DNA of 64,000 nucleotides, from the NCBI RefSeq assembly GCF_030845195.1, contig NZ_CP132543.1:2745501-2809500 (forward strand). The letters are read 5' to 3'. Position numbers and translations under genes: made by a program. This DNA comes from Sanyastnella coralliicola. Its GTDB lineage: Bacteria > Bacteroidota > Bacteroidia > Flavobacteriales_D > Sanyastnellaceae. The notes below the pieces were generated by a model, which had not been told where the DNA came from, ran no database searches, and saw only the letters and a program-made list of their open reading frames with translations. Below, piece by piece: positions 1 through 64,000 of the stretch (its first letter is position 1; every line of letters starts with the position of its first letter).

Positions 1-1752
1 TTGGAAGTGGGTACGGATAGTCTCCTCACCACTTGGGAGCTTGCTGAATCGATTCCGAGTTACTTGGCAAGTTTTGCGGTTGGTGATTACACGCATGAAG
101 AATTGACTTTCAGCAGTACCACGGGAGAAGAAATTCCCATCTGGCTCGTTGCCGAAGCTGGGAACATTCCCAACATGTTGACCTCATTCCAGAATCTCAT
201 CCCTTGTTTGGATGGGTTTGAAGAAGCTTATGGCCCTTACCGCTGGCAGCGTATTGGGTATGTTTTGGTGCCGTTCGCCTCGGGTGCGATGGAACATGCC
301 ACGAACATTGCCTACCCAGAATTTGCTGCGAACGGCGGACTGGGTAGTCAAACCCTTATGGCACACGAACTCGCCCATCACTGGTGGGGTGATCTGGTTA
401 CTTGTTCCACACAAGAAGACATGTGGATCAATGAAGGCATGGCCTCATACTGTGAAGCGCTCTTCTTAGAGTCACTAGAAGGATATGATTCTTACATCAA
501 CTATGTCAAAGACAACCACAAGGATGTGCTTCAGTACGCGCACATGAACGACGGTGAGCGCTTGCCGGTCTCAGGAATCGGACATGAGCACACGTATGGA
601 GACCACGTCTACAATAAAGGAGCTGACATCGCTCATACCATGCGCACCTTCATGGGAGATGATTACTTCGAACTGATGACAGACTTCCTGGAGACTTATC
701 AGTTTGAAGCAGTTTCTACCGAGACCTTACGTGATTTCGTCGATCCTCAAACCGATGGTGATATGACGGCCTTCTTTGACGGTTGGGTCTTCCAAGAAGG
801 TTTCCCTGAATTCAGAATTACTGAACGTACGATCACAGAAGACAACGGCAGCTATGTGCTGGACTTGACAGTCGCTCAGTTCTTGCATTACTGTCCTGAC
901 TACTGCGAGAATGTGCCAGTGACTGTCTCCGTTGAACAAGGAGATGAAGTTGTAGAAGAAGTGGTATTGGTTGGCGCGGATCCAGTGATGCTCACCTTGA
1001 ACTTGGATGAGACCCCTGGCCTCATTACGGTTAACCGAAACGACGAACTCAATCAAGCATGTCTGGGGGAAGAGCGTATCGTCGATGACGGTATCACTGA
1101 CTTCGGATTTGCTGAAATGCGCATTGACCTTGAAACCGAAGGCGACTACTTCATCCGCATTGAGAACCATTGGACCGGTGCTGATGACGCTGTAGGCCAG
1201 CCCGAGTTCTCGTTGGCTAGCGATCGATTCTGGACCATCTATGCAGACAATGATGAACTTGAAATGGAATGTCGAGCTCGCTTCTACGGTAACCCAGATG
1301 CGAACAACTACTTCGACCCTATTTTCTTCGAGGAGATGGATAATGCCAATCTATCGGAGGATAGTTTGGTGATGGTATATCGTCCAGTGCCTGGCACGCC
1401 GTGGCAGTTGGTGGAGACCTTTGATGTTAATACTCAGGGAAACGATGAAAATTACCAAGGCTATATCGACTTCCAATTTGAAGGTTCAGGTGACTATGCC
1501 TGGGCTTATCAAACAGGTGAGGTTTCTGTTCTAAACGCTAGCGCGGAACGCTTCCAGCTTTACCCGAATCCGGTGACTTCAGAGATTCTTATCTCTGGGA
1601 ATCAAGGGCGGCAATTCGAGATTCTAGATGCGTCTGGAACACTGATTATGAGCGGAAAAATCAATGGTACGATCAACGTCCAAGAATTGAGTGCTGGGTT
1701 TTACTTCTTCGTAACCGATGAAGGAGAACGCCTTGAATTCATCAAGCACTAA
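1..1752 (+). CDS. M1 family zinc aminopeptidase, T9SS-exported (5' partial)
   Basis: Removes N-terminal amino acids from peptides; probably cell-surface or secreted. The frame is open at the window edge, so the signal peptide and first beta-domain lie upstream and position 1 is not the true start. In the visible 583 residues I see the substrate-anchoring motif GAMEH (95-99; family consensus GxMEN, so His replaces Asn), the zinc site HELAH (122-126) and the third ligand Glu145 in NEGMA. A beta-rich region follows, and the last ~65 residues, from FQLYPNP (about 518), form a type A T9SS sorting domain. It converges with the T9SS gene at 1915-4083. Family assignment is secure; substrate is unknown. 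Confidence 0.9.
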   Translation: MEVGTDSLLTTWELAESIPSYLASFAVGDYTHEELTFSSTTGEEIPIWLVAEAGNIPNMLTSFQNLIPCLDGFEEAYGPYRWQRIGYVLVPFASGAMEHATNIAYPEFAANGGLGSQTLMAHELAHHWWGDLVTCSTQEDMWINEGMASYCEALFLESLEGYDSYINYVKDNHKDVLQYAHMNDGERLPVSGIGHEHTYGDHVYNKGADIAHTMRTFMGDDYFELMTDFLETYQFEAVSTETLRDFVDPQTDGDMTAFFDGWVFQEGFPEFRITERTITEDNGSYVLDLTVAQFLHYCPDYCENVPVTVSVEQGDEVVEEVVLVGADPVMLTLNLDETPGLITVNRNDELNQACLGEERIVDDGITDFGFAEMRIDLETEGDYFIRIENHWTGADDAVGQPEFSLASDRFWTIYADNDELEMECRARFYGNPDANNYFDPIFFEEMDNANLSEDSLVMVYRPVPGTPWQLVETFDVNTQGNDENYQGYIDFQFEGSGDYAWAYQTGEVSVLNASAERFQLYPNPVTSEILISGNQGRQFEILDASGTLIMSGKINGTINVQELSAGFYFFVTDEGERLEFIKH

Positions 1753-1774
1753 GTGCAAGGACGGAGACGGAAAG

Positions 1775-1867
1775 CACGTAAAAAAGAGACCTCGTAATGG
1801 TTGGAGCGAGGAGGTGACCGAAGGGAACCACCGGAGCCCAATACCATTACAAGGTCTCTTTTGCGTA
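1775..1867. repeat. Long imperfect hairpin between convergent genes
   Basis: The left arm at about 1777-1801 (AAAAGAGACCTCGTAATGGT) pairs with the right arm at 1843-1864 (ACCATTACAAGGTCTCTTTT) with a single mismatch over 20 bases. The 41-base loop carries further short complementary pieces (TTGG/CCAA and GGTG/CACC). The A-run on one side and T-run on the other would let it end transcripts from both convergent genes. It is longer and more elaborate than the other terminators here, so it may be a dispersed repeat or a structured RNA. Confidence 0.7.
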
Positions 1868-1885
1868 CTTGGAGGCGCAGGCCGA

Positions 1886-1901
1886 CCCCGCGAATGCGGG
1901 G
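1886..1901. repeat. Perfect 6-bp GC hairpin with GAAT loop
   Basis: CCCCGC-GAAT-GCGGGG is a perfect inverted repeat just downstream of the larger hairpin and 13 bases before the stop of the minus-strand T9SS gene. It has no T-tract, so it is not a standard terminator by itself. It probably belongs to the same element as the hairpin at 1775-1867. Confidence 0.6.
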
Positions 1902-1914
1902 ATGCACCCAACTC

Positions 1915-4083
1915 CTATTTCACTGCAAATCGAGCAACCGTCTGCTCAACTTTCATGAAGTAATTTCCTTGAGCCAACGCAGAAACATCGATGGCCGTGG
2001 TTCCAGATATTAACTGACCTTGCGCGATCAATCGTCCTTGAGCATCGAGGATTTGGTAATTCGTTTGGCGATCAATCACCACATTCAGGATATCCGTAGC
2101 AGGCGACGGGTAGAGCTCGATATTGATCAAGAACTGTTCTTCAACTGAATTAGAGAAGAGCGGGTCTGACTCTGCTTCACAGCCGAACTCATTCGTCACT
2201 ACAACCGTGTAATTACCGTCTTGCGGAGGAGAGATGGTTCCCTCTTCGTATTCATCACCTTCGAGAAGCATTCCATCCACATACCATTCATAAGATTCGA
2301 AGGCATCGAAGTTTCCTTCGCCATCCACACAGCTAATTCCTGCAAACCCTTGGAAGATCTCTGGATCTGGCGCAGGGTTCACAGTAATGGTAGGCCCTAC
2401 CCCGCTGCTCAGCGCCGTTTCAGGACAAAGATCTGGGTAGATCTCCGCTACGTAAGTTCCAGATTCAGTCACCTCAAGCGTATTGCCAGATGTGCCCATG
2501 ATCTCGACGCCATCTTGATACCAAACCACAGTTCCTTGCGCTCCCTGAGCGGTCAATGTTGTGCTTTCGCCTTCACAGATCTCTGTTTCATTGCTCACCA
2601 CAACAGTTGGAACGAAGACCCAACCATCAATGGCAATGGAGCTACTTGCTTCAGTGCATCCGTCAAGCGTCACTTCGCACCATACATCGTAAACCGCAAA
2701 GTTGAAGGCATCGACCTGCAACATGTAGGTTGTTTCACCATCCAACAGCTCAACTTCACCGCCGAAGGTAGGCTGTCGGTACCATTGGTAGCTATCATAG
2801 GTGTCAGGAACCGAAATCAATTCGATCACACCAGGACAAAGAATCAGTGACTCACCTTGGACAATGCTCTCATCGAAGCCACACCCTTCACCATCTCCAT
2901 TCAAGAACTGAACGTTATCGACAAAAAGCTCACTTCCAGCTTGAGGAATATTGAAACCATCATCGTCAGTATATGACGACGTAAACACGATAGTCACATA
3001 GTTCAGATCAATAAACTCTAGCCACTCAGAATAGTCTGCGGTGTATGTACCGTAATTCGCCTGTGGTTCAAGAAGGACAAGATCAAAGATCATGTCTTGA
3101 GGTTCAGGGTTCTCGACTTCACTCATCACCACGAACATCGCCGCGGTATCATCTTGAAGCACGTTGTACTTGTAGTCAAAAGAGATGCCGTAGAAGTTGT
3201 CACCCGTTGGGATAGATGGCGTAATCTGATCATCCAAAACGTCGCCTTGGTAAATGAAACCCGCGTTTGCCTCTCCATCATTTTCTACCGTGTTAATCTT
3301 TACAGCGAATTCGCCTTCACTCGCATCTGTTGTTTGTTCAGAGAACGAAACGAAGGGACTTACAACCACTTCCCAATCATCAGGAGTGACCACAGGCAAT
3401 GCCGGGATCCAATTGTCAAGATCACCCCCGGGAACTTCTTGCATAGAACCCACGAACTCTACATTATCAATCTCGAGAAAGTCGCCGGCAAAAACTGGCG
3501 CCATATCATCAACAAGGTTGTTCGAGGCGAAGGCGATGACACATTCATCGATATCTGTTCCGATTTCCGGATCAATATCGAAAGTCATGGTTTCCCAAGT
3601 GAGTTGCTCACCGGTGATTGGGAAATAGTAAGTACCTGCTCCAAGATTACCCGCACCTGCAGGAGCGCCTTCGAACTTGAACTGCACAATAATGATTCCC
3701 GGTGAAAGGATGTTTGTGCTGTAGCGCATATCAACGCTCAGCTGAGTGACCGCGTTATCAGTGAATGGGAATCCGTTTTCGAAAATCAGCTCTTCACCTG
3801 ACGGTGGGGCTCCCCAGATGGCAAATCCGCCATAAGTCTCGCCTTCAATCTCTGAAGATTCCACGCGTAAAGCCGATCCACTTACTCCTTCAATTTCTGA
3901 TACCGATACTACGCCACCTGAAAAGAAGGTTTCGTAGTTCGAATCAAGCCAAGCATTCAGACCTATGTCTGGCTGGTCAAAATCTGAGGAGGTGGTCCAG
4001 TTTTCGAAATCACCGTTTTGGAGTTGGGCGTTGATCGATAGACATGCGATCAAGGCACCGAATAAGAGTGTTAGTTGTTTCAT
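1915..4083 (-). CDS. T9SS-exported multidomain protein with Ig-like repeats
   Basis: Secreted or surface protein of unknown function, 722 residues from the chosen start. I start at the ATG giving MKQLTLLFGALIACLSINAQ, a clean signal peptide; an ATG eight codons earlier would add a charged stretch. Two repeated beta-sandwich modules follow (about 20-210 and 215-400; each ends with D-NVEF/D-NVQF, resembling carbohydrate-binding-like jelly rolls), then Ig/PKD-like segments with paired cysteines around VVSNETEICEGES. A type A sorting domain begins at ELYPSPATD and ends in KVEQTVARFAVK. No catalytic motif is visible; adhesin or polymer-binding role is inference. Confidence 0.8.
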   Translation of the reverse strand: MKQLTLLFGALIACLSINAQLQNGDFENWTTSSDFDQPDIGLNAWLDSNYETFFSGGVVSVSEIEGVSGSALRVESSEIEGETYGGFAIWGAPPSGEELIFENGFPFTDNAVTQLSVDMRYSTNILSPGIIIVQFKFEGAPAGAGNLGAGTYYFPITGEQLTWETMTFDIDPEIGTDIDECVIAFASNNLVDDMAPVFAGDFLEIDNVEFVGSMQEVPGGDLDNWIPALPVVTPDDWEVVVSPFVSFSEQTTDASEGEFAVKINTVENDGEANAGFIYQGDVLDDQITPSIPTGDNFYGISFDYKYNVLQDDTAAMFVVMSEVENPEPQDMIFDLVLLEPQANYGTYTADYSEWLEFIDLNYVTIVFTSSYTDDDGFNIPQAGSELFVDNVQFLNGDGEGCGFDESIVQGESLILCPGVIELISVPDTYDSYQWYRQPTFGGEVELLDGETTYMLQVDAFNFAVYDVWCEVTLDGCTEASSSIAIDGWVFVPTVVVSNETEICEGESTTLTAQGAQGTVVWYQDGVEIMGTSGNTLEVTESGTYVAEIYPDLCPETALSSGVGPTITVNPAPDPEIFQGFAGISCVDGEGNFDAFESYEWYVDGMLLEGDEYEEGTISPPQDGNYTVVVTNEFGCEAESDPLFSNSVEEQFLINIELYPSPATDILNVVIDRQTNYQILDAQGRLIAQGQLISGTTAIDVSALAQGNYFMKVEQTVARFAVK

Positions 4084-4111
4084 CGTTGAGTGTTTGGACA
4101 GTACCAAACTA

Positions 4112-4143
4112 AAAAAAGCGACTCCGGAATGGAATCGCTTTTC
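4112..4143 (-). terminator. Terminator of the carA-eno transcript
   Basis: Stem AAAGCGACTCC / GGAATGGAATCGCTTT (one mismatch) with a T-run on the minus strand, 29 bases past the enolase stop and just upstream of the next minus-strand gene. It separates the enolase transcript from the T9SS gene. Confidence 0.8.
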
Positions 4144-4171
4144 AAGTATTTATTGGAATGTTCTCTGTTGA

Positions 4172-6582
<2,411 letters not shown>

Positions 6583-6587
6583 GTGGG

Positions 6588-6595
6588 CAAAGATA
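6588..6595 (-). promoter_or_regulatory. -7 box before carA
   Basis: TATCTTTG on the minus strand fits the Bacteroidota primary-sigma -7 consensus TAnnTTTG. Five bases separate it from the ATG, which would put the transcript start on or next to the start codon. No clear -33 TTTG is seen. Confidence 0.55.
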
Positions 6596-6662
6596 ATGTG
6601 AAAGGTTTTTGCGTTCTCGGCGATTCATGGGATAAGATATCCACAAGAAATCAGCAGGTTAC

Positions 6663-6695
6663 AAAAAAGGGAAAACCAATAGGTTTTCCCTTTTT
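6663..6695 (-). terminator. Terminator after the ribosomal gene run
   Basis: Perfect inverted repeat AAAAAGGGAAAACC-AATA-GGTTTTCCCTTTTT located 26 bases past the rplQ stop, with a T-run on the minus strand. It ends the long str-S10-spc-alpha run and isolates carA-eno. Confidence 0.9.
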
Positions 6696-6720
6696 CAAGT
6701 ATGATTAGAAGGTTGAAAGA

Positions 6721-7347
6721 TTAGTCTTTCTTTTCTTCATCTTTTTTGTCTTCTGCGGCATCATCAGCTGCGTCAGTAGCCTCATCGGCTGCTTCTGTAG
6801 CTGCATCTGCTGCTGCTTCAACTGCTTCTGTAGCTTCATTTGCTGCCTCTTCTGCTGCTTCCGTAGCTTCTGTAGCTACTTCTTCAACAGCTTCCACAGC
6901 CGCTGCTGCAGCAGTTTCAGTCTTCTTCTTCGCACCACCACGACGAGAGCGGCGTGTACTTTTCTTCTTCTCTTCTGGTCCGTAGATCTCGTTGAAATCA
7001 ACTAGTTCGATCATACACATATCAGCGCTATCTCCTAGACGGTGACCAGTGCGGATGATACGAGTGTATCCACCGTTACGGTCATTTACCTTAGGTGCGA
7101 TTTCGCGGAATAGTTCAGTAACAGCGTGCTTGTTGTTCAAGTAGCTGAATACTACACGACGAGAGTGGGTTGAATCCACTTTCGAGCGATTGATCAGAGG
7201 TTCAACGTATTTACGAAGCTCCTTTGCTTTAGCCACTGTAGTGTTGATCCGCTTGTGCTCGATCAAAGAGCAAGCCATGTTCGAAAGCATTGCTTTACGG
7301 TGAGCGGTCTTTCTACCAAGGTGGTTAAATTTCTTGCCGTGCCTCAT
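6721..7347 (-). CDS. rplQ: 50S ribosomal protein L17 with long acidic tail
   Basis: Large-subunit protein lining the exit tunnel region. Residues 1-121 are the L17 core ([24 protein letters not shown]). Residues 122-208 are an extension: a basic [16 protein letters not shown] linker followed by about 50 residues almost entirely of Ala, Glu and Asp, ending KKDEEKKD. Enterobacterial L17 is about 127 residues; extensions are known in Bacteroidota, but the extreme Ala/Glu repeat is notable. Last gene of the alpha cluster. Confidence 0.97.
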
Positions 7348-7382
7348 GATGGTAGGTGTTCAATAAGCTTTCGCCTATTCAG

Positions 7383-8375
7383 TTATTCTTTATCCAATTT
7401 ATACTTAGAGACGTTCATTCCGAATGAAAGGCCTTTGCTTTCTACAAGGTCTTCCAACTCAGTGAGCGACTTCTTACCGAAGTTGCGGAACTTCAGTAGA
7501 TCATTCTTATTGTAAGAAACAAGATCACCGAGAGACTCGATGTCTGCTGCTTTCAAACAGTTCAATGCACGCACTGAAAGATCCATGTCAACAAGCTTCG
7601 TCTTCAGTAGCTGACGCATGTGAAGTGAAGTTTCATCGAACTCTTCAGTTTCTGCCTTCTCCTCGCTTTCTAGCGTGATACGCTCATCGCTAAATAGCAT
7701 GAAGTGGTGGATCAGGATCTTCGCAGCTTCCTGAAGTGCATCTTTCGGTGAGATTGATCCGTCACAGTCGATATCAAGAACTAGTTTTTCGTAGTCAGTT
7801 TTCTGCTCTACACGGTAGTTTTCAATATGGTACTTCACGTTACGGATCGGTGTGAAGATCGCATCGATCGCAATTGTTCCTACAGGAGCATTTGCTTCTT
7901 TGTTTTCTTCAGCAGGAACGTAACCACGTCCTTTACCGATGTTCACTTCCATGTTGATCTTCACTTTGCTATCCATTTTACAGATAACGTGGTCAGGGTT
8001 CAACACCTGGAAAGCTGAAGTAAATTTACCGATGTCTCCAGCGGTAAGGGTATCCTGTCCAGATACATTGATAAGTACACGCTCCGCGTCAGTTCCTTCG
8101 ATCTGTTGCTTAAAGCGCACCTGCTTCAGGTTAAGGATGATTTCTGTTACATCCTCTACAATACCTTTCACAGTAGAGAACTCGTGATCAACACCTTCCA
8201 TCTTAAAAGATGTAATAGCGAATCCTTCGAGTGAAGAAAGTAGGATACGACGTAGTGCGTTTCCTATGGTGATACCGAATCCTGGCTCCAGAGGACGGAA
8301 TTCGAACTGTCCTTTGAAATCAGTTGATTCAAGTAGGATGACTTTATCTGGTTTCTGAAAATCGAGAATAGCCAT
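7383..8375 (-). CDS. rpoA: RNA polymerase alpha subunit
   Basis: Scaffold of RNA polymerase assembly; its C-terminal domain contacts upstream promoter DNA and activators. 330 residues: N-terminal domain with [23 protein letters not shown] split across 25-48, acidic linker about 225-245, and alpha-CTD from [10 protein letters not shown] including [20 protein letters not shown] and [10 protein letters not shown]. Sits between rpsD and rplQ, the usual alpha-operon order. Confidence 0.98.
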
Positions 8376-8389
8376 TGGAAGGGTGTTAA

Positions 8390-8995
8390 TTATTTCGAGT
8401 ACAATTCGACGATTAGCTGCTCTTTGATATTTTCTGGGATCTGCTCACGTGTCGGAACACTGATGAACGCACCAGTCATATCAGAAGCATTCCAATCAAG
8501 CCAGTCAAAGCGTTGATTGTTTGCAGCGAGTGATGAAGTGATCGCCTGTAGTGACTTTGACTTCTCACGTACACCGATTACGTCACCTGGACGTAGTTGG
8601 TAGCTAGGGATGTTCACTACATTACCATTCACAGTGATGTGACGGTGACCTACCAACTGGCGTGCACCGCGGCGAGTAGGAGCAATTCCTAGACGGAATA
8701 CTGTGTTGTCTAGACGACTCTCACAAAGTTGAAGTAGTACCTCACCTGTAATACCATCTTTTGCAGATGCTTTCTTAAATAGGTTTGAGAACTGACGCTC
8801 AAGGATTCCGTACATGTGCTTTGCTTTCTGCTTTTCAGCTAGCTGCACAGAGTATTCAGACTGCTTATTACGACGACGGTTTGGGCCGTGCTGTCCTGGA
8901 GGGTAGTTACGACGCTCTAGCGCCTTATCTGGTCCGAAGATCGGCTCGCGGAAACGACGAGCAATTTTCGATTTGGGTCCTCTATATCTTGCCAT
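8390..8995 (-). CDS. rpsD: 30S ribosomal protein S4
   Basis: Primary 16S rRNA-binding protein that starts small-subunit assembly. 201 residues; the S4 RNA-binding fold is seen in [20 protein letters not shown] and [17 protein letters not shown]. The N-terminus ([18 protein letters not shown]) has no cysteines, so this is the zinc-free form. Between rpsK and rpoA. Confidence 0.98.
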
Positions 8996-9015
8996 TGCCT
9001 TGGGTTTCTTGGTTA

Positions 9016-9399
9016 TTAAACGCGACGACGCTTAGGTGGGCGACATCCATTGTGAGGAATAGGAGTGATATCGACAATCTCCATTACTTCGATTCCTAGG
9101 TTATGCAGGGTACGGATCGCTGATTCGCGGCCAGAACCTGGACCTTTAACTAGTACACGGATCTTTCGTAGTCCAAGATCGTACGCTTCCTTTCCGCAAT
9201 CTTCAGCAGCAACCTGCGCAGCGTAAGGAGTGTTTTTCTTAGAGCCACGGAAGCCCATTTTACCCGCAGAAGACCAAGAGATAACTTGTCCTTGGTTGTT
9301 CGTCAGCGAGATAATGATGTTGTTGAATGACGCGCGGATGTGTGCTTCACCAGTGGCATCCACTTGTACATTCTTCTTTTTCTTGACGTTTTTGGCCAT
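9016..9399 (-). CDS. rpsK: 30S ribosomal protein S11
   Basis: Platform protein contacting the mRNA in the E site. 127 residues with the family signature near the end ([21 protein letters not shown]) and terminal CRPPKRRRV. The basic start [11 protein letters not shown] is normal for the phylum. The 69-base gap to rpsM is the widest in this part of the run, but it has no clear promoter or terminator. Confidence 0.98.
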
Positions 9400-9468
9400 G
9401 ATAAAAGGTATTCAGGTGATCAGTCTACAATGAGACTCGAACTAAATTTTTTAAGTGAATTCGATTAA

Positions 9469-9846
9469 TTATTTAACCGCCTTCTTCTTGTTCGCAACTG
9501 TCTTACGCTTCCCTTTACGAGTACGTGAGTTGTTCTTAGTGCGCTGCCCACGTAGAGGAAGTCCAACACGGTGACGAATTCCGCGGTAACAACCGATGTC
9601 CATCAATCGCTTGATGTTCATTTGTGTTTCCGAACGCAATTCCCCTTCAACTTTGAAGCTTTCAGAGATAGCGGCACGAATACCAGCAATCTCTTCATCA
9701 TTCCAATCTTGAATCTTTTTGTTTGGGTCTACGTTGGCTTGTTCTAGAACAAGCTTCGCGCGACTGCTACCGATCCCGTAGATATACGTTAGACCGATAA
9801 TTCCTCGCTTGTACTTGGGTAGGTCGACTCCAGCAATCCTTGCCAT
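9469..9846 (-). CDS. rpsM: 30S ribosomal protein S13
   Basis: Head protein bridging to the large subunit and touching the P-site tRNA through its basic tail. 125 residues: [15 protein letters not shown], helix-hairpin-helix region [35 protein letters not shown] and a lysine-rich end. First protein of the alpha cluster after rpmJ. Confidence 0.98.
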
Positions 9847-9877
9847 ATCTTATAGCTTTAAAGCGCGTTTCCAGGTG

Positions 9878-9994
9878 TTACCCCTGACGCTGCTTGAATT
9901 TTGGGTTCTTCTTGTTAATTACGTAAAGGCGTCCTTTACGACGAACGATCTTGCAATCTGCAGAACGTTTCTTTAATGATGCTCTTACCTTCAT
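9878..9994 (-). CDS. rpmJ: 50S ribosomal protein L36, zinc-free form
   Basis: Smallest large-subunit protein, 38 residues, read directly from the sequence: begins [20 protein letters not shown] and ends [12 protein letters not shown]. Of the four zinc ligands of classical L36 (three Cys and one His) only one cysteine, Cys14, remains, so it should not bind zinc. Lies between infA (3 bases apart) and rpsM, its usual place. Confidence 0.95.
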
Positions 9995-9997
9995 AAC

Positions 9998-10219
9998 TTA
10001 TTTCTTGTATCTGAATGTAATTCGTCCCTTTGTTAGGTCATATGGCGACATTTCTACTTTCACTCGGTCACTAGGAAGGATTTTGATGTAGTGCATTCTC
10101 ATCTTTCCTGAAATGTGAGCCGTGATCACATGTCCATTCTCGAGCTCCACTCTAAACATTGCGTTAGAGAGCGCCTCGATAATTGTTCCGTCTTGTTCTA
10201 TTGACGATTGCTTCGCCAT
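9998..10219 (-). CDS. infA: Translation initiation factor IF-1
   Basis: S1-like OB-fold protein that occupies the A site during initiation. 73 residues, normal length, with [30 protein letters not shown] split by family positions and ending GRITFRYKK. Eight bases downstream of map, the normal spc order. Confidence 0.98.
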
Positions 10220-10227
10220 ATGCTCTA

Positions 10228-11022
10228 TTAAACTGTTTTAATTCCTAAAACTTCTTCAACTAGTTCAAACGTTGATAAGACCTCTGCTTTTCCGTTTCGA
10301 ACGACAACATCGTGTTCGAAGTGAGCTGCAGGTAATTTATCAGCAGTAATGATCGTCCAGCCATCACTTAATGTTTTGACTTGACGTTTTCCAAGAGTGA
10401 TCATCGGTTCGATTGCCAGAACGAGTCCTTCACGAAGTTTCACTCCGTTTCCTCGTCTCCCATAGTTGGGAACTTCTGGTGCCTCGTGCAGGTCTTTTCC
10501 AAGTCCGTGCCCGACCAACTCTCTTACCACACCAAAGCCATTGTCTTCGGCGTGCTTTTGGATCGCGTATCCGAGATCACCCATTCGGTTTCCAGCAACG
10601 GCATATTCAATACCAATCTCTAGACACTCTTTGGTTACTCGAAGTAATCGTTTCACGTCTTCAGAAACTTCGCCAATCTCGAAAGTATAAGCTGAGTCTC
10701 CGTAGAATCCGTTCATCTTCACTCCGCAATCAACTGAGACGATGTCTCCTTCTTCAAGCGGAATGTCGTTTGGAATTCCGTGAACGACCTGATCATTAAC
10801 AGAAGTACACAGTGAATTCGGAAATCCTCCGTATCCAAGAAACCCTGGCTCACCACCATTGTCTCTGATGCACTCTTCTGCGACTTTATCAAGCTGTAGG
10901 GTTGTCACACCAGGTTTGATGTGTTTCGCCACTTCAGCTAAGGTCTTTCCAACAAGTAAAGAACTTTCCCGAATGAGGTCAATTTCCTCCTCGGTCTTGT
11001 AGTAGATCTTACGACCTCCCAT
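10228..11022 (-). CDS. map: Methionine aminopeptidase, type I
   Basis: Removes the initiator methionine from new proteins; dinuclear metalloenzyme. Metal ligands are visible: two Asp in [20 protein letters not shown], His in [13 protein letters not shown], Glu in [10 protein letters not shown] and Glu in HFEHDVVV. 264 residues, no N-terminal zinc finger. Lies 3 bases after secY and before infA; coupling Map to ribosomal genes is common. Confidence 0.97.
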
Positions 11023-11025
11023 ATA

Positions 11026-12384
11026 TTAAAACGATGCTGCTCCAGTATTCACCGGAGAGTTTTCTCGTCCTCTTAATTTTCCTGACTTCATCAGACCATC
11101 GTAGTGACGGCTCAGTAGGTAACTCTCGATCTGTTGTAGTGTATCAAGGATAACACCTACCATGATCAACAGCGACGTACCTCCGAAGAAGTAAGAGAAT
11201 GTTTGCGCGTGTGTCAAACCAAGATTCAACACAATGGCCGGCAAAATTGCAATTAATCCTAGGAATATGGAACCCGGAAGCGTAATTCTTGATAAAACTC
11301 CATCAAGAAAGTCCGCTGTTGCACGTCCAGGCTTCACTCCAGGAATGAAAGAACCTTGACGCTTAAGGTCATCCGCCATGTCTTTAGGACGAACTGTAAT
11401 TGCCGTGTAGAAGTAGGTAAACACTACGATCATCACGAAGAAGATCAGGTTGTACCACACTCCGTTGAAGTCAGAAAGCGCTAAAAGAACAGAGTTGCTC
11501 TGGAAGGCTTCTGTCTGCTGCATGTAAAGAGGCACGAACATAATCGCTTGAGCGAAGATGATCGGCATTACACCAGAAGAGTTCACTTTCAATGGAATGT
11601 AAGAACGCTGTCCTTCACCCAATGGCATGTGTGTTGGACCCGTTTGAATATTCTTTGCCATTTGAACTGGTACACGGCGAACCGCTTGTACCAATGCGAC
11701 GCAGGCCCCAATCACGATCAACAATGCTGCGATCTCAATAAGGAAGAAGTAGAACTTCACGTCATCAAGCAAGAATTCTTGAAGAATAGCTTGAGGGAAT
11801 GTAGCGATGATACCTACCATGATAAGTAGAGAAATACCGTTACCGATACCCTTGTCAGTAATCTTCTCACCTAGCCACATGATCAACAGTGTTGATGCAG
11901 TAAGGATCGTTACAGAAGAGAACCACCAGAAGCTATCTGCTTGAGGTACTGCTCCTGGAACACTAGCTACAGAAGAAGCTAGGTAACCTGGTGCTTGTAC
12001 CAATGTAATAGCGATAGTAAGGAAACGCGTCCACTGGCTGATCTTCTTACGTCCACTTTCTCCTTCACGCTGCAGTTTCTGTACAGAAGGTACTGCGATA
12101 GAAAGGAGCTGGATAATGATCGAAGCCGAGATGTACGGCATGATTCCCAAGGCGAAAATTGAAGCTCGGGTAAAGGCACCACCTGTGAAAAGGGTTAGGA
12201 TTTGACCTAGACCACCTCCACCGAGTGAATCCAATTGAGCTGCAAGCACGTCAGAGTTTACACCTGGTAGAACTACGAATGACCCCACACGGTAGATTAG
12301 AATAAATCCGAACGTGATCAAGATCTTCTTACGAAGTTCTTCGTGCTTAAAAATGTCCTGGAGTTTTGTGAAAATATTCTTCAT
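11026..12384 (-). CDS. secY: Preprotein translocase subunit SecY
   Basis: Channel-forming subunit of the SecYEG translocon in the inner membrane. 452 residues with about ten hydrophobic helices; signatures FALGIMPYISASIIIQLL near the N-terminal third and RPKDMADDLKRQGSFIPGVKPG in the cytoplasmic loop. Sits between rplO and map, the standard spc position. Confidence 0.98.
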   Translation of the reverse strand: MKNIFTKLQDIFKHEELRKKILITFGFILIYRVGSFVVLPGVNSDVLAAQLDSLGGGGLGQILTLFTGGAFTRASIFALGIMPYISASIIIQLLSIAVPSVQKLQREGESGRKKISQWTRFLTIAITLVQAPGYLASSVASVPGAVPQADSFWWFSSVTILTASTLLIMWLGEKITDKGIGNGISLLIMVGIIATFPQAILQEFLLDDVKFYFFLIEIAALLIVIGACVALVQAVRRVPVQMAKNIQTGPTHMPLGEGQRSYIPLKVNSSGVMPIIFAQAIMFVPLYMQQTEAFQSNSVLLALSDFNGVWYNLIFFVMIVVFTYFYTAITVRPKDMADDLKRQGSFIPGVKPGRATADFLDGVLSRITLPGSIFLGLIAILPAIVLNLGLTHAQTFSYFFGGTSLLIMVGVILDTLQQIESYLLSRHYDGLMKSGKLRGRENSPVNTGAASF

Positions 12385-12395
12385 GCCGTAGAGGA

Positions 12396-12842
12396 TTAAA
12401 GTGTTGTTACTGTTCCGCCTTTCTCTTCGATTGCCTTTTGAGCAGACGTAGAGAATTTATGTGCTGTAACGTTCACTTTGGCATTTAGTTCCCCTCGACC
12501 TAGGATCTTCACTAGATCTTTCTTTCCAGCTAGACCGTTTTCAACGAGAATTTCAGGAGTGATCGTATCAAGACCTTTCTCGTCTACAAGTGCTTGAATC
12601 GTATCTACGTTGATACCCTTGTATTCAACGCGGTTACGGTTCTTGAATCCGAACTTAGGTACACGACGCTGTAGAGGCATCTGTCCACCCTCGAATCCGA
12701 TCTTAGACTTGTATCCAGAACGAGATTTAGCTCCTTTGTGACCGCGGGTAGAAGTTCCTCCGTGACCGGATCCTTCACCTCGACCAACTCGCTTGCGCTT
12801 TTTGACTGAGCCTTGCGCTGGCTTAAGGTTATGCAATTCCAT
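12396..12842 (-). CDS. rplO: 50S ribosomal protein L15
   Basis: Assembly protein of the large subunit. 148 residues; glycine/arginine-rich N-terminus (GRGEGSGHGGTSTRGHKGAK) and FEGGQMPLQRRVPKFGFKNR are diagnostic. Twelve bases before secY. Confidence 0.98.
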   Translation of the reverse strand: MELHNLKPAQGSVKKRKRVGRGEGSGHGGTSTRGHKGAKSRSGYKSKIGFEGGQMPLQRRVPKFGFKNRNRVEYKGINVDTIQALVDEKGLDTITPEILVENGLAGKKDLVKILGRGELNAKVNVTAHKFSTSAQKAIEEKGGTVTTL

Positions 12843-12856
12843 GATAATGTATTTTC

Positions 12857-13036
12857 TTACTTCTGTTCAACTTTAAGAAGGTGGCTCACTTTGTTGATCA
12901 TTCCCATGATCTGTGGCGTTACTTCTTTCTCTACTGGTACGTTCAGCTTCTTCAATCCAAGCGCTTTGATAGTATCCTTCTGACGCTTAGGACGGTTGAT
13001 TGTGCTACGTACTTGAGTAATGATCACTTTTGCCAT
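12857..13036 (-). CDS. rpmD: 50S ribosomal protein L30
   Basis: 59-residue large-subunit protein read directly from the gap between rpsE and rplO: begins [20 protein letters not shown] and ends [10 protein letters not shown]. The fold pattern (ITQVRSTI, then [14 protein letters not shown]) is typical. Position rpsE-rpmD-rplO is canonical. Confidence 0.97.
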
Positions 13037-13046
13037 GACTCTTGTA

Positions 13047-13562
13047 TTATCCGTTAAATACTTTACTCACTGAAATTCCGCGAAGATCGGCAATTTCTGA
13101 CGCATCACGAAGTTCACTAAGCGCAGTAAAAGTTGCCTTCACTACGTTGTGAGGGTTTGACGAACCTAGAGACTTTGCAAGTACGTTTTTGATACCTGCA
13201 CTCTCAAGTACTGCACGCATTGCACCACCTGCGATTACTCCTGTACCAGGAGAAGCTGGCTTCACCAACACTCGTGCACCACCGTAAGCAGCACGCTGTG
13301 AGTGAGGGATCGTACCTTTAATAAGCGGCACCTTGATTAGGTTCTTCTTCGCATCGTCGATCCCTTTCTGGATCGCAGTTGTTACTTCTTTCGCCTTTCC
13401 TAGACCGTGACCAACAACTCCACTCTCATCACCTACGACAACGATCGCACTGAAGCTGAATGTACGTCCACCCTTCGTTACTTTAGTAACACGGTTGATT
13501 CCTACTAGGCGGTCTTTAAGCTCAATATCAGTCGAGCGTACGGAACGTAATTTCTCTGCCAT
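13047..13562 (-). CDS. rpsE: 30S ribosomal protein S5
   Basis: Small-subunit protein at the mRNA entry site, linked to decoding accuracy. 171 residues: double-stranded RNA-binding N-domain ([40 protein letters not shown]) and C-domain [20 protein letters not shown] with [12 protein letters not shown]. Ten bases before rpmD. Confidence 0.98.
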
Positions 13563-13567
13563 AATTC

Positions 13568-13921
13568 TTAGAATTGGAGCCCTCCTTCACGAGCAGCTTC
13601 TGCAAGTTTCTGAATACGACCGTGGTAGATGTAACCGTTACGATCGAATACTACTGTTTCAACACCAGCAGACTTAGCTGCTTCAGCGATTGCTTTTCCA
13701 ACCATCGTCGCCTGCTCGTTTTTAGGCACTGATTGTGCTTCAGTCATCTTTACAGATGAAGCAGCAGCCAATGTCTTTCCAGACGTATCATCAATGATCT
13801 GAGCGTAGATCTGCTTGTTTGAACGGAAAACTGAAAGACGTGGCTTCTCAGCAGTTCCGTTAAGCTTCCCGCGTACACGGGTCTTGATGCGGATTCTTTT
13901 TTCTCGTTTAGAAAGTCCCAT
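13568..13921 (-). CDS. rplR: 50S ribosomal protein L18
   Basis: Binds 5S rRNA with L5 in the central protuberance. 117 residues, basic N-terminus ([20 protein letters not shown]) then [15 protein letters not shown] and C-terminal [19 protein letters not shown]. Five bases before rpsE. Confidence 0.98.
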
Positions 13922-13927
13922 GACCTC

Positions 13928-14485
13928 TTATTTTTTAGCCGCAGCTTTACCAGCCTTACGACGAATGTGTTCTCCTTTGTATCTAACTCCTTTTCCTTTG
14001 TAAGGCTCAGGCTTACGTAGTGAGCGGATCTTCGCAGCAACCTGTCCGATCAACTGCTTATCGTGACTCTCAAGAGTAACGATTGGGTTTTGTCCTTTCA
14101 CTGTTTCAGCGACAACCTTAACTTCAGGAGCCAATTCCATAACGATAGGGTGGCTGTATCCAAGAGCAAGCTCTAGGCGTTGACCAGCAGTCTTCGCACG
14201 GTAACCTACACCTACAAGCTCGAGTTCGATCTTGTAACCTTGAGTTACACCTTCCACCATATTGTTGATCAATGCGCGGTAAAGACCGTGCTTTGAACGA
14301 ATATCTTTATCGTCATTTGGACGCTCTAGTGTGAGCTCACCCTCCTCAACCTTCAGTGTGATCACTGGGTCAATTTCTTGAGTTAACTCGCCTTTTGGTC
14401 CTTTTACCGTAACTACATTGTTGTCGTCGATTTTAATCTCAACGCCGTCTTTAATAGTTACAGGTGCTTTTCCTACACGTGACAT
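13928..14485 (-). CDS. rplF: 50S ribosomal protein L6
   Basis: Binds 23S rRNA near the factor-binding site. 185 residues, two repeated alpha/beta domains; C-terminal signature KPEPYKGKGVRYKGEHIRRK with a KAGKAAAKK tail. Six bases before rplR. Confidence 0.98.
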   Translation of the reverse strand: MSRVGKAPVTIKDGVEIKIDDNNVVTVKGPKGELTQEIDPVITLKVEEGELTLERPNDDKDIRSKHGLYRALINNMVEGVTQGYKIELELVGVGYRAKTAGQRLELALGYSHPIVMELAPEVKVVAETVKGQNPIVTLESHDKQLIGQVAAKIRSLRKPEPYKGKGVRYKGEHIRRKAGKAAAKK

Positions 14486-14503
14486 CTTAGTAGCTTCTTC
14501 TAA

Positions 14504-14902
14504 TTAATAAACATAGCATAGCACCTCTCCTCCGACATTCAGCTTACGAGCTTCTTTGTCAGTGATCACGCCACGTGAAGTAGAGAGGATCGAAATTCCT
14601 AGTCCGTTCAAAACGCGAGGAAGGCCATCAGCCCCTGCGTACTTACGAAGACCAGGCTTAGATACGCGCTGGATCTCAGTAATTGCTGGACGCTTAGTTT
14701 TCGGGTGGTATTTCAAAGCGATCTTGATCTTTCCTTGAACTTCGTCATCCATGAACTTGTAGTTTAGGATGTATCCTTTATCAAAGAGGATCTTGGTCAT
14801 TTCCTTCTTCAAGTTAGAAGCAGGAATTTCAACCACTTTATGACGCGCCATTTGTGCGTTACGAATGCGCGTTAAGTAATCTGCGATTGGATCTGTGTAC
14901 AT
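14504..14902 (-). CDS. rpsH: 30S ribosomal protein S8
   Basis: Central-domain 16S rRNA-binding protein; in other bacteria it also represses the spc operon through the rplE region. 132 residues: [20 protein letters not shown] start and [20 protein letters not shown] near the end. Lies between rpsN and rplF. Confidence 0.98.
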
Positions 14903-14920
14903 AACTCTTGCTTCTCTTGA

Positions 14921-15190
14921 TTACCAGCTTGCTTTCTTTACCCCAGGGATCATTCCTGAGTTTGCCATTTTACGGAAAGTCACACGTGAGATTCCGAATT
15001 GACGCATGTATCCACGAGGGCGGCCTGTTAGGCTGCAACGATTGCGAAGACGTACGTAAGATGAGTTCTTAGGTAGCTTCTGTAGCGCATCCCAATCACC
15101 AGCTTCTTTCAAAGCTGCGCGTTTCTCTGCGTAACGAGCAACAAGCTTCTGACGCTTACGCTCACGGGCTTTCATTGATTCCTTAGCCAT
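14921..15190 (-). CDS. rpsN: 30S ribosomal protein S14, zinc-free long form
   Basis: Head protein near the A site. 89 residues with [20 protein letters not shown] and [21 protein letters not shown]. It lacks the CxxC zinc pairs of the 61-residue form and has the longer N-terminal helix, so it is the zinc-independent type. Three bases after rplE. Confidence 0.98.
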
Positions 15191-15193
15191 ACC

Positions 15194-15745
15194 CTAGTTC
15201 TTTGAGAATGGGAAACCGAACGCTGAAAGCAAAGCTTTTGCTTCCTCATCTGTGTTAGCAGATGTTACGATCGTAATGTCCATTCCGTTGATGTACTTAG
15301 TTTTATCAATATCAATCTCCGGGAAGATGATCTGTTCTTTAATTCCGAAAGTGAAGTTCCCACGTCCGTCGAATCCTTTTGGACGAATTCCCTGGAAGTC
15401 ACGAGTACGTGGTAGGGAAACCGCGATCAAACGATCTAGGAATTCGTACATCTGCTCACGACGTAGTGTTACGCGTGCACCGATTGGCATTCCTTTACGG
15501 AGTTTGAAGTTGGAAATATCTTTCGTCGAGTACGTTGGTACTGCGCGTTGACCTGCGATCTGAGACATCTCTTCAACCGCGATATCAACCATTTTCTTAT
15601 CTGCCACAGCCTTTCCAAGACCTTGGTTCAAACAGACCTTCATGATCTTAGGAACCTGCATAGGAGTCTTGTACTCGAACTGGTCAGTCAACTGCTTAAT
15701 GACCTCGTCTTTATACAGCTTTTGTAGTCTAGGTGTGTAGCTCAT
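15194..15745 (-). CDS. rplE: 50S ribosomal protein L5
   Basis: Carries 5S rRNA into the central protuberance and contacts the P-site tRNA. 183 residues from ATG at 15745 ([12 protein letters not shown]); a GTG one codon earlier (15748) is possible. I prefer the ATG because it forms the TGATG stop-start overlap with rplX. Signatures: [35 protein letters not shown] and [18 protein letters not shown]. Confidence 0.97.
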
Positions 15746-16071
15746 CACTTAATCTCCTCATTTGACTTTTTAGAGTAGCGAACGAGCTTTCCGTTGTCAG
15801 CACGACGACGTCCAACACGAGTTGCGTTACCCTGATTATCAATAACCATCACATTTGAGATGTGGATTCCAGCTTCACGCTCGATCACACCACCTTGTGG
15901 GTTGGTTGCACTTGGTTTAACGTGACGAGTGATCATATTCACTCCTTCGATCACAACGCGATCTTTTGCTTTGATCACTTCTTTAACAGTGCCTTCCTTG
16001 CCTTTGTGCTCTCCAGCAAGAACCTTCACTTGGTCACCCTTTTTTACTTTATGACGCTTGTCCATGATCAA
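15745..16071 (-). CDS. rplX: 50S ribosomal protein L24
   Basis: Early assembly protein next to the tunnel exit. 108 residues with the KOW motif [20 protein letters not shown] and [23 protein letters not shown] at 16071 (MIMDKRHK); the second Met at 16065 is an alternative start. Stop overlaps the rplE start by one base. Confidence 0.97.
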
Positions 16072-16075
16072 TCAA

Positions 16076-16444
16076 TTACAACACCTCTGGTGCCAGTGAA
16101 ACAATCTTCATGTAACTCTTCTCACGAAGCTCACGAGCGACAGGTCCGAAAATACGAGTACCTCTCATCTCACCAGCCTGGTTCAGAAGAACCACTGCGT
16201 TATCATCGAAGCGGATATAGCTTCCGTCTGCGCGACGCACTTCTTTACGTGTGCGAACGACAACAGCTTTAGAAACAGTTCCCTTCTTTACGTTCCCAGA
16301 AGGGCTTGCATCTTTTACGGTCACAACGATCTTATCGCCAATACTCGCATAGCGGCGGCGAGTTCCGCCAAGCACTCTGATACACAGCGCTTCTTTCGCA
16401 CCGCTGTTATCAGCTACTTTCATTCGGCTTTCTTGTTGTATCAT
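16076..16444 (-). CDS. rplN: 50S ribosomal protein L14
   Basis: Sits at the subunit interface (bridge B8). 122 residues, the standard length: [38 protein letters not shown] and [20 protein letters not shown]. Four bases before rplX. Confidence 0.98.
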
Positions 16445-16468
16445 CGTTCTATTTGTTAATGATCTGGA

Positions 16469-16726
16469 TTACTTCGCGCGCTCCATGATCTCAACCAGTC
16501 TCCAGCGCTTGTTTTTGCTGATAGGACGGGTCTCCATAATTTTTACCTTATCTCCAATGTTACACTCTTGACCTTCGTCGTGTGCAACAAACTTCTTCGT
16601 AGACTTGATGAACTTACCATACTTGGCATGCTTCATCTTACGCTCAACGCTTACTACGATTGACTTCTCCATCTTGTTAGAAGTCACCACGCCGATACGC
16701 TCTTTTCTAAGATTACGAGTCTCCAT
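16469..16726 (-). CDS. rpsQ: 30S ribosomal protein S17
   Basis: OB-fold 16S rRNA-binding protein. 85 residues: [20 protein letters not shown] then [20 protein letters not shown] and [20 protein letters not shown]. Between rpmC and rplN. Confidence 0.98.
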
Positions 16727-16736
16727 AACTTATACT

Positions 16737-16928
16737 TTAGGCCTTCTTGCGAGCGCTTAGCTCAGTTAGGAGGCGTGCAATGTCTTTTTTCTTTGAACTC
16801 AGAATATTCGCGTCTTCCAACCCAGCAATTGAGTGATTGAAACGCAGCTTGCTCAATTCTTCGCGAGCCACCTGGATGCGTTCTGCTAGATCCAAGTCTG
16901 AGAGCTGTTTGATTTCTTCCATCTTCAT
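16737..16928 (-). CDS. rpmC: 50S ribosomal protein L29
   Basis: Two-helix protein at the tunnel exit, docking site for signal-recognition particle and trigger factor. 63 residues; REELSKLRFNHSIAGLEDAN is the conserved stretch. An ATG two codons downstream (MEEIKQLS) is an equally plausible start. Confidence 0.96.
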   Translation of the reverse strand: MKMEEIKQLSDLDLAERIQVAREELSKLRFNHSIAGLEDANILSSKKKDIARLLTELSARKKA

Positions 16929-16939
16929 CTTTACGCGGA

Positions 16940-17359
16940 TTATTCTGTGTAATCAGGACGAACAACGAACTTGGTGCGCACTGGAAGTTTTTGTGCTGCT
17001 AGACGCAGACCTTCTTGTGCAACTGCCAACGGCACACCGTCGATCTCAAACATGATACGTCCAGGCTTTACCACTGCTACCCAGTGGCTAGGAGCACCCT
17101 TACCTTTACCCATACGTACCTCAGCCGGCTTCGACGTAATTGGTTTGTCTGGGAAGATGCGGATCCACACTTTACCTTCACGCTTCATGTAACGTGTCAA
17201 TGCAATACGTGCTGACTCGATCTGACGAGAGGTTATGAAGCCTTCGTCTGTTGACTTGATCGCAAACGATCCGAATGCAATCGTAGAACCGCGCTGCGCC
17301 ATTCCACGAATGCGGCCCTTCTGCATTTTGCGGAATTTTGTCCTTTTCGGCTGTAACAT
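16940..17359 (-). CDS. rplP: 50S ribosomal protein L16
   Basis: Positions A-site tRNA on the large subunit. 139 residues: [40 protein letters not shown] and [20 protein letters not shown]. Between rpsC and rpmC. Confidence 0.98.
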
Positions 17360-17379
17360 CGTTCCTTACTTTATCAATT

Positions 17380-18099
17380 TTACTTACGACGACGACGACG
17401 TCCCTGCTGATCGCCTGAACCTCCGGCACCGCCTCGCTTATTTTTCATTCCTGCTGTTGGGCTTAGGTCACGCTTACCGTAAACCTCCCCACGACAGATC
17501 CATACTTTAATTCCGATACGACCGTATGTCGTGTGTGCTTCAGACAATGCGTAATCGATATCTGCACGGAATGTGTGTAGTGGCACACGTCCGTCCATGT
17601 ATGTCTCTGTACGCGCCATCTCTGCCCCGTTCAAACGTCCAGAGATCGTTACTTTGATCCCTTCCGCTCCCATACGCATAGTACCGGCAACTGCCATCTT
17701 GATCGCACGACGGAAAGAGATACGTGCTTCGATCTGACGAGCAATGCTGTCAGCTACTAGCTTCGCATCCAATTCTGGGCGCTTGATCTCGAAGATGTTG
17801 ATTTGAACTTCCTTTCCAGTTAGTTTCTTCAACTCTTCTTTTAGCTTATCTACTTCTGATCCTCCTTTACCGATGATCACACCCGGACGAGCTGTCTGGA
17901 TTGTCACAGTAACGAGCTTCAGTGTGCGCTCAATAATGATCTTAGAAACGCTAGCCTTACGCAGACGTGCGTTTAGGTAACGACGGATACGATCATCTTC
18001 TTCGATCTTATCTGCGTAATTGTTACCTCCGTACCAGTTTGAGTCCCATCCGCGGATGAACCCTAGACGATTACCTATTGGATTGGTCTTCTGTCCCAT
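17380..18099 (-). CDS. rpsC: 30S ribosomal protein S3
   Basis: Forms the mRNA entry tunnel with S4 and S5. 239 residues: [22 protein letters not shown] domain [20 protein letters not shown] and C-terminal [20 protein letters not shown], then a Gly/Arg/Lys-rich tail ending GRRRRRK. Confidence 0.98.
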
Positions 18100-18108
18100 T
18101 TCTAATTC

Positions 18109-18504
18109 TTATTTGGCGCTATCTACAATAATAGTTACGTGGTTCGAACGCTTGCGAATGCGGTGCGCTCGTCCCTGTGGTGCTGGGCGAAGACGCTTCA
18201 GCATACGTGCACTGTCTACACGGATCTCGCTTACAACAAGATTCGCTTCCTCAGGACGATCTCCTTCGTTCTTTGCTTCCCAGTTCGCAATAGCGCTACG
18301 AAGCAACTTCTCGAGGCGGTTCGACGCATCCTGCTTGCTGAACTTCAAAATGTTCAGCGCGTGGAATACATCTTTACCACGGATCGTATCTGCTACGATT
18401 CGCATCTTACGGGGTGATGTAGGGCAGTTGTTCAGCTTCGCGAACGCAACGTTCTTGCGCTCTTCCTTAAGCCTCTCTGCCATCAAGTGTTTTCTCTTAC
18501 CCAT
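18109..18504 (-). CDS. rplV: 50S ribosomal protein L22
   Basis: Lines the exit tunnel; its beta-hairpin is the macrolide-associated loop. 131 residues: [20 protein letters not shown] and [20 protein letters not shown], the hairpin, followed by HVTIIVDS. Ten bases before rpsC. Confidence 0.98.
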
Positions 18505-18528
18505 GAGTACTGTCTTTGTCGTAATGGA

Positions 18529-18810
18529 TTAACGTCTACCCTTATCCTTCTTGTTACCGCCGTGTCCACGGAAAGTACGTGTCGGAGAGAACTCTCCAAG
18601 CTTGTGTCCTACCATGTTCTCTGTAACGTATACAGGGATAAACTGACGCCCGTTGTGTACTGCAATCGTTAGTCCAACGAAATCTGGTGTGATCGTACTA
18701 GCACGAGACCATGTCTTGATCACAGACTTCTTACCTGAAGATTGCGCTTCTTCTACACGCTGTACCAGCTTGTAGTGTACGAATGGGGGTTTCTTTAATG
18801 AGCGAGCCAT
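18529..18810 (-). CDS. rpsS: 30S ribosomal protein S19
   Basis: Head protein that pairs with S13. 93 residues: [40 protein letters not shown] and [20 protein letters not shown]. Standard position after rplB. Confidence 0.98.
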
Positions 18811-18818
18811 CGTTAATC

Positions 18819-19643
18819 TTATTTCTTACGACGTTCAATAATCAACTTATTCGAGTGCTTCTTCGGACGACGAGTCTTGTAACCCTTCGCTGGCATACCG
18901 TTACGGCTGCGTGGGTGACCTCCAGACTGGCGACCTTCACCACCACCCATTGGGTGATCTACCGGGTTCATAGCCACACCACGTACACGTGGGCGACGTC
19001 CAAGCCAGCGTGAGCGACCTGCTTTACCGGAAACCTGAAGGTTATGCTCCGAATTAGACACTGACCCGATCGTTGCCATACATGTCTGTAAGATCATGCG
19101 TGTTTCCCCTGAAGGAAGTTTAACGATCGCGTACTTTTTATCACGAGCATTCAGCTGTGCGTAGCTTCCTGCGCTGCGTGCAAGGATTCCTCCTTTCCCT
19201 GGGTACAACTCGATGTTGTGAATCACCGTACCCAATGGAATATCTGACAGGTACATTGCGTTTCCTACCTCTGGCTGGATCCCGCGTCCGCTGCTGATCT
19301 CTTGACCAACTTTTAGACCTTCAGGAGCCACGATGTAGCGCTTCTCTCCGTCTTTGTACTCTACAAGCGCAATACGTGCTGAACGGTTTGGATCGTACTC
19401 GATTGTCTGAACGATCGCAGGTACATCCTGCTTATCGCGTTTGAAATCGATGATACGGTAGCGACGCTTGTGACCACCTCCGCGGTAGCGCATCGTCATC
19501 TTACCAGTGTTGTTACGACCACCTGACTTCTTGATTGGTGCAAGAAGCGGCTTGTATGGCTTGTCAGTAGTAACGTCGTCAAATGAACTGATCACTTTGT
19601 GACGTTGCCCTGGAGTTATTGGTTTTAGCTTACGTAGTGCCAT
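18819..19643 (-). CDS. rplB: 50S ribosomal protein L2
   Basis: Essential for subunit joining and peptidyl-transferase structure. 274 residues with [17 protein letters not shown], the [20 protein letters not shown] core and the C-terminal [20 protein letters not shown]. The VDH pair matching catalytic-centre His229 of E. coli is kept; the following HPH is HPM. Downstream of rplW. Confidence 0.98.
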
Positions 19644-19657
19644 CCTAATTCCTCCTA

Positions 19658-19951
19658 TTAAATGTTATCGTAGAAATCGATCATGTCACCTTCTGCAAGC
19701 TGTACAATCGCTTTCTTGTATGAATTCGTTCTTCCAGTGACCATCCCAGCTTTCGTGTAACGTGAGCGCTTCTTACCATCAACATTGATAGTACGCACTG
19801 CTGTTACCTTCACTCCGTAAGATGATTCCACTGCCTTCTTGATCTCGATCTTGTTCGAACCTTGATCTACGATGAAACCGTAGCGGTTATACTTCTCAGC
19901 ATCTGCTGTAAGCTTCTCAGTGATCAATGGCTTAATAAGTACATTTTTCAT
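19658..19951 (-). CDS. rplW: 50S ribosomal protein L23
   Basis: Tunnel-exit protein that docks trigger factor. 97 residues: [40 protein letters not shown] and [20 protein letters not shown]. Between rplD and rplB. Confidence 0.98.
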
Positions 19952-19959
19952 CGTCGTAA

Positions 19960-20586
19960 TTATTTAAGTTGATCCTGTACGAGCTCGTGTGCATTGCCCA
20001 CGAAGATCACGTTCTTACAATTCATGATATCGTATGTATTCAAGTCTGACGCAGCGCGCACATTGTGCTTCGCTAGGTTGCGTGATGACATGTATACATT
20101 GTTGTTGTAATCAGGTGTGACAACAAGTGTCTTCACATCTCCTACTTTCAAGCCATCCATAACTGACTGGAATGCTTTTGTCTTAGGAGCTTCCATCTCG
20201 ATCTTGTCTACTACCATGATCGCGTTCTCACGCGCCTTGTATGTTAGTGCTGACTTACGAGCTAGTTGCTTCACCTTCTTGTTCACTTTCTGGTTGTACG
20301 TACGTGGACGAGGTCCGAATACGCGACCACCACCGCGGAACAATGGGTTCTTGATGCTACCGGCACGTGCTGTACCAGTACCTTTCTGACGCTTGATCTT
20401 ACGCGTAGATCCTTTGATCTCTCCACGTTCTTTTGCCTTGTGCGTTCCCTGACGCTGTGCTGCCATGAAGGCCTTCACGTCTAGGTAGATCGCATGGTCG
20501 TTCGGCTCGATTCCGAATACCTCACTGTCAAGGGTTACTTTCTTCGAAGTAGCCTTTCCGTCTGTGCTATGTACCGTAACTTCCAT
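19960..20586 (-). CDS. rplD: 50S ribosomal protein L4
   Basis: Tunnel-constriction protein; in some bacteria it regulates the S10 operon. 208 residues with the long loop RKIKRQKGTGTARAGSIKNP and GGGRVFGPRPRTYNQKVNKK. One base separates it from rplC, suggesting coupled translation. Confidence 0.98.
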   Translation of the reverse strand: MEVTVHSTDGKATSKKVTLDSEVFGIEPNDHAIYLDVKAFMAAQRQGTHKAKERGEIKGSTRKIKRQKGTGTARAGSIKNPLFRGGGRVFGPRPRTYNQKVNKKVKQLARKSALTYKARENAIMVVDKIEMEAPKTKAFQSVMDGLKVGDVKTLVVTPDYNNNVYMSSRNLAKHNVRAASDLNTYDIMNCKNVIFVGNAHELVQDQLK

Positions 20587-20587
20587 C

Positions 20588-21208
20588 TTACTTGCGAATT
20601 ACAAGGGTTGAACCTTTGTGTCCTGGGACAGCGCCTTTAACGACCATCAATCCCTCTTCTGGCATCACCTTCATTACTTGAAGGTTCTCCACTGTGACAC
20701 GCTTATTTCCTGTCTGACCTGCCATGCGCATTCCCTTGAATACACGTGCTGGATCAGAAGCCGCACCAATCGAACCGGGTGCACGTAGGCGGTTGTGCTG
20801 ACCATGTGTCGCCTGACCAACTCCGGCAAATCCGTGGCGCTTAACAACACCCTGGAATCCTTTACCCTTACTGCGGCCGATCACAAATACAAAATCGCCT
20901 TCGTTAAATACTTCGTCAGCTTTCAGCTCGTCTCCCGCTTTAAGCTCACGGTCGAATCCTGTGAATTCAACCATTCTTTTCTTTGGTGACACTCCGGCTT
21001 TGTCGAAGTGACCCTTCATTGGCTTTGACGTGCGGTGATCAGCTTTATCACCCCATCCGAGCTGAACAGCTTCGTAACCGTCTTTCTCCAGGGTCTTGAC
21101 TTGCGTCACGACACAAGGACCAACTTCCAAAATTGTGCATGGGACATTTTTCCCAGAGGCATCGTAGATGCTGGTCATACCAATCTTTTTCCCTATGAGT
21201 CCTGGCAT
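20588..21208 (-). CDS. rplC: 50S ribosomal protein L3
   Basis: Early assembly protein reaching the peptidyl-transferase centre. 206 residues: [20 protein letters not shown], the central extension [20 protein letters not shown] and [20 protein letters not shown]. First large-subunit gene after rpsJ. Confidence 0.98.
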
Positions 21209-21225
21209 GGTACTACTTTATCTAA

Positions 21226-21531
21226 TTAAACTTTAATCTCTACTTCTACACCACTTGGTAGCTCAAGACGCATTAGTGCATCTACAGTCTTCGATGAAGA
21301 GCTGTAGATATCAAGCAAACGTTTGTAGCTTGATAGCTCGAACTGCTCACGTGATTTCTTATTCACGTGTGGTGAACGAAGAACTGTGTAAATGCGACGG
21401 TGTGTCGGCAGTGGAATTGGTCCACTGATCACAGCTCCTGTTGATTTTACAGTCTTAACGATCTTTTCAGCAGACTTGTCTACTAGGTTGTGATCGTACG
21501 ACTTTAATTTGATGCGAATCTTCTGCGCCAT
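21226..21531 (-). CDS. rpsJ: 30S ribosomal protein S10
   Basis: Head protein, also the transcription antitermination partner NusE. 101 residues: [40 protein letters not shown] and the conserved [18 protein letters not shown]. It follows fusA by 11 bases with no tuf between them, so the str and S10 clusters read on without a break. Confidence 0.98.
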
Positions 21532-21542
21532 TGTCTTTACAA

Positions 21543-23651
21543 TTATGCTGTTTCCTTACCGCGTACTTCTGCAATTACTGCTTCTTGCACGTTGCTAGGA
21601 GCGGCACTGTAGTGTGAGAATTCCATTGTTGAACTAGCACGTCCTGAAGTGATCGTACGAAGGTCAGTTACGTAACCGAACATTTCGCTCAAAGGCACTT
21701 TCGCCTTCACTACAGTTGCACCAGAACGCTCATCAGTTCCTTCAATAAGCGCACGACGCTTGTTCAAGTCACCGATCACGTCACCCATGTTCTCTTCAGG
21801 AGTAACCACTTCAAGCTTCATCATTGGCTCGAGGATGATCGGAGAACAGTGCTTAACTGCCTCACGGTATGCCATCTTCGCACAAAGCTCAAATGAAAGG
21901 CTATCTGAATCGACTGCGTGGAATGAACCATCGTTCAACTCTACAGTCATTGAGTCCATTGGGAAGCCTGCAAGAACACCATTGACCATCGAATCCTTGA
22001 ATCCTTTCTCCACTGAAGGGATGAATTCACGAGGAACGTTACCACCTTTGATGTTATTGATGAACTTCAATCCAGGGTTTTCTTGATCTTCATTAGGACC
22101 AATCTTAACCACGATGTCTGCGAACTTACCACGTCCACCAGACTGCTTCTTGTACGTCTCGCGGTGATCAGTTGATCCTGTAATAGCTTCTTTGTAAGAA
22201 ACCTGAGGACGACCTTGGTTACACTCTACCTTGAACTCACGCTTCAGACGGTCGATGATAATCTCTAGGTGAAGCTCACCCATTCCTGAGATTACTGTTT
22301 GACCACTGTCTTCGTCAGTTTTCACTGTAAAGGTTGGATCCTCCTCTGATAGTTTGTTCAAAGCGACTCCAAGCTTGTCAAGGTCAGCCTGCGTCTTAGG
22401 CTCGATCGCGATACCAATTACCGGATCAGGGAATGACATTGACTCAAGTACGATTGGAGAACCTTCTGAACAAAGTGTATCACCTGTACGGATATCCTTG
22501 AATCCAACTGCAGCACCGATATCACCAGCTTCTAGCTCGTCGATCTGATTCTGCTTATTTGAGTGCATCTGGAATAGACGAGAAATACGCTCTTTCTTGT
22601 CAGAACGAGTGTTCTTCACGTAGCTACCTGCAGGAAGCTTACCAGAGTATGCACGAACGAAACAAAGACGTCCTACGAATGGGTCAGTCGCGATCTTGAA
22701 CGCCAAACCAGCAAACGGCTCGTCTGGATCAGGATTACGCTGCTCTTCTTCTTCTGTATCTGGGTTTGTACCCGTGATCGCACCTACGTCGTATGGTGAA
22801 GGAAGGAATTCCATCACAGCGTCAAGCATTGTCTGAACACCTTTGTTCTTGAATGCTGAACCACACATCATAGGAGTAATCTGCATCGCAATTGTCGCTT
22901 TACGAAGCGCTGAAAGCATTTCTGCTTCTGTGATGCTATCTGGATCTTCGAAGTACTTTTCCATTAGTGAGTCATCCTGCTCTGCAGCTGCCTCTACCAA
23001 TTTCTCACGCCACTCTTCAACAACATCAGCGATGTCTTCAGGGATAGGCACTTCGTTAAACGTCATTCCTTTGTCTTCCTCGTTCCAAACGATCGCACGG
23101 TTGTTGATCAAGTCAACCACACCTTTGAAGCTATCTTCAGCACCGATTGGCACCTGCAATGGAATTGGGTTACCTCCAAGACGCTCACGAACTTGCTCTA
23201 CTACGTTGAAGAAGTCTGCACCTGAACGGTCCATCTTATTCACGAATCCTAGACGAGGAACATTGTACTTGTCAGCCTGACGCCATACAGTCTCAGACTG
23301 TGGCTCTACACCACCTACTGCACAGAACAATGCTACCGCACCATCAAGTACACGCAATGAACGCTCTACCTCTACAGTAAAGTCAACGTGTCCTGGGGTA
23401 TCGATGATGTTCATACGGTACTCAGACCCACGGTAGTTCCAGAAACAAGTAGTAGCAGCTGAGGTAATAGTAATACCACGCTCCTGCTCCTGCTCCATCC
23501 AGTCCATGGTTGCAGCACCATCGTGCACCTCTCCGATCTTGTGAGAGATACCTGTGTAGTAAAGAATACGCTCGGTCGTTGTTGTCTTACCAGCATCAAT
23601 GTGTGCCATGATACCGATGTTCCGAGTATAGTTTAGATCTCTTTTAGCCAT
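21543..23651 (-). CDS. fusA: Elongation factor G
   Basis: GTPase driving ribosomal translocation. 702 residues: G1 [15 protein letters not shown] near residue 17, switch G2 [10 protein letters not shown]3 DTPGHVDFT and G4 NKMDR, then domains [22 protein letters not shown] is diagnostic. A normal-length canonical EF-G, third gene in the str order rpsL-rpsG-fusA. Confidence 0.98.
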
Positions 23652-23669
23652 CTTCTTATCGTGAATGCG

Positions 23670-24137
23670 TTAGAAACGGAAATGTGAGAAGGCTTTGTTC
23701 GCCTCAGCCATACGGTGAGTATCTTCCTTCTTCTTAAATGTTGCACCTTCTTCCTTGGCTGCTGCCATAATCTCTGCAGCAAGGCGATCTGCCATTGTCT
23801 TCTCATTGCGCTTGCGAGCGAAACCAATCAACCACTTCATCCCCAATGATAGCTTACGGCTATCACGGATTGGCTGAGGAATCTGGAATGTAGCACCACC
23901 AACTCGGCGACTACGCACCTCTACTGCTGGAGTCACATTGACTACTGCTTTCTTCCAAACCTCTAGTCCTTCTTCTCCGGTTTTCTCACTAACCTTATCA
24001 ATTGCATTGTAGAAGATCGTTAGAGCTACACTCTTCTTACCTTCAAGCATAAGGTTGTTTACAAACTTTGTCACCATCTCATCGTTGAAACGAGGATCTG
24101 GTAGTACGGGCATCCGTTTTGCTGTTCTTCTTCTCAT
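23670..24137 (-). CDS. rpsG: 30S ribosomal protein S7
   Basis: Nucleates the small-subunit head. 155 residues: [40 protein letters not shown] and C-terminal [14 protein letters not shown]. Between rpsL and fusA. Confidence 0.98.
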
Positions 24138-24155
24138 GACGCGCTAGATGAGAGC

Positions 24156-24533
24156 TTATTTCTTTTTAGGACGCTTTGTCCCATATTTTGAACGACGCTG
24201 ATTTCGACCCTCAACACCTGCGGTATCGAGTGCTCCTCGTACGATGTGGTATCGTACACCTGGTAGATCCTTTACACGTCCTCCACGTACAAGCACGATT
24301 GAGTGCTCCTGAAGATTGTGTCCTTCTCCACCGATGTAAGCGTTCACCTCATTTCCATTGGTAAGGCGTACACGTGCTACTTTTCGCATCGCTGAGTTTG
24401 GCTTCTTAGGTGTAGTCGTGTACACACGAACACAAACCCCACGACGCTGCGGGCAAGAGTTCAAAGCCGCTGATTTGCTAGGCTTTACCTTGCTTACGCG
24501 CCCCTTACGGATGAGTTGTTGTATGGTCGGCAT
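24156..24533 (-). CDS. rpsL: 30S ribosomal protein S12
   Basis: Decoding-centre protein. 125 residues: [40 protein letters not shown] and [20 protein letters not shown]. The lysines equivalent to E. coli Lys42/Lys87 are both present, so there is no streptomycin-resistance substitution at these sites. First gene of the ribosomal run. Confidence 0.98.
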
Positions 24534-24596
24534 ATTGCGTGTTTTCTTTCAAAAATTTTTCAACAAAAAAATCTTCCCCAGCTTTTTTTGGGGGTG

Positions 24597-24627
24597 CAAA
24601 TGTACGAGTATTATCTCGAAATCCAAG
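24597..24627 (-). promoter_or_regulatory. Probable promoter of the ribosomal run
   Basis: On the minus strand a TTGG (24627-24624) is followed after 19 bases by TACATTTG (24604-24597), matching the Bacteroidota -33/-7 layout. It would start transcription near 24592 and give a leader of roughly 60 nt before rpsL, with a short CCCC/GGGG hairpin at its 5' end. A second minus-strand TACCTTTG lies at 24699-24692 but has no -33. Confidence 0.6.
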
Positions 24628-24769
24628 GGGTTAGCTCACATAAATTTCAACTTTCTTCAGACGAAGAGTGAGCCTAGATAGAATCAACGCACAAAGGTAC
24701 GACCATATAACTTATCCACACATCTATAAATTGACCTCTCCTACCGCTCCTCTGCCTCAGAACCATTCT

Positions 24770-24777
24770 TACCTTTG
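24770..24777 (+). promoter_or_regulatory. -7 box before the UvrD/PcrA helicase gene
   Basis: TACCTTTG, four bases before the proposed GTG start. It supports the GTG over the upstream in-frame ATG and implies a leaderless or nearly leaderless mRNA. No clear -33 box. Confidence 0.55.
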
Positions 24778-24781
24778 TGTA

Positions 24782-27046
24782 GTGGAGTACCTCGAGCAAT
24801 TAAATCAAGAACAACGTAAAGCAGTAGAACACGTAGACGGGCCACTCATGGTTATCGCCGGAGCTGGGTCTGGGAAAACACGTGTCCTCACCTACCGCAT
24901 CGCTCACCTGATTAATATGGGCGTTGACCCCTTCTCAATCCTCGCACTGACCTTTACGAATAAGGCAGCTCGCGAGATGAAAGAGCGTATCAGCAAAATC
25001 ATCGGCGACAAAGAAGCAGCAAACATCTGGATGGGAACCTTCCACTCCGTATTTGCTCGCATCCTCCGAATGGAAGCCGATCGTATCAACTACCCGAGGA
25101 ACTTCACCATCTACGACACGCAAGACAGTCGTTCGGTAATTAAGGACGTCATCAAATCGATGAACCTTGATGATAAGGTGTATAAGCCTGCTACAGTCTA
25201 CGGACGAATCTCCGCAGCAAAGAACAACTTGATTGGTCCGGCTGAATACCGAGCGAATACCGAAGTGATGTCTGAAGATCACCAGGCAGGCCGACCAAAA
25301 ATGGCAGACATCTATGCGGCGTATGCCGAACGATGCTACCGCGCCGGAGCCATGGATTTCGATGACCTATTATATAAGACCAATGTCTTAATGCGTGATC
25401 ATCCAGACATCTTACATCGTTACCAACACAAATTCCAGTTCATCCTTGTAGATGAGTACCAGGATACCAACTTCGCTCAGTACCTCATCATTAAACAACT
25501 GGGTGCGGTTCACCACAATGTATGTGTCGTGGGTGACGACGCCCAGTCAATCTACAGCTTCCGAGGTGCCGATATTGGGAACATCCTCAACTTCAAACGA
25601 GACTACCCTGACTTTGCTATGTACAAACTCGAGCAGAACTATCGCTCGACGAAGGTCATTGTGAACGCAGCCAACTCGGTGATTGAGAAGAACAAGAACC
25701 AGATCAAGAAGACGGTTTGGACTGACAACGATCAGGGAGATGTGATCTCGGTGCATCGTTCTATGTCAGATGGTGACGAAGGACGATTCGTAGCTGAACG
25801 CATTTTCGAGACCCGAAATAACCTTCAGGTTGAGAACAAGGAGTTCGCCATTCTCTACCGCACGAATAGCCAGTCGCGTTCATTCGAGGAATCTTTGCGC
25901 AAACTCAACATCCCATACCGTATATACGGAGGTCTTTCATTCTACCAACGCAAAGAGATCAAAGACCTCTTAGCATACTACCGCTTGACTGCCAATCACG
26001 CTGATGATGAAGCACTCAAAAGAGTGGTGAACTATCCTGCGCGTGGAATTGGTAAAACCACCATGGAAAGACTCACCATCGCGGCGTCAAATCACAAGGT
26101 GCCGATTTGGAAAGTCATCCAGAATCCTCACGAATACCCTTCTGAAATCAACGGAGCTACCCAAGGTAAGCTGCGCAACTTCGCCACCATGATCGAAAGC
26201 TTCGCTGCTCAAATTGAGACCAAGAGCGCTTTCGACCTCGGTCAACATATTGCTGATAGCACCGGCCTCATGCGTGAGTTGTATTCAGATAAAACACCAG
26301 AAGGTGTTGCCCGCTATGAAAACATTCAGGAACTCCTGAACGGTATGAAGGAGTTCTCTGATCAAACGGATCCAACCGATCCGGATGCGATCAGAACCAT
26401 GGCCGACTTCCTTGTGGATGTGGCATTGTTAACTGATGCTGACAAGCAAGACGATGATGATAATAAGGTCAACATGATGACCATTCACGCATCGAAAGGA
26501 CTAGAGTTTGATTACGTATTCGTAGTTGGGCTCGAAGAAAACCTATTCCCTAGTCAGCTGGCATTGAACTCGCGCGATGAACTTGAAGAGGAACGCAGGC
26601 TATTTTACGTAGCGCTCACGCGTGCTCGCAAACAAGCAACATTGACCTACGCGATTACCCGTTATCGCTGGGGACAGCTTTCTCAATGTGAAGAATCACG
26701 CTTTATTGAAGAGATCGACCCTCGATACGTTCACTTGGCGGCCGTCAGCGCACGCAGACCTGAACCGTTCGGAGGAGGTAATTTCGCTTCCGCGCGACAG
26801 CGCTTCTATAAACCCATGCCTTCAAATACACAGGGCAAGACAAGAGTATCCCAAACGAATACTTCATCTGAACCGATCGATACCGAAGGAATTGTACCTG
26901 GAGCAGAAGTAGAACACGCGCGATTTGGGAAAGGAAAAGTCTTGAAATTGGAAGGCGATGCACCCAACATTAAGGCGATTGTGTTCTTTCCGAAGGCCGG
27001 TCAGAAACAATTATTACTCAAATTTGCGAAGCTGAAAGTCCTGTAA
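24782..27046 (+). CDS. UvrD/PcrA-family superfamily 1 DNA helicase
   Basis: ATP-dependent 3'-5' helicase for DNA repair and for clearing replication conflicts. I start at GTG 24782 (VEYLEQLNQEQRKAV), giving 754 residues; an ATG at 24668 would add 38 residues unlike the family and lie upstream of the promoter box. Helicase motifs: Walker A AGAGSGKT, motif II VDEYQDTN, motif III QSIYSFRGAD, motif V VMTIHASKGLEFDYVFVVGL region and motif VI VALTRARKQATLTYA. The C-terminal AEVEHARFGKGKVLKLEGD is the PcrA-type RNA-polymerase-binding Tudor-like domain. Divergent from rpsL. Confidence 0.93.
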   Translation: MEYLEQLNQEQRKAVEHVDGPLMVIAGAGSGKTRVLTYRIAHLINMGVDPFSILALTFTNKAAREMKERISKIIGDKEAANIWMGTFHSVFARILRMEADRINYPRNFTIYDTQDSRSVIKDVIKSMNLDDKVYKPATVYGRISAAKNNLIGPAEYRANTEVMSEDHQAGRPKMADIYAAYAERCYRAGAMDFDDLLYKTNVLMRDHPDILHRYQHKFQFILVDEYQDTNFAQYLIIKQLGAVHHNVCVVGDDAQSIYSFRGADIGNILNFKRDYPDFAMYKLEQNYRSTKVIVNAANSVIEKNKNQIKKTVWTDNDQGDVISVHRSMSDGDEGRFVAERIFETRNNLQVENKEFAILYRTNSQSRSFEESLRKLNIPYRIYGGLSFYQRKEIKDLLAYYRLTANHADDEALKRVVNYPARGIGKTTMERLTIAASNHKVPIWKVIQNPHEYPSEINGATQGKLRNFATMIESFAAQIETKSAFDLGQHIADSTGLMRELYSDKTPEGVARYENIQELLNGMKEFSDQTDPTDPDAIRTMADFLVDVALLTDADKQDDDDNKVNMMTIHASKGLEFDYVFVVGLEENLFPSQLALNSRDELEEERRLFYVALTRARKQATLTYAITRYRWGQLSQCEESRFIEEIDPRYVHLAAVSARRPEPFGGGNFASARQRFYKPMPSNTQGKTRVSQTNTSSEPIDTEGIVPGAEVEHARFGKGKVLKLEGDAPNIKAIVFFPKAGQKQLLLKFAKLKVL

Positions 27047-27204
27047 TTGCAGGTGTCAACTGCCCACTTTTCAGACCTCTCAGAAGATTTACATTCCTTT
27101 CTCGAAGGATTTGCATTTCAATAGTTGCAGCACGGAAATTGAAAGTCCACTCACATTTCCTGCTCACGTCGCGTCTCTATCTGTGAAAACTCAAACTAAT
27201 ACAC

Positions 27205-28446
27205 ATGAGAACGCGAACAACTTTACTGATCATTTCGATCTTGACTTTCGGAATCCTCGCTTGTAATAAGGATGACGATAACCCAACTGGAAACGGTGGC
27301 ACAACGCCTTCGAGTGCTTCAATCCAGAACACCCTCCTTTCCCTGGTGGAAAAAGAAACGCATACCATCAATGCGCAATTCCCGACAACCATTCGTACGG
27401 AGAGTTACGCTGAGTATACATTCAGTCAGAACGCTTTCGTTGATCAAAACGGAAACACCGTGATTGGAAACGTTGATATCCGTATCACAGAGCTTTTTGA
27501 TAATTCTTCGCTGTTCTTTGCTGGGCAGCAAACAGTCTCTGATGATCAATTCCTGATCACAGGTGGTCAGTTTAACATTGAAGCTTTCCAAAACGGACAA
27601 GCGCTGAGCCCATCGCCGTCGTACAATCTGAACGCACGCATTCCAACAGACAACCCTGACAACAACATGGACCTCTTCATTGGAGAAGAGGGTGATGATG
27701 GCCTTGTGAATTGGCTTCCGGCAACTGGATCTGATGATCTCGGTGTTTGGGAAGCGAACCTGGATAGTGCAAACTGCAGCGCTGTTTGTGGTTCGATCGA
27801 ACTGGAAGCAGGAGACATCGTGACGCTTTCATACAATGCCGGCCCTGAAGATCCAAGTCTTCACGCAGGATGGTACGAAGGTCCAAATGACTTCGGTCAA
27901 ATGGCTTTCGGAAATCAAACAACCTATGAGATTGAAACGGAAGTAGGCGGGTCAATGTACCTATGCATTACTGATACTGATTGGGATGGATGGGAAGGCG
28001 CTAGCTTGACGATCACCATCAACGGTGTTAGCTCGACCATTACCATCTCAAGCGATGATTGTGATCCAGTGCCATTCTCTTGGGTTTACCAATTGAATAC
28101 TACACACCTTGGGTGGGTGAACTGTGATTACTTCAGCGGAGGAAACGCAGATAGCCAAGTGATTGCGCACGCTTCTGGTGAATTTGACTGTGGAAACACC
28201 GTGGTCTACTCGATTTTCGTTGATGACGAGGTGCTTGGAGTAATGTCTTGTGGAGGTGATGATAACCAATTCACTTCTTACCAAATGCCATCAGGTACCA
28301 ACGTTGTCGTAGCCGCACTTTCGCTTCAAGATGATGTGTACTACAGTTCATTCATTGAAGTCACTGTTTCAGGTGATGTAGAGGTTGACCTAGATTTCGC
28401 GCCAACCACGATTAGTGATTTCGAGAATTACATCAATGGTTTGTAG
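27205..28446 (+). CDS. Hypothetical outer-membrane lipoprotein
   Basis: 413 residues with a lipoprotein signal (FGILAC, Cys20), then CNKDDDNPTGNGG, a charged linker typical of surface-exposed Bacteroidota lipoproteins. The rest is beta-rich and acidic. Residues about 190-290 contain paired cysteines and TDTDWDGWEGASLTITING, resembling a small beta-sandwich repeat seen in secreted proteins; a second Cys-bearing part ends the protein. No catalytic motif. Function unknown. The 158 bases upstream hold no clear promoter. Confidence 0.75.
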   Translation: MRTRTTLLIISILTFGILACNKDDDNPTGNGGTTPSSASIQNTLLSLVEKETHTINAQFPTTIRTESYAEYTFSQNAFVDQNGNTVIGNVDIRITELFDNSSLFFAGQQTVSDDQFLITGGQFNIEAFQNGQALSPSPSYNLNARIPTDNPDNNMDLFIGEEGDDGLVNWLPATGSDDLGVWEANLDSANCSAVCGSIELEAGDIVTLSYNAGPEDPSLHAGWYEGPNDFGQMAFGNQTTYEIETEVGGSMYLCITDTDWDGWEGASLTITINGVSSTITISSDDCDPVPFSWVYQLNTTHLGWVNCDYFSGGNADSQVIAHASGEFDCGNTVVYSIFVDDEVLGVMSCGGDDNQFTSYQMPSGTNVVVAALSLQDDVYYSSFIEVTVSGDVEVDLDFAPTTISDFENYINGL

Positions 28447-28482
28447 GGCAGCTTTGTCCTGCTCACCGCTATAGCTCAACTT

Positions 28483-28527
28483 GCAAGACCTGCTTCGGCC
28501 ACGTGCCGCAGCGGGTCTTTGCTTTTT
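28483..28527 (+). terminator. Terminator after the lipoprotein gene
   Basis: GCAAGACCTGCTTCGGC (28483-28499) pairs with GCCGCAGCGGGTCTTTGC (28505-28522) with a few mismatches, followed by TTTTTG. A further GC-rich fold (GCCTCA 28548-28553 with TGAGGC 28569-28574) lies downstream. The 168-base gap has no other gene. Confidence 0.7.
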
Positions 28528-28602
28528 GCAAAGCCAGCTTCGGCTCGGCCTCAGTAGGCTTGCCGCGTTGAGGCTGCCGCTCGATCAGGGCTGCAGAGGG
28601 TG

Positions 28603-28610
28603 TATCTTTG
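28603..28610 (+). promoter_or_regulatory. -7 box before the small membrane protein gene
   Basis: TATCTTTG with exactly four bases to the ATG at 28615. Same geometry as before the helicase and DUF4290 genes. Confidence 0.55.
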
Positions 28611-28614
28611 CGAC

Positions 28615-28809
28615 ATGAGTTCCGATACCCCTCCCTCTCACGGAAGATTACACCTCATTACAATTTTGTGGATTCCTGTAACCGCCCTCACCTGGTTAAT
28701 CAGCGAATCTTGGCTCTTAAGTGCCATCCCCTTTTTAATTGGTCTAGCTCTCGTTACCTTCGTATTGAAGCCAAAACGAAACGATGATCATGAGAATTCA
28801 GATTCTTAG
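28615..28809 (+). CDS. Small two-helix membrane protein
   Basis: 64 residues from ATG 28615 (MSSDTPPSHGRLHLI); the frame can be opened five codons earlier only by reading through the promoter box. Two hydrophobic stretches (ITILWIPVTALTWLI and LLSAIPFLIGLALVTFV), then a charged tail KPKRNDDHENSDS. The end overlaps the next gene by about 20 bases in another frame, implying co-transcription. No known family recognised. Confidence 0.6.
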   Translation: MSSDTPPSHGRLHLITILWIPVTALTWLISESWLLSAIPFLIGLALVTFVLKPKRNDDHENSDS

Positions 28810-30967
28810 CCTTCTCTCAACCTTCCTTTTTTCAATTCCTGCTGGCCTTTTGGCACAAACCACCCCATTGCCAAACCCTGGGGTTAGCGCTATGGAACTA
28901 GCGTGGTTCCACCCAAAAGAAACACCGGCACAGGTAGAAGTCAATGACCACCTGGAGATCGGTTTCAAGCTTCAGCAGACGACAAAAGTGGGCATCGAGA
29001 ACTACTTAGACGATCGTCCAGTTCCCAATTCACTAAACCCTTTCGACCCAGAGCAACTGAACGTCGTAGCCACCTTTGACCGAATTTCCGCCGAAGGCGA
29101 GATCATAGAAACTCAACAACGTTATGGCTTCTGGTATAGAAACTACGAGCGCAACTTCGCAGGCAATGTCGCTGACAATTGGAACCACAGAGAAATCAGA
29201 ACGAAGTACAGTTTTCGTGTTCGCTTCACACCACAAGTCGAAGGAAAATGGCGCGTTAAAGTAGCGGTCATTACCAATCAGCAAGACACCGTTGAAACCA
29301 ATTCAACAGAATTCACTTCGGTGGCGAGTGAACGCCCGGGGTTCGTTGCGCTTGGTGAGAACACCTCTTTCTTGACACGAGATGAAAAAACCTTCTTCCC
29401 TGTCGGACAGAACCTGCCTTGGCCAACATGTGCTTCGGAGATCGATGAACGCTGTGAAGAGATCTATTGTGCCGGTAAAGAAGCATGGTGTCACGCACGT
29501 ATCATGGGGCCTTATGGCTTCAAAGTCTTCGAAGATGAAATGAGTTTATTGGAAGAAGGCGGCGCGAATTACGTTCGTGTTTTGCTTGCGCCATGGAACC
29601 TTGAAATCGAATTTGAAAAACTGAACAACTACGATGAACGCATGCATTGTGCTTGGGAGATGGACCACATTCTCGAACATGCTGAATCGATCGGCTTGCT
29701 CCTCCACCTCAATCTTCAAGTGCATTACCCGCTGGAGAATCCTTCCGTTTATTCCATGTTCCATTGGGATTACGACGACCTGGCTTGTTCACCTTGGGAT
29801 GAACCATACTGTTACTATGATGAGCTGAATCTAAAGACGCCGCGTGAGTTTTTCGCTAGCGCGGAAGCGAGAAAGCACTACCAGAACAGGATCAGATACC
29901 TCATCGCTCGATACGGTCATTCCACTTCTATTGGAGTGTTGGAACTATTAAGTGAAGCCAACAACTCAGGTAAAGGCCCGACAATGGATGAAAACTGCCT
30001 TCCAGACAAATCAATCAAGCGTCATGAACCATACTATAATGAAGAAGGCTTCGCTGCATTGGTTGCAGACTGGCATTGGGAAATGGCACGCTTCATCAAA
30101 GAAGACCTTCAACATACAGATCACCTTCTCGCGCTGAATTATACCGGTGCACCACATGTGGTTCTTGGGGACAACTCATACTACTCTCCACATGTCGATA
30201 TCTGTAGTTGGAACAACTATAATCTGTCCATCGACAAGTACACGAAAGCTGCGCGAGACATTCGCAACTTCCAGCAAAAGCGTCAGAAGGGTGAGGTGAC
30301 GAATTACGACCCGCTTCAATTGGATAAGCCAATTATGTACGGAGAGATTGGTCCCGGCTTAGAAGGCATTCACGATTGCGACAACAACATTCGTTGGATC
30401 AAAGCTGCGTGGGTATCTAGCTTCACAGGTTTAGCCGGAACTGGAATCAACTGGAACAAACAGCACGACCCAGACCTTTGGAAGACTTATAAGAACATTA
30501 CCAGCTTCATGAATTCACTTCCCCTTGACGAATGGGACTTCGAAAACCACAGTGACCTTCGTGCTGATAAGACGGTCGAGTTGATTTCCTTGAAAAGTAC
30601 CGACGAAGGCAGAATGGCAGCGGGAGTCGTCAACAACTTGACAATGAACTTCTACACCATGCGTGACACCAGTATGCATGGCACTCCTTGTGAAGATGTT
30701 CCTTACTTAGAAACGATTGTGCTTTGGAGTGAGTACAAAGAGGCCCGTTCAATCGACCCAGAAAAAGGTGGCAACCGACTAGAGATTCCGGGTATGGGGC
30801 TCTATGTGAAATACAACTTCGTATGGACCAATCCATTTACCGGAGAAGTGATTGAAGAGACCGAAGCACGAAGCAATTTAGCAGGTCGATTGGTGATTGA
30901 ACACCCTACACTAAAAAAGGATGGACCACCGTTCTTAGTCTTCAAGGCAATTCGCAAGAACGGTTAA
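28790..30967 (+). CDS. Secreted glycoside-hydrolase-like protein (DUF5060 + TIM barrel)
   Basis: Probable periplasmic or secreted polysaccharide hydrolase. I start at ATG 28790 (MRIQILSLLSTFLFSIPAG, a signal peptide); ATG 28784 is two codons earlier. About residues 30-165 form a beta-sandwich resembling DUF5060 (MELAWFHPKETPAQV, VAGKWRV-like strands). A TIM-barrel-like domain follows, with candidate acid/base Glu389 in LELLSEANNS and nucleophile Glu519 in MYGEIGPGLEG, the spacing expected for clan GH-A. The last ~90 residues look like a beta domain. No T9SS tail. Substrate cannot be told. Confidence 0.7.
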   Translation: MRIQILSLLSTFLFSIPAGLLAQTTPLPNPGVSAMELAWFHPKETPAQVEVNDHLEIGFKLQQTTKVGIENYLDDRPVPNSLNPFDPEQLNVVATFDRISAEGEIIETQQRYGFWYRNYERNFAGNVADNWNHREIRTKYSFRVRFTPQVEGKWRVKVAVITNQQDTVETNSTEFTSVASERPGFVALGENTSFLTRDEKTFFPVGQNLPWPTCASEIDERCEEIYCAGKEAWCHARIMGPYGFKVFEDEMSLLEEGGANYVRVLLAPWNLEIEFEKLNNYDERMHCAWEMDHILEHAESIGLLLHLNLQVHYPLENPSVYSMFHWDYDDLACSPWDEPYCYYDELNLKTPREFFASAEARKHYQNRIRYLIARYGHSTSIGVLELLSEANNSGKGPTMDENCLPDKSIKRHEPYYNEEGFAALVADWHWEMARFIKEDLQHTDHLLALNYTGAPHVVLGDNSYYSPHVDICSWNNYNLSIDKYTKAARDIRNFQQKRQKGEVTNYDPLQLDKPIMYGEIGPGLEGIHDCDNNIRWIKAAWVSSFTGLAGTGINWNKQHDPDLWKTYKNITSFMNSLPLDEWDFENHSDLRADKTVELISLKSTDEGRMAAGVVNNLTMNFYTMRDTSMHGTPCEDVPYLETIVLWSEYKEARSIDPEKGGNRLEIPGMGLYVKYNFVWTNPFTGEVIEETEARSNLAGRLVIEHPTLKKDGPPFLVFKAIRKNG

Positions 30968-30977
30968 CATAAATAGC

Positions 30978-30985
30978 TACTTTTG
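30978..30985 (+). promoter_or_regulatory. -7 box before the DUF4290 gene
   Basis: TACTTTTG, four bases before the ATG at 30990 and just past the stop of the preceding gene. Confidence 0.5.
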
Positions 30986-30989
30986 TCAA

Positions 30990-31637
30990 ATGGAGAACGA
31001 AACACCATTCCTACCTTATAATAGCGAACGACCAGACCTCATTATCCCTGAGTACGGTCGCAACATTCAACAAATGGTTGACTTCGCTGTGACGGTGGAA
31101 GACCGAGAAGAGCGAAACAAAGTAGTTGGAGCGATCATCAGCGTGATGGGACAGCTCTTCCCTTACCTGCGTGACATTGAAGATTTCAAGCACAAGCTTT
31201 GGGATCATATTCAAATCATGTCTGGATTTAAGCTCGACGTAGATTCTCCATACCCACTTCCTGAGCCAGAGACGATTCAGTCAAAGCCAGATTCTGTTGA
31301 CTACCCTGAGTACGACATCAAGTACGGGCACTACGGAAAGATTCTCGAGCGCATGATCGACAAGGCTTCTGCCATGGAAGACGGCGAAGAAAAAGACGCC
31401 TTCACCAAGTCAATTGCTGACCTCATGAAGCGCCATTACGTTGCGTACAACCGTCGCACTGTAGAAGACGACTTGATCCGAAAGCAATTGGTAGAGCTTT
31501 CGAATGGCAAATTGAAGGTGCCAGATGATTACGAATTGGTTTCTGCCAACGATGTTGTCAAGCTGATGGGTACCGTGAAGAACACCTCTTCAAACAAAGG
31601 GAAGAAAGGCCCGATGAAGAAAAAGAAAAAGCGCTAA
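30990..31637 (+). CDS. DUF4290 family protein
   Basis: 215-residue cytoplasmic protein of a family restricted, to my knowledge, to Bacteroidota. The start LPYNSERPDLIIPEYGRNIQ and the repeated YGHYGKILERMIDKA segment are typical. Mostly helical, with a lysine-rich tail GKKGPMKKKKKR that could bind nucleic acid. The role is unknown; it sits immediately upstream of murA, a linkage I believe is common in the phylum. Confidence 0.85.
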   Translation: MENETPFLPYNSERPDLIIPEYGRNIQQMVDFAVTVEDREERNKVVGAIISVMGQLFPYLRDIEDFKHKLWDHIQIMSGFKLDVDSPYPLPEPETIQSKPDSVDYPEYDIKYGHYGKILERMIDKASAMEDGEEKDAFTKSIADLMKRHYVAYNRRTVEDDLIRKQLVELSNGKLKVPDDYELVSANDVVKLMGTVKNTSSNKGKKGPMKKKKKR

Positions 31638-31754
31638 CGCTTGCTTGAAATCCTCAAGCGATTACCTATTCATTATTCGTTGTCGAAAAGTTTTGACGTT
31701 CTGTTCTACGAACATTGGATGATTCTTGATCTTCCAGCTTGAAAGAACAGATAC

Positions 31755-33059
31755 ATGGGAACTTTTGTCATTGAAGGCGGACACCAACTAAGCGGTGAGA
31801 TCCAGCCACAAGGAGCTAAGAACGAAGCGCTTCAGGTTATCTCGGCGGTGCTATTGACACCAGAGCCGGTAACCATCTCTAACATACCGAACATTGTAGA
31901 CGTCAATAAACTCATCGACCTACTCCAATCTATGGGAGTTAAGGTAGAGCGATTGGCGCCTGACACTTATAAATTCCAAGCAGACGACGTCAACATGGAC
32001 TACCTCACATCAGAGGAGTTCAAGAAAAAAGGATCAAGTCTCCGCGGATCAATCATGATCATGGGGCCACTCCTGACTCGATTTGGACGAGGATTCATTC
32101 CACGTCCTGGAGGAGATAAAATTGGCCGTCGTCGTCTCGACACTCACTTCATTGGATTCCAGAACCTCGGGGCACAGTTTGACTTTGATCCGAAGGAGAG
32201 TTTCTACCGCGCACATGCAGACAAACTGAAAGGAGCTTATATGCTTCTTGACGAAGCTTCGGTTACGGGTACAGCCAACATCGTGATGGCTGCTTCTATG
32301 GCTGAAGGAACAACGACCATTTACAATGCCGCATGTGAACCTTACCTGCAGCAGTTGTGTAAGATGATCAACTCGATGGGAGGTAAAATCACGGGATTGG
32401 GATCAAACAAGCTCATCATCGAAGGGGTGGATTACCTCGGTGGATGCGATCACCGATGTCTTCCAGACATGATCGAAATCGGGTCTTTCATCGGGTTGGC
32501 TGCCATGACGCAAAGCGAGATCACGATCAAGGATGTAGCCTATGATGAGCTAGGTGTGATTCCAAGCGTCTTCAAAAAATTAGGGATCAATTTGGAGCGT
32601 AGAGGCGATGACATCTACATTCCTTCTCAGGAGGTTTACGAGATTGAAAGCTTCATTGATGGGTCGATTATGACCATTTCGGATGCGCCTTGGCCAGGGT
32701 TTACTCCTGACTTGTTGTCTATCGTTTTGGTGACAGCAACCCAAGCAAAGGGATCGGTGCTAATCCATCAGAAAATGTTCGAGAGTCGCCTCTTCTTTAC
32801 CGATAAACTCATTGATATGGGAGCTCAGATCATTTTGTGTGATCCACACCGAGCAACTGTAATCGGACTTGAAAGAAAGCAAGCGTTGAGAGGTGTGACC
32901 ATGACTTCACCTGATATCCGTGCAGGGGTTTCTCTGTTGATCGCAGCGCTCTCTGCTGAAGGAACAAGTACAATACACAACATCGGACAAATCGATCGAG
33001 GATACCAGTACATTGAGCAGCGTTTGAAAAATTTGGGAGCTCAAATAGAAAGACAATAG
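31755..33059 (+). CDS. murA: UDP-N-acetylglucosamine enolpyruvyl transferase, Asp active-site form
   Basis: First committed step of peptidoglycan synthesis: transfers enolpyruvate from PEP to UDP-GlcNAc. 434 residues; Lys22 in GAKNEALQV and SPDIRAGVSLLIAAL are conserved. The active-site loop reads IPRPGGDKIGRRRLD, with Asp121 at the place of the usual cysteine (LPGGCxIG, Cys115 in E. coli). Asp at this position is catalytically competent and prevents fosfomycin alkylation in known MurA variants, so intrinsic fosfomycin tolerance of this target is inferred. Confidence 0.96.
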   Translation: MGTFVIEGGHQLSGEIQPQGAKNEALQVISAVLLTPEPVTISNIPNIVDVNKLIDLLQSMGVKVERLAPDTYKFQADDVNMDYLTSEEFKKKGSSLRGSIMIMGPLLTRFGRGFIPRPGGDKIGRRRLDTHFIGFQNLGAQFDFDPKESFYRAHADKLKGAYMLLDEASVTGTANIVMAASMAEGTTTIYNAACEPYLQQLCKMINSMGGKITGLGSNKLIIEGVDYLGGCDHRCLPDMIEIGSFIGLAAMTQSEITIKDVAYDELGVIPSVFKKLGINLERRGDDIYIPSQEVYEIESFIDGSIMTISDAPWPGFTPDLLSIVLVTATQAKGSVLIHQKMFESRLFFTDKLIDMGAQIILCDPHRATVIGLERKQALRGVTMTSPDIRAGVSLLIAALSAEGTSTIHNIGQIDRGYQYIEQRLKNLGAQIERQ

Positions 33060-33121
33060 ACAGTTGGAATGATTGTTGCCTCTACCTGAGGGTATTCGTA
33101 TCTTTCACATCTCAAACTACA

Positions 33122-33685
33122 ATGATGAAACTAAAGTGGATTATTCCAGCGGCTATTATTTGTTTGGCTGCTTTCGGTTTTACTCTTCAAACAGAGGACA
33201 CCGTTAATATCGAAGCTGTGACACCTAAAGTTGGTACCAACATCGGTGATCTAGCTCCAGAAATTTCTATGACTTCTCCAGACGGAAAGACATACAAGCT
33301 GTCTGATTTGAAAGGACAGATCGTATTGATCGACTTCTGGGCATCTTGGTGTGGACCTTGTCGTCGTGAGAACCCGAATGTGGTTCGCGCCTACGAGAAG
33401 TACCAAAAAGCAAAGTTCAAAGACGCAAAAGGATTCGAGGTATTCTCGGTATCACTTGATAAGATGAGTGATCGTTGGGTTGCTGCCATTGCACAAGACG
33501 GTTTGACGTGGGACTACCACGTAAGCGACTTACAAGGATGGCAGAACGAAGCCGCAGGAACTTACGGTGTTAGTTCAATCCCGATGAGCTTCTTGGTAGA
33601 TCAAGACGGTGTTATCGTGGCGAAAGGACTTCGCGGTATGGCGCTCGATCAAGAAATTGACAAGCACGTAAAGAGCTTCAAGTAA
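33122..33685 (+). CDS. TlpA-like exported thioredoxin-fold protein
   Basis: Periplasmic thiol-disulfide oxidoreductase of the TlpA/ResA group. 187 residues: N-terminal hydrophobic signal or anchor (about 4-22), AhpC/TSA-like start GDLAPEISMTSPDGK, and active-site WASWCGPC (Cys77, Cys80). The cis-proline loop SSIPMSFLVDQDG is intact. ATG 33125 is one codon after the chosen start. Single-gene unit closed by a terminator. Confidence 0.88.
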   Translation: MMKLKWIIPAAIICLAAFGFTLQTEDTVNIEAVTPKVGTNIGDLAPEISMTSPDGKTYKLSDLKGQIVLIDFWASWCGPCRRENPNVVRAYEKYQKAKFKDAKGFEVFSVSLDKMSDRWVAAIAQDGLTWDYHVSDLQGWQNEAAGTYGVSSIPMSFLVDQDGVIVAKGLRGMALDQEIDKHVKSFK

Positions 33686-33705
33686 GCTACTGACACAATG
33701 ATATT

Positions 33706-33732
33706 AAGGCCTCCAAATGGAGGCCTTTTTTT
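33706..33732 (+). terminator. Terminator after the TlpA-like gene
   Basis: Perfect stem AAGGCCTCC-AAAT-GGAGGCCTT followed by a T-run. Confidence 0.92.
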
Positions 33733-33752
33733 ATGCCCCATTGGCACGTCTT

Positions 33753-33795
33753 CTGTCAGTTTGAGAGATTTGAAACTTTTTTCCTGTCAGTTTGA
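33753..33795 (+). promoter_or_regulatory. Two CTGTCAGTTTGA operator-like repeats upstream of grpE
   Basis: CTGTCAGTTTGA occurs at 33753-33764 and again at 33784-33795, exactly 31 bp apart (about three helical turns). The core GTCA-GTT-TGAC of the second copy is a dyad. A related inverted piece, CAAACTGAC, is at 33831-33839. Position and phasing suit binding of a dimeric activator upstream of the sigma-54-type promoter. Confidence 0.6.
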
Positions 33796-33809
33796 CGTAT
33801 TCCCCTTGG

Positions 33810-33825
33810 TGGCAGTATTTTTGCC
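33810..33825 (+). promoter_or_regulatory. Sigma-54-type promoter of grpE-dnaJ
   Basis: TGGCAGTATTTTTGCC matches TGGCAyrnnnnTTGCw at the invariant GG (33811-33812) and GC (33823-33824) with the required 10-base spacing. Predicted start near 33836, leaving about 19 nt before the grpE ATG. Confidence 0.65.
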
Positions 33826-33854
33826 CCTTCCAAACTGACTTGAAAAATCAAGGA

Positions 33855-34409
33855 ATGAACACGAAAGATCAGAACGAAAAGGCGCAAGCTGCGGAAGCAG
33901 TGGAAACACAAGCGGCTGAAACAAACGAAGAACAAGCAACAGAGGAGACTCCTGAGTTGAGTCGCGAAGAACAGCTTGAGGCGATGGTTGCAGAGTTGAA
34001 AGACAAGTACACTCGTTTGTTCGCGGAGTTTGACAACTTCCGCAAGCGTACAGCGAAGGAGCGTATTGAGATGCTCAAAACTGCCAGCGGCGATGTGATC
34101 AAGGAAATGCTTCCTGTACTCGACGATTTCGATCGCGCAGCTAAAGCGAACGAAGCTTCTGAAGACATCAATACGGTGAAAGAAGGTTTCAACTTGATCC
34201 ACCACAAACTCAAGCATTCACTTGAAGTGAAAGGACTCAAGCCAATGGACAGCATTGGACAACCGTTCGACACAGAATACCACGAAGCGATTACCAACAT
34301 CCCTGCTCCATCAGAAGACATGAAAGGAAAGGTTGTAGACGTAGTGGAAAAAGGATACTTCATCAACGACGCTGTACTTCGTTACGCTAAAGTTGTTGTT
34401 GGCCAGTAA
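33855..34409 (+). CDS. grpE: Nucleotide exchange factor GrpE
   Basis: Releases ADP from DnaK in the Hsp70 cycle. 184 residues from ATG 33855 (MNTKDQNEK); the longer frame would begin upstream of the promoter. An acidic Glu/Ala-rich N-terminus and coiled coil precede the core DNFRKRTAKERIEMLKTASG, MLPVLDDFDRAAKANE and the C-terminal beta domain (GQPFDTEYHEAITNIPAPSE, VVEKGYFINDAVLRYAKVVV). Nine bases before dnaJ; dnaK is not nearby. Confidence 0.96.
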   Translation: MNTKDQNEKAQAAEAVETQAAETNEEQATEETPELSREEQLEAMVAELKDKYTRLFAEFDNFRKRTAKERIEMLKTASGDVIKEMLPVLDDFDRAAKANEASEDINTVKEGFNLIHHKLKHSLEVKGLKPMDSIGQPFDTEYHEAITNIPAPSEDMKGKVVDVVEKGYFINDAVLRYAKVVVGQ

Positions 34410-34418
34410 TAGCTAGAC

Positions 34419-35546
34419 ATGGCAAAGAGAGATTATTACGAAGTACTTGGTGTAAGCAAGGGAGCCACTGATTCTGAGATCAAGAAGGCCTACCGTAAGC
34501 TTGCCCTAAAGTACCACCCGGATAAGAACCCTGACGACAAGGAAGCTGAGGAGAAGTTCAAGGAGGCAGCTGAAGCCTACGAAGTCTTGAGCAATGCTCA
34601 GAAAAAGCAACAATACGATCAGTTCGGACATGACGGCATGCGCGGTGGCTTCGGCGGCGGCGGTGGCGGCATGAACATGGACGACATCTTCAGTCAGTTC
34701 GGAGACATCTTTGGTGGTGCCTTTGGCGGAGGTGGCTTTGGTGGCGGATTCGGTGGCGGTGGTCAACGAGCTGGACGCCGTACCAAAGGATCTAACCTGC
34801 GAATCAAGGTAAAACTGACCTTGGAAGAGGTAGCTGAAGGAGTGCAAAAGAAGATCAAGGTCTTCAAGCAAGTTCCTGCCGAAGGCGTTCAATACGATAC
34901 CTGTCCTACCTGTAAAGGAACCGGTCAAGTTCGTCGTGTGACGAATACCTTCCTCGGTCAGATGGCTACTACTTCTACTTGCCCTACTTGTCATGGTGCA
35001 GGGAAGACAGTGACTTCGAAGCCAAAAGACGCCGATGAATTCGGATTGAAGCGTGAAGAGAAAATCGTGACCATCGATATTCCTGCAGGGGTAGAAGAAG
35101 GCATGCAGCTCAACGTTCGCGGCGAAGGTAACGCCGGACCATTTGGAGGAATTAGCGGAGATCTTCTCGTCGTGATCGAAGAGATTGAGCACGATGTATT
35201 AAAGCGTAATGGAAACAACCTCCACTACGATCTCTACCTAAACTTTGTAGACGCCGCTATGGGAGCTTCAGCCGAAGTACCATTGGTGAACGGCCGCGCA
35301 AAAATCAAGGTTGACCCAGGAACGCAAAGTGGTAAGATTGTCCGCCTACGTGGTAAAGGGCTACCTAGCGTTGACAGCTATGGAAACGGAGATTTATTGG
35401 TGAATATCAATGTATGGACACCACAAAAACTCTCTAGCGAGGAAAAAGAATTACTGGAGAAGCTAAGAGGTTCGGAGAACTTCAAGCCCAACCCTTCGAA
35501 TAAGGATAAAGGCTTCTTCCAGAAAGTGAAGGAGATGTTCTCCTAA
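34419..35546 (+). CDS. dnaJ: Chaperone DnaJ, two-motif cysteine-rich domain
   Basis: Hsp40 co-chaperone that delivers substrates to DnaK and stimulates its ATPase. 375 residues: J-domain with HPD (33-35), Gly-rich/Phe linker (about 70-120), substrate-binding domains and C-terminal dimerisation part. The cysteine-rich region has only two CxxCxGxG motifs (CPTCKGTG 162-169 and CPTCHGAG 188-195) instead of four, so only one zinc site is possible. Co-transcribed with grpE from the sigma-54-type promoter. Confidence 0.95.
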
Positions 35547-35571
35547 TATTATGACCACTGAACACGATTTT

Positions 35572-35607
35572 GGTGCGTTGCTGTGATTAGTAACGCACCA
35601 TTTTTTT
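35572..35607 (+). terminator. Terminator after dnaJ
   Basis: Stem GGTGCGTT / AACGCACC (with extra CT/AG pairing inside) followed by ATTTTTTT. Confidence 0.9.
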
Positions 35608-35640
35608 GTTTGAATAGATTTGTTGCAAGCACCAAAGCCT

Positions 35641-36573
35641 ATGAATGCATTAGAAGCGATTTCTATTGATAAGAGTTATGCGAACCATGTAGCATTGCAC
35701 GATGTCAATATCACCGTCCCAGAGAAGAGCATCTTCGGTCTCTTGGGTCCAAACGGAGCTGGGAAGACCAGCTTGATTCGCATTATCAATCGAATCACCG
35801 GACCAGATAACGGAGAGATCAAATTCTTCGGAGATGCATTGAACCCAGAACATGTGAACCAAATCGGATACCTCCCGGAGGAACGCGGTTTGTACAAAAA
35901 GATGAAGGTAGGTGAGCAAGCGCTCTACCTAGCTCAACTCAAAGGTATGTCGAAGTTTGATGCGAAGGTGAAACTCAACGAATGGTTTGAGCGCTTAGAA
36001 ATTGGAGACTGGTGGAACAAAAAGGTAGAGGAATTGAGTAAGGGTATGGCCCAAAAAATTCAATTCGTTACAACAGTACTTCACGAGCCAAGACTGCTCA
36101 TCCTCGATGAACCTTTTTCAGGGTTTGATCCGATTAACACGGCGATAGTACGAAAGGAGATCTTGCGACTTCGTGACCAAGGAAGCACCATTATTCTCTC
36201 TACACACAACATGGGCAGTGTGGAGGAAATCTGTGACAGCATCGCCTTGATCAATAAATCACGTGTGGTTCTTGACGGTTCAGTAGATGAAGTTCGCCGT
36301 CGATTCAATGAAAACGAGTTCTTGATACGATACGAAGGGTCAGCAGTATCCCTCGCGAACAGTTTATGGACTAACTATGAGCTCATCAGCAATTCACGTG
36401 ATGAGGATGAAGGAGACAACGAAGCGATCATCAAACTGAAGGATGAACGCACTTTGAACGACCTCTTGAATACCCTTACTCCAAACGTTCAGATCCTGGA
36501 GGCTAGACCACATATTGCCAGCATGAATGACATCTTCATTCAAGCAGTTGAACAATCAAAACACACGTCATGA
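35641..36573 (+). CDS. ABC exporter ATP-binding protein (NatA-like)
   Basis: Powers the ABC-2 permease encoded next. 310 residues from ATG 35641 (MNALEAISIDKSY). Walker A GPNGAGKT (36-43), signature ELSKGMAQK, Walker B LLILDEPFSGFDP and switch His in LSTHNMGSVEE. The ~80 residues after the NBD resemble the C-terminal part of NatA/CcmA-type ATPases. Its stop overlaps the permease start (ATGA). Substrate unknown; sodium or small-molecule export would be a guess. Confidence 0.92.
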   Translation: MNALEAISIDKSYANHVALHDVNITVPEKSIFGLLGPNGAGKTSLIRIINRITGPDNGEIKFFGDALNPEHVNQIGYLPEERGLYKKMKVGEQALYLAQLKGMSKFDAKVKLNEWFERLEIGDWWNKKVEELSKGMAQKIQFVTTVLHEPRLLILDEPFSGFDPINTAIVRKEILRLRDQGSTIILSTHNMGSVEEICDSIALINKSRVVLDGSVDEVRRRFNENEFLIRYEGSAVSLANSLWTNYELISNSRDEDEGDNEAIIKLKDERTLNDLLNTLTPNVQILEARPHIASMNDIFIQAVEQSKHTS

Positions 36574-37913
36574 GTAAAGTAGGACTGATCATTAAACGCG
36601 AGTACCTCAGCCGCGTTCGTAAACGTTCGTTCATCATCATGACGATCTTGGGGCCTTTGCTTTTCGCCGGATTGATGGCGGTGGCCATTTTTGCTGTGGT
36701 CGCTGATTCGGTAGATCACAAAGTACTGGTGGTTGATCCAGAAGGATTGATCACGCGTTATGAAGACGGCATCGGACAGTACTTACCGACATGCCCTGAT
36801 TGTTTCCCTGAGCGTGACGACTATATCTACCGATTCACGGATAAAGCCCTCGCTGATTCTACCTTCATGGCAAGTGATTACACCTTGATGGTGTCTTTGC
36901 TTCCTGATCAGTATCAACACAAAAAAGCAGAGCTCTACTATAAGAAAGTCCCGAGTTCAATCGCAACCAATGTGATTGAAGGTGATTTGGAGGCAGCACT
37001 AGAGCGAGCTAAAGTGGCTGAATCGAGTCTTGACTATGCTACGTACAAGGCGTTAAAGGTGAATATCCAACTCCAAAAGTTCAGCATTGATAAAGGAGAA
37101 GAATACGACGACAGTAAGGCTGGAATTGGAATGTTCTTCGCCGTGATTATCTTCTTCTTCATATTCCTGTTCGGAGCTTATGTAATGCGCGGAGTTATTG
37201 AGGAGAAGACGAATCGAATCGTTGAAGTGATTGTGTCTTCTGTAAAGCCATTCCAGCTTATGATGGGTAAGATCATCGGAGTAGGATTCGTTGCGATCAC
37301 TCAAGTTGTCATCTGGGTGGCCTTTTCACTGATCATTTTCACCATTGCGGGGGCGCTGTTCGAGAGCGGTGCATTCACGGATACGGATGCCATGGCTCAA
37401 GTAATGGAACAACAGGGTGGTGCCGCAAATATGGATTTTGAGACCTACCTCTCTCAAACTGATGGGTTGAGCACCATTATCGATATGAATTGGGGCTACC
37501 TCATTCTCATGTTCATTGTCTTCTTTGTGGGTGGATATGTACTTTATTCTTCCCTATTCGCAGCCATTGGAGCGGTAGTAGATAACGAAACAGATACGCA
37601 GCAGTTAATGATGCCGGTGATGTTGCCGCTCTTCTTCGCATACTTCATTGCGATTATGAGTGTCAACAATCCAGAAGGAGTTGCAGCACAGGTATTCTCC
37701 ATCATACCATTCACCTCCCCTACGGTAATGATGGTGAGAGTGGCTGTTGGCAATGTGCCCGTTTGGGAACTCCTACTCAGCGTTGTCTTACTGATCGCCA
37801 CTTGTTTCTTCATGGTATGGTTAGCAGCCAAGATTTACCGCACGGGTATTTTGATGTACGGTAAACGTCCGACCTACCGCGAATTGTGGAAATGGCTATT
37901 TTATAAGACATGA
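36570..37913 (+). CDS. ABC-2 type permease (NatB-like)
   Basis: Integral membrane partner of the preceding ATPase. 447 residues: first helix about 22-45, a large extracytoplasmic domain (about 46-190), then five to six helices from GIGMFFAVIIFFFIFLFGAY. The cytoplasmic motif RGVIEEKTNRIVEVIVSSVK is characteristic of NatB/YhaP-type permeases. Overlaps its neighbours by four bases on both sides. Confidence 0.9.
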   Translation: MSKVGLIIKREYLSRVRKRSFIIMTILGPLLFAGLMAVAIFAVVADSVDHKVLVVDPEGLITRYEDGIGQYLPTCPDCFPERDDYIYRFTDKALADSTFMASDYTLMVSLLPDQYQHKKAELYYKKVPSSIATNVIEGDLEAALERAKVAESSLDYATYKALKVNIQLQKFSIDKGEEYDDSKAGIGMFFAVIIFFFIFLFGAYVMRGVIEEKTNRIVEVIVSSVKPFQLMMGKIIGVGFVAITQVVIWVAFSLIIFTIAGALFESGAFTDTDAMAQVMEQQGGAANMDFETYLSQTDGLSTIIDMNWGYLILMFIVFFVGGYVLYSSLFAAIGAVVDNETDTQQLMMPVMLPLFFAYFIAIMSVNNPEGVAAQVFSIIPFTSPTVMMVRVAVGNVPVWELLLSVVLLIATCFFMVWLAAKIYRTGILMYGKRPTYRELWKWLFYKT

Positions 37914-38842
37914 GTCGTGTAGCCGTCATCGATTGTGGAACCAACACCTTCAATATTCTGATCGTTGAGATCGAGAATGACAGCTGGAAACCTGTGTTCT
38001 CCAACAAGGTATCCGTCAAGCTGGGTAAAGGAGGGATTGGCCAAGGGGTGATTCGCGCTGACCGAATGGCCCGCGGACTTGATGCTCTGATGGTGCACCA
38101 CCACTCGATGATGAATCTTGGTACTTCTAAAAGTGCGGTCTTTGCTACTTCCGCTTTGCGGGAAGCGAGCAACGCCATTCAATTCATCAATAAGGCACGT
38201 TCCATGTTCGGAATGGAAGTGAAAGTCATTGATGGTGAACGAGAGGCTGAACTCATTTTTGAAGGCGTCAAGCAAACCATGGACATCGGCCAAGACTACA
38301 TCACGGTCATGGACATCGGTGGTGGGAGCACGGAATTTATCATTGCCAATCAAGACGGTATTGCTTGGAAACATAGTTTTCCGCTGGGAGTCTCGCGTTT
38401 ATTTGAACAGATCCAACCCAATGATCCTTTCCTACCCGATGACTCCAAGCGTCTCGAGAAGCACTTGCACCGAGTGTTGGAACCACTTCAAGCAGCCCTC
38501 AAGCAGTTCCCAAGCGAAACCATCGTAGGTTCAAGTGGATCGTTTGACACCCTGCTCGACATGTACAATTCGCATGTCGGACAGTCATCCAATGGCCTTT
38601 CAGATGTTATTCCGATCAATGCATTCCGTTCGATGCATGCAGACATGCTTAAGCTTGATCGTGATCAGCGCTTAAAGATTCCTGGCATGCTTCCTTTACG
38701 TGTAGACTTCATGCCGATCTCTACGCACTTGATCAATTACCTTGTCAAGCACCTGAATTACAAGAAGATTCATCGTTCGGCCTACGCCATGAAAGAAGGA
38801 ATCGTCAAAGAGATCATCGACGGGAAGATTGTATTGGAATGA
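37910..38842 (+). CDS. Ppx/GppA family phosphatase
   Basis: Exopolyphosphatase or pppGpp phosphohydrolase-like protein of the actin-like ATPase superfamily. 310 residues: phosphate loop 1 VAVIDCGTNTFNILIVEI and phosphate loop 2 VMDIGGGSTEFIIANQDG, then the adenosine-like loop GSSGSFDTLLD. It lacks the C-terminal HD domain of E. coli Ppx, as is usual for this shorter class. Overlaps the permease stop (ATGA), so it belongs to the same operon. Substrate not resolved. Confidence 0.9.
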   Translation: MSRVAVIDCGTNTFNILIVEIENDSWKPVFSNKVSVKLGKGGIGQGVIRADRMARGLDALMVHHHSMMNLGTSKSAVFATSALREASNAIQFINKARSMFGMEVKVIDGEREAELIFEGVKQTMDIGQDYITVMDIGGGSTEFIIANQDGIAWKHSFPLGVSRLFEQIQPNDPFLPDDSKRLEKHLHRVLEPLQAALKQFPSETIVGSSGSFDTLLDMYNSHVGQSSNGLSDVIPINAFRSMHADMLKLDRDQRLKIPGMLPLRVDFMPISTHLINYLVKHLNYKKIHRSAYAMKEGIVKEIIDGKIVLE

Positions 38843-38849
38843 AAGTTGA

Positions 38850-38857
38850 TACCTTCG
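38850..38857 (+). promoter_or_regulatory. Possible -7 box before the AAA+ response regulator
   Basis: TACCTTCG, a TTCG variant of the -7 box, 8 bases before the first in-frame ATG (38866) and 17 before the preferred one (38875). It would allow expression independent of the ppx operon. Confidence 0.35.
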
Positions 38858-38874
38858 TAAGGTAAATGAACGAC

Positions 38875-40041
38875 ATGGCCCAGATCCTTATTATTGACGA
38901 CGAAGCAAGCATCCGCAGTTCACTGCGTGAGATCCTCGAATACGAAGACTACAAAGTTGAAGAAGCTGAGAATGGCAAAGAGGGTATTCAAAAGATTCAA
39001 GATGGCAAGTTCGACTTGATCTTCTGTGATATCAAAATGCCAGGAATGGACGGCATCGAAACGCTTGAACGTATTCGTTTGATGGAGGTGGAAACTCCTG
39101 TTGTCATGATTTCAGGACATGGTACTGTAGAAACAGCCGTAGAAGCATTGAAGAAAGGGGCATGGGATTTCATTGAAAAGCCACTCGACCTCAATCGAAT
39201 CCTTGTGACTCTTCGTAATGCCTCTGACACGAGCGCACTTGTTGAGGAGACAAAGACCCTCAAGCGCAAGATCAATAAGCAGCTGAGCAGTAACATCATT
39301 GGCGAGTCCGAAGCTATCATGGAGATCAAGAAGATGATCGAAACTGTAGCTCCAAGTGAAGCACGCGTGTTGATAACTGGTGGAAATGGATCAGGTAAAG
39401 AATTGGTTGCTCGTTCATTGCACAGCAACAGCGAACGCGCGAAGAAGCCTTTCATCGAAGTCAACTGTGCGGCCATTCCTTCTGAGTTGATTGAAAGTGA
39501 GTTGTTCGGTCACGAAAAAGGTGCCTTTACTTCAGCCATTAAGCAGCGCAAAGGAAAGTTCGAACAAGCAGACGGCGGAACGCTGTTCTTAGATGAGATT
39601 GGTGATATGAGCGCTTCGGCGCAAGCCAAAGTGCTACGTGCATTGCAAGAACACAAAATCACACGTGTTGGAGGCGACAAAGACATTAAGGTGAATGTGC
39701 GTGTATTCGCTGCAACGAATAAAGATCTGCGCAAAGAAATCGCTGAAGGGAACTTCCGTGAAGATTTGTACCACCGTTTGAACGTGATTCCGATTCACGT
39801 TCCTTCATTGAAGGATCGCAAAGACGACATTCCGTTGTTGGCAGACTTCTTTATCGAGAACATTTGCAACGATTACGGTATGCCGGCTAAAGAGATCACT
39901 GCTTCTGCCATCAAAGAACTTCAGAAGGGTGAATGGACAGGAAACATCCGAGAGCTGCGGAACGTGATTGAGCGTCTAATTATTTTATGTCCAGACAAGA
40001 TTGATGGTGCAGACGTGAAGAAATACGCCCAAATCAGCTAG
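38875..40041 (+). CDS. NtrC-type sigma-54 activator response regulator without DNA-binding domain
   Basis: Response regulator driving sigma-54 RNA polymerase through ATP hydrolysis. 388 residues from ATG 38875 (MAQILIIDDE); ATG 38866 adds three. Receiver domain with phosphoacceptor Asp52 in FCDIKMPG. AAA+ domain with Walker A GGNGSGKE, Walker B TLFLDEIGD and arginine-finger region FREDLYHRLNVIPI. The sigma-contact loop reads GAFTSA instead of GAFTGA. The protein stops soon after the AAA+ lid (LRNVIERLIILCP), so the usual C-terminal Fis-type helix-turn-helix is missing. No cognate kinase is adjacent. Confidence 0.9.
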   Translation: MAQILIIDDEASIRSSLREILEYEDYKVEEAENGKEGIQKIQDGKFDLIFCDIKMPGMDGIETLERIRLMEVETPVVMISGHGTVETAVEALKKGAWDFIEKPLDLNRILVTLRNASDTSALVEETKTLKRKINKQLSSNIIGESEAIMEIKKMIETVAPSEARVLITGGNGSGKELVARSLHSNSERAKKPFIEVNCAAIPSELIESELFGHEKGAFTSAIKQRKGKFEQADGGTLFLDEIGDMSASAQAKVLRALQEHKITRVGGDKDIKVNVRVFAATNKDLRKEIAEGNFREDLYHRLNVIPIHVPSLKDRKDDIPLLADFFIENICNDYGMPAKEITASAIKELQKGEWTGNIRELRNVIERLIILCPDKIDGADVKKYAQIS

Positions 40042-40179
40042 TCTTACCAACGGAATCCTCCGGAACCCCGCTCCTACAGCCTCTTTCAAAAAAAGTTACA
40101 AAAAGAGGCAACCAGTTGATGTAAGTACCGTCTTACATATGGAACACACCGAAAGTGTTTCATTAAAAAATTTCGAATC

Positions 40180-40605
40180 ATGGAGTGGATTCATCAAATT
40201 CTAAACAGCGACAATACCGGAATTGCGGTACTAGTCGGATTCTTGCTCCTAGTCGGTGCATTGGCCAAATGGCAGCTCTTCGTTAAGGCTAACCAGCCTG
40301 GAATTGCCTCTCTCGTGCCGATTTGGGACCTTATCGTTACTCTCAAGATCGTTGGTCGTCCTGGGAGCCACATCCTATTATTCCTGATTCCTGTATTCAA
40401 CATTTACTTTGCTTTCCGCGTGCTTATTGAGCTGGCTCAGAGCTTCGGAAAGAATCAGGTGATCGATTACGTATTCGCCATTGTATTTAACATCTTCTAC
40501 CTCCTAAACCTCGGTCTGGCGTACAACGAGGAATACCATGGACCCGTTTACGGGCTCTCAAAGGAGGAGATCCAGGAACGCGAGGCGCGCTACGCCACAG
40601 CCTGA
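40180..40605 (+). CDS. DUF5684-like membrane protein
   Basis: 141 residues with three hydrophobic helices (about 15-32, 62-82 and 90-115). The segment WQLFVKANQPGIASLVPIWD resembles the DUF5684 family, small membrane proteins sometimes fused or linked to signal peptidase I. ATG 40180 (MEWIHQILN). Function unknown. The 138 bases upstream contain an inverted repeat GCCTCTTT/AAAGAGGC (about 40079-40108). Confidence 0.75.
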   Translation: MEWIHQILNSDNTGIAVLVGFLLLVGALAKWQLFVKANQPGIASLVPIWDLIVTLKIVGRPGSHILLFLIPVFNIYFAFRVLIELAQSFGKNQVIDYVFAIVFNIFYLLNLGLAYNEEYHGPVYGLSKEEIQEREARYATA

Positions 40606-40642
40606 CGCTCAGCGTCCTAAAACTAGCTCTACGTATTGGTGT

Positions 40643-40671
40643 AAAGCGGTCACAATGTGGCCGCTTTTTTT
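40643..40671 (+). terminator. Terminator after the DUF5684-like gene
   Basis: AAAGCGGTCACA-ATG-TGGCCGCTTT hairpin (one bulged position) followed by a T-run. Confidence 0.85.
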
Positions 40672-40710
40672 GCGCCTTAACTTTTGATATGTTGCTGCCA
40701 AAAAGAAAAA

Positions 40711-40765
40711 GGGCGCACATGTGCGCCCCTAATCTCTTATTCTTATTCTCATTTTTATTCTTCCT
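40711..40765 (-). repeat. Palindrome plus pyrimidine tract, copy 1 (alaS 3' end)
   Basis: GGGCGCACATGTGCGCCC (40711-40728) is a perfect 18-bp palindrome. On the minus strand it is followed by TTTTTC, so it can act as the alaS terminator. The palindrome, the following CCTAA and a TTATTCTCATT-type pyrimidine tract recur at 52667-52712, also just behind a minus-strand gene. Confidence 0.8.
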
Positions 40766-43369
40766 TTACAGGAAATTCTCAGCCTTCTTCAACGCTTCCC
40801 CAATTCCATCAGGGTTCTTTCCTCCTGCAGTTGCGAAGAATGGTTGACCACCGCCACCACCTTGAATCTCTTTGGCGAGTTCACGGATAATCTGGCCTGC
40901 GTTCATTCCCTTGTCTTTTACCAAGTCATCAGAAATGAAGACGGTAAGCGTTGTCTTTCCATCAACGTCTGAACCGAGCACTGCGAAGAGTCGCTCGTAC
41001 TCCGCACGAAGTTGGAAGGCGATGTCTTTGATCTCTGCTGCCGCAAGGTCAACCTTTTCAGCCAGGAAGTTGATTCCTTGGTTTTCGGTGATCTTACCTG
41101 CCAGCTCTTTCTTCACACCACCAGCTTTTTGCTTTTCGTGCTGCTCAAGCTTCTTGCTGAGTTCATTGTTCTTAGAAACCAAATCATTCACGGCTTTCAC
41201 CATGTCTTTTGGATTCTTCAATACCTCTTTCAACTCAGCCAAGGTGCTTAGTTGCTTGTTCAGGTAATCGGATGCTTTCTGTCCGGTGTAGGCTTCAATA
41301 CGACGAACACCTGCCGCTACTGCAGTCTCGTGGTGAATCTTGAAGTAGCCAATTGAACCGGTGGCTGGAACGTGAATTCCTCCACAAAGCTCCACAGAAG
41401 ATCCAAACTTGATCACACGAACCAAGTCTCCGTATTTCTCACCGAAGAGCATCATAGCCCCGAGGTCTTTCGCTTCGTCAATAGGTACGTTGCGACGTTC
41501 ATCAAGCTCGATGTTCTCAAGAATACGCTGGTTAACGATCGCTTCTACACGTTCCACTTCTTCATCCGATACCTTGGCGAAGTGTGAGAAGTCAAAACGA
41601 AGATGATCTGGGTGAACCAATGATCCCTTCTGTTCGACGTGCGTTCCGAGTACTTCTCTCAAGGCCTCGTGCAACAAGTGCGTTGCTGAGTGATTTCGAG
41701 CTGTGCTTGTACGACGCTTCTCATTGACAAATGCCTCAAACTCCACCTTCGGGTTCGACGGCAGCTTCTCTGTGAAGTGAACAATCAAGTTGTTCTCCTT
41801 CTTGGTGTCCATAATGTATACTTCCTCATCACCAGCGACGATCTTACCGGTATCTCCTACCTGACCTCCACTCTCTGCATAGAATGGAGTGATGTTGAAC
41901 GCCAATTGGAAACGGTCTTTTCCTTTTTGCTTTACACGGCGGTAGCGTGTAATCTTCACATGACTTTGGGTTCGATCATATCCAATGAACTCTTCGCGCT
42001 CATCTTCGTGAAGGATAACCCAGTCATCCGTTTCTACTTTTCCAGCGGCACGTGAGCGTTCTTTTTGTTTCTGAAGTTCAGCATCAAAGGCTGATTCATC
42101 AATAGAAACACCACGTTCAGAGGCGATCAAAGCCGTCAAGTCGATTGGAAAACCGTAAGTATCGTACAATTCGAAAGCTGACTTTCCATCCAGTGTGTCT
42201 CCAGAATTTGCGAAAAGCTCTTCCAGACGCTGAATTCCTTTATCCAAGGTGCGGAGGAATCCTTCTTCCTCTTCTTTAATCACTTTCGCAATAAGGTCTT
42301 TGTTCTTCTCCAATTCAGGGAAGAACTCACCCATGTGCTCAACTAGCTTCGCACTCAATTCATAAATGAACGCCTCCTTAATATCTAGGAAGCTAAATGC
42401 GTAGCGAATCGCACGACGCAAGATTCGACGAATCACATACCCTGCTCCTGAATTCGATGGAAGTTGTCCATCTGCAATAGAGAATGATACGGCGCGTAAG
42501 TGATCTGAGATCACACGCATAGCTACGTCTTGCTTGCTATCAGATTGCTGGTATTTCTTACCAGACTTTTTTTCAATTTCGTTGATGTAGTACTGGAATA
42601 CGTCGGTGTCGTAGTTCGAGGTCTTGTCTTGCAAAGCCATTGCCAGACGCTCGAGTCCCATTCCTGTATCAATATGCTTGTTCGGAAGCGGCTTCAATGA
42701 ACGATCAGCCATGCGGTTGAACTCCATGAATACCAGGTTCCAAATCTCAATCACTTGAGGGTGGTCTTGATTCACCAACTCCTTTCCAGGAGTCGCAGCG
42801 CGATCAGCATCACTGCGAAGGTCAATGTGGATCTCTGAACACGGGCCACAAGGTCCTGTCTCGCCCATTTCCCAGAAGTTATCTTTCTTGTCGCAAGCGA
42901 TGATTCGATCTTCATCAATCAACGGCTTCCAGTACGAAACTGCTTCTTCATCGGCAGGTAATGCGTCTTCTTTGTCACCTTCGAAGTAGGTAACGTAAAG
43001 ACGATCTTTATCAAGCTTGTAGTGTTCTGTCAGCAGTTCCCAAGCCCATTCGATGGCATCTTTCTTGAAGTAATCACCAAAAGACCAGTTCCCAAGCATT
43101 TCGAACATGGTGTGGTGATAGGTATCTACCCCTACTTCTTCCAAGTCATTGTGCTTACCAGACACACGCAAACATTTCTGCGTATTGGCCACACGAGGAT
43201 CCTTCACAACACTGTTTCCTAGAAACAAATCTTTGAACTGATTCATCCCCGCGTTCGTGAACATAAGCGTAGGGTCATCTTTCACCACCATCGGTGCAGA
43301 AGCCACGATTTCATGTCCTTTCGAAGCGAAGAAGTCAAAAAATACTTTGCGGATCTTAGCTGATTCCAT
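40766..43369 (-). CDS. alaS: Alanine-tRNA ligase
   Basis: Charges tRNA-Ala. 867 residues, normal length: class II catalytic core at the N-terminus ([36 protein letters not shown]), editing domain with HSATH and the partner [13 protein letters not shown], and the C-Ala domain ending [20 protein letters not shown]. Monocistronic; divergent from the M23 peptidase gene. Confidence 0.98.
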
Positions 43370-43438
43370 CTATGTAAGGCTTTGAACGAATTCTCTAAAT
43401 GCTTGTTAAACCCACGTCACACGGGGTATTCCAGATTG

Positions 43439-43446
43439 CAAAAGTA
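43439..43446 (-). promoter_or_regulatory. Possible -7 box of alaS
   Basis: TACTTTTG on the minus strand, about 69 bases before the alaS ATG. No convincing -33. It faces TACTTTCG of the divergent M23 peptidase gene. Confidence 0.4.
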
Positions 43447-43458
43447 GATTAATTCTGT

Positions 43459-43466
43459 TACTTTCG
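43459..43466 (+). promoter_or_regulatory. Possible -7 box of the M23 peptidase gene
   Basis: TACTTTCG on the plus strand, 31 bases before the ATG at 43498. No clear -33. Confidence 0.4.
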
Positions 43467-43497
43467 TCCGACTTTATTTGAGACCCTCTCTCTATCC

Positions 43498-44469
43498 ATG
43501 GCTCGCTATAGATATCGATACAATCCCGAACAGTTACAGTACGAAAAAGTACCCTACACTTGGAGTGACTACCTCATCCTAGGTGTGAAGTGGGTTGGCT
43601 TTGCTGGTGTGGTGGCTTTTGCATCGATTTACATCTTCAATTCATACTTCGAAAGTCCGAAGCAACGCGCTTTGGAACGTGAAGTTGAATACCTCGAAGG
43701 TCAGCTAGCTATTATGGGAAGTGAGCTGGAGAAGGTTGATCACGTACTGAGCGAAATCGCAGAACGTGATGACAACATCTACCGAAACATCTTTGGTACT
43801 GAACCTTTTCCTGAGCATCTAAGACAACCAGGTGTGGGTGGTACAGACCGTATGCGTGATTTGCGCGGTTTTGATCATTCTCAAACCATCATTCAAACAC
43901 GTGAACGACTTTCGAAGATCCAGCGCAAGTTGGTGGCGCAAAGCAAGTCTTTTGATGAGTTGTTTTCGCTAGCGCGGAATAAAGAAGAGATGTTGGCTTC
44001 GATCCCTGCTATCCAGCCGGTAAGAAACGAAGACCTCACACGCGTAGCGAGTGGATATGGATACCGTATTCACCCGATCTACAAAGTGCGTAAGCTTCAC
44101 ACCGGAATGGATTTTACTGCACCCACAGGAACTGACATCTTCGCTACTGGAGATGGAGTTGTAGTGCGCGTTCAAAGTAAGCGCAATGGCTATGGTAAGA
44201 ACGTTGTTATCAAACACGGATTTGGTTACGAAACGCTCTACGCTCACATGAGTAAAATCAATGTGAAGGAAGGCCAAAAAGTAAAGCGTGGTGAAGTCAT
44301 TGGATTGATTGGAAACACAGGAACCTCAGTGGGGCCACACTTGCACTACGAAGTCATCAAAGACGGAACAAAGGTAAACCCTGCGTATTTCTACTTCAAT
44401 GACCTGTCTCCAGAACAATTCGAGCAGTTATTGGAACGTTCTTCTACAGGTAATCAGTCGTTCGACTGA
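43498..44469 (+). CDS. M23 (LytM) peptidase, membrane-anchored
   Basis: Peptidoglycan endopeptidase or divisome-type hydrolase activator. 323 residues: a cytoplasmic basic start, one transmembrane helix (about 28-50), a coiled coil (about 55-85 and 130-160) and a C-terminal LytM domain. Zinc and catalytic motifs are present: LHTGMDFTAP, HMSK and GPHLHYEV, so it should be active rather than degenerate. A MerR-like regulator follows by 23 bases. Confidence 0.92.
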   Translation: MARYRYRYNPEQLQYEKVPYTWSDYLILGVKWVGFAGVVAFASIYIFNSYFESPKQRALEREVEYLEGQLAIMGSELEKVDHVLSEIAERDDNIYRNIFGTEPFPEHLRQPGVGGTDRMRDLRGFDHSQTIIQTRERLSKIQRKLVAQSKSFDELFSLARNKEEMLASIPAIQPVRNEDLTRVASGYGYRIHPIYKVRKLHTGMDFTAPTGTDIFATGDGVVVRVQSKRNGYGKNVVIKHGFGYETLYAHMSKINVKEGQKVKRGEVIGLIGNTGTSVGPHLHYEVIKDGTKVNPAYFYFNDLSPEQFEQLLERSSTGNQSFD

Positions 44470-44492
44470 TCTATCCTTTGTATCTTAGGTTA

Positions 44493-44828
44493 ATGCCGTA
44501 TCGGGAAAAAGAAATAGAGAAGCAGTATTTCACCATTTCAGAAGTAGCTGGAATGTTTGATGTTAATGCCTCCTTGATTCGATTTTGGGAACGAGAGTTC
44601 GACGCTATCAAACCCAAAAAGAACAAGAAAGGCAATCGTCTCTTCACGCGTAAAGACCTGGAGACGATCCGCACCATCCATCATTTGGTTAAGGAGCGTG
44701 GCTTCACCTTAGAAGGCGCCCGAAAGCATCTCAAAGCAAAACCAAAAGAAGCGGATCGCGATGCTGAAGTAGCAGGTCGCCTCCAGCAAATCCGTGCCTT
44801 CCTGATCGAATTGAAGGAGCAGCTTTAA
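44493..44828 (+). CDS. MerR-type helix-turn-helix regulator
   Basis: DNA-binding protein of 111 residues from ATG 44493 (MPYREKEIEK). HTH YFTISEVAGMFDVNASLIRF, wing WEREFDAIKPKKNKKGNRLF and MerR helix RTIHHLVKERGFTLEGARKH. Only a short C-terminal helix follows, with no ligand-binding domain. This compact form is common in Bacteroidota next to M23 peptidase genes. TAATG overlap with the next gene. Confidence 0.9.
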   Translation: MPYREKEIEKQYFTISEVAGMFDVNASLIRFWEREFDAIKPKKNKKGNRLFTRKDLETIRTIHHLVKERGFTLEGARKHLKAKPKEADRDAEVAGRLQQIRAFLIELKEQL

Positions 44829-45079
44829 TGTCAAAACAGCTCTTACGGTTTCTTCTTCTCTCCAATTTAGTAGTGCTCATCATCTTCACGTTAACTTGGA
44901 TAGAAAAAAGCGGTGGCTTGAAAACCATGAATATCATGGGCATCAACTGGAGTTCTCCTGTGCTCATAGGCATGCTCCCTTTCCTTTTTTCATTCATCTA
45001 CCTCCTGTTCCTTAATGCGAGACACACGAAAGCTAAAAAACAAAAACTGGGCTCGCTCGATGAAGAAATGATTCAATAA
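44828..45079 (+). CDS. Small two-helix membrane protein
   Basis: 83 residues with hydrophobic helices at about 7-23 (FLLLSNLVVLIIFTLTW) and 41-60, then a basic tail. Start ATG shares its A with the stop of the regulator gene, indicating translational coupling. No recognised family; probably an operon partner of unknown role. Confidence 0.6.
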   Translation: MSKQLLRFLLLSNLVVLIIFTLTWIEKSGGLKTMNIMGINWSSPVLIGMLPFLFSFIYLLFLNARHTKAKKQKLGSLDEEMIQ

Positions 45080-45115
45080 GCACATGACATGAATGAAGTT
45101 GAAGCCATGTTAAAT

Positions 45116-45268
45116 GGGACTTTAACTACTGAAGCAATTGTCCCCCTTTGTCCCTCTCCCACGGGACTTGGGCCTTATCATCTTGTCCCTTTGGATACGG
45201 GACAAATGGGACTTTCGATTTAGAGGTTTGTCCCTTTGACCTGTCCCTTCATATGTCCCATTAGTCCC
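45116..45268. repeat. Cluster of eleven GGGAC/GTCCC motifs
   Basis: GGGAC occurs at 45116, 45163, 45199 and 45208. GTCCC occurs at 45140, 45150, 45185, 45230, 45243, 45255 and 45264. Flanks are often TTT or AT (TTTGTCCC, AATGGGAC), with spacings of 9-13 in the denser parts. The cluster fills nearly the whole 197-base gap between the small membrane protein and the T9SS gene. No gene or clear terminator is seen in the gap. Confidence 0.75.
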
Positions 45269-45276
45269 CTCAAATT

Positions 45277-46503
45277 CTATCGGAAGACAGCGAACCTAAA
45301 CGCTTCGATTCCATCTGTCACGAAGTAAAGGCCCGGTTGCAGTTGATTCAGGTCAAATTGGAACTGCCCACTGATCGTGTTTCTGTATTCAAGTTTACCG
45401 TCAATCCGAAAAAGAGAGATATCAACCGGACGTGTACTAGTAATCAGTAACGATTGATTGCTAATACTGAATTGAGTCTTAGCACCTAATTTCGGTTCCC
45501 AAAACAATATTGGACCTCTGTCTACGATGCCATCCGTATTCACTTCGGAAATACGCACATAGGTAGGACTTAGCGGTAAAGAAAGGGCGAAATCATATAC
45601 ACGCTGAATAGAAGAATTACCATTGGAATGTTCGGTCCCTTCATATTTCCAAGCCAACATATCCTGAGAAGTTTCAACGATGAAATGACTGCTATTCAAC
45701 TCATTCAAGGTTGTCCATTGTACGTTCAGACCATGTTCCTTTTCTGAAATCGAACTCGGTCCCCACGAAACATCGAGCAACATGTTGAGAGGAAATAAAC
45801 TGACATTGTCTACGAATACATAGGACAAACTGAAATTTCCAGGATTTCCAATATCAACAAAGTTCAGCTGGTTGTCGGCTGAAAAATTTCCGAAGGTGAG
45901 GTACTCATAGGGTTGATCCGCAATGAAATCAAAGGTATATGTTTGCCATGTGTCAAAGTCAATGACATCTGGAACTATAAACTGCGGAGAGGCATTAATC
46001 AGACAATTACATCCATCGGCTTGAAGCACTTGGTTTTGTGAAAGTAGGATACCAAAACCATCGTGTGCCACAGCGTCTACATTGCTAATCCCCTTGGTAA
46101 TATCTATCGAGACCTGATACATTTCTCCCACCACAAGTGGGCATTCTAATTCAATAGCAATGTACTCACGGGCGTTATTGATAAAAGAAATGTAGCCCGC
46201 TAACCCCATCACTGCGTTTCCTGAAGAAGGATTTAAGGCAGCGAAATAATTTGATGGTAAAGACGAAAAAGGGTCAGTGCCACTCTGATGGAAATAATCT
46301 GGAGTTCCATTACTCGAATTACACTGAGAGCCATTCGATGCATTGGTCCATCCTACTGCCAGATTCCAGTCACAATCGTCATCTGGCAATTGAGTGAAAT
46401 CTTCAAATCCACCATTTGGGACCAGCTCGTCACAGAGCTGCCCCCATCCAAAAGTGCCGTGACAAATTGCAAATACCAGAAATACACTGCTCCATTTCAA
46501 CAT
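45277..46503 (-). CDS. T9SS-exported protein with N-terminal beta-sandwich
   Basis: 408 residues: signal peptide MLKWSSVFLVFAICHGTFGW, then LVPNGGFEDFTQLPDDDCDW and CDCNCL-type cysteines in a jelly-roll-like domain (about 22-235; similar domains occur in gliding-associated and adhesin proteins). A fibronectin-like strand region LNVQWTTLNELNSSHFIVET precedes a sorting domain ending GLYFVTDGIEAFRFAVFR. The DNA appears more AT-rich than its neighbours by eye. Function unknown. Confidence 0.78.
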   Translation of the reverse strand: MLKWSSVFLVFAICHGTFGWGQLCDELVPNGGFEDFTQLPDDDCDWNLAVGWTNASNGSQCNSSNGTPDYFHQSGTDPFSSLPSNYFAALNPSSGNAVMGLAGYISFINNAREYIAIELECPLVVGEMYQVSIDITKGISNVDAVAHDGFGILLSQNQVLQADGCNCLINASPQFIVPDVIDFDTWQTYTFDFIADQPYEYLTFGNFSADNQLNFVDIGNPGNFSLSYVFVDNVSLFPLNMLLDVSWGPSSISEKEHGLNVQWTTLNELNSSHFIVETSQDMLAWKYEGTEHSNGNSSIQRVYDFALSLPLSPTYVRISEVNTDGIVDRGPILFWEPKLGAKTQFSISNQSLLITSTRPVDISLFRIDGKLEYRNTISGQFQFDLNQLQPGLYFVTDGIEAFRFAVFR

Positions 46504-46667
46504 GAAATCATAACCTCTGATGCCAAGCTGAGGTTCACCAAAAACGTATTGATAACATTGTGAGATTCAAATCATCACATAGACAGGTACAGTGATCATA
46601 TGATTGAATCGAACAAAACTATGGTTGGTGGCGGTTATTCTAGTGCAGTCCCTAATCAACCTTCACC

Positions 46668-47309
46668 ATGTCTCGCCTTACTTACGATCACCGACGCGTT
46701 CTGAACTTCACCGATGCCGTCTTCTCGATTGCCTTAACGCTCCTCATCCTCGAGGTGAACATTCCTTCTGCTGAAGCCTTTCACCGGACTTCCTTCTGGG
46801 ATATCATCGCAAGTATTCAACTTGAACTCATCGGCTTCATAGTCAGCTTCTTTGTGATTGCGCTATACTGGGTAGCTCACTTGAGAATAGGTAAATACGT
46901 GGAAGAGATTGATCACCCGCTGTTGTGGCGACATATCCTTTTGCTTTTCTTCGTTGTTCTCCTTCCCTTCTCTACCGCGTTCTATGTGACAGGCTTTGCC
47001 ACCGCAGGTCCGTTCATGCTCTACTGCACCAACCTCGCCATGATCGGACTACTCCATTTGCTCATCGTCAAGAAGGTGACGTCACAATCAGCGATGGAAG
47101 AGCTCACCGTCAAATATGAAATGACCCGAGCCTACGTAGCCCTAGCAGTCTTCGTGTTCACCGGATTGTTATCCATGGCCCTCCCCTTCTGGTCACGCTT
47201 CGGATTCGGATTGGTGTTCATTCTTCAACCCATCTTTACCAAAAGGTTGAAGAGGAAGAAGGAGAAGGAGAAGGAGAAGGAGAAGGAGAAGGAGAATGAA
47301 AGGAAATAA
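46668..47309 (+). CDS. TMEM175-like (DUF1211) potassium channel protein
   Basis: Six-helix membrane protein of 213 residues. The first helix carries RxxxFTD (Arg10, Phe14-Asp16), matching the RxxxFSD pore motif of bacterial TMEM175 channels that conduct potassium. Ends in a run of alternating Lys-Glu pairs encoded by six tandem GGAGAA units (47261-47296), finishing ENERK. Transcribed alone. Channel activity is inferred from the family. Confidence 0.8.
   Translation: MSRLTYDHRRVLNFTDAVFSIALTLLILEVNIPSAEAFHRTSFWDIIASIQLELIGFIVSFFVIALYWVAHLRIGKYVEEIDHPLLWRHILLLFFVVLLPFSTAFYVTGFATAGPFMLYCTNLAMIGLLHLLIVKKVTSQSAMEELTVKYEMTRAYVALAVFVFTGLLSMALPFWSRFGFGLVFILQPIFTKRLKRKKEKEKEKEKEKENERK
47261..47296 (+). 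repeat. Hexamer repeat GGAGAA x6 inside the channel gene
   Basis: Six exact GGAGAA units after a degenerate GAGGAAGAA start. Unit length is a multiple of three, so gain or loss changes the number of Lys-Glu pairs in the cytoplasmic tail without shifting the frame. Confidence 0.9.
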
Positions 47310-47416
47310 AGAAAAAGAATCGTGTGTAATTCTTAAACAGCAATCTGGCATTGAACCACATAAAGCCTGGATGTACTGTCTTTACTTGACGTGTGAATAA
47401 GCAAGCGCGCTCATCA

Positions 47417-47911
47417 CTAAAACTTCTTGGTATACTCTAAAAATAGCGGACCCTCAGGCATAGAATCTATAGACCAAAGCCTCATGTGTACATAATCAAT
47501 ATTAAATGAAACTTCTTGGTTGCGGCGACTTCGGTTTATCAATGTTAAGGTATCAAGTGAGATAGAGTAAATACCAGTATCCAAAACTCCTGGAGATATC
47601 GTTCCAGGACTTCGTACTTTAGTCATATAAAATATGGAGTCCGAGACTATCCTAATTTCCATCGCTAAATAGGATTGATAGAGCTCTTCAATTCTCAAGC
47701 TAACGCCGGTTGTATCGACCTGACCAGAATCGAATTCCTCCAATAGTTTGAGTATAAACGACTCCGTTAGCTCTATAGCATCTCTATGAAAAACTGTATC
47801 GTTATCTACCGATAGCACATTCAGATTCCAAGTGCCTCTCAGTTCTATTGGAGAGTCCTTCACTTGTTGAACTGCAAATAAACCGACGACCAAGAGATAC
47901 AAATACTTCAT
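47417..47911 (-). CDS. Hypothetical exported protein
   Basis: 164 residues: short signal peptide MKYLYLLVVGLFAVQQV, then IELRGTWNLNVLSVDNDTVF, which resembles the first strand of lipocalin-like domains found in Bacteroidota. No cysteine after the signal, so not a lipoprotein. The DNA looks AT-richer than hldD next to it. Family not identified. Confidence 0.6.
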   Translation of the reverse strand: MKYLYLLVVGLFAVQQVKDSPIELRGTWNLNVLSVDNDTVFHRDAIELTESFILKLLEEFDSGQVDTTGVSLRIEELYQSYLAMEIRIVSDSIFYMTKVRSPGTISPGVLDTGIYSISLDTLTLINRSRRNQEVSFNIDYVHMRLWSIDSMPEGPLFLEYTKKF

Positions 47912-47919
47912 AACACTAT

Positions 47920-47947
47920 CGCCTAACGCCTATCGCCTAAAGCCTAG
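47920..47947. repeat. Short heptamer repeat CGCCTAA x4 (degenerate)
   Basis: Units CGCCTAA, CGCCTAT, CGCCTAA and AGCCTAG lie back to back. The last unit contains the hldD stop codon. Same 7-base period as the longer GGTTGAC array at 52547. Confidence 0.7.
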
Positions 47948-48909
47948 AGGTAACGCGTCTCCACCAAATACCCCTTCACATAATCCTCAATCCCATCCTC
48001 GAGACTTGTGAACTCGTGCGGATAACCAATGGAGTGAAGCTTCGACATATTCGCTTCTGTGAAGTACTGGTACTTATCGCGAATGTCAGCTGGGGTGTCG
48101 ATGAAGCCGATGTCTTCAGGCTTGTCTAGCGCAGCGAAAACACCTTTTGCTAGATCCAAGAAAGTTCGAGCTTTCCCCGAACCTAGGTTGTAGAGTCCGC
48201 TGTCTTTACGGTGATGCATGAGGAAGTAGCACACCTTAGCTACATCTTTCACATACACGAAATCGCGTTGCTGATGTCCGTTCTCGTAGTCATCTCGGTG
48301 ACTGCGGAAGAGTTTCATCGCATTCGTCTTCGTGATTTGATTGTAGGCATGGAAGACCACGCTGGCCATTCTGCCCTTGTGGTACTCATTAGGTCCGTAC
48401 ACATTGAAGAACTTCAAGCCAGCCCAGAAGTAAGGCTGCTTCTCTTGCGCTAATGCCCACTTGTCGAATTCATTCTTAGAATCACCATACGGGTTTAACG
48501 GAACGAGCTTGTTCACGACTTCATGGTTGTCATCATAACCATGCTCTCCACCACCATAAGTAGCAGCCGATGAAGCGTAAACTAGAGGAATACCATACTC
48601 CACGCAGAGGTTCCAGATCTTCTTTGTGTAGTTGAAGTTGAGATGATCAAAAATCGATTTATCAAACTCGGTGGTGTCAGTACGAGCTCCAAGGTGGAAG
48701 ATGAATTGTACTTGATTCTCGTTCTCTTCCAGCCACGCTGGGAATAGCTCACGGTCAATTAAAATGTTGTACTTCTTCCCTTCGAAGTTGGCCTTTTTCG
48801 ACTCATGAGAGAAATCATCTACTAAGACGAGATCGTTATAACCTTCCTCGTTTAACTTTGCGACTAGGCAACTTGCAATAAAGCCTGCTGCTCCCGTGAT
48901 AATGATCAT
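47944..48909 (-). CDS. hldD: ADP-glycero-manno-heptose 6-epimerase
   Basis: Makes the L-glycero-D-manno-heptose donor for the inner core of lipopolysaccharide. 321 residues; short-chain dehydrogenase fold with nucleotide-binding GAAGFIAS (second-position Ala replaces the usual Gly in GxxGxxG), HLGARTDTTEFD, YASSAATYGGGEHG and the Tyr-Lys pair in PYGDSKNEFDKW, then FNVYGPNEYHKGRMASVVFH. Other heptose genes are not nearby. Divergent from queD. Confidence 0.95.
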   Translation of the reverse strand: MIIITGAAGFIASCLVAKLNEEGYNDLVLVDDFSHESKKANFEGKKYNILIDRELFPAWLEENENQVQFIFHLGARTDTTEFDKSIFDHLNFNYTKKIWNLCVEYGIPLVYASSAATYGGGEHGYDDNHEVVNKLVPLNPYGDSKNEFDKWALAQEKQPYFWAGLKFFNVYGPNEYHKGRMASVVFHAYNQITKTNAMKLFRSHRDDYENGHQQRDFVYVKDVAKVCYFLMHHRKDSGLYNLGSGKARTFLDLAKGVFAALDKPEDIGFIDTPADIRDKYQYFTEANMSKLHSIGYPHEFTSLEDGIEDYVKGYLVETRYL

Positions 48910-48990
48910 GCTTTTCTACTTTGTGCGAACAAAATGCTCGACAAAGGTATTGTAAAAGCCCGAGGATACGGGGAACGAAAAAAGAAACAC

Positions 48991-49413
48991 ATGAGCGTAG
49001 TATACGTCACACGTCGAGAACGATTTAACGCAGCACACAAGCTGTGGAATGACAGTTGGTCTAAAGAGAAGAACCTAGAAGTGTTCGGCAAATGTGCCAA
49101 CCCAAATTGGCACGGACACAACTACGAACTCCACGTAACGATCAAGGGAACTCCAAGTGCAGACACTGGATACTGCATGGACCTCAAAGATTTAAAGGAA
49201 ATCATCAACGAAAAAGTAGTTGAGCCGTTGGATCACAAGAACATCAACCTTGATGTTCCATTCATGGCAGGAAAGATGTCTTCGACAGAGAACATCATCA
49301 TCGCTATCTGGGAACAGCTAGAAGGTCCGATCAGTGAAACGGGATGTGCGCTACATAAACTCAGACTCTACGAAACGGAGAATAACTACGCTGACTACTA
49401 CGGCGGAGAATAA
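48991..49413 (+). CDS. queD: 6-carboxytetrahydropterin synthase (QueD/PTPS family)
   Basis: Converts dihydroneopterin triphosphate to carboxytetrahydropterin in queuosine synthesis. 140 residues from ATG 48991 (MSVVYVTRRERFNAAHKLWN); an upstream ATG at 48934 would add 19 basic residues and is less likely. Zinc ligands His16, His41 and His43 (WHGHNY) and catalytic Cys35 (GKCANPN) are present. Homologues with this sequence style are also annotated as 6-pyruvoyl tetrahydropterin synthase. Other queuosine genes are absent from the window. Confidence 0.88.
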   Translation: MSVVYVTRRERFNAAHKLWNDSWSKEKNLEVFGKCANPNWHGHNYELHVTIKGTPSADTGYCMDLKDLKEIINEKVVEPLDHKNINLDVPFMAGKMSSTENIIIAIWEQLEGPISETGCALHKLRLYETENNYADYYGGE

Positions 49414-49454
49414 TTCGTTCGACAGAACCCACACGACCTGAAGTTTACCCCAAT

Positions 49455-49491
49455 AAAAATCCCGATCCGTTGCCGGATCGGGATTCTTTTT
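49455..49491. terminator. Bidirectional terminator between queD and the PAD-like gene
   Basis: AAAAATCCCGATCCG-TTGC-CGGATCGGGATTCTTTTT, an almost perfect 14-bp stem with A and T runs on either side. It serves both convergent genes. Confidence 0.92.
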
Positions 49492-49507
49492 ATGTCTTAA
49501 ATCGTGC

Positions 49508-51307
49508 TTACTTCACCATGATGCGTTGTGTGAAGCGCTCAGCTCCAGTAACGAATTCAATCAAGTACGCTCCTTGTGCCATTTCACTGGCATTGAAGAA
49601 GTATTTCGTTTCCCCGCTAGGGAAAGAACCCTGGTGAATCACTTCAATAGTACGACCAGTAACATCTGAGATTTTCAGGATTCCATCCATCTCTTGGTTC
49701 AATGTCAAAGGCACACATGTGATCGCGTTGGCAGGGTTCGGGAATGCAGGAGCGAAAGCACCAATCTCATTCTCTTCGATAAATACGATCTCGCTCACGA
49801 CGTCAAACTCCCAGTATCCTTCCGGTGCTGGCATTGGACGAACCTGAACTTTTCCATCTGCAGCTTCTCCTTGAACGTAGTAGTAAACCGTTGTTCCAAA
49901 TGGCTGAGCTGGAATATCTCCTTGCCAGTTTCCATCTCCGATGTCTGACATGCTCACGCTCTGGTAATCACCATCAAGTGAAGTCTTGTAGTAAAGTGTT
50001 CCGTTTACGACTCCATCGCGGTGAGCCATGTACGCTACCACTGGGTAAGGGTTTTGGTCATCTTCTGTATCCGGAAGTGCTTGGTGACTGATCAACAATG
50101 GATCGTCTGCTCCAACTTCGTGCGTAATACAGTGAATCGCTCCTGAAAGTGCGATGATGTTATTCGGTGAGGTATCACAGTCGATGCCTACAATATTGTA
50201 ACCAGGCAGCGCCTCTTCGTAAATACGAATCGCCGTGGTATCGTACTCAGTGTAATAGGTTGGAAGGAGTACCGTTTTATTGACAAACACAGAGTTCGTG
50301 TACGTCAAATACCACCCTCCATCATCAGGGTAATCATTGTTTCCGAACTGAGGCGGAGAAGGAACGCGAATCACCTTGAATGGCGTTCCCCACTTCGTAG
50401 TGTAGTTGCTCAACACATATTCGATGTTCGCTTCAATCTGAGGACCGTCTGCAACACCTTCTGGGTACTCAGCCCAAAGTAGGGTCTCTTCATCCAACAT
50501 CTTCAAGTGCATATCGATGTGGTGGATTCCATCGTAAGGAAGGTTATCCATCTTCACGTACTCATCAATCCCCATAAAGAGGTTGAAGATCTCGTCAATT
50601 TCGTCTTCTGTTTGATCTGGGTATTGTGTTCCCCACCATGTGTTTCCGCCTTCGTTCTCATCCAAAATGAGCTCTGAAGAGAAACCAAGTCCGAACCCAT
50701 CAGTCATCCAGTTACCACCAGTACCCATCAAATCGTAAGGGGCACTTGTAGTGCAGTACAAAGGAAGATCGAGGTGTTCAGCTACTTCTGCAGGTGAAGC
50801 ATCATCATCAGGGCGTGGACGGTTGTAGATCCAGTCTACCAAGAATGCTTGATCCACTTCGTTACCGTATACGGTTGTTGCAGCATAATCACGCATCCAG
50901 ATCGTATTGAGGTCAGTCTCGATGACTGTGACGTTGGTTAAGTCTTCAAAAGGACCACCAGCGCTGTTTCCGTAGAGGAAATCAATCGTCTCATCTTCAT
51001 CTTCTGTAAGGATGATAACTTCACATTCGAGGCGAGCGGCCGCAGTGATTTGCTTGAGGATTTGAGGGTAACCTTCCCAACCGATGACAAGTGCCTGTTG
51101 CTCTTCCCATTCAGCAGGGGTTCTCAAGTTTTCGAACTCGGGAGGGGTTTCAATCCCGCGAGCTACGGTTTGAGAAAAGTCATACTGTCTTGCAGCGATG
51201 ATTTCTTCCCAAGTAAGGTGATGAGGAATAACGTTGTCGTTGTTTTCCTGCGCTACCAGACTAAAAAGCATAAAAATGCCCGTCAGAGATAGTAGTGTTT
51301 TTTTCAT
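49508..51307 (-). CDS. T9SS-exported peptidylarginine-deiminase-like protein
   Basis: Secreted member of the PAD_porph/agmatine-deiminase family, which converts guanidino groups to ureido groups. 599 residues from ATG 51307 (MKKTLLSLTGIFMLFSLVAQ, signal peptide). Catalytic residues map well: Asp140 in WMRDY, His263/Asp265 in HHIDMH, Asn338 in TNSVFVN and Cys393 in GAIHCITHE. An Ig-like beta domain (about 430-510) and a type A sorting domain (FPNPANAIT to AERFTQRIMVK) follow, the architecture of Porphyromonas gingivalis PPAD. Protein or peptide arginine as substrate is inference; free agmatine is the alternative. Confidence 0.88.
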   Translation of the reverse strand: MKKTLLSLTGIFMLFSLVAQENNDNVIPHHLTWEEIIAARQYDFSQTVARGIETPPEFENLRTPAEWEEQQALVIGWEGYPQILKQITAAARLECEVIILTEDEDETIDFLYGNSAGGPFEDLTNVTVIETDLNTIWMRDYAATTVYGNEVDQAFLVDWIYNRPRPDDDASPAEVAEHLDLPLYCTTSAPYDLMGTGGNWMTDGFGLGFSSELILDENEGGNTWWGTQYPDQTEDEIDEIFNLFMGIDEYVKMDNLPYDGIHHIDMHLKMLDEETLLWAEYPEGVADGPQIEANIEYVLSNYTTKWGTPFKVIRVPSPPQFGNNDYPDDGGWYLTYTNSVFVNKTVLLPTYYTEYDTTAIRIYEEALPGYNIVGIDCDTSPNNIIALSGAIHCITHEVGADDPLLISHQALPDTEDDQNPYPVVAYMAHRDGVVNGTLYYKTSLDGDYQSVSMSDIGDGNWQGDIPAQPFGTTVYYYVQGEAADGKVQVRPMPAPEGYWEFDVVSEIVFIEENEIGAFAPAFPNPANAITCVPLTLNQEMDGILKISDVTGRTIEVIHQGSFPSGETKYFFNASEMAQGAYLIEFVTGAERFTQRIMVK

Positions 51308-51386
51308 GATCAGCATTGGTTTCAAAACGGACCTGAAAGTACAACAATATCTCTGCGGGCACAATGACGGATTGCCTTACTCTTGG

Positions 51387-52538
51387 TTAGGCATCGATCT
51401 GAAATCGGATCGGAAGTGTCAATGATTGAGCTACCGTTTCACCGTTTACCTCGGCAGGAGTCCAATCTGGCATGTCGTTAAAAACTGAGAGTGCAGCTGC
51501 GTCACAAGCCTCTGACAGAGACTTCAAGACCGTTGCGTCTTTCACTTTCCCATCGGCACCAACAACAAAAGACACCGCTACCATTCCTTGGATATTTCCA
51601 TCCTTGGCTTCTTGTGGATACTCCAGATTGTTGGAAACGTAGGTAATCAGACCTTCCATTCCTCCCTGGAATTCTGCCATCTTATCTACTGTCTCGTAGA
51701 TCTTTTCGTCTGCGGCAGTGTCTGCCTTTTTCGTACATGCTTGCAGTGAGAGAATCATTGCGAAAGCAACCATAGGTAGGATCCACGCAAGGCGTAGCTT
51801 CTTACTTGAATGTAACATAGTTATACGGGTTTTGATATTTGCTTTACTGAAAGGGTGAACGATCGAAGCGATGTGATTCAGTCCGAAAGAACTGCTCAAT
51901 AGTGCGTTCACATATTGCTCGTCACCAACGGCTTCTGAAGTCAATTCATCCGCTTCGTACTCATGACAAATCGATAGACCTGCCTTCATCAGGTACACCG
52001 CCGGATTGAACCAAAATAAAATCTTCAATACCTCCACAAACACAACATCAAGGCTGTGCTCGCGCTGCACATGAACCTGCTCGTGCTTAATCACGCATGA
52101 ACGCAAATCAGGTCCGAGTGTGCTTGGTAGGTAAATCTTCTTGAAGAATGAGAATGCTCCGCGGTCTACATCCTGCGCTGCCAATAGGTACACGTTATTG
52201 TCTCTAGTTGATCTGCGGTGGATCATGACGAGTCTTATAATTCTTACAATCAATATCGCTGGCGCGGAAACGATTCCGACCACATATAGAATAGCCCACC
52301 ACGACATCGAAGATGATACCGTTGCTTCTCCTGAAAGTTCCAATACGGGTAGCTCAATCGTAGGCAATACCACCTCCACAGCCCCATTCGGAACCAGGAA
52401 AGGAGTCAATGCCACCAAAGGACCGGCTAGCCATGCAAAACGGTACCATTTCGCCGGTCGAGACTTGGTAGTCAATAGGAACATGGCTAAAGACCAAACA
52501 AGTAAAAATGCGTTGTATGTAAGGATGTCTGTGATCAT
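51387..52538 (-). CDS. M56 (BlaR1-like) membrane metallopeptidase with TonB C-terminal domain
   Basis: Probable envelope-stress sensor protease. 383 residues: N-terminal helices (about 5-22, 33-50 and 78-100), M56 zinc motif HEQVH with downstream HEYEADELTSE, a further helix (LAWILPMVAFAMILSLQAC), then a TonB C-terminal-like domain (YPQEAKDGNIQGMVAVSFVV to PIRFQIDA). In BlaR1-type systems the protease inactivates the BlaI repressor. Its ATG lies directly behind the 14-copy GGTTGAC array. Confidence 0.9.
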   Translation of the reverse strand: MITDILTYNAFLLVWSLAMFLLTTKSRPAKWYRFAWLAGPLVALTPFLVPNGAVEVVLPTIELPVLELSGEATVSSSMSWWAILYVVGIVSAPAILIVRIIRLVMIHRRSTRDNNVYLLAAQDVDRGAFSFFKKIYLPSTLGPDLRSCVIKHEQVHVQREHSLDVVFVEVLKILFWFNPAVYLMKAGLSICHEYEADELTSEAVGDEQYVNALLSSSFGLNHIASIVHPFSKANIKTRITMLHSSKKLRLAWILPMVAFAMILSLQACTKKADTAADEKIYETVDKMAEFQGGMEGLITYVSNNLEYPQEAKDGNIQGMVAVSFVVGADGKVKDATVLKSLSEACDAAALSVFNDMPDWTPAEVNGETVAQSLTLPIRFQIDA

Positions 52539-52546
52539 GGTTTATC

Positions 52547-52644
52547 GGTTGACGGTTGACGGTTGACGGTTGACGGTTGACGGTTGACGGTTGACGGTTG
52601 ACGGTTGACGGTTGACGGTTGACGGTTGACGGTTGACGGTTGAC
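52547..52644. repeat. Tandem heptamer GGTTGAC x14
   Basis: Fourteen exact GGTTGAC units, 98 bases with no interruption, starting 8 bases upstream of the M56 gene ATG and filling most of the gap to blaI. On the gene strand it reads GTCAACC repeatedly. Perfect identity suggests recent slippage-driven expansion. Confidence 0.97.
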
Positions 52645-52666
52645 GAAAATATTTTTCTCTTCCATT

Positions 52667-52712
52667 GGGCGCACATGTGCGCCCCTAACTTATTCTCATT
52701 CTTATTCTTCCT
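52667..52712 (-). repeat. Palindrome plus pyrimidine tract, copy 2 (blaI-like 3' end)
   Basis: GGGCGCACATGTGCGCCC (52667-52684) with CCTAA and TTATTCTCATTCTTATTC. It matches the element behind alaS at 40711-40765. Here no T-run follows on the minus strand, so terminator strength should differ. Confidence 0.8.
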
Positions 52713-53081
52713 CTAATTCTTCTTCTTCCTCTTCCCAATCAACGCCTTAATCTCCTCAAGGTCATCGATATTGATTTGGTTGTCTTGAAGCCAGCAACTT
52801 GCGAGCTCTTTGAATGAACCGCCGAAGTAATCTGAAGACAATCGCTCTAAAGAAGCGGAACGGTATTGGGTTTTACTCAATACAGGGAAGTATCTGTGCG
52901 ATCTCCCTATCGCTTCATGAGAAACGACTCCCTTCTGTTCGAGGATACGGACGATCGTACTTAAGGTATTGTAGGCAGGTTTTGGCTCAGGGAACTGCTC
53001 GAGTATCTCCTTAACAAAGGCATTTTCAAGTTCCCATAGAACTTGCATTACCTCTTCTTCTGCTCGTGTCAATTGAATCAT
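52713..53081 (-). CDS. BlaI/MecI/CopY-family repressor
   Basis: Winged-helix dimer that represses its own operon and is inactivated through the partner M56 protease. 122 residues: LTRAEEEVMQVLWELENAFV, recognition helix region KPAYNTLSTIVRILEQKGVV and RSHRYFPVLSKTQYR, then a C-terminal dimerisation helix and a basic KRKKKN end. Two dyad operators lie directly upstream and overlap its promoter box. Confidence 0.93.
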   Translation of the reverse strand: MIQLTRAEEEVMQVLWELENAFVKEILEQFPEPKPAYNTLSTIVRILEQKGVVSHEAIGRSHRYFPVLSKTQYRSASLERLSSDYFGGSFKELASCWLQDNQINIDDLEEIKALIGKRKKKN

Positions 53082-53085
53082 GACA

Positions 53086-53093
53086 CAAATATA
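53086..53093 (-). promoter_or_regulatory. -7 box of the blaI-like gene
   Basis: TATATTTG on the minus strand, four bases before the ATG, abutting operator 1. Geometry implies a leaderless transcript that repressor binding would block. Confidence 0.55.
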
Positions 53094-53108
53094 ACTAAAC
53101 TTTTAGTT
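53093..53108. promoter_or_regulatory. BlaI-type operator 1
   Basis: AACTAAACTTTTAGTT is a perfect 7+7 dyad (AACTAAA-N2-TTTAGTT). It abuts the -7 box, a natural place for repression. Confidence 0.75.
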
Positions 53109-53112
53109 ACTG

Positions 53113-53128
53113 AACTAAAAACTTAGTT
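53113..53128. promoter_or_regulatory. BlaI-type operator 2
   Basis: AACTAAAAACTTAGTT, the same dyad with one mismatch, centred exactly 20 bp from operator 1 (two helical turns), so two repressor dimers could bind on one DNA face. Confidence 0.7.
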
Positions 53129-53143
53129 TAAATAATCTCATTT

Positions 53144-53770
53144 CTACCTGAAAAGCCCAGATAGCGTGGAAGAATCAATATCATGTCCGCCAGAAAAACG
53201 ATGCAGGCGATACTTGATTTGGTGCGCATCGAAGATCTTCGAGAGCTCAACGATGTGATCTTCTTTAATGAATTCATCATCATCGCCAATGACCAAATCG
53301 ATACCTGTTTGATTCAGAGCTTCAGCATTGCTTGGTAAATCTAAATCTGGCGGAAATGAACCTGCCCAAAGAACCAAACGGTCAAAGTAACTCGGTTGAT
53401 GACAGAAAAAACGAACGGCAGTGGCTGCTCCCTGTGAGAAGCCCAAGAGGGTCTTGCGTTCATAGTTCCGCATCAAAAGGCGTAGGTACAGCTGATCGAG
53501 ATAATTCATGTTATCTGCGATATCTATCAAGCGATCTTCTTTTGTCATCCAAGAGGCTCCTACCCTTCCTGAATGTCCTTGAATGTAAAAGCGATGCAAT
53601 CCTTCAGGTGCCACAACATAAGCACGATCATCGAGCACATTGAACTTGCGTTGGAAGAATTTGGGATGTTGCGTATACCCATGGAGAGCCATCAATAACT
53701 CTGGTTGATCTGGCTTCTCATTGTCGAAGTATCGGAGGTTTCGAGATACTTCGATGTGGTGTTCAGCCAT
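53144..53770 (-). CDS. Alpha/beta-hydrolase esterase
   Basis: Carboxylesterase/phospholipase-like hydrolase of 208 residues with no signal peptide, so cytoplasmic. Triad candidates are Ser112 in LGFSQGAA, Asp in VIGDDDEF (163-165) and His196 in GGHDID; VAPEGLHRFY and the oxyanion ALHGYTQ segment are also typical. Start overlaps the stop of the lipoprotein gene by one base (TGATG). Substrate unknown. Confidence 0.85.
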   Translation of the reverse strand: MAEHHIEVSRNLRYFDNEKPDQPELLMALHGYTQHPKFFQRKFNVLDDRAYVVAPEGLHRFYIQGHSGRVGASWMTKEDRLIDIADNMNYLDQLYLRLLMRNYERKTLLGFSQGAATAVRFFCHQPSYFDRLVLWAGSFPPDLDLPSNAEALNQTGIDLVIGDDDEFIKEDHIVELSKIFDAHQIKYRLHRFSGGHDIDSSTLSGLFR

Positions 53771-54414
53771 CAGTAATTGATGTTTACCTCTGTCAGCTGA
53801 AAAGCCGGACAGTACACTGAATCCACGATAGTGGTATCAGAATCACGCATGATCTCATACACAAAGTGAAGCATATAGTCGCCATGAAGCTTACACTCGA
53901 GCGTTGTATCGATGGCCGTTCCTTCTAGGATTTTGAACTCGTTATCACAGCAATCGCAATTGAAGTTCGCATCAAGATAACGGAAGCGGATCTCGTCATC
54001 TTCCGTTTCTGGATTGACGTTTTGGATACGAACAGCAATCGTGGCTTCAGGAATCATGCTGATATTCCGCGTTACGACCTCTCCTGGATTGAACAGATCT
54101 GGGTTCAGTGAATATTGCTGAAAGAAGTACCCTTCCTTCGCGTAACTCACACGATACTCTAGTGAGTTCTGACGTTCAAATTCAATGCGGTAGTTGCCTC
54201 CAGAAGCTGAGGTCGCCCCGCCCGCATATTGGTATGCCGCGTTCAAGGCTCCTCCTTCTAGAATTTGCTCTTCGATATCTATGGTAACACCATTGAGTCC
54301 GGCCCCATTTCTGGAGTCAGTGGTCTTACCTTCAAGAATCAAATTTGTATTGTCCTCCTTATTACAAGCGGAGGCAATCAGTATGACTGAAAGAATGAAT
54401 ACAAGACGTGTCAC
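53770..54414 (-). CDS. Lipoprotein with carboxypeptidase-regulatory-like domain
   Basis: 214 residues: lipoprotein signal with Cys17 (LIASACNKED), then a CarboxypepD_reg-like beta-sandwich (GKTTDSRNGAGLNGVTIDIE, NYRIEFERQN) and a Cys-rich patch NFNCDCCDNEF. Probably anchored in the outer membrane. ATGA overlap with the MltF-like gene upstream and TGATG with the esterase downstream, so the three are one operon. Function unknown. Confidence 0.75.
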   Translation of the reverse strand: MTRLVFILSVILIASACNKEDNTNLILEGKTTDSRNGAGLNGVTIDIEEQILEGGALNAAYQYAGGATSASGGNYRIEFERQNSLEYRVSYAKEGYFFQQYSLNPDLFNPGEVVTRNISMIPEATIAVRIQNVNPETEDDEIRFRYLDANFNCDCCDNEFKILEGTAIDTTLECKLHGDYMLHFVYEIMRDSDTTIVDSVYCPAFQLTEVNINY

Positions 54415-55841
54415 AATTCCATGCTTTGATACATCGAGTACTGTGAAATCACATTACGGACATATTGCACGGGTTCTTTACCTCTGCAATAGCCGTGTTT
54501 CACACCCTCTAGTGCAAGGTACTTCTGTTCACTCTTAAGTAGCAAACAATCTGAGACATTGTTATCCCACACGTATGGATTCTTACCTACGTGTTGGGCG
54601 ATTCGTTGGGCATCCTGAACGTGTCCTGGACCAACATTATAGCTAGCCAAGATAAACTTCACTCGCTCTTGCGGATCATGGATACGATTTCGCCAGAAAT
54701 TGTCGAGGTATTTCAAGTATGCCACTCCCGCTCTGATGTTGCGTTCACGGGTATGTGTTGTATCAATTCCGAAGCGCTTCGCCGTGTTTGGCATCAGCTG
54801 CATCAATCCGAACGCGCCCGCCCAAGATCTTGCCTCAGGATTGAAGCGTGATTCTTGGTAGATCATGGCCGCCAATAGCTTCCAATCCCAACGCAATTCC
54901 GAACTGTATTCCTGAATAGTGTTATCAAACTCTGAGATCTGCTTCCCGCTCAATGATGAGAACGGACTTTGAACTCTGGCTTGCTGATCTTTTCTCGCTA
55001 CAAAGTACTTCTGGTAGGTATAAGCCAGTCGTCGTTTTGTAGAACGCGTTTCAATCCAATCATTCAATGCAAGCAACAGACTATCAGAATCTTTACGCAC
55101 GGCCCAGGCGATTTGCTCACCATCGCTCACATGCATACTGATATCGATGTTATCGTAATAGGTCGCATTCAACATGGCCATGTTTTCATCGGCCACCGTC
55201 AGATCAATTTGACCTTCAGCCACCAGACGAATCATCTGCTCACTGTCAATGTTACCACTTGCTTCGATAATCTCTACCCCTGAGGAGTCTGCGGCTTCTC
55301 GCTTCACGATATTCTCATAGAAAGAGCTGTAGCGATGCACGAATAACTCACGGCCATCCAGTTCATGCCATTCATCAATCAATGAATCTTCGGGTTCTGT
55401 GGGATTCTGTTGCACCAGCACCTGCCGCGTCTCCGCGAGGGGCATGGTAAAGTCAACGAGGCCTTGACGGTCATCCGTAATCGCAAGGTTGCATGCGATC
55501 AGGTCACCTTTACCCTCGTTGAGCAATTGGAACATATCGTTGAGATCTTCCAATACACGTACTTCAAGTTCAAGGTCATTGGCGCGTGCGAACTCTCTTA
55601 CCATTTCGTAATCAAAGCCCATGGCTTGACCACGATATAAGTAATAAGAGATGCTGCTGTTTTCAGTTAGGAGCACGAGTTTGCCGCGCTCACGTATTTC
55701 AGCTAGGTCAATGACCAATGAATCGGCAGGGGCTTCAGCTGGGCTCTCAACTTGTTGTGTTTCACCTGAATTACAGGCCACAAACAAGCATATGGCAGCC
55801 AACAGAAGCCAAATCTTCTGTGCCTTCTCCATAAGTCTCAA
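54411..55841 (-). CDS. MltF-like membrane-bound lytic transglycosylase lipoprotein
   Basis: Cleaves peptidoglycan glycan strands with 1,6-anhydro product. 476 residues: lipoprotein signal (LFVAC, Cys23), an ABC-type solute-binding domain (about 45-285, RGKLVLLTENSSISYYLYRG) and an SLT domain with catalytic Glu in IYQESRFNPEARSW and GAFGLMQLMPNTAKRFG. ATG 55832 is an alternative start three codons in. The solute-binding domain may sense a cell-wall peptide. First gene of a three-gene overlapping operon. Confidence 0.92.
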   Translation of the reverse strand: MRLMEKAQKIWLLLAAICLFVACNSGETQQVESPAEAPADSLVIDLAEIRERGKLVLLTENSSISYYLYRGQAMGFDYEMVREFARANDLELEVRVLEDLNDMFQLLNEGKGDLIACNLAITDDRQGLVDFTMPLAETRQVLVQQNPTEPEDSLIDEWHELDGRELFVHRYSSFYENIVKREAADSSGVEIIEASGNIDSEQMIRLVAEGQIDLTVADENMAMLNATYYDNIDISMHVSDGEQIAWAVRKDSDSLLLALNDWIETRSTKRRLAYTYQKYFVARKDQQARVQSPFSSLSGKQISEFDNTIQEYSSELRWDWKLLAAMIYQESRFNPEARSWAGAFGLMQLMPNTAKRFGIDTTHTRERNIRAGVAYLKYLDNFWRNRIHDPQERVKFILASYNVGPGHVQDAQRIAQHVGKNPYVWDNNVSDCLLLKSEQKYLALEGVKHGYCRGKEPVQYVRNVISQYSMYQSMEL

Positions 55842-55910
55842 TTTGAGAATAATACGCGAGAGTAGTATCCAGGGTTACGAAATAAGATTTTAACCCCTTG
55901 ATAATCAGGA

Positions 55911-56699
55911 TTATTTCTTCTCGAATTTCTGAGTGTCAGAGTCGAAAGAAACGTAGTAAGTTCCTTTTGGAAGACTGCTTAGATCTGCAGAAGTTCCAAA
56001 TCCTCTTTTGATAATTTGACCGTACTCGTTGTAAAGTTCGTAGTTCGTTTCACCACTGAACTTCACTGACTTCGATTTCTTATCGTATTCGAAAGTCACG
56101 GCTGCCTTATCTGAATCGTAAGTCACAGAAGGAGAAGTGCGGTTATCGCCTTCATAGGTCTTCTGAATCAAACGGAACTTGTTCTCTCCTGAAACAGGGT
56201 TTGTCTGGAACGAGTAGTTGTTCTTTACTGAGGTTCCTTTCCCCATTACTTCACCAACGTTCACCCATTTGTTCCACTTGTATTGCTGAATGATGAAAGG
56301 AAGACGTCCTTGCTCGTTCAATGTTTCCCAAGTCAACATACCTGCGTCATCAACTTTGATGTCAACAGTTTCGAATGTTGGTTGTGGCTCGAGTGCACCA
56401 GGATTAAGCACCTTAGGCTCACATCCGTCTTTGTAGTTGATTACTACAACAACATCATCTCCGAGCTTTAGTCCGTAAATAGACAGATCAACTTCAAACG
56501 CATTCGAGTTCACTTCGTCAGATGTGATCTCTCCGTTTACAGTCACTTCATATACGCAGAAACCAACTCCTTCGGGTGCAATAGAGTTGATCACGAAGAT
56601 GTTCTTTTGCTGGTACTTCCCTTCCATGACGATCGTTCCAGCTGTTGAAGTAACAGCACCGCCGAGCATCAAGGCGAACAGCATAACAATTAGTTTCAT
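55911..56699 (-). CDS. T9SS-type exported protein
   Basis: 262 residues from ATG 56699 (MKLIVMLFALMLGGAVTSTA); an ATG nine codons earlier cannot be excluded. A beta-rich domain with two cysteines (FCVYEVTVNG; DGCEPKVLNPG) is followed by a second beta domain. The end NYELYNEYGQIIKRGFGTSA to YYVSFDSDTQKFEKK is a type A-like sorting domain. No catalytic motif. Function unknown. Confidence 0.75.
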   Translation of the reverse strand: MKLIVMLFALMLGGAVTSTAGTIVMEGKYQQKNIFVINSIAPEGVGFCVYEVTVNGEITSDEVNSNAFEVDLSIYGLKLGDDVVVVINYKDGCEPKVLNPGALEPQPTFETVDIKVDDAGMLTWETLNEQGRLPFIIQQYKWNKWVNVGEVMGKGTSVKNNYSFQTNPVSGENKFRLIQKTYEGDNRTSPSVTYDSDKAAVTFEYDKKSKSVKFSGETNYELYNEYGQIIKRGFGTSADLSSLPKGTYYVSFDSDTQKFEKK

Positions 56700-56765
56700 C
56701 TTAGTGTAGTTCTTGGTCTTGGTCAACCTTAGTATTCGTATTCAAGGAAAGTTAGCCTTCCCATC

Positions 56766-57356
56766 CTAAGTTCCAAAACTAGCTAATTTCTGTGAACAAG
56801 CTCGTTGAATCTCAGGAAAAAAGCGTTCAAAGCCCTTATCAAATCGATATCGCTCTGTTTCAACCACTTGGATAACATCAGGTAAACCGGTTTTCCTACC
56901 AATTCTGCGTTCCAAACCTGAAAGCGATTGATGCAATCCTTCCAATCGTCGATATTCATACATCCAGTCACCCGTTGACATGTACGAAAACATGCGTTGA
57001 CAGACGGGAGGCATGATCTCTACATACTTCTCCAAACGCTGGTAGGTGTTCACGGTGAAGGTCAATAATTCACTATCGTGGAATTCGCCCCATCGTGAGG
57101 CGAGCAAGTGGTCGTAGATCATATCGATTGCGATTCCCGCGTAGCGACCACAATACGGACGAACGATCTCCATCAGCTCACTGGTTTCTGGATGTTCGTC
57201 AGTAAAGGAATCAATCAATCGGTGAAGCACCACACCGTCACCGAGTCGACCGGGCAGCTTCTTCCAGTCGTTCCCCTTGATGAAGTCTCCCATGTAGTTC
57301 CCGGCGAGGATGTCATCGTCTTCGCCGCTCAGAAAACAGTGTGCTAAGTAGTTCAC
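56766..57356 (-). CDS. Acyl carrier protein phosphodiesterase (AcpH-like)
   Basis: Removes the phosphopantetheine arm from acyl carrier protein. I start at GTG 57356 because VNYLAHCFLSGED matches the usual family start MNYLAHLxLA; the ATG at 57392 adds 12 untypical residues. 196 residues, HD-like metal-binding histidines in VLHRLIDSFTDEHP, and IAIDMIYDHLLASRW. Single gene, divergent from the LytS-type kinase. Confidence 0.82.
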   Translation of the reverse strand: MNYLAHCFLSGEDDDILAGNYMGDFIKGNDWKKLPGRLGDGVVLHRLIDSFTDEHPETSELMEIVRPYCGRYAGIAIDMIYDHLLASRWGEFHDSELLTFTVNTYQRLEKYVEIMPPVCQRMFSYMSTGDWMYEYRRLEGLHQSLSGLERRIGRKTGLPDVIQVVETERYRFDKGFERFFPEIQRACSQKLASFGT

Positions 57357-57449
57357 GGAGCGAAGGTACCGTTTCGCAAGCGAAGCGACCACTGAAAGTG
57401 AAAGAGTTCCATTAGTACCAAGTCAGCTCATCTTTGAGGCATCTTGTCG

Positions 57450-57457
57450 TACTTTCG
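57450..57457 (+). promoter_or_regulatory. -7 box before the LytS-type kinase
   Basis: TACTTTCG, five bases before the ATG at 57463. Confidence 0.5.
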
Positions 57458-57462
57458 TTGGG

Positions 57463-58548
57463 ATGTCTCCTAAACAGCACCAAAGCAAACGTAGAACTCG
57501 CGCCTATTGGGCAGCCCAGATTATTGGGTGGCTCATCTTCGCCGGGGGAAATGCGCTGAACCTGTTCTTGAGAGACCAGTTGTTTTCTGGAGTATTGATT
57601 TCATTGGGAGCCATGTTCGTGGCAGGAATCACTACCTCACACGTATTCCGAGAACTCTATCATCGCTGGAATTGGAACCAACTCTCACCTTGGGCGCTGT
57701 TGCCTCGTGTGTTGATTGTCTCAGGAATTGAAAGCTTCATCTTCACCCTTATTGTTGGTGGTGTGAATGACCTTCTACCAGAGCGGATTGCAAATACACC
57801 GACCCTCACTTCTTCTGCCTTCTTCTTGGTCTCAATGAACTTTGTACTGCTGTTCCTTCTTTGGAACTTCTTGTACTTCACGGTTCATTATTTCGAGAAT
57901 CAACGCCGCGTTGAAATCCGCAACTTGGAGCTACGTGCGGTCAATACTGAGATCGAATTAAGCAACCTGCGAAACCAGTTGCGTCCGCATTTTATGTTCA
58001 ACTCATTGAACTCCATTCGCGCCTTGATTGAGGAGGATCCAGAGAAGGCGAAAGTGGCCGTGACTACCTTATCTTCTATCCTGAGAAATACCTTGTTGAT
58101 TGGAAAACACCAGCTGGTTCCGCTTTCAGAAGAACTCGAATTGGTGCACAAGTACCTCGAGATGGAGAAGATCCGTTTTGAGGAACGGCTGGAGTACACG
58201 AGCGAAGTTGCTCCCTCGGTGACCGAAGCTCATGTACCTCCGCTCATTGTACAAACCTTGGTAGAGAATGGCATCAAACACGGCATTGCCAAGCTCACTT
58301 CAGGTGGCTCGCTGCATATCCGAATTTCGGATGATCAAGGAAACACCAAGATTGTCGTTCAGAATAGCGGATCCATTCAATCAGGGAACGGACCTGAAAG
58401 CACGAAAACCGGATTAGAAAACATCGAAAAGCGCCTTCAACTGTTGTACAAGGAGAAGGCTTCCTTTGATATGAAAGAACAAGATCAGCTGGTCACTTGC
58501 ACCCTGATTATTCCTAAAACTATTGACAATGAAGGCACTCGTAGTTGA
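57463..58548 (+). CDS. LytS-type sensor histidine kinase
   Basis: Membrane kinase of 361 residues: four predicted helices (about 17-35, 41-58, 80-100 and 118-142), then a His_kinase domain with His176 in QLRPHFMFNSLNSIR and an ATP domain PPLIVQTLVENGIKHGIAKL with SGNGPESTKTGLENIEKRLQ. The 20-base overlap with the LytTR gene shows a translationally coupled pair. No input domain outside the membrane is seen. Confidence 0.92.
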   Translation: MSPKQHQSKRRTRAYWAAQIIGWLIFAGGNALNLFLRDQLFSGVLISLGAMFVAGITTSHVFRELYHRWNWNQLSPWALLPRVLIVSGIESFIFTLIVGGVNDLLPERIANTPTLTSSAFFLVSMNFVLLFLLWNFLYFTVHYFENQRRVEIRNLELRAVNTEIELSNLRNQLRPHFMFNSLNSIRALIEEDPEKAKVAVTTLSSILRNTLLIGKHQLVPLSEELELVHKYLEMEKIRFEERLEYTSEVAPSVTEAHVPPLIVQTLVENGIKHGIAKLTSGGSLHIRISDDQGNTKIVVQNSGSIQSGNGPESTKTGLENIEKRLQLLYKEKASFDMKEQDQLVTCTLIIPKTIDNEGTRS

Positions 58549-59254
58549 CGATGAACGTCTGGCGCGCAAGGAATTGATGCGCCTCCTCGAAAAGCATCCC
58601 GAAGTAGAAGTTGTTGGCGAGGCAAGTAACGGTCCGGAATGTATTGAGCTCATAGAAAGCAAGGAGCCCGATCTTGTGTTCTTAGATATTCAAATGCCAG
58701 GAATGTCTGGTTTCGATATGTTGGCTGAACTCGACAATGTGCCTGAGATTATTTTTGTCACGGCCTATGATGACTACGCGATTCGCGCGTTCGAGGTGAA
58801 CGCTCTAGACTATCTTCTGAAGCCAATTGAAGAGGAACGCTTGGCTGGTGCCATTGCGAAGGTTACGGAGCGTTTTGAACGAGAAGAAGCTTTCGTTGAA
58901 GAAGCCAAGAATGATTTACTGAGTGCCTCAGACCGTATCTTCATCAAAGACGGCGAGAAATGCTGGTTTGTTCCGTTGGAAGAAGTTCGACTCTTCGAAA
59001 GTGAAGGAAATTATGTACGCGTTTGGTTCCGAGATTTCAAGCCACTAATTCTTCGTTCTCTTAATCAACTGGATGAGCGACTCGACCCAAAACAATTTTT
59101 CAGAACAAGTAGAAAGCACATCGTCAACCTTTCGTGGATTGATGATATCGAACCTTGGTTCAACGGAGGATTACGCTGCACCTTAAAAGATGGAAAAGAG
59201 ATCGAAGTATCACGCCGTCAAGCAGCACGATTCAAGGAGATCAAAAGCCTCTAG
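58529..59254 (+). CDS. LytTR-family response regulator
   Basis: 241 residues from ATG 58529 (MKALVVDDERLARKEL); an upstream TTG is less likely. Receiver with phosphoacceptor Asp53 in VFLDIQMPG and ALDYLLKP, then a LytTR DNA-binding domain (RIFIKDGEKCWFVPLEEVRL, FFRTSRKHIVNLSWIDDIEP, IEVSRRQAARFKEI). Partner of the kinase just upstream. Target genes are not identifiable here. Confidence 0.93.
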   Translation: MKALVVDDERLARKELMRLLEKHPEVEVVGEASNGPECIELIESKEPDLVFLDIQMPGMSGFDMLAELDNVPEIIFVTAYDDYAIRAFEVNALDYLLKPIEEERLAGAIAKVTERFEREEAFVEEAKNDLLSASDRIFIKDGEKCWFVPLEEVRLFESEGNYVRVWFRDFKPLILRSLNQLDERLDPKQFFRTSRKHIVNLSWIDDIEPWFNGGLRCTLKDGKEIEVSRRQAARFKEIKSL

Positions 59255-60339
59255 TTCTCGAGGTTTCTTAGGCGTTCTACTTCAGCAACGACCGCTTCGG
59301 TATACTCGAAATCAAAGAGTATGGAACCAGCTTCCGCATTGTAGCGAGCGATTCCCACGTTAGTGGAAGATAAATACTCAGCCACCTGAACATTCTCAGC
59401 CTCAAAAACACTCATGGACAGATCCATGGTCATTTCATTTCCGTCTTGAGGAACATCACGGGTATCAATTTCAACCCGGCGATGGACCATTCCGTCTGCC
59501 GTGAAATCAAGGGTATACAATGGACCGTAAGGTAGCTCAATGTCAAAAGCACCTTGCTCAACGCGCACCTTTGCCGACTGCGTAGCATTGCCATCGAATG
59601 ACTCCACCGTCAATTCACCATTGATGTACTCACCGAAATCATTCGTCAAGTCACCATAGACCCATAAGCGATTGTTTCCCACGAAAACAGTATCGTGCGG
59701 AGCATATCCGAGAAAGGCTTCTGCCGGTATTTTGACACATTGATGATCGTATCCAGAAGGATCGAAAGAGGCGTCAATCGATTCAATCGTATCAACTTCA
59801 TAGGTCACCTTGGCCCCACGTAAGCGGTATTGATAACGAAGAGGAAGTCCGTCAAAAGTCGGATTCTCGAACCATGCATTTGGATATTGCGTTGAAAGCG
59901 CCACCCAAGTAGTATCGCCCAATTCATCCATCGCAATTCCTTCATTCACCTCCCAGCCATTGACTTCAGAGGTAGATTCATTGTAGGTGAAATCTTGTAG
60001 CCATTCGTCATCACGCCAGATATCCAGTAATCCACCTTCCAACTGAATGCAAGAACAATAGTCACCTTCCATTTGACGAATCCACAGATTATCACCGTCG
60101 TACCATTGTACCAATTTCCCGACGAGCGCTTCACGCTCCATCACAAAATGCGTGGAATCGAAGATGAGATAGTCCATGCGATCTCCGAAGTAGGTATGCA
60201 CTAGACCCTGCGCTCCGGTATCAGGACTGCTAATCGCGTAGGAAGCACGAAGGGGTGTCTCAATGACCGTAGCTTCCTCGCAAGAGAAGAGCGCTATCGA
60301 GAAAAGAATAGGGAGAATAAATAGGCGAATGGAACGCAT
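59251..60339 (-). CDS. Hypothetical lipoprotein
   Basis: 362 residues with lipoprotein signal (ALFSC, Cys20). Acidic, beta-rich, with a single CSCIQLEGG pair and a region (about 230-310) resembling a carboxypeptidase-regulatory fold. Its stop overlaps the end of the LytTR gene by four bases on the opposite strand. Not recognised; likely envelope-anchored. Confidence 0.7.
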   Translation of the reverse strand: MRSIRLFILPILFSIALFSCEEATVIETPLRASYAISSPDTGAQGLVHTYFGDRMDYLIFDSTHFVMEREALVGKLVQWYDGDNLWIRQMEGDYCSCIQLEGGLLDIWRDDEWLQDFTYNESTSEVNGWEVNEGIAMDELGDTTWVALSTQYPNAWFENPTFDGLPLRYQYRLRGAKVTYEVDTIESIDASFDPSGYDHQCVKIPAEAFLGYAPHDTVFVGNNRLWVYGDLTNDFGEYINGELTVESFDGNATQSAKVRVEQGAFDIELPYGPLYTLDFTADGMVHRRVEIDTRDVPQDGNEMTMDLSMSVFEAENVQVAEYLSSTNVGIARYNAEAGSILFDFEYTEAVVAEVERLRNLEN

Positions 60340-60387
60340 CTGCTGTTAATCACTTGTTAATGTAGAGCACAAAGATGCGAATTCATG

Positions 60388-60395
60388 TAATTTCG
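60388..60395 (+). promoter_or_regulatory. -7 box before the OmpR-type pair
   Basis: TAATTTCG, four bases before the GTG start at 60400. It supports the GTG as the true start. Confidence 0.5.
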
Positions 60396-60399
60396 AGAT

Positions 60400-61677
60400 G
60401 TGAGCCGAAAGACGATCTATCTCTTGATCATAATTGCGGTGATCTCACTCTCTGGGATCATCATCACTCAAATCTATTGGGTGGGCAAAGCTTATGGTCT
60501 TCAAGAAAAGCAATTCAATGACCGAGTGGTGATTGCGCTAAGCTCTGTGGTAGATCGAATTCAAGAGGCCAATCACGACAGTGCCTTTGTAGAACCAGTA
60601 AGCCAGGTATCGCCTTCTTATTACGTGGCGAACATCAACGACACACTTCATCCCTATTTCTTAGAGACTCTACTTAAAGAAGAATTCACCAGTCTCAATC
60701 TGGAAGAAGACTTTGAGTATGCGATCTATGATTGTTTCAGCGATTCCATTGTGTACGGTGCCCGCATCAACATGGGAGAAGATACCGAACGAGCGCCTGC
60801 GTTGAACCTGGGAAATCAGAAACGATTCAATAACGACGGACATTACTTCGGGATTTATTTTCCGAAAAAGACGACCGTATTGATTCGTCAAATGGACTTC
60901 TGGATTTTCTCCAGCGTGGCCATCATCGTGGTGATCTTCTTCTTCGCTTATGCGATTACTATCATCCTTCGGCAGAAACGACTGTCAGAGGTCAAGACAG
61001 ACTTCATCAATAACATGACGCATGAGTTGAAAACACCGATCTCAACTATCGCGATTAGTAGTGAGATGCTGCTTCGCAACGATGTGCAGTCTGATGAAGA
61101 GCGCATGACGCAATATGCTTCGATCATCAAAAATGAAAATCAACGACTTCAATCCCAGGTGGAGCGCGTGCTTTCAGTAGCCACGTTATCTCCAGATAAG
61201 CTGAAGCTGAACAAAGAGATCGTTAATATGCACGAGATCATTCAGCAAGCTGCTGAGTCACAACAGTTGCACTTGAACGACCGTGAGGGCGCCTTGATTC
61301 TGAACATTGACGCCACAAATCCAATGGTCGAAGGCGACCGGGTTCACCTTACCAATTTGGTGTACAACCTGATTGACAATGCCGTGAAGTACACTGAAGC
61401 TCAACCTCAGATTACCATCTCATCTGGAAACGAGAAAGGCTTCATTGTTATGGAAGTCAAAGACAACGGAATTGGTATTGACCAGAAGCATCAGCGTATG
61501 ATCTTCGACAAGTTCTTCCGTGTTCCAACCGGGAATGTTCACAATGTGAAAGGATTTGGACTGGGTTTATTCTACGTCCACACCGTGGTTGAAGCGCATG
61601 GCGGTCAAGTCACTGTGGATAGCGAACCGGGTCAAGGAAGTCGGTTCATTGTCAAACTTAAATCAACCACATCATGA
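60400..61677 (+). CDS. Two-component sensor histidine kinase (RprX-like)
   Basis: 425 residues from GTG 60400; no in-frame ATG fits better. Helix 5-27, periplasmic sensor about 28-165, helix 166-189, then HisKA with His208 in NNMTHELKTPIST and an HATPase_c domain (LTNLVYNLIDNAVKYTEAQP, VKGFGLGLFYVH, GSRFIVKL). Resembles Bacteroides RprX. Its stop overlaps the regulator start (ATGA). Confidence 0.92.
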   Translation: MSRKTIYLLIIIAVISLSGIIITQIYWVGKAYGLQEKQFNDRVVIALSSVVDRIQEANHDSAFVEPVSQVSPSYYVANINDTLHPYFLETLLKEEFTSLNLEEDFEYAIYDCFSDSIVYGARINMGEDTERAPALNLGNQKRFNNDGHYFGIYFPKKTTVLIRQMDFWIFSSVAIIVVIFFFAYAITIILRQKRLSEVKTDFINNMTHELKTPISTIAISSEMLLRNDVQSDEERMTQYASIIKNENQRLQSQVERVLSVATLSPDKLKLNKEIVNMHEIIQQAAESQQLHLNDREGALILNIDATNPMVEGDRVHLTNLVYNLIDNAVKYTEAQPQITISSGNEKGFIVMEVKDNGIGIDQKHQRMIFDKFFRVPTGNVHNVKGFGLGLFYVHTVVEAHGGQVTVDSEPGQGSRFIVKLKSTTS

Positions 61678-62372
61678 GTGAGAGCAAGACAAAGATCCTA
61701 TTGGTCGAAGATGATTTCAATCTTGGATTTGTGATTCAAGATCTACTCAAGCTCGAAGGCTATGCCGTCACTTTAGCCAAGGATGGGAAAGAAGGTCTGA
61801 TGCAGTTCAACAAGGCTTCGTATGACCTGTGTATTCTGGATGTCATGCTTCCATCAAAGGACGGATTTGAGCTTGCACAAGATATTCGAAAGGTGAACTC
61901 TTCAGTTCCGATTGTGTTCCTCACCGCTAAGGGAATGGCTGAAGACAAGGTGAAAGGATTCCAGGTGGGTGGTGATGATTACATCACAAAACCCTTCCAC
62001 AACGATGAATTCTTGTTGCGAGTGAAGGCAATTCTGAAGCGAAGTATTGGAAAAGAAACGAACGAAGAACCGGAGACTTTTACGATTGGGAACTACAGCT
62101 ATGACCCGAAGAGTTTTCAGTTGTGCCTTGAAGATGACTGTCGGAAATTGACAAAGAAGGAGGCTGACTTGCTCAAACTGCTTTGCAAGCATCAAGACCA
62201 AGTGATTGAACGAGAGTTAATCGCGAATATGGTTTGGGGCGACGACAGCTATTTCGTTGGACGAAGTATGGATGTCTTCATCACACGATTACGTAAATAC
62301 CTCAAGGGAGATGAGCGCGTAGCTATCTCCAATGTACACGGAGTTGGATTCCGATTAGAGGTGACTGCTTAG
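61674..62372 (+). CDS. OmpR-family response regulator (RprY-like)
   Basis: 232 residues: receiver with phosphoacceptor Asp56 in LCILDVMLPSKDGFEL and GGDDYITKPFHNDEFLLRVK, then a winged-helix Trans_reg_C domain (KLTKKEADLLKLLCKHQDQV, VFITRLRKYLKGDERVAISN, HGVGFRLEV). Cognate of the kinase upstream. Regulon unknown. Confidence 0.94.
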   Translation: MSESKTKILLVEDDFNLGFVIQDLLKLEGYAVTLAKDGKEGLMQFNKASYDLCILDVMLPSKDGFELAQDIRKVNSSVPIVFLTAKGMAEDKVKGFQVGGDDYITKPFHNDEFLLRVKAILKRSIGKETNEEPETFTIGNYSYDPKSFQLCLEDDCRKLTKKEADLLKLLCKHQDQVIERELIANMVWGDDSYFVGRSMDVFITRLRKYLKGDERVAISNVHGVGFRLEVTA

Positions 62373-62641
62373 TCAGTGGAGCTCATCTCCGCCAATTCAC
62401 CCAATAGTTCATTGTCAGGAAGATCCCAGAGATCGTCGTCTACCTTTTCCAATAAGTCGTTGGATACTTTGACCAGATAAATCGCGTCTTGACCGCGTAC
62501 TTCTAGCACCTCGAATGATCGTCCGTCACCCGTTTTCATCACTACCAGGTCGTGCTTATCGAACCCAGAAGGATATTGATCTTTGATCAGCGCGATATGC
62601 TGATCCGTGAGCGTCGCAAAGCTCTTAATGTAACGTTGCAT
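62369..62641 (-). CDS. Small conserved-looking hypothetical protein
   Basis: 90 residues, acidic, ending in a predicted helix-rich DLPDNELLGELAEMSSTD. Residues 17-60 (IALIKDQYPSGFDKHDLVVM, RSFEVLEVRGQDAIYLVKVS) look like a small alpha/beta fold. The stop overlaps the response-regulator end by four bases on the opposite strand. No family recognised; codon pattern and a clean start support a real gene. Confidence 0.65.
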   Translation of the reverse strand: MQRYIKSFATLTDQHIALIKDQYPSGFDKHDLVVMKTGDGRSFEVLEVRGQDAIYLVKVSNDLLEKVDDDLWDLPDNELLGELAEMSSTD

Positions 62642-62756
62642 AGGCTGTGTTTTTAGTTCGCCATACCCAACACCGTCATTTCTTTTTCTCAGTATTTCAG
62701 GAAGTTAGGAAAGTTATTCTGCTTTATCAATCTCGGGTCGTAAGTTTACGTCACCA

Positions 62757-63527
62757 ATGAAAGTGCTAATTGCCACAGCCGTGATCATCGGCGTTGTTGT
62801 TTTTGCTCGTCGTAAACCGAAGACAAGAAAGCTGCGAAAACTCCCTTCGAAGTTTAGATTTCTCTCCGGCATCATTCAGGCCAACAACGATTATTACAAC
62901 TCACTTTCCAAGGAAGAACAAGCTGAATTTGCACGTCGTGTGGGTGAGTTCATCGAATATCGTGAATGGATTCCGCGCAGCATGAAAGAGATCACCACGG
63001 AGATGAAGGTCATCATTGCCTCCCATGCAGTTCAGATCACGTTTGGCTACCCTGCACTTGTACTGGCGCATTTCAAACGCATCATACTCTACCCGATTGA
63101 ATATCCCTCTCGTGTCACAGGCAAAAAGCACAAAGGAGAGGTCAATGCCCTCGGAGTAATTGTCCTCTCTTGGAACCACGTTATGGATGGCGTGCGCATA
63201 CCTGACGATGGAATTAACCTTGTCATTCATGAAATTGCGCATGCGTTGGAGATTGAAAACATCGTCCAAAACGGCGAATGGTCATTCATTCCCGAAGACG
63301 AAATGAAGGCCTTTAAAAAGGAAGCCCGTACCGTTATGCCAGAAATTGATGCCGGCAACAGCTTGCTTCGTCCGTATGCCGCAACGAACCAACGTGAGTT
63401 CTTCGCTGTTGTAGTAGAGAATTTCTTCGAACGCCCTGCACAACTACGAGAAGTTCACCCAACCTTATTTGACTTAACGGCTAAGATTCTTCGCCAAGAA
63501 GAGTGGGCCGCGAAACAAGAACTATGA
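62757..63527 (+). CDS. MtfA-like zinc peptidase (M90)
   Basis: 256 residues: N-terminal hydrophobic segment (about 2-17, a membrane anchor), then the M90 core with HEIAHALE (His158, Glu159, His162) and Glu in NQREFFAVVVENFFE as third ligand. In E. coli MtfA is a cytoplasmic peptidase linked to the Mlc glucose repressor; there is no Mlc here, so the role is uncertain. Overlaps the esterase start (ATGA). Confidence 0.9.
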   Translation: MKVLIATAVIIGVVVFARRKPKTRKLRKLPSKFRFLSGIIQANNDYYNSLSKEEQAEFARRVGEFIEYREWIPRSMKEITTEMKVIIASHAVQITFGYPALVLAHFKRIILYPIEYPSRVTGKKHKGEVNALGVIVLSWNHVMDGVRIPDDGINLVIHEIAHALEIENIVQNGEWSFIPEDEMKAFKKEARTVMPEIDAGNSLLRPYAATNQREFFAVVVENFFERPAQLREVHPTLFDLTAKILRQEEWAAKQEL

Positions 63528-64000
63528 AAGCGAACATCACCCTACTCCTCGCCTCTTTACTGACCACCGTTTCCGCGCTAGCGCAAGACATGGCATACTT
63601 AACAAGAGACTCACTTCAAATCGACAGTGAATACTGGGGTGAAACCCGCATTGACTTGGCATTGCCAGATGCTTTTTATACCACTGGCAATGAAAACTCT
63701 ATCCCTTGCGTCATCGTTCTTGACCAACAACACCAATACACCTACCAGCATCATTTATTGACCTTCGATTTGATGATGGTCAATGCACAAATGCCGCAAT
63801 CGTTGATTGTAGGGGTGCCCTTTGATTATCAAGTTCGAAACCAACGTACCGCCTCACGATTGGCTGAAGGAGACAGCATTACAGGTGCTGAAGGAACGCG
63901 TCGATTTATTGAAGACGAACTGATTCCTACCCTGAAGAAAGACTACAAAATCAATGATCGTGTCATTATTGTAGGACATTCCAGAACGGGTTGGCTTGTA
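63524..64000 (+). CDS. Secreted esterase, alpha/beta-hydrolase fold (3' partial)
   Basis: Runs off the window. ATG 63524 gives a signal peptide (MKANITLLLASLLTTVSALA), then EYWGETRIDLALPDAFY and PCVIVLDQQHQYTYQHHLLT, typical of the esterase D/PF00756 group. The nucleophile elbow at the visible end reads IIVGHSRTGW, where GHSxTG replaces the more usual GHSxGG. Likely co-transcribed with the MtfA-like gene. Confidence 0.8.
   Translation, partial: MKANITLLLASLLTTVSALAQDMAYLTRDSLQIDSEYWGETRIDLALPDAFYTTGNENSIPCVIVLDQQHQYTYQHHLLTFDLMMVNAQMPQSLIVGVPFDYQVRNQRTASRLAEGDSITGAEGTRRFIEDELIPTLKKDYKINDRVIIVGHSRTGWLV

What the first reader, a model, noticed from the sequence alone, without database searches (positions are those of the whole stretch)
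33706..33854. Sigma-54-type promoter with phased upstream repeats drives grpE-dnaJ
Directly seen: TGGCA-N-TTGC spacing with GG and GC ten bases apart at 33811-33824, and two CTGTCAGTTTGA copies 31 bp apart just upstream, one containing the dyad GTCA-GTT-TGAC. Sigma-54 promoters need a AAA+ activator bound upstream, and 31 bp matches three helical turns. Heat-shock chaperones in model bacteria use sigma-32 or HrcA/CIRCE; sigma-54 control would be a different stress circuit. A further TTGGCACG half-site at 33741-33748 has no -12 element.
Basis: partly seen in the sequence, partly recalled or inferred. Interest (0 to 1): 0.78.

Follow-up and report, generated by a model that had tools for sequence, protein, structure and literature searches.

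The report
Sigma-54 chaperone switch with phased enhancer
The switch in front of two heat-protection genes looks like a sigma-54 promoter with a paired control site set at whole turns of the DNA helix, a design found in many related bacteria and in most of the tiny-genome insect-symbiont relatives checked.

Summary
Alone, the -24/-12 pair is no more frequent than chance (35 genome hits, 53 reversed). With the dyad it is far beyond chance: 69 of 79 related grpE genes carry TGnCA-N3-TGnCn, 12 or 13 bp, then TGG[CT]A-N6-TTG. A gene-blind scan of 392 genomes found 97 sites against 2 reversed; of 30 loci read, 29 precede grpE, dnaK or htpG. Sigma-54 promoters at these chaperones are already published for Flavobacterium psychrophilum (PMC9723704), so the basic claim is not new. 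I add: (1) dyads sit at helically phased distances (12, 23, 33, 43, 54, 64 bp); (2) the likely activator is not the regulator beside grpE (GAFTSA, no DNA-binding domain) but a Fis-type enhancer-binding protein encoded near groES; (3) in a family of reduced symbionts, all 55 sampled genomes with RpoN have exactly one enhancer-binding protein (its identity checked in 35 at length), and 11 of 12 without RpoN have none. In the two RpoN-less genomes read, dyad and promoter are missing too. I infer that RpoN survives there for chaperone transcription. No transcript, binding or mutant data were available.

The parts
33706..33727 (+). terminator-like hairpin after the tlpA-like gene; separates it from grpE
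   Evidence: 9-bp stem followed by a T run
33754..33766 (+). upstream dyad copy 1, TGTCAGTTTGAGA, right half degenerate; 43 bp before the -24 element
   Evidence: in phase with dyads at 42-44 bp before groES of symbionts
33785..33797 (+). proximal dyad TGTCA-GTT-TGACG, 12 bp before the -24 element; proposed enhancer-binding-protein site
   Evidence: 69 of 79 related grpE genes carry such a dyad at 12 or 13 bp
33810..33814 (+). sigma-54 -24 element TGGCA
33821..33824 (+). sigma-54 -12 element TTGC
33836..33836 (+). predicted transcription start, 12 bases after the C of the -12 element
   Evidence: inferred from usual sigma-54 geometry (recalled); not measured
33855..34409 (+). grpE
   Evidence: PF01025
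34419..35546 (+). dnaJ
   Evidence: PF00226, PF01556, PF00684
38866..40041 (+). response regulator with sigma-54-type AAA+ domain, GAFTSA loop and no DNA-binding domain; linked to grpE-dnaJ in some relatives but unlikely to be the activator

Best explanation
The element is a sigma-54 (RpoN) promoter for grpE-dnaJ. RNA polymerase with RpoN binds TGGCA-N6-TTGC. A dedicated enhancer-binding protein with a sigma-54-type AAA+ domain and a Fis-type helix-turn-helix (here called EBP132; its gene lies outside the window at about G000:C1:2,826,931-2,828,172, minus strand, about 3 kb upstream of groES) binds the dyad TGnCA-N3-TGnCA on the same helical face, 12-13 bp upstream of -24 at grpE and one to five helical turns further away at other sites, and opens the promoter when chaperones are needed. 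The same pair (RpoN and EBP132) serves groES and, in relatives, dnaK and htpG, so in this group sigma-54 does the job that sigma-32 or HrcA does elsewhere. Shown: motif, conservation, spacing, target genes, and joint retention or loss of RpoN and EBP132 in the symbionts sampled. Inferred: binding, activation and the stress signal.
For: 62 of 78 grpE upstreams hold TGG[CT]A-N6-TTG (200 shuffles: mean 0.56, maximum 4) and 59 of 78 also the dyad at 12 or 13 bp (shuffles: 0). With gene starts re-examined the composite is in 69 of 79. Gene-blind scan: 97 sites against 2 reversed in 392 genomes; 29 of the 30 loci read (of 97) are grpE, dnaK or htpG. RpoN is encoded. Dyad spacings before symbiont groES are 23, 32-34, 42-44 and 46 bp; with other distant sites the 11 distinct values give R = 0.82 near 10.25 bp, reached by 1 of 20000 random sets. 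All 55 sampled RpoN-bearing genomes of family f71 have exactly one PF00158 match at E 1e-30 or better; 11 of 12 without RpoN have none. The 30 loci fetched are EBP132 orthologues after miaB, and 5 further genomes agree. In all 24 genomes where groES was reached, EBP132 sequence lies on the same stretch. The HTH end is identical in the four proteins aligned. In RpoN-less G634 the regions before grpE, groES and dnaK hold neither dyad nor promoter; in RpoN-less G688 groES has neither and follows miaB directly. A 5'-end map assigns the -24/-12 motif to grpE-dnaJ and other chaperones in F. psychrophilum (PMC9723704).
Against: No binding, transcript or mutant data here. TATTTTTG overlaps and could be a sigma-A -7 box. 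The fourth -12 base is A in 27 and T in 9 of 62 sites, not C. Own dnaK has TGGCATACGGATTGA but no strict dyad, and own groES has CTG instead of TTG at -12. A dyad centred near -45 is closer than usual for enhancer-binding proteins (recalled). Of 24 symbiont groES regions 5 failed the joint test: G684 and G656 have a dyad and a TGGCA site 44 bp apart with an altered -12, G660 is weak, G664 and G668 have nothing recognisable, although G668 keeps RpoN and EBP132. The grpE site was matched in only 10 of 14 main-genus genomes. Symbiont spacings are related by descent, and I chose which extra sites to include after seeing them. The groES regions of 10 of the 12 RpoN-less genomes were not seen. The composite was found in only 63 of 105 genomes of the window's class under the strict pattern.
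Confidence: 0.72

Rival explanations
1. It is an ordinary Bacteroidota sigma-A promoter (TTTG at 33791-33794, 21 bp, TAnnTTTG at 33816-33823), and the sigma-54 likeness comes from shared TTTGC letters.
For: The match to the published TAnnTTTG box (PMC9723704) is exact; the generic scan also reports a weak -35/-10 pair here (9 of 12 letters).
Against: Among the 62 sites found by their TGG[CT]A-N6-TTG letters, TAnnTTTG is kept in only 29. In F. psychrophilum the grpE start was assigned to the -24/-12 motif SM4, separate from the sigma-A motifs (PMC9723704).
Confidence: 0.1
2. The promoter is sigma-54, but the activator is the response regulator downstream of grpE-dnaJ (38866-40041), acting from solution or through a partner.
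For: An orthologue follows dnaJ on the same strand in 28 of 67 loci with at least 5 kb after dnaJ.
Against: All 28 orthologues, like the window's own protein, have GAFTSA instead of GAFTGA and end after the AAA+ lid with no DNA-binding domain. The single activator kept in the 35 symbiont genomes read at length is EBP132.
Confidence: 0.1
3. The dyad is bound by a different protein (a repressor or architectural factor) that needs helical phasing with the sigma-54 polymerase.
For: The dyad is very close to -24 at grpE; no binding data exist.
Against: Dyad, RpoN and EBP132 are missing together in the two RpoN-less genomes read (G634, G688), and the EBP132 HTH end is constant. I did not search for other regulators in the symbionts.
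Confidence: 0.15

Closest known systems
SM4 (sigma-54) promoters of chaperone genes in Flavobacterium psychrophilum (PMC9723704; passages and section 15 read)
   Same: Same phylum, -24/-12 elements, mapped 5' ends, grpE-dnaJ, groESL, dnaK, htpG, lon, clpB; three PF00158 proteins noted as possible activators; one sigma-54 regulator is listed with lptE four locus tags from groES
   Different: In the parts read, no upstream dyad, no spacing rule and no activator named for the chaperones
Predicted sigma-54 chaperone regulon in Bacteroidota and Planctomycetota (PMC12316311; abstract, passages and one part of the reference list read)
   Same: GrpE, GroES, GroEL, DnaJ, DnaK and HSP90 among genes with predicted sigma-54 promoters; GrpE and GroES stated to be sigma-54 dependent in named species
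   Different: Promoter motif only; no enhancer site or activator assigned in the passages read. For that statement it cites a Blattabacterium genome paper (Sabree et al. 2009) that is not held, so that paper may already discuss RpoN and chaperones in symbionts
PspF-like enhancer-binding proteins (receiver-less AAA+ plus Fis HTH; architecture recalled)
   Same: EBP132 has the same domain order and no receiver domain in Pfam
   Different: It scores 280.6 bits against the NCBIfam PspF cut-off of 443.55, has an extra stretch between AAA+ lid and HTH, and lies after miaB and near groES

Membership tests
sigma-54 (RpoN) promoter | GG and GC ten bases apart within TGGCA-N6-TTGC | tested here: met
   33810-33824; conserved in relatives with TTG[ACT]
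sigma-54 (RpoN) promoter | RpoN encoded in the same genome | tested here: met
   PF00309 at E 7.6e-15 and PF04963 at 3.6e-59
sigma-54 (RpoN) promoter | transcript start about 12 bases after the -12 element, lost without rpoN | not testable with these tools
   only by analogy with the 5'-end map of F. psychrophilum (PMC9723704)
sigma-54 (RpoN) promoter | enhancer site for an AAA+ activator | tested here: inconclusive
   conserved phased dyad; binding protein inferred, not shown
bacterial enhancer-binding protein (EBP132, outside the window) | PF00158 domain with GAFTGA | tested here: met
   GAFTGA in the own protein, GSFTGA in 28 and GAFTGA in 2 of 30 symbiont orthologues
bacterial enhancer-binding protein (EBP132, outside the window) | DNA-binding HTH | tested here: met
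   PF02954 at 2.9e-13
bacterial enhancer-binding protein (window 38866-40041) | GAFTGA motif | tested here: not met
   GAFTSA in the window protein and 28 of 28 orthologues
bacterial enhancer-binding protein (window 38866-40041) | C-terminal DNA-binding domain | tested here: not met
   no HTH match; 28 orthologues of 387-392 aa end after the AAA+ lid
Bacteroidota sigma-A promoter | TAnnTTTG -7 box kept in relatives | tested here: not met
   present at 33816-33823 but kept in only 29 of 62 relatives' sites
HrcA/CIRCE or sigma-32 heat-shock control | CIRCE dyad or sigma-32 promoter at grpE, with the matching regulator gene | not tested
   no dedicated search made

The most novel reading that the evidence does not exclude
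Across the class of Bacteroidota to which this genome belongs, the core heat-shock circuit is RpoN plus one dedicated enhancer-binding protein whose enhancer can sit directly against the polymerase (centred near -45) or at whole helical turns further out, so activation may not need long DNA looping. This circuit, and not nitrogen control, is why RpoN persists in insect symbionts of 0.3-0.6 Mb; where RpoN is lost, the activator and the sites go with it.
Probability: 0.55. Interest if true: 0.8.

Novelty: new variant of a known kind. Interest (0 to 1): 0.6.

Why it matters
It turns a promoter prediction into a testable circuit: a named activator candidate, a site with a spacing rule, and a list of targets. 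It offers an answer to why some flavobacterial insect symbionts keep RpoN, which the authors of the Walczuchella genome tied to nitrogen (PMC3971599, passages read). It also predicts an unusually close enhancer geometry for sigma-54, and it warns that the regulator encoded downstream of grpE-dnaJ is probably not the activator.

Tried and rejected
Rejected: the -24/-12 pair as evidence by itself (not enriched); the response regulator at 38866-40041 as activator (GAFTSA, no DNA-binding domain); sigma-A as the main reading (TAnnTTTG not conserved); the TTGGCACG half-site at 33741 (no -12). The recurring symbiont hit TGGCACGGAGTTTGC/TTAGC was set aside as 16S rRNA (from recall, no call). The EBP-like gene of RpoN-less G581 sits on a contig with phage-like replication genes and is not EBP132.

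Not decisive: within the phylum sample RpoN is nearly universal (387 of 392), so presence and absence could be compared only in the symbiont family. In the five RpoN-bearing genomes of about 0.3 Mb the strict pattern did not pick out a groES site, and RpoN-less genomes also had strict hits (9 in G581, 4 in G593, 0 to 2 in the others); of the latter only the loci fetched were checked, and none holds groES, grpE or dnaK. No structure prediction was run.

Rows dropped or partial: L076 (no grpE match) from 80 loci; L078 (57 bp upstream) from the 78-locus count; 14 unlisted RpoN-less genomes were worked out from gaps in the handle numbers, and only the 9 presumed to be symbionts were searched (all 9 proved to be of family f71). 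G652 may belong to that family too and was not searched. In one search I gave 32 of the 67 symbiont genomes. Class and non-class counts, and the total of 97, for one search were tallied by hand from its tables. One search used the longest ATG frame as gene start; 11 of its 16 misses had the -24/-12 element at or past that start (L047: 4 bp before it), found after looking at the misses. One search gave no result for G634 groES (start of stretch too near); one search repeated it with the 160 bp available.

Full report
Setting. The window lies at 2,745,501-2,809,500 of a 4.1-Mb single-contig genome. The nearest relatives by DnaJ are mostly Flavobacteriales-type Bacteroidota (record titles). grpE starts at 33855 and is followed by dnaJ; a terminator-like hairpin at 33706-33727 follows the upstream tlpA-like gene, so grpE probably heads its own transcription unit.

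The observation. The sigma-54-like pair alone means little: TGGCA-N6-TTGC occurs 35 times in the genome and the reversed pattern 53 times. CTGTCAGTTTGA occurs three times in the genome, two of them here; its reversed form occurs twice. The combination is what stands out: allowing two mismatches, the composite TGnCA-N3-TGnC-N13-TGGCA-N6-TTG gives 15 hits against 1 for the reversed pattern, with two exact hits, grpE and a trxA-like thioredoxin gene (named by sequence likeness). Several of the two-mismatch hits lie inside long open frames and are probably not promoters.

Conservation. Spacings below count the dyad as 13 bases, TGnCA-N3-TGnCn. Eighty DnaJ loci were fetched, the best 80 of 571 confirmed relatives; 79 hold grpE. 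Of the 78 with at least 100 bp upstream, 62 carry TGG[CT]A-N6-TTG (200 dinucleotide shuffles: mean 0.56, maximum 4), and 59 carry in addition the dyad at exactly 12 bp (45) or 13 bp (14) before -24; shuffles gave none. Sixteen misses were re-examined: in 11 the -24/-12 element lies at or past my called gene start, three carry TGGTC or TGGTT, one is offset, and one (L043) has nothing. The sigma-A box TAnnTTTG is kept in only 29 of the 62.

Targets. A scan of 392 genomes of the phylum, without gene information, found 97 exact composites in 74 genomes, against 2 for the reversed pattern. By hand count, 63 of 105 genomes of the window's class (own included) have one, and 11 of 287 others. The tool fetched 30 of the 97: 25 precede grpE, 2 dnaK, 2 htpG, and 1 could not be assigned. 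The pattern fixes the 12-bp spacing, so genes with other spacings, such as groES, cannot appear in it.

What was known. A 5'-end map of Flavobacterium psychrophilum describes motif SM4, the -24/-12 elements of sigma-54, at groESL, lon, dnaK, grpE-dnaJ, htpG, clpB and others, and notes that three proteins with a sigma-54 interaction domain may be distinct activators (PMC9723704, section 15 read). A 2025 comparison reports enrichment of chaperones in the predicted sigma-54 regulons of Bacteroidota and Planctomycetota (PMC12316311, passages read). Sigma-54 control of grpE-dnaJ is therefore not new. In the parts I read I saw no upstream dyad, spacing rule or named activator. Ten full-text searches did not list a paper on them, but none searched for the dyad letters, most hits were seen as listings only, and the library lacks most subscription papers.

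Which activator. The genome has four strong PF00158 proteins. The one in the window (38866-40041) is linked to grpE-dnaJ in relatives: in 28 of 67 loci with at least 5 kb after dnaJ, and in 28 of the 37 where an ABC transporter gene follows dnaJ. But it and all 28 orthologues read GAFTSA instead of GAFTGA and stop after the AAA+ lid without a DNA-binding domain. A second one, EBP132, lies outside the window between genes that look like miaB and lptE (names from recall), about 3 kb upstream of groES. It has GAFTGA, no receiver, and a Fis-type HTH. In F. psychrophilum a sigma-54 regulator listed with lptE is four locus tags from groES (PMC9723704, Table 2).

The symbiont test. In the order of genome G103, RpoN was found in 361 of 395 genomes. 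One family there, f71, consists of genomes of 0.2-0.6 Mb, with one of 1.3 Mb; G668 has 309,299 bp, the published size of the insect symbiont Walczuchella (PMC3971599), so I take f71 for the flavobacterial insect-symbiont family. All 55 of its sampled genomes with RpoN have exactly one PF00158 match at E 1e-30 or better; of 12 without RpoN, 11 have none. One more RpoN-less genome, G652, may belong to it and was not searched. The exception, G581, carries a different protein on a contig with helicase and DNA ligase genes of phage type. The 30 enhancer-binding-protein loci fetched are all EBP132 orthologues (52-56% identity) after miaB, and 5 further genomes agree (G405, G629, G664, G668, G684), so 35 of the 55 were read at length. 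In all 24 genomes where groES was reached, EBP132 sequence is on the same stretch. The HTH end LGISERTLYRKIK is unchanged in the four proteins aligned.

Their promoters. Among 14 genomes of the main genus (g198, Blattabacterium-like by size), TGGCATGTTTTTGGC precedes groES in 13. TGGCAAAT[CA]TTTTGC occurs in 10; in the 8 fetched it precedes grpE-dnaJ, with TGTCATTATGACA or TGTCATAATGACA 13 bp (7) or 11 bp (1) upstream. Dyad and -24 element were both found before groES in 19 of 24 genomes, with spacings 23, 32-34, 42-44 and 46 bp. Of the 5 others, G684 and G656 show a dyad and a TGGCA site 44 bp apart with an altered -12, G660 a weak one by eye, and G664 and G668 none. Together with grpE (12-13 bp; extra dyads at 54; L039 at 24), own groES (64) and own grpE copy 1 (43), the spacings follow one helical series; the 11 distinct values above 20 bp give R = 0.82 near 10.25 bp, matched by 1 of 20000 random sets. 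I chose which extra sites to include after seeing them, and the genomes are related, so this figure is indicative.

The negative side. In RpoN-less G634 the regions before groES (160 bp available), dnaK and grpE hold neither dyad nor promoter. In RpoN-less G688 groES has neither and follows miaB with about 95 bp between the two matches, where RpoN-bearing relatives have EBP132. These are two genomes of twelve.

Interpretation. The simplest account is that EBP132 binds the dyad on one helical face and activates RpoN polymerase at chaperone genes, and that this circuit is kept under severe genome reduction. Authors of the Walczuchella genome noted the retained RpoN and suggested a link to nitrogen (PMC3971599, passages read); the present data point to chaperones, at least in the Blattabacterium-like genomes. 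Against it: G668 itself has no recognisable groES site, and a Blattabacterium paper cited for this theme (Sabree et al. 2009) could not be read, so part of this may already be in print. What EBP132 senses is unknown; it has no receiver, and a partly conserved stretch (around YQLLFDMKNDLTDLKKL in the own protein) lies between AAA+ lid and HTH, a possible site for control by chaperones (speculation).

Noticed in passing
window 38866-40041 and 28 orthologues in loci L038-L114: A conserved response-regulator AAA+ lineage with GAFTSA in place of GAFTGA and no DNA-binding domain, linked to grpE-dnaJ-ABC transporter genes; function unknown.
   Followed up: partly
L237 (contig C1 of genome G581): A 29% G+C contig with helicase and ATP-dependent DNA ligase genes of phage type, a 280-aa EBP-like AAA+ protein, and four near-consensus sigma-54 sites: possibly a phage that uses sigma-54, or contamination of the assembly.
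   Followed up: partly
window 33778-33794 and 33831-33847: Inverted repeat of 17 nt, 88% complementary, flanking the grpE promoter; no counterpart stood out in the relatives' upstream sequences read by eye.
   Followed up: no
L115 (own genome, 1093862-1093900): A trxA-like thioredoxin gene carries the exact composite element with 12-bp spacing.
   Followed up: partly
L117 (own genome, 2027514-2027552, minus strand): A dyad TGCCAACTTGGCA with a one-mismatch promoter lies upstream of a gene that looks like the primary sigma factor gene rpoD, after pnp (names by recall).
   Followed up: no
G183, G239, G347 (same phylum, family f30): Three genomes outside the class share a composite site of the type TGACAnnnTGACCGAAA...TGGCACGCC...TTG; downstream gene not read.
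   Followed up: no
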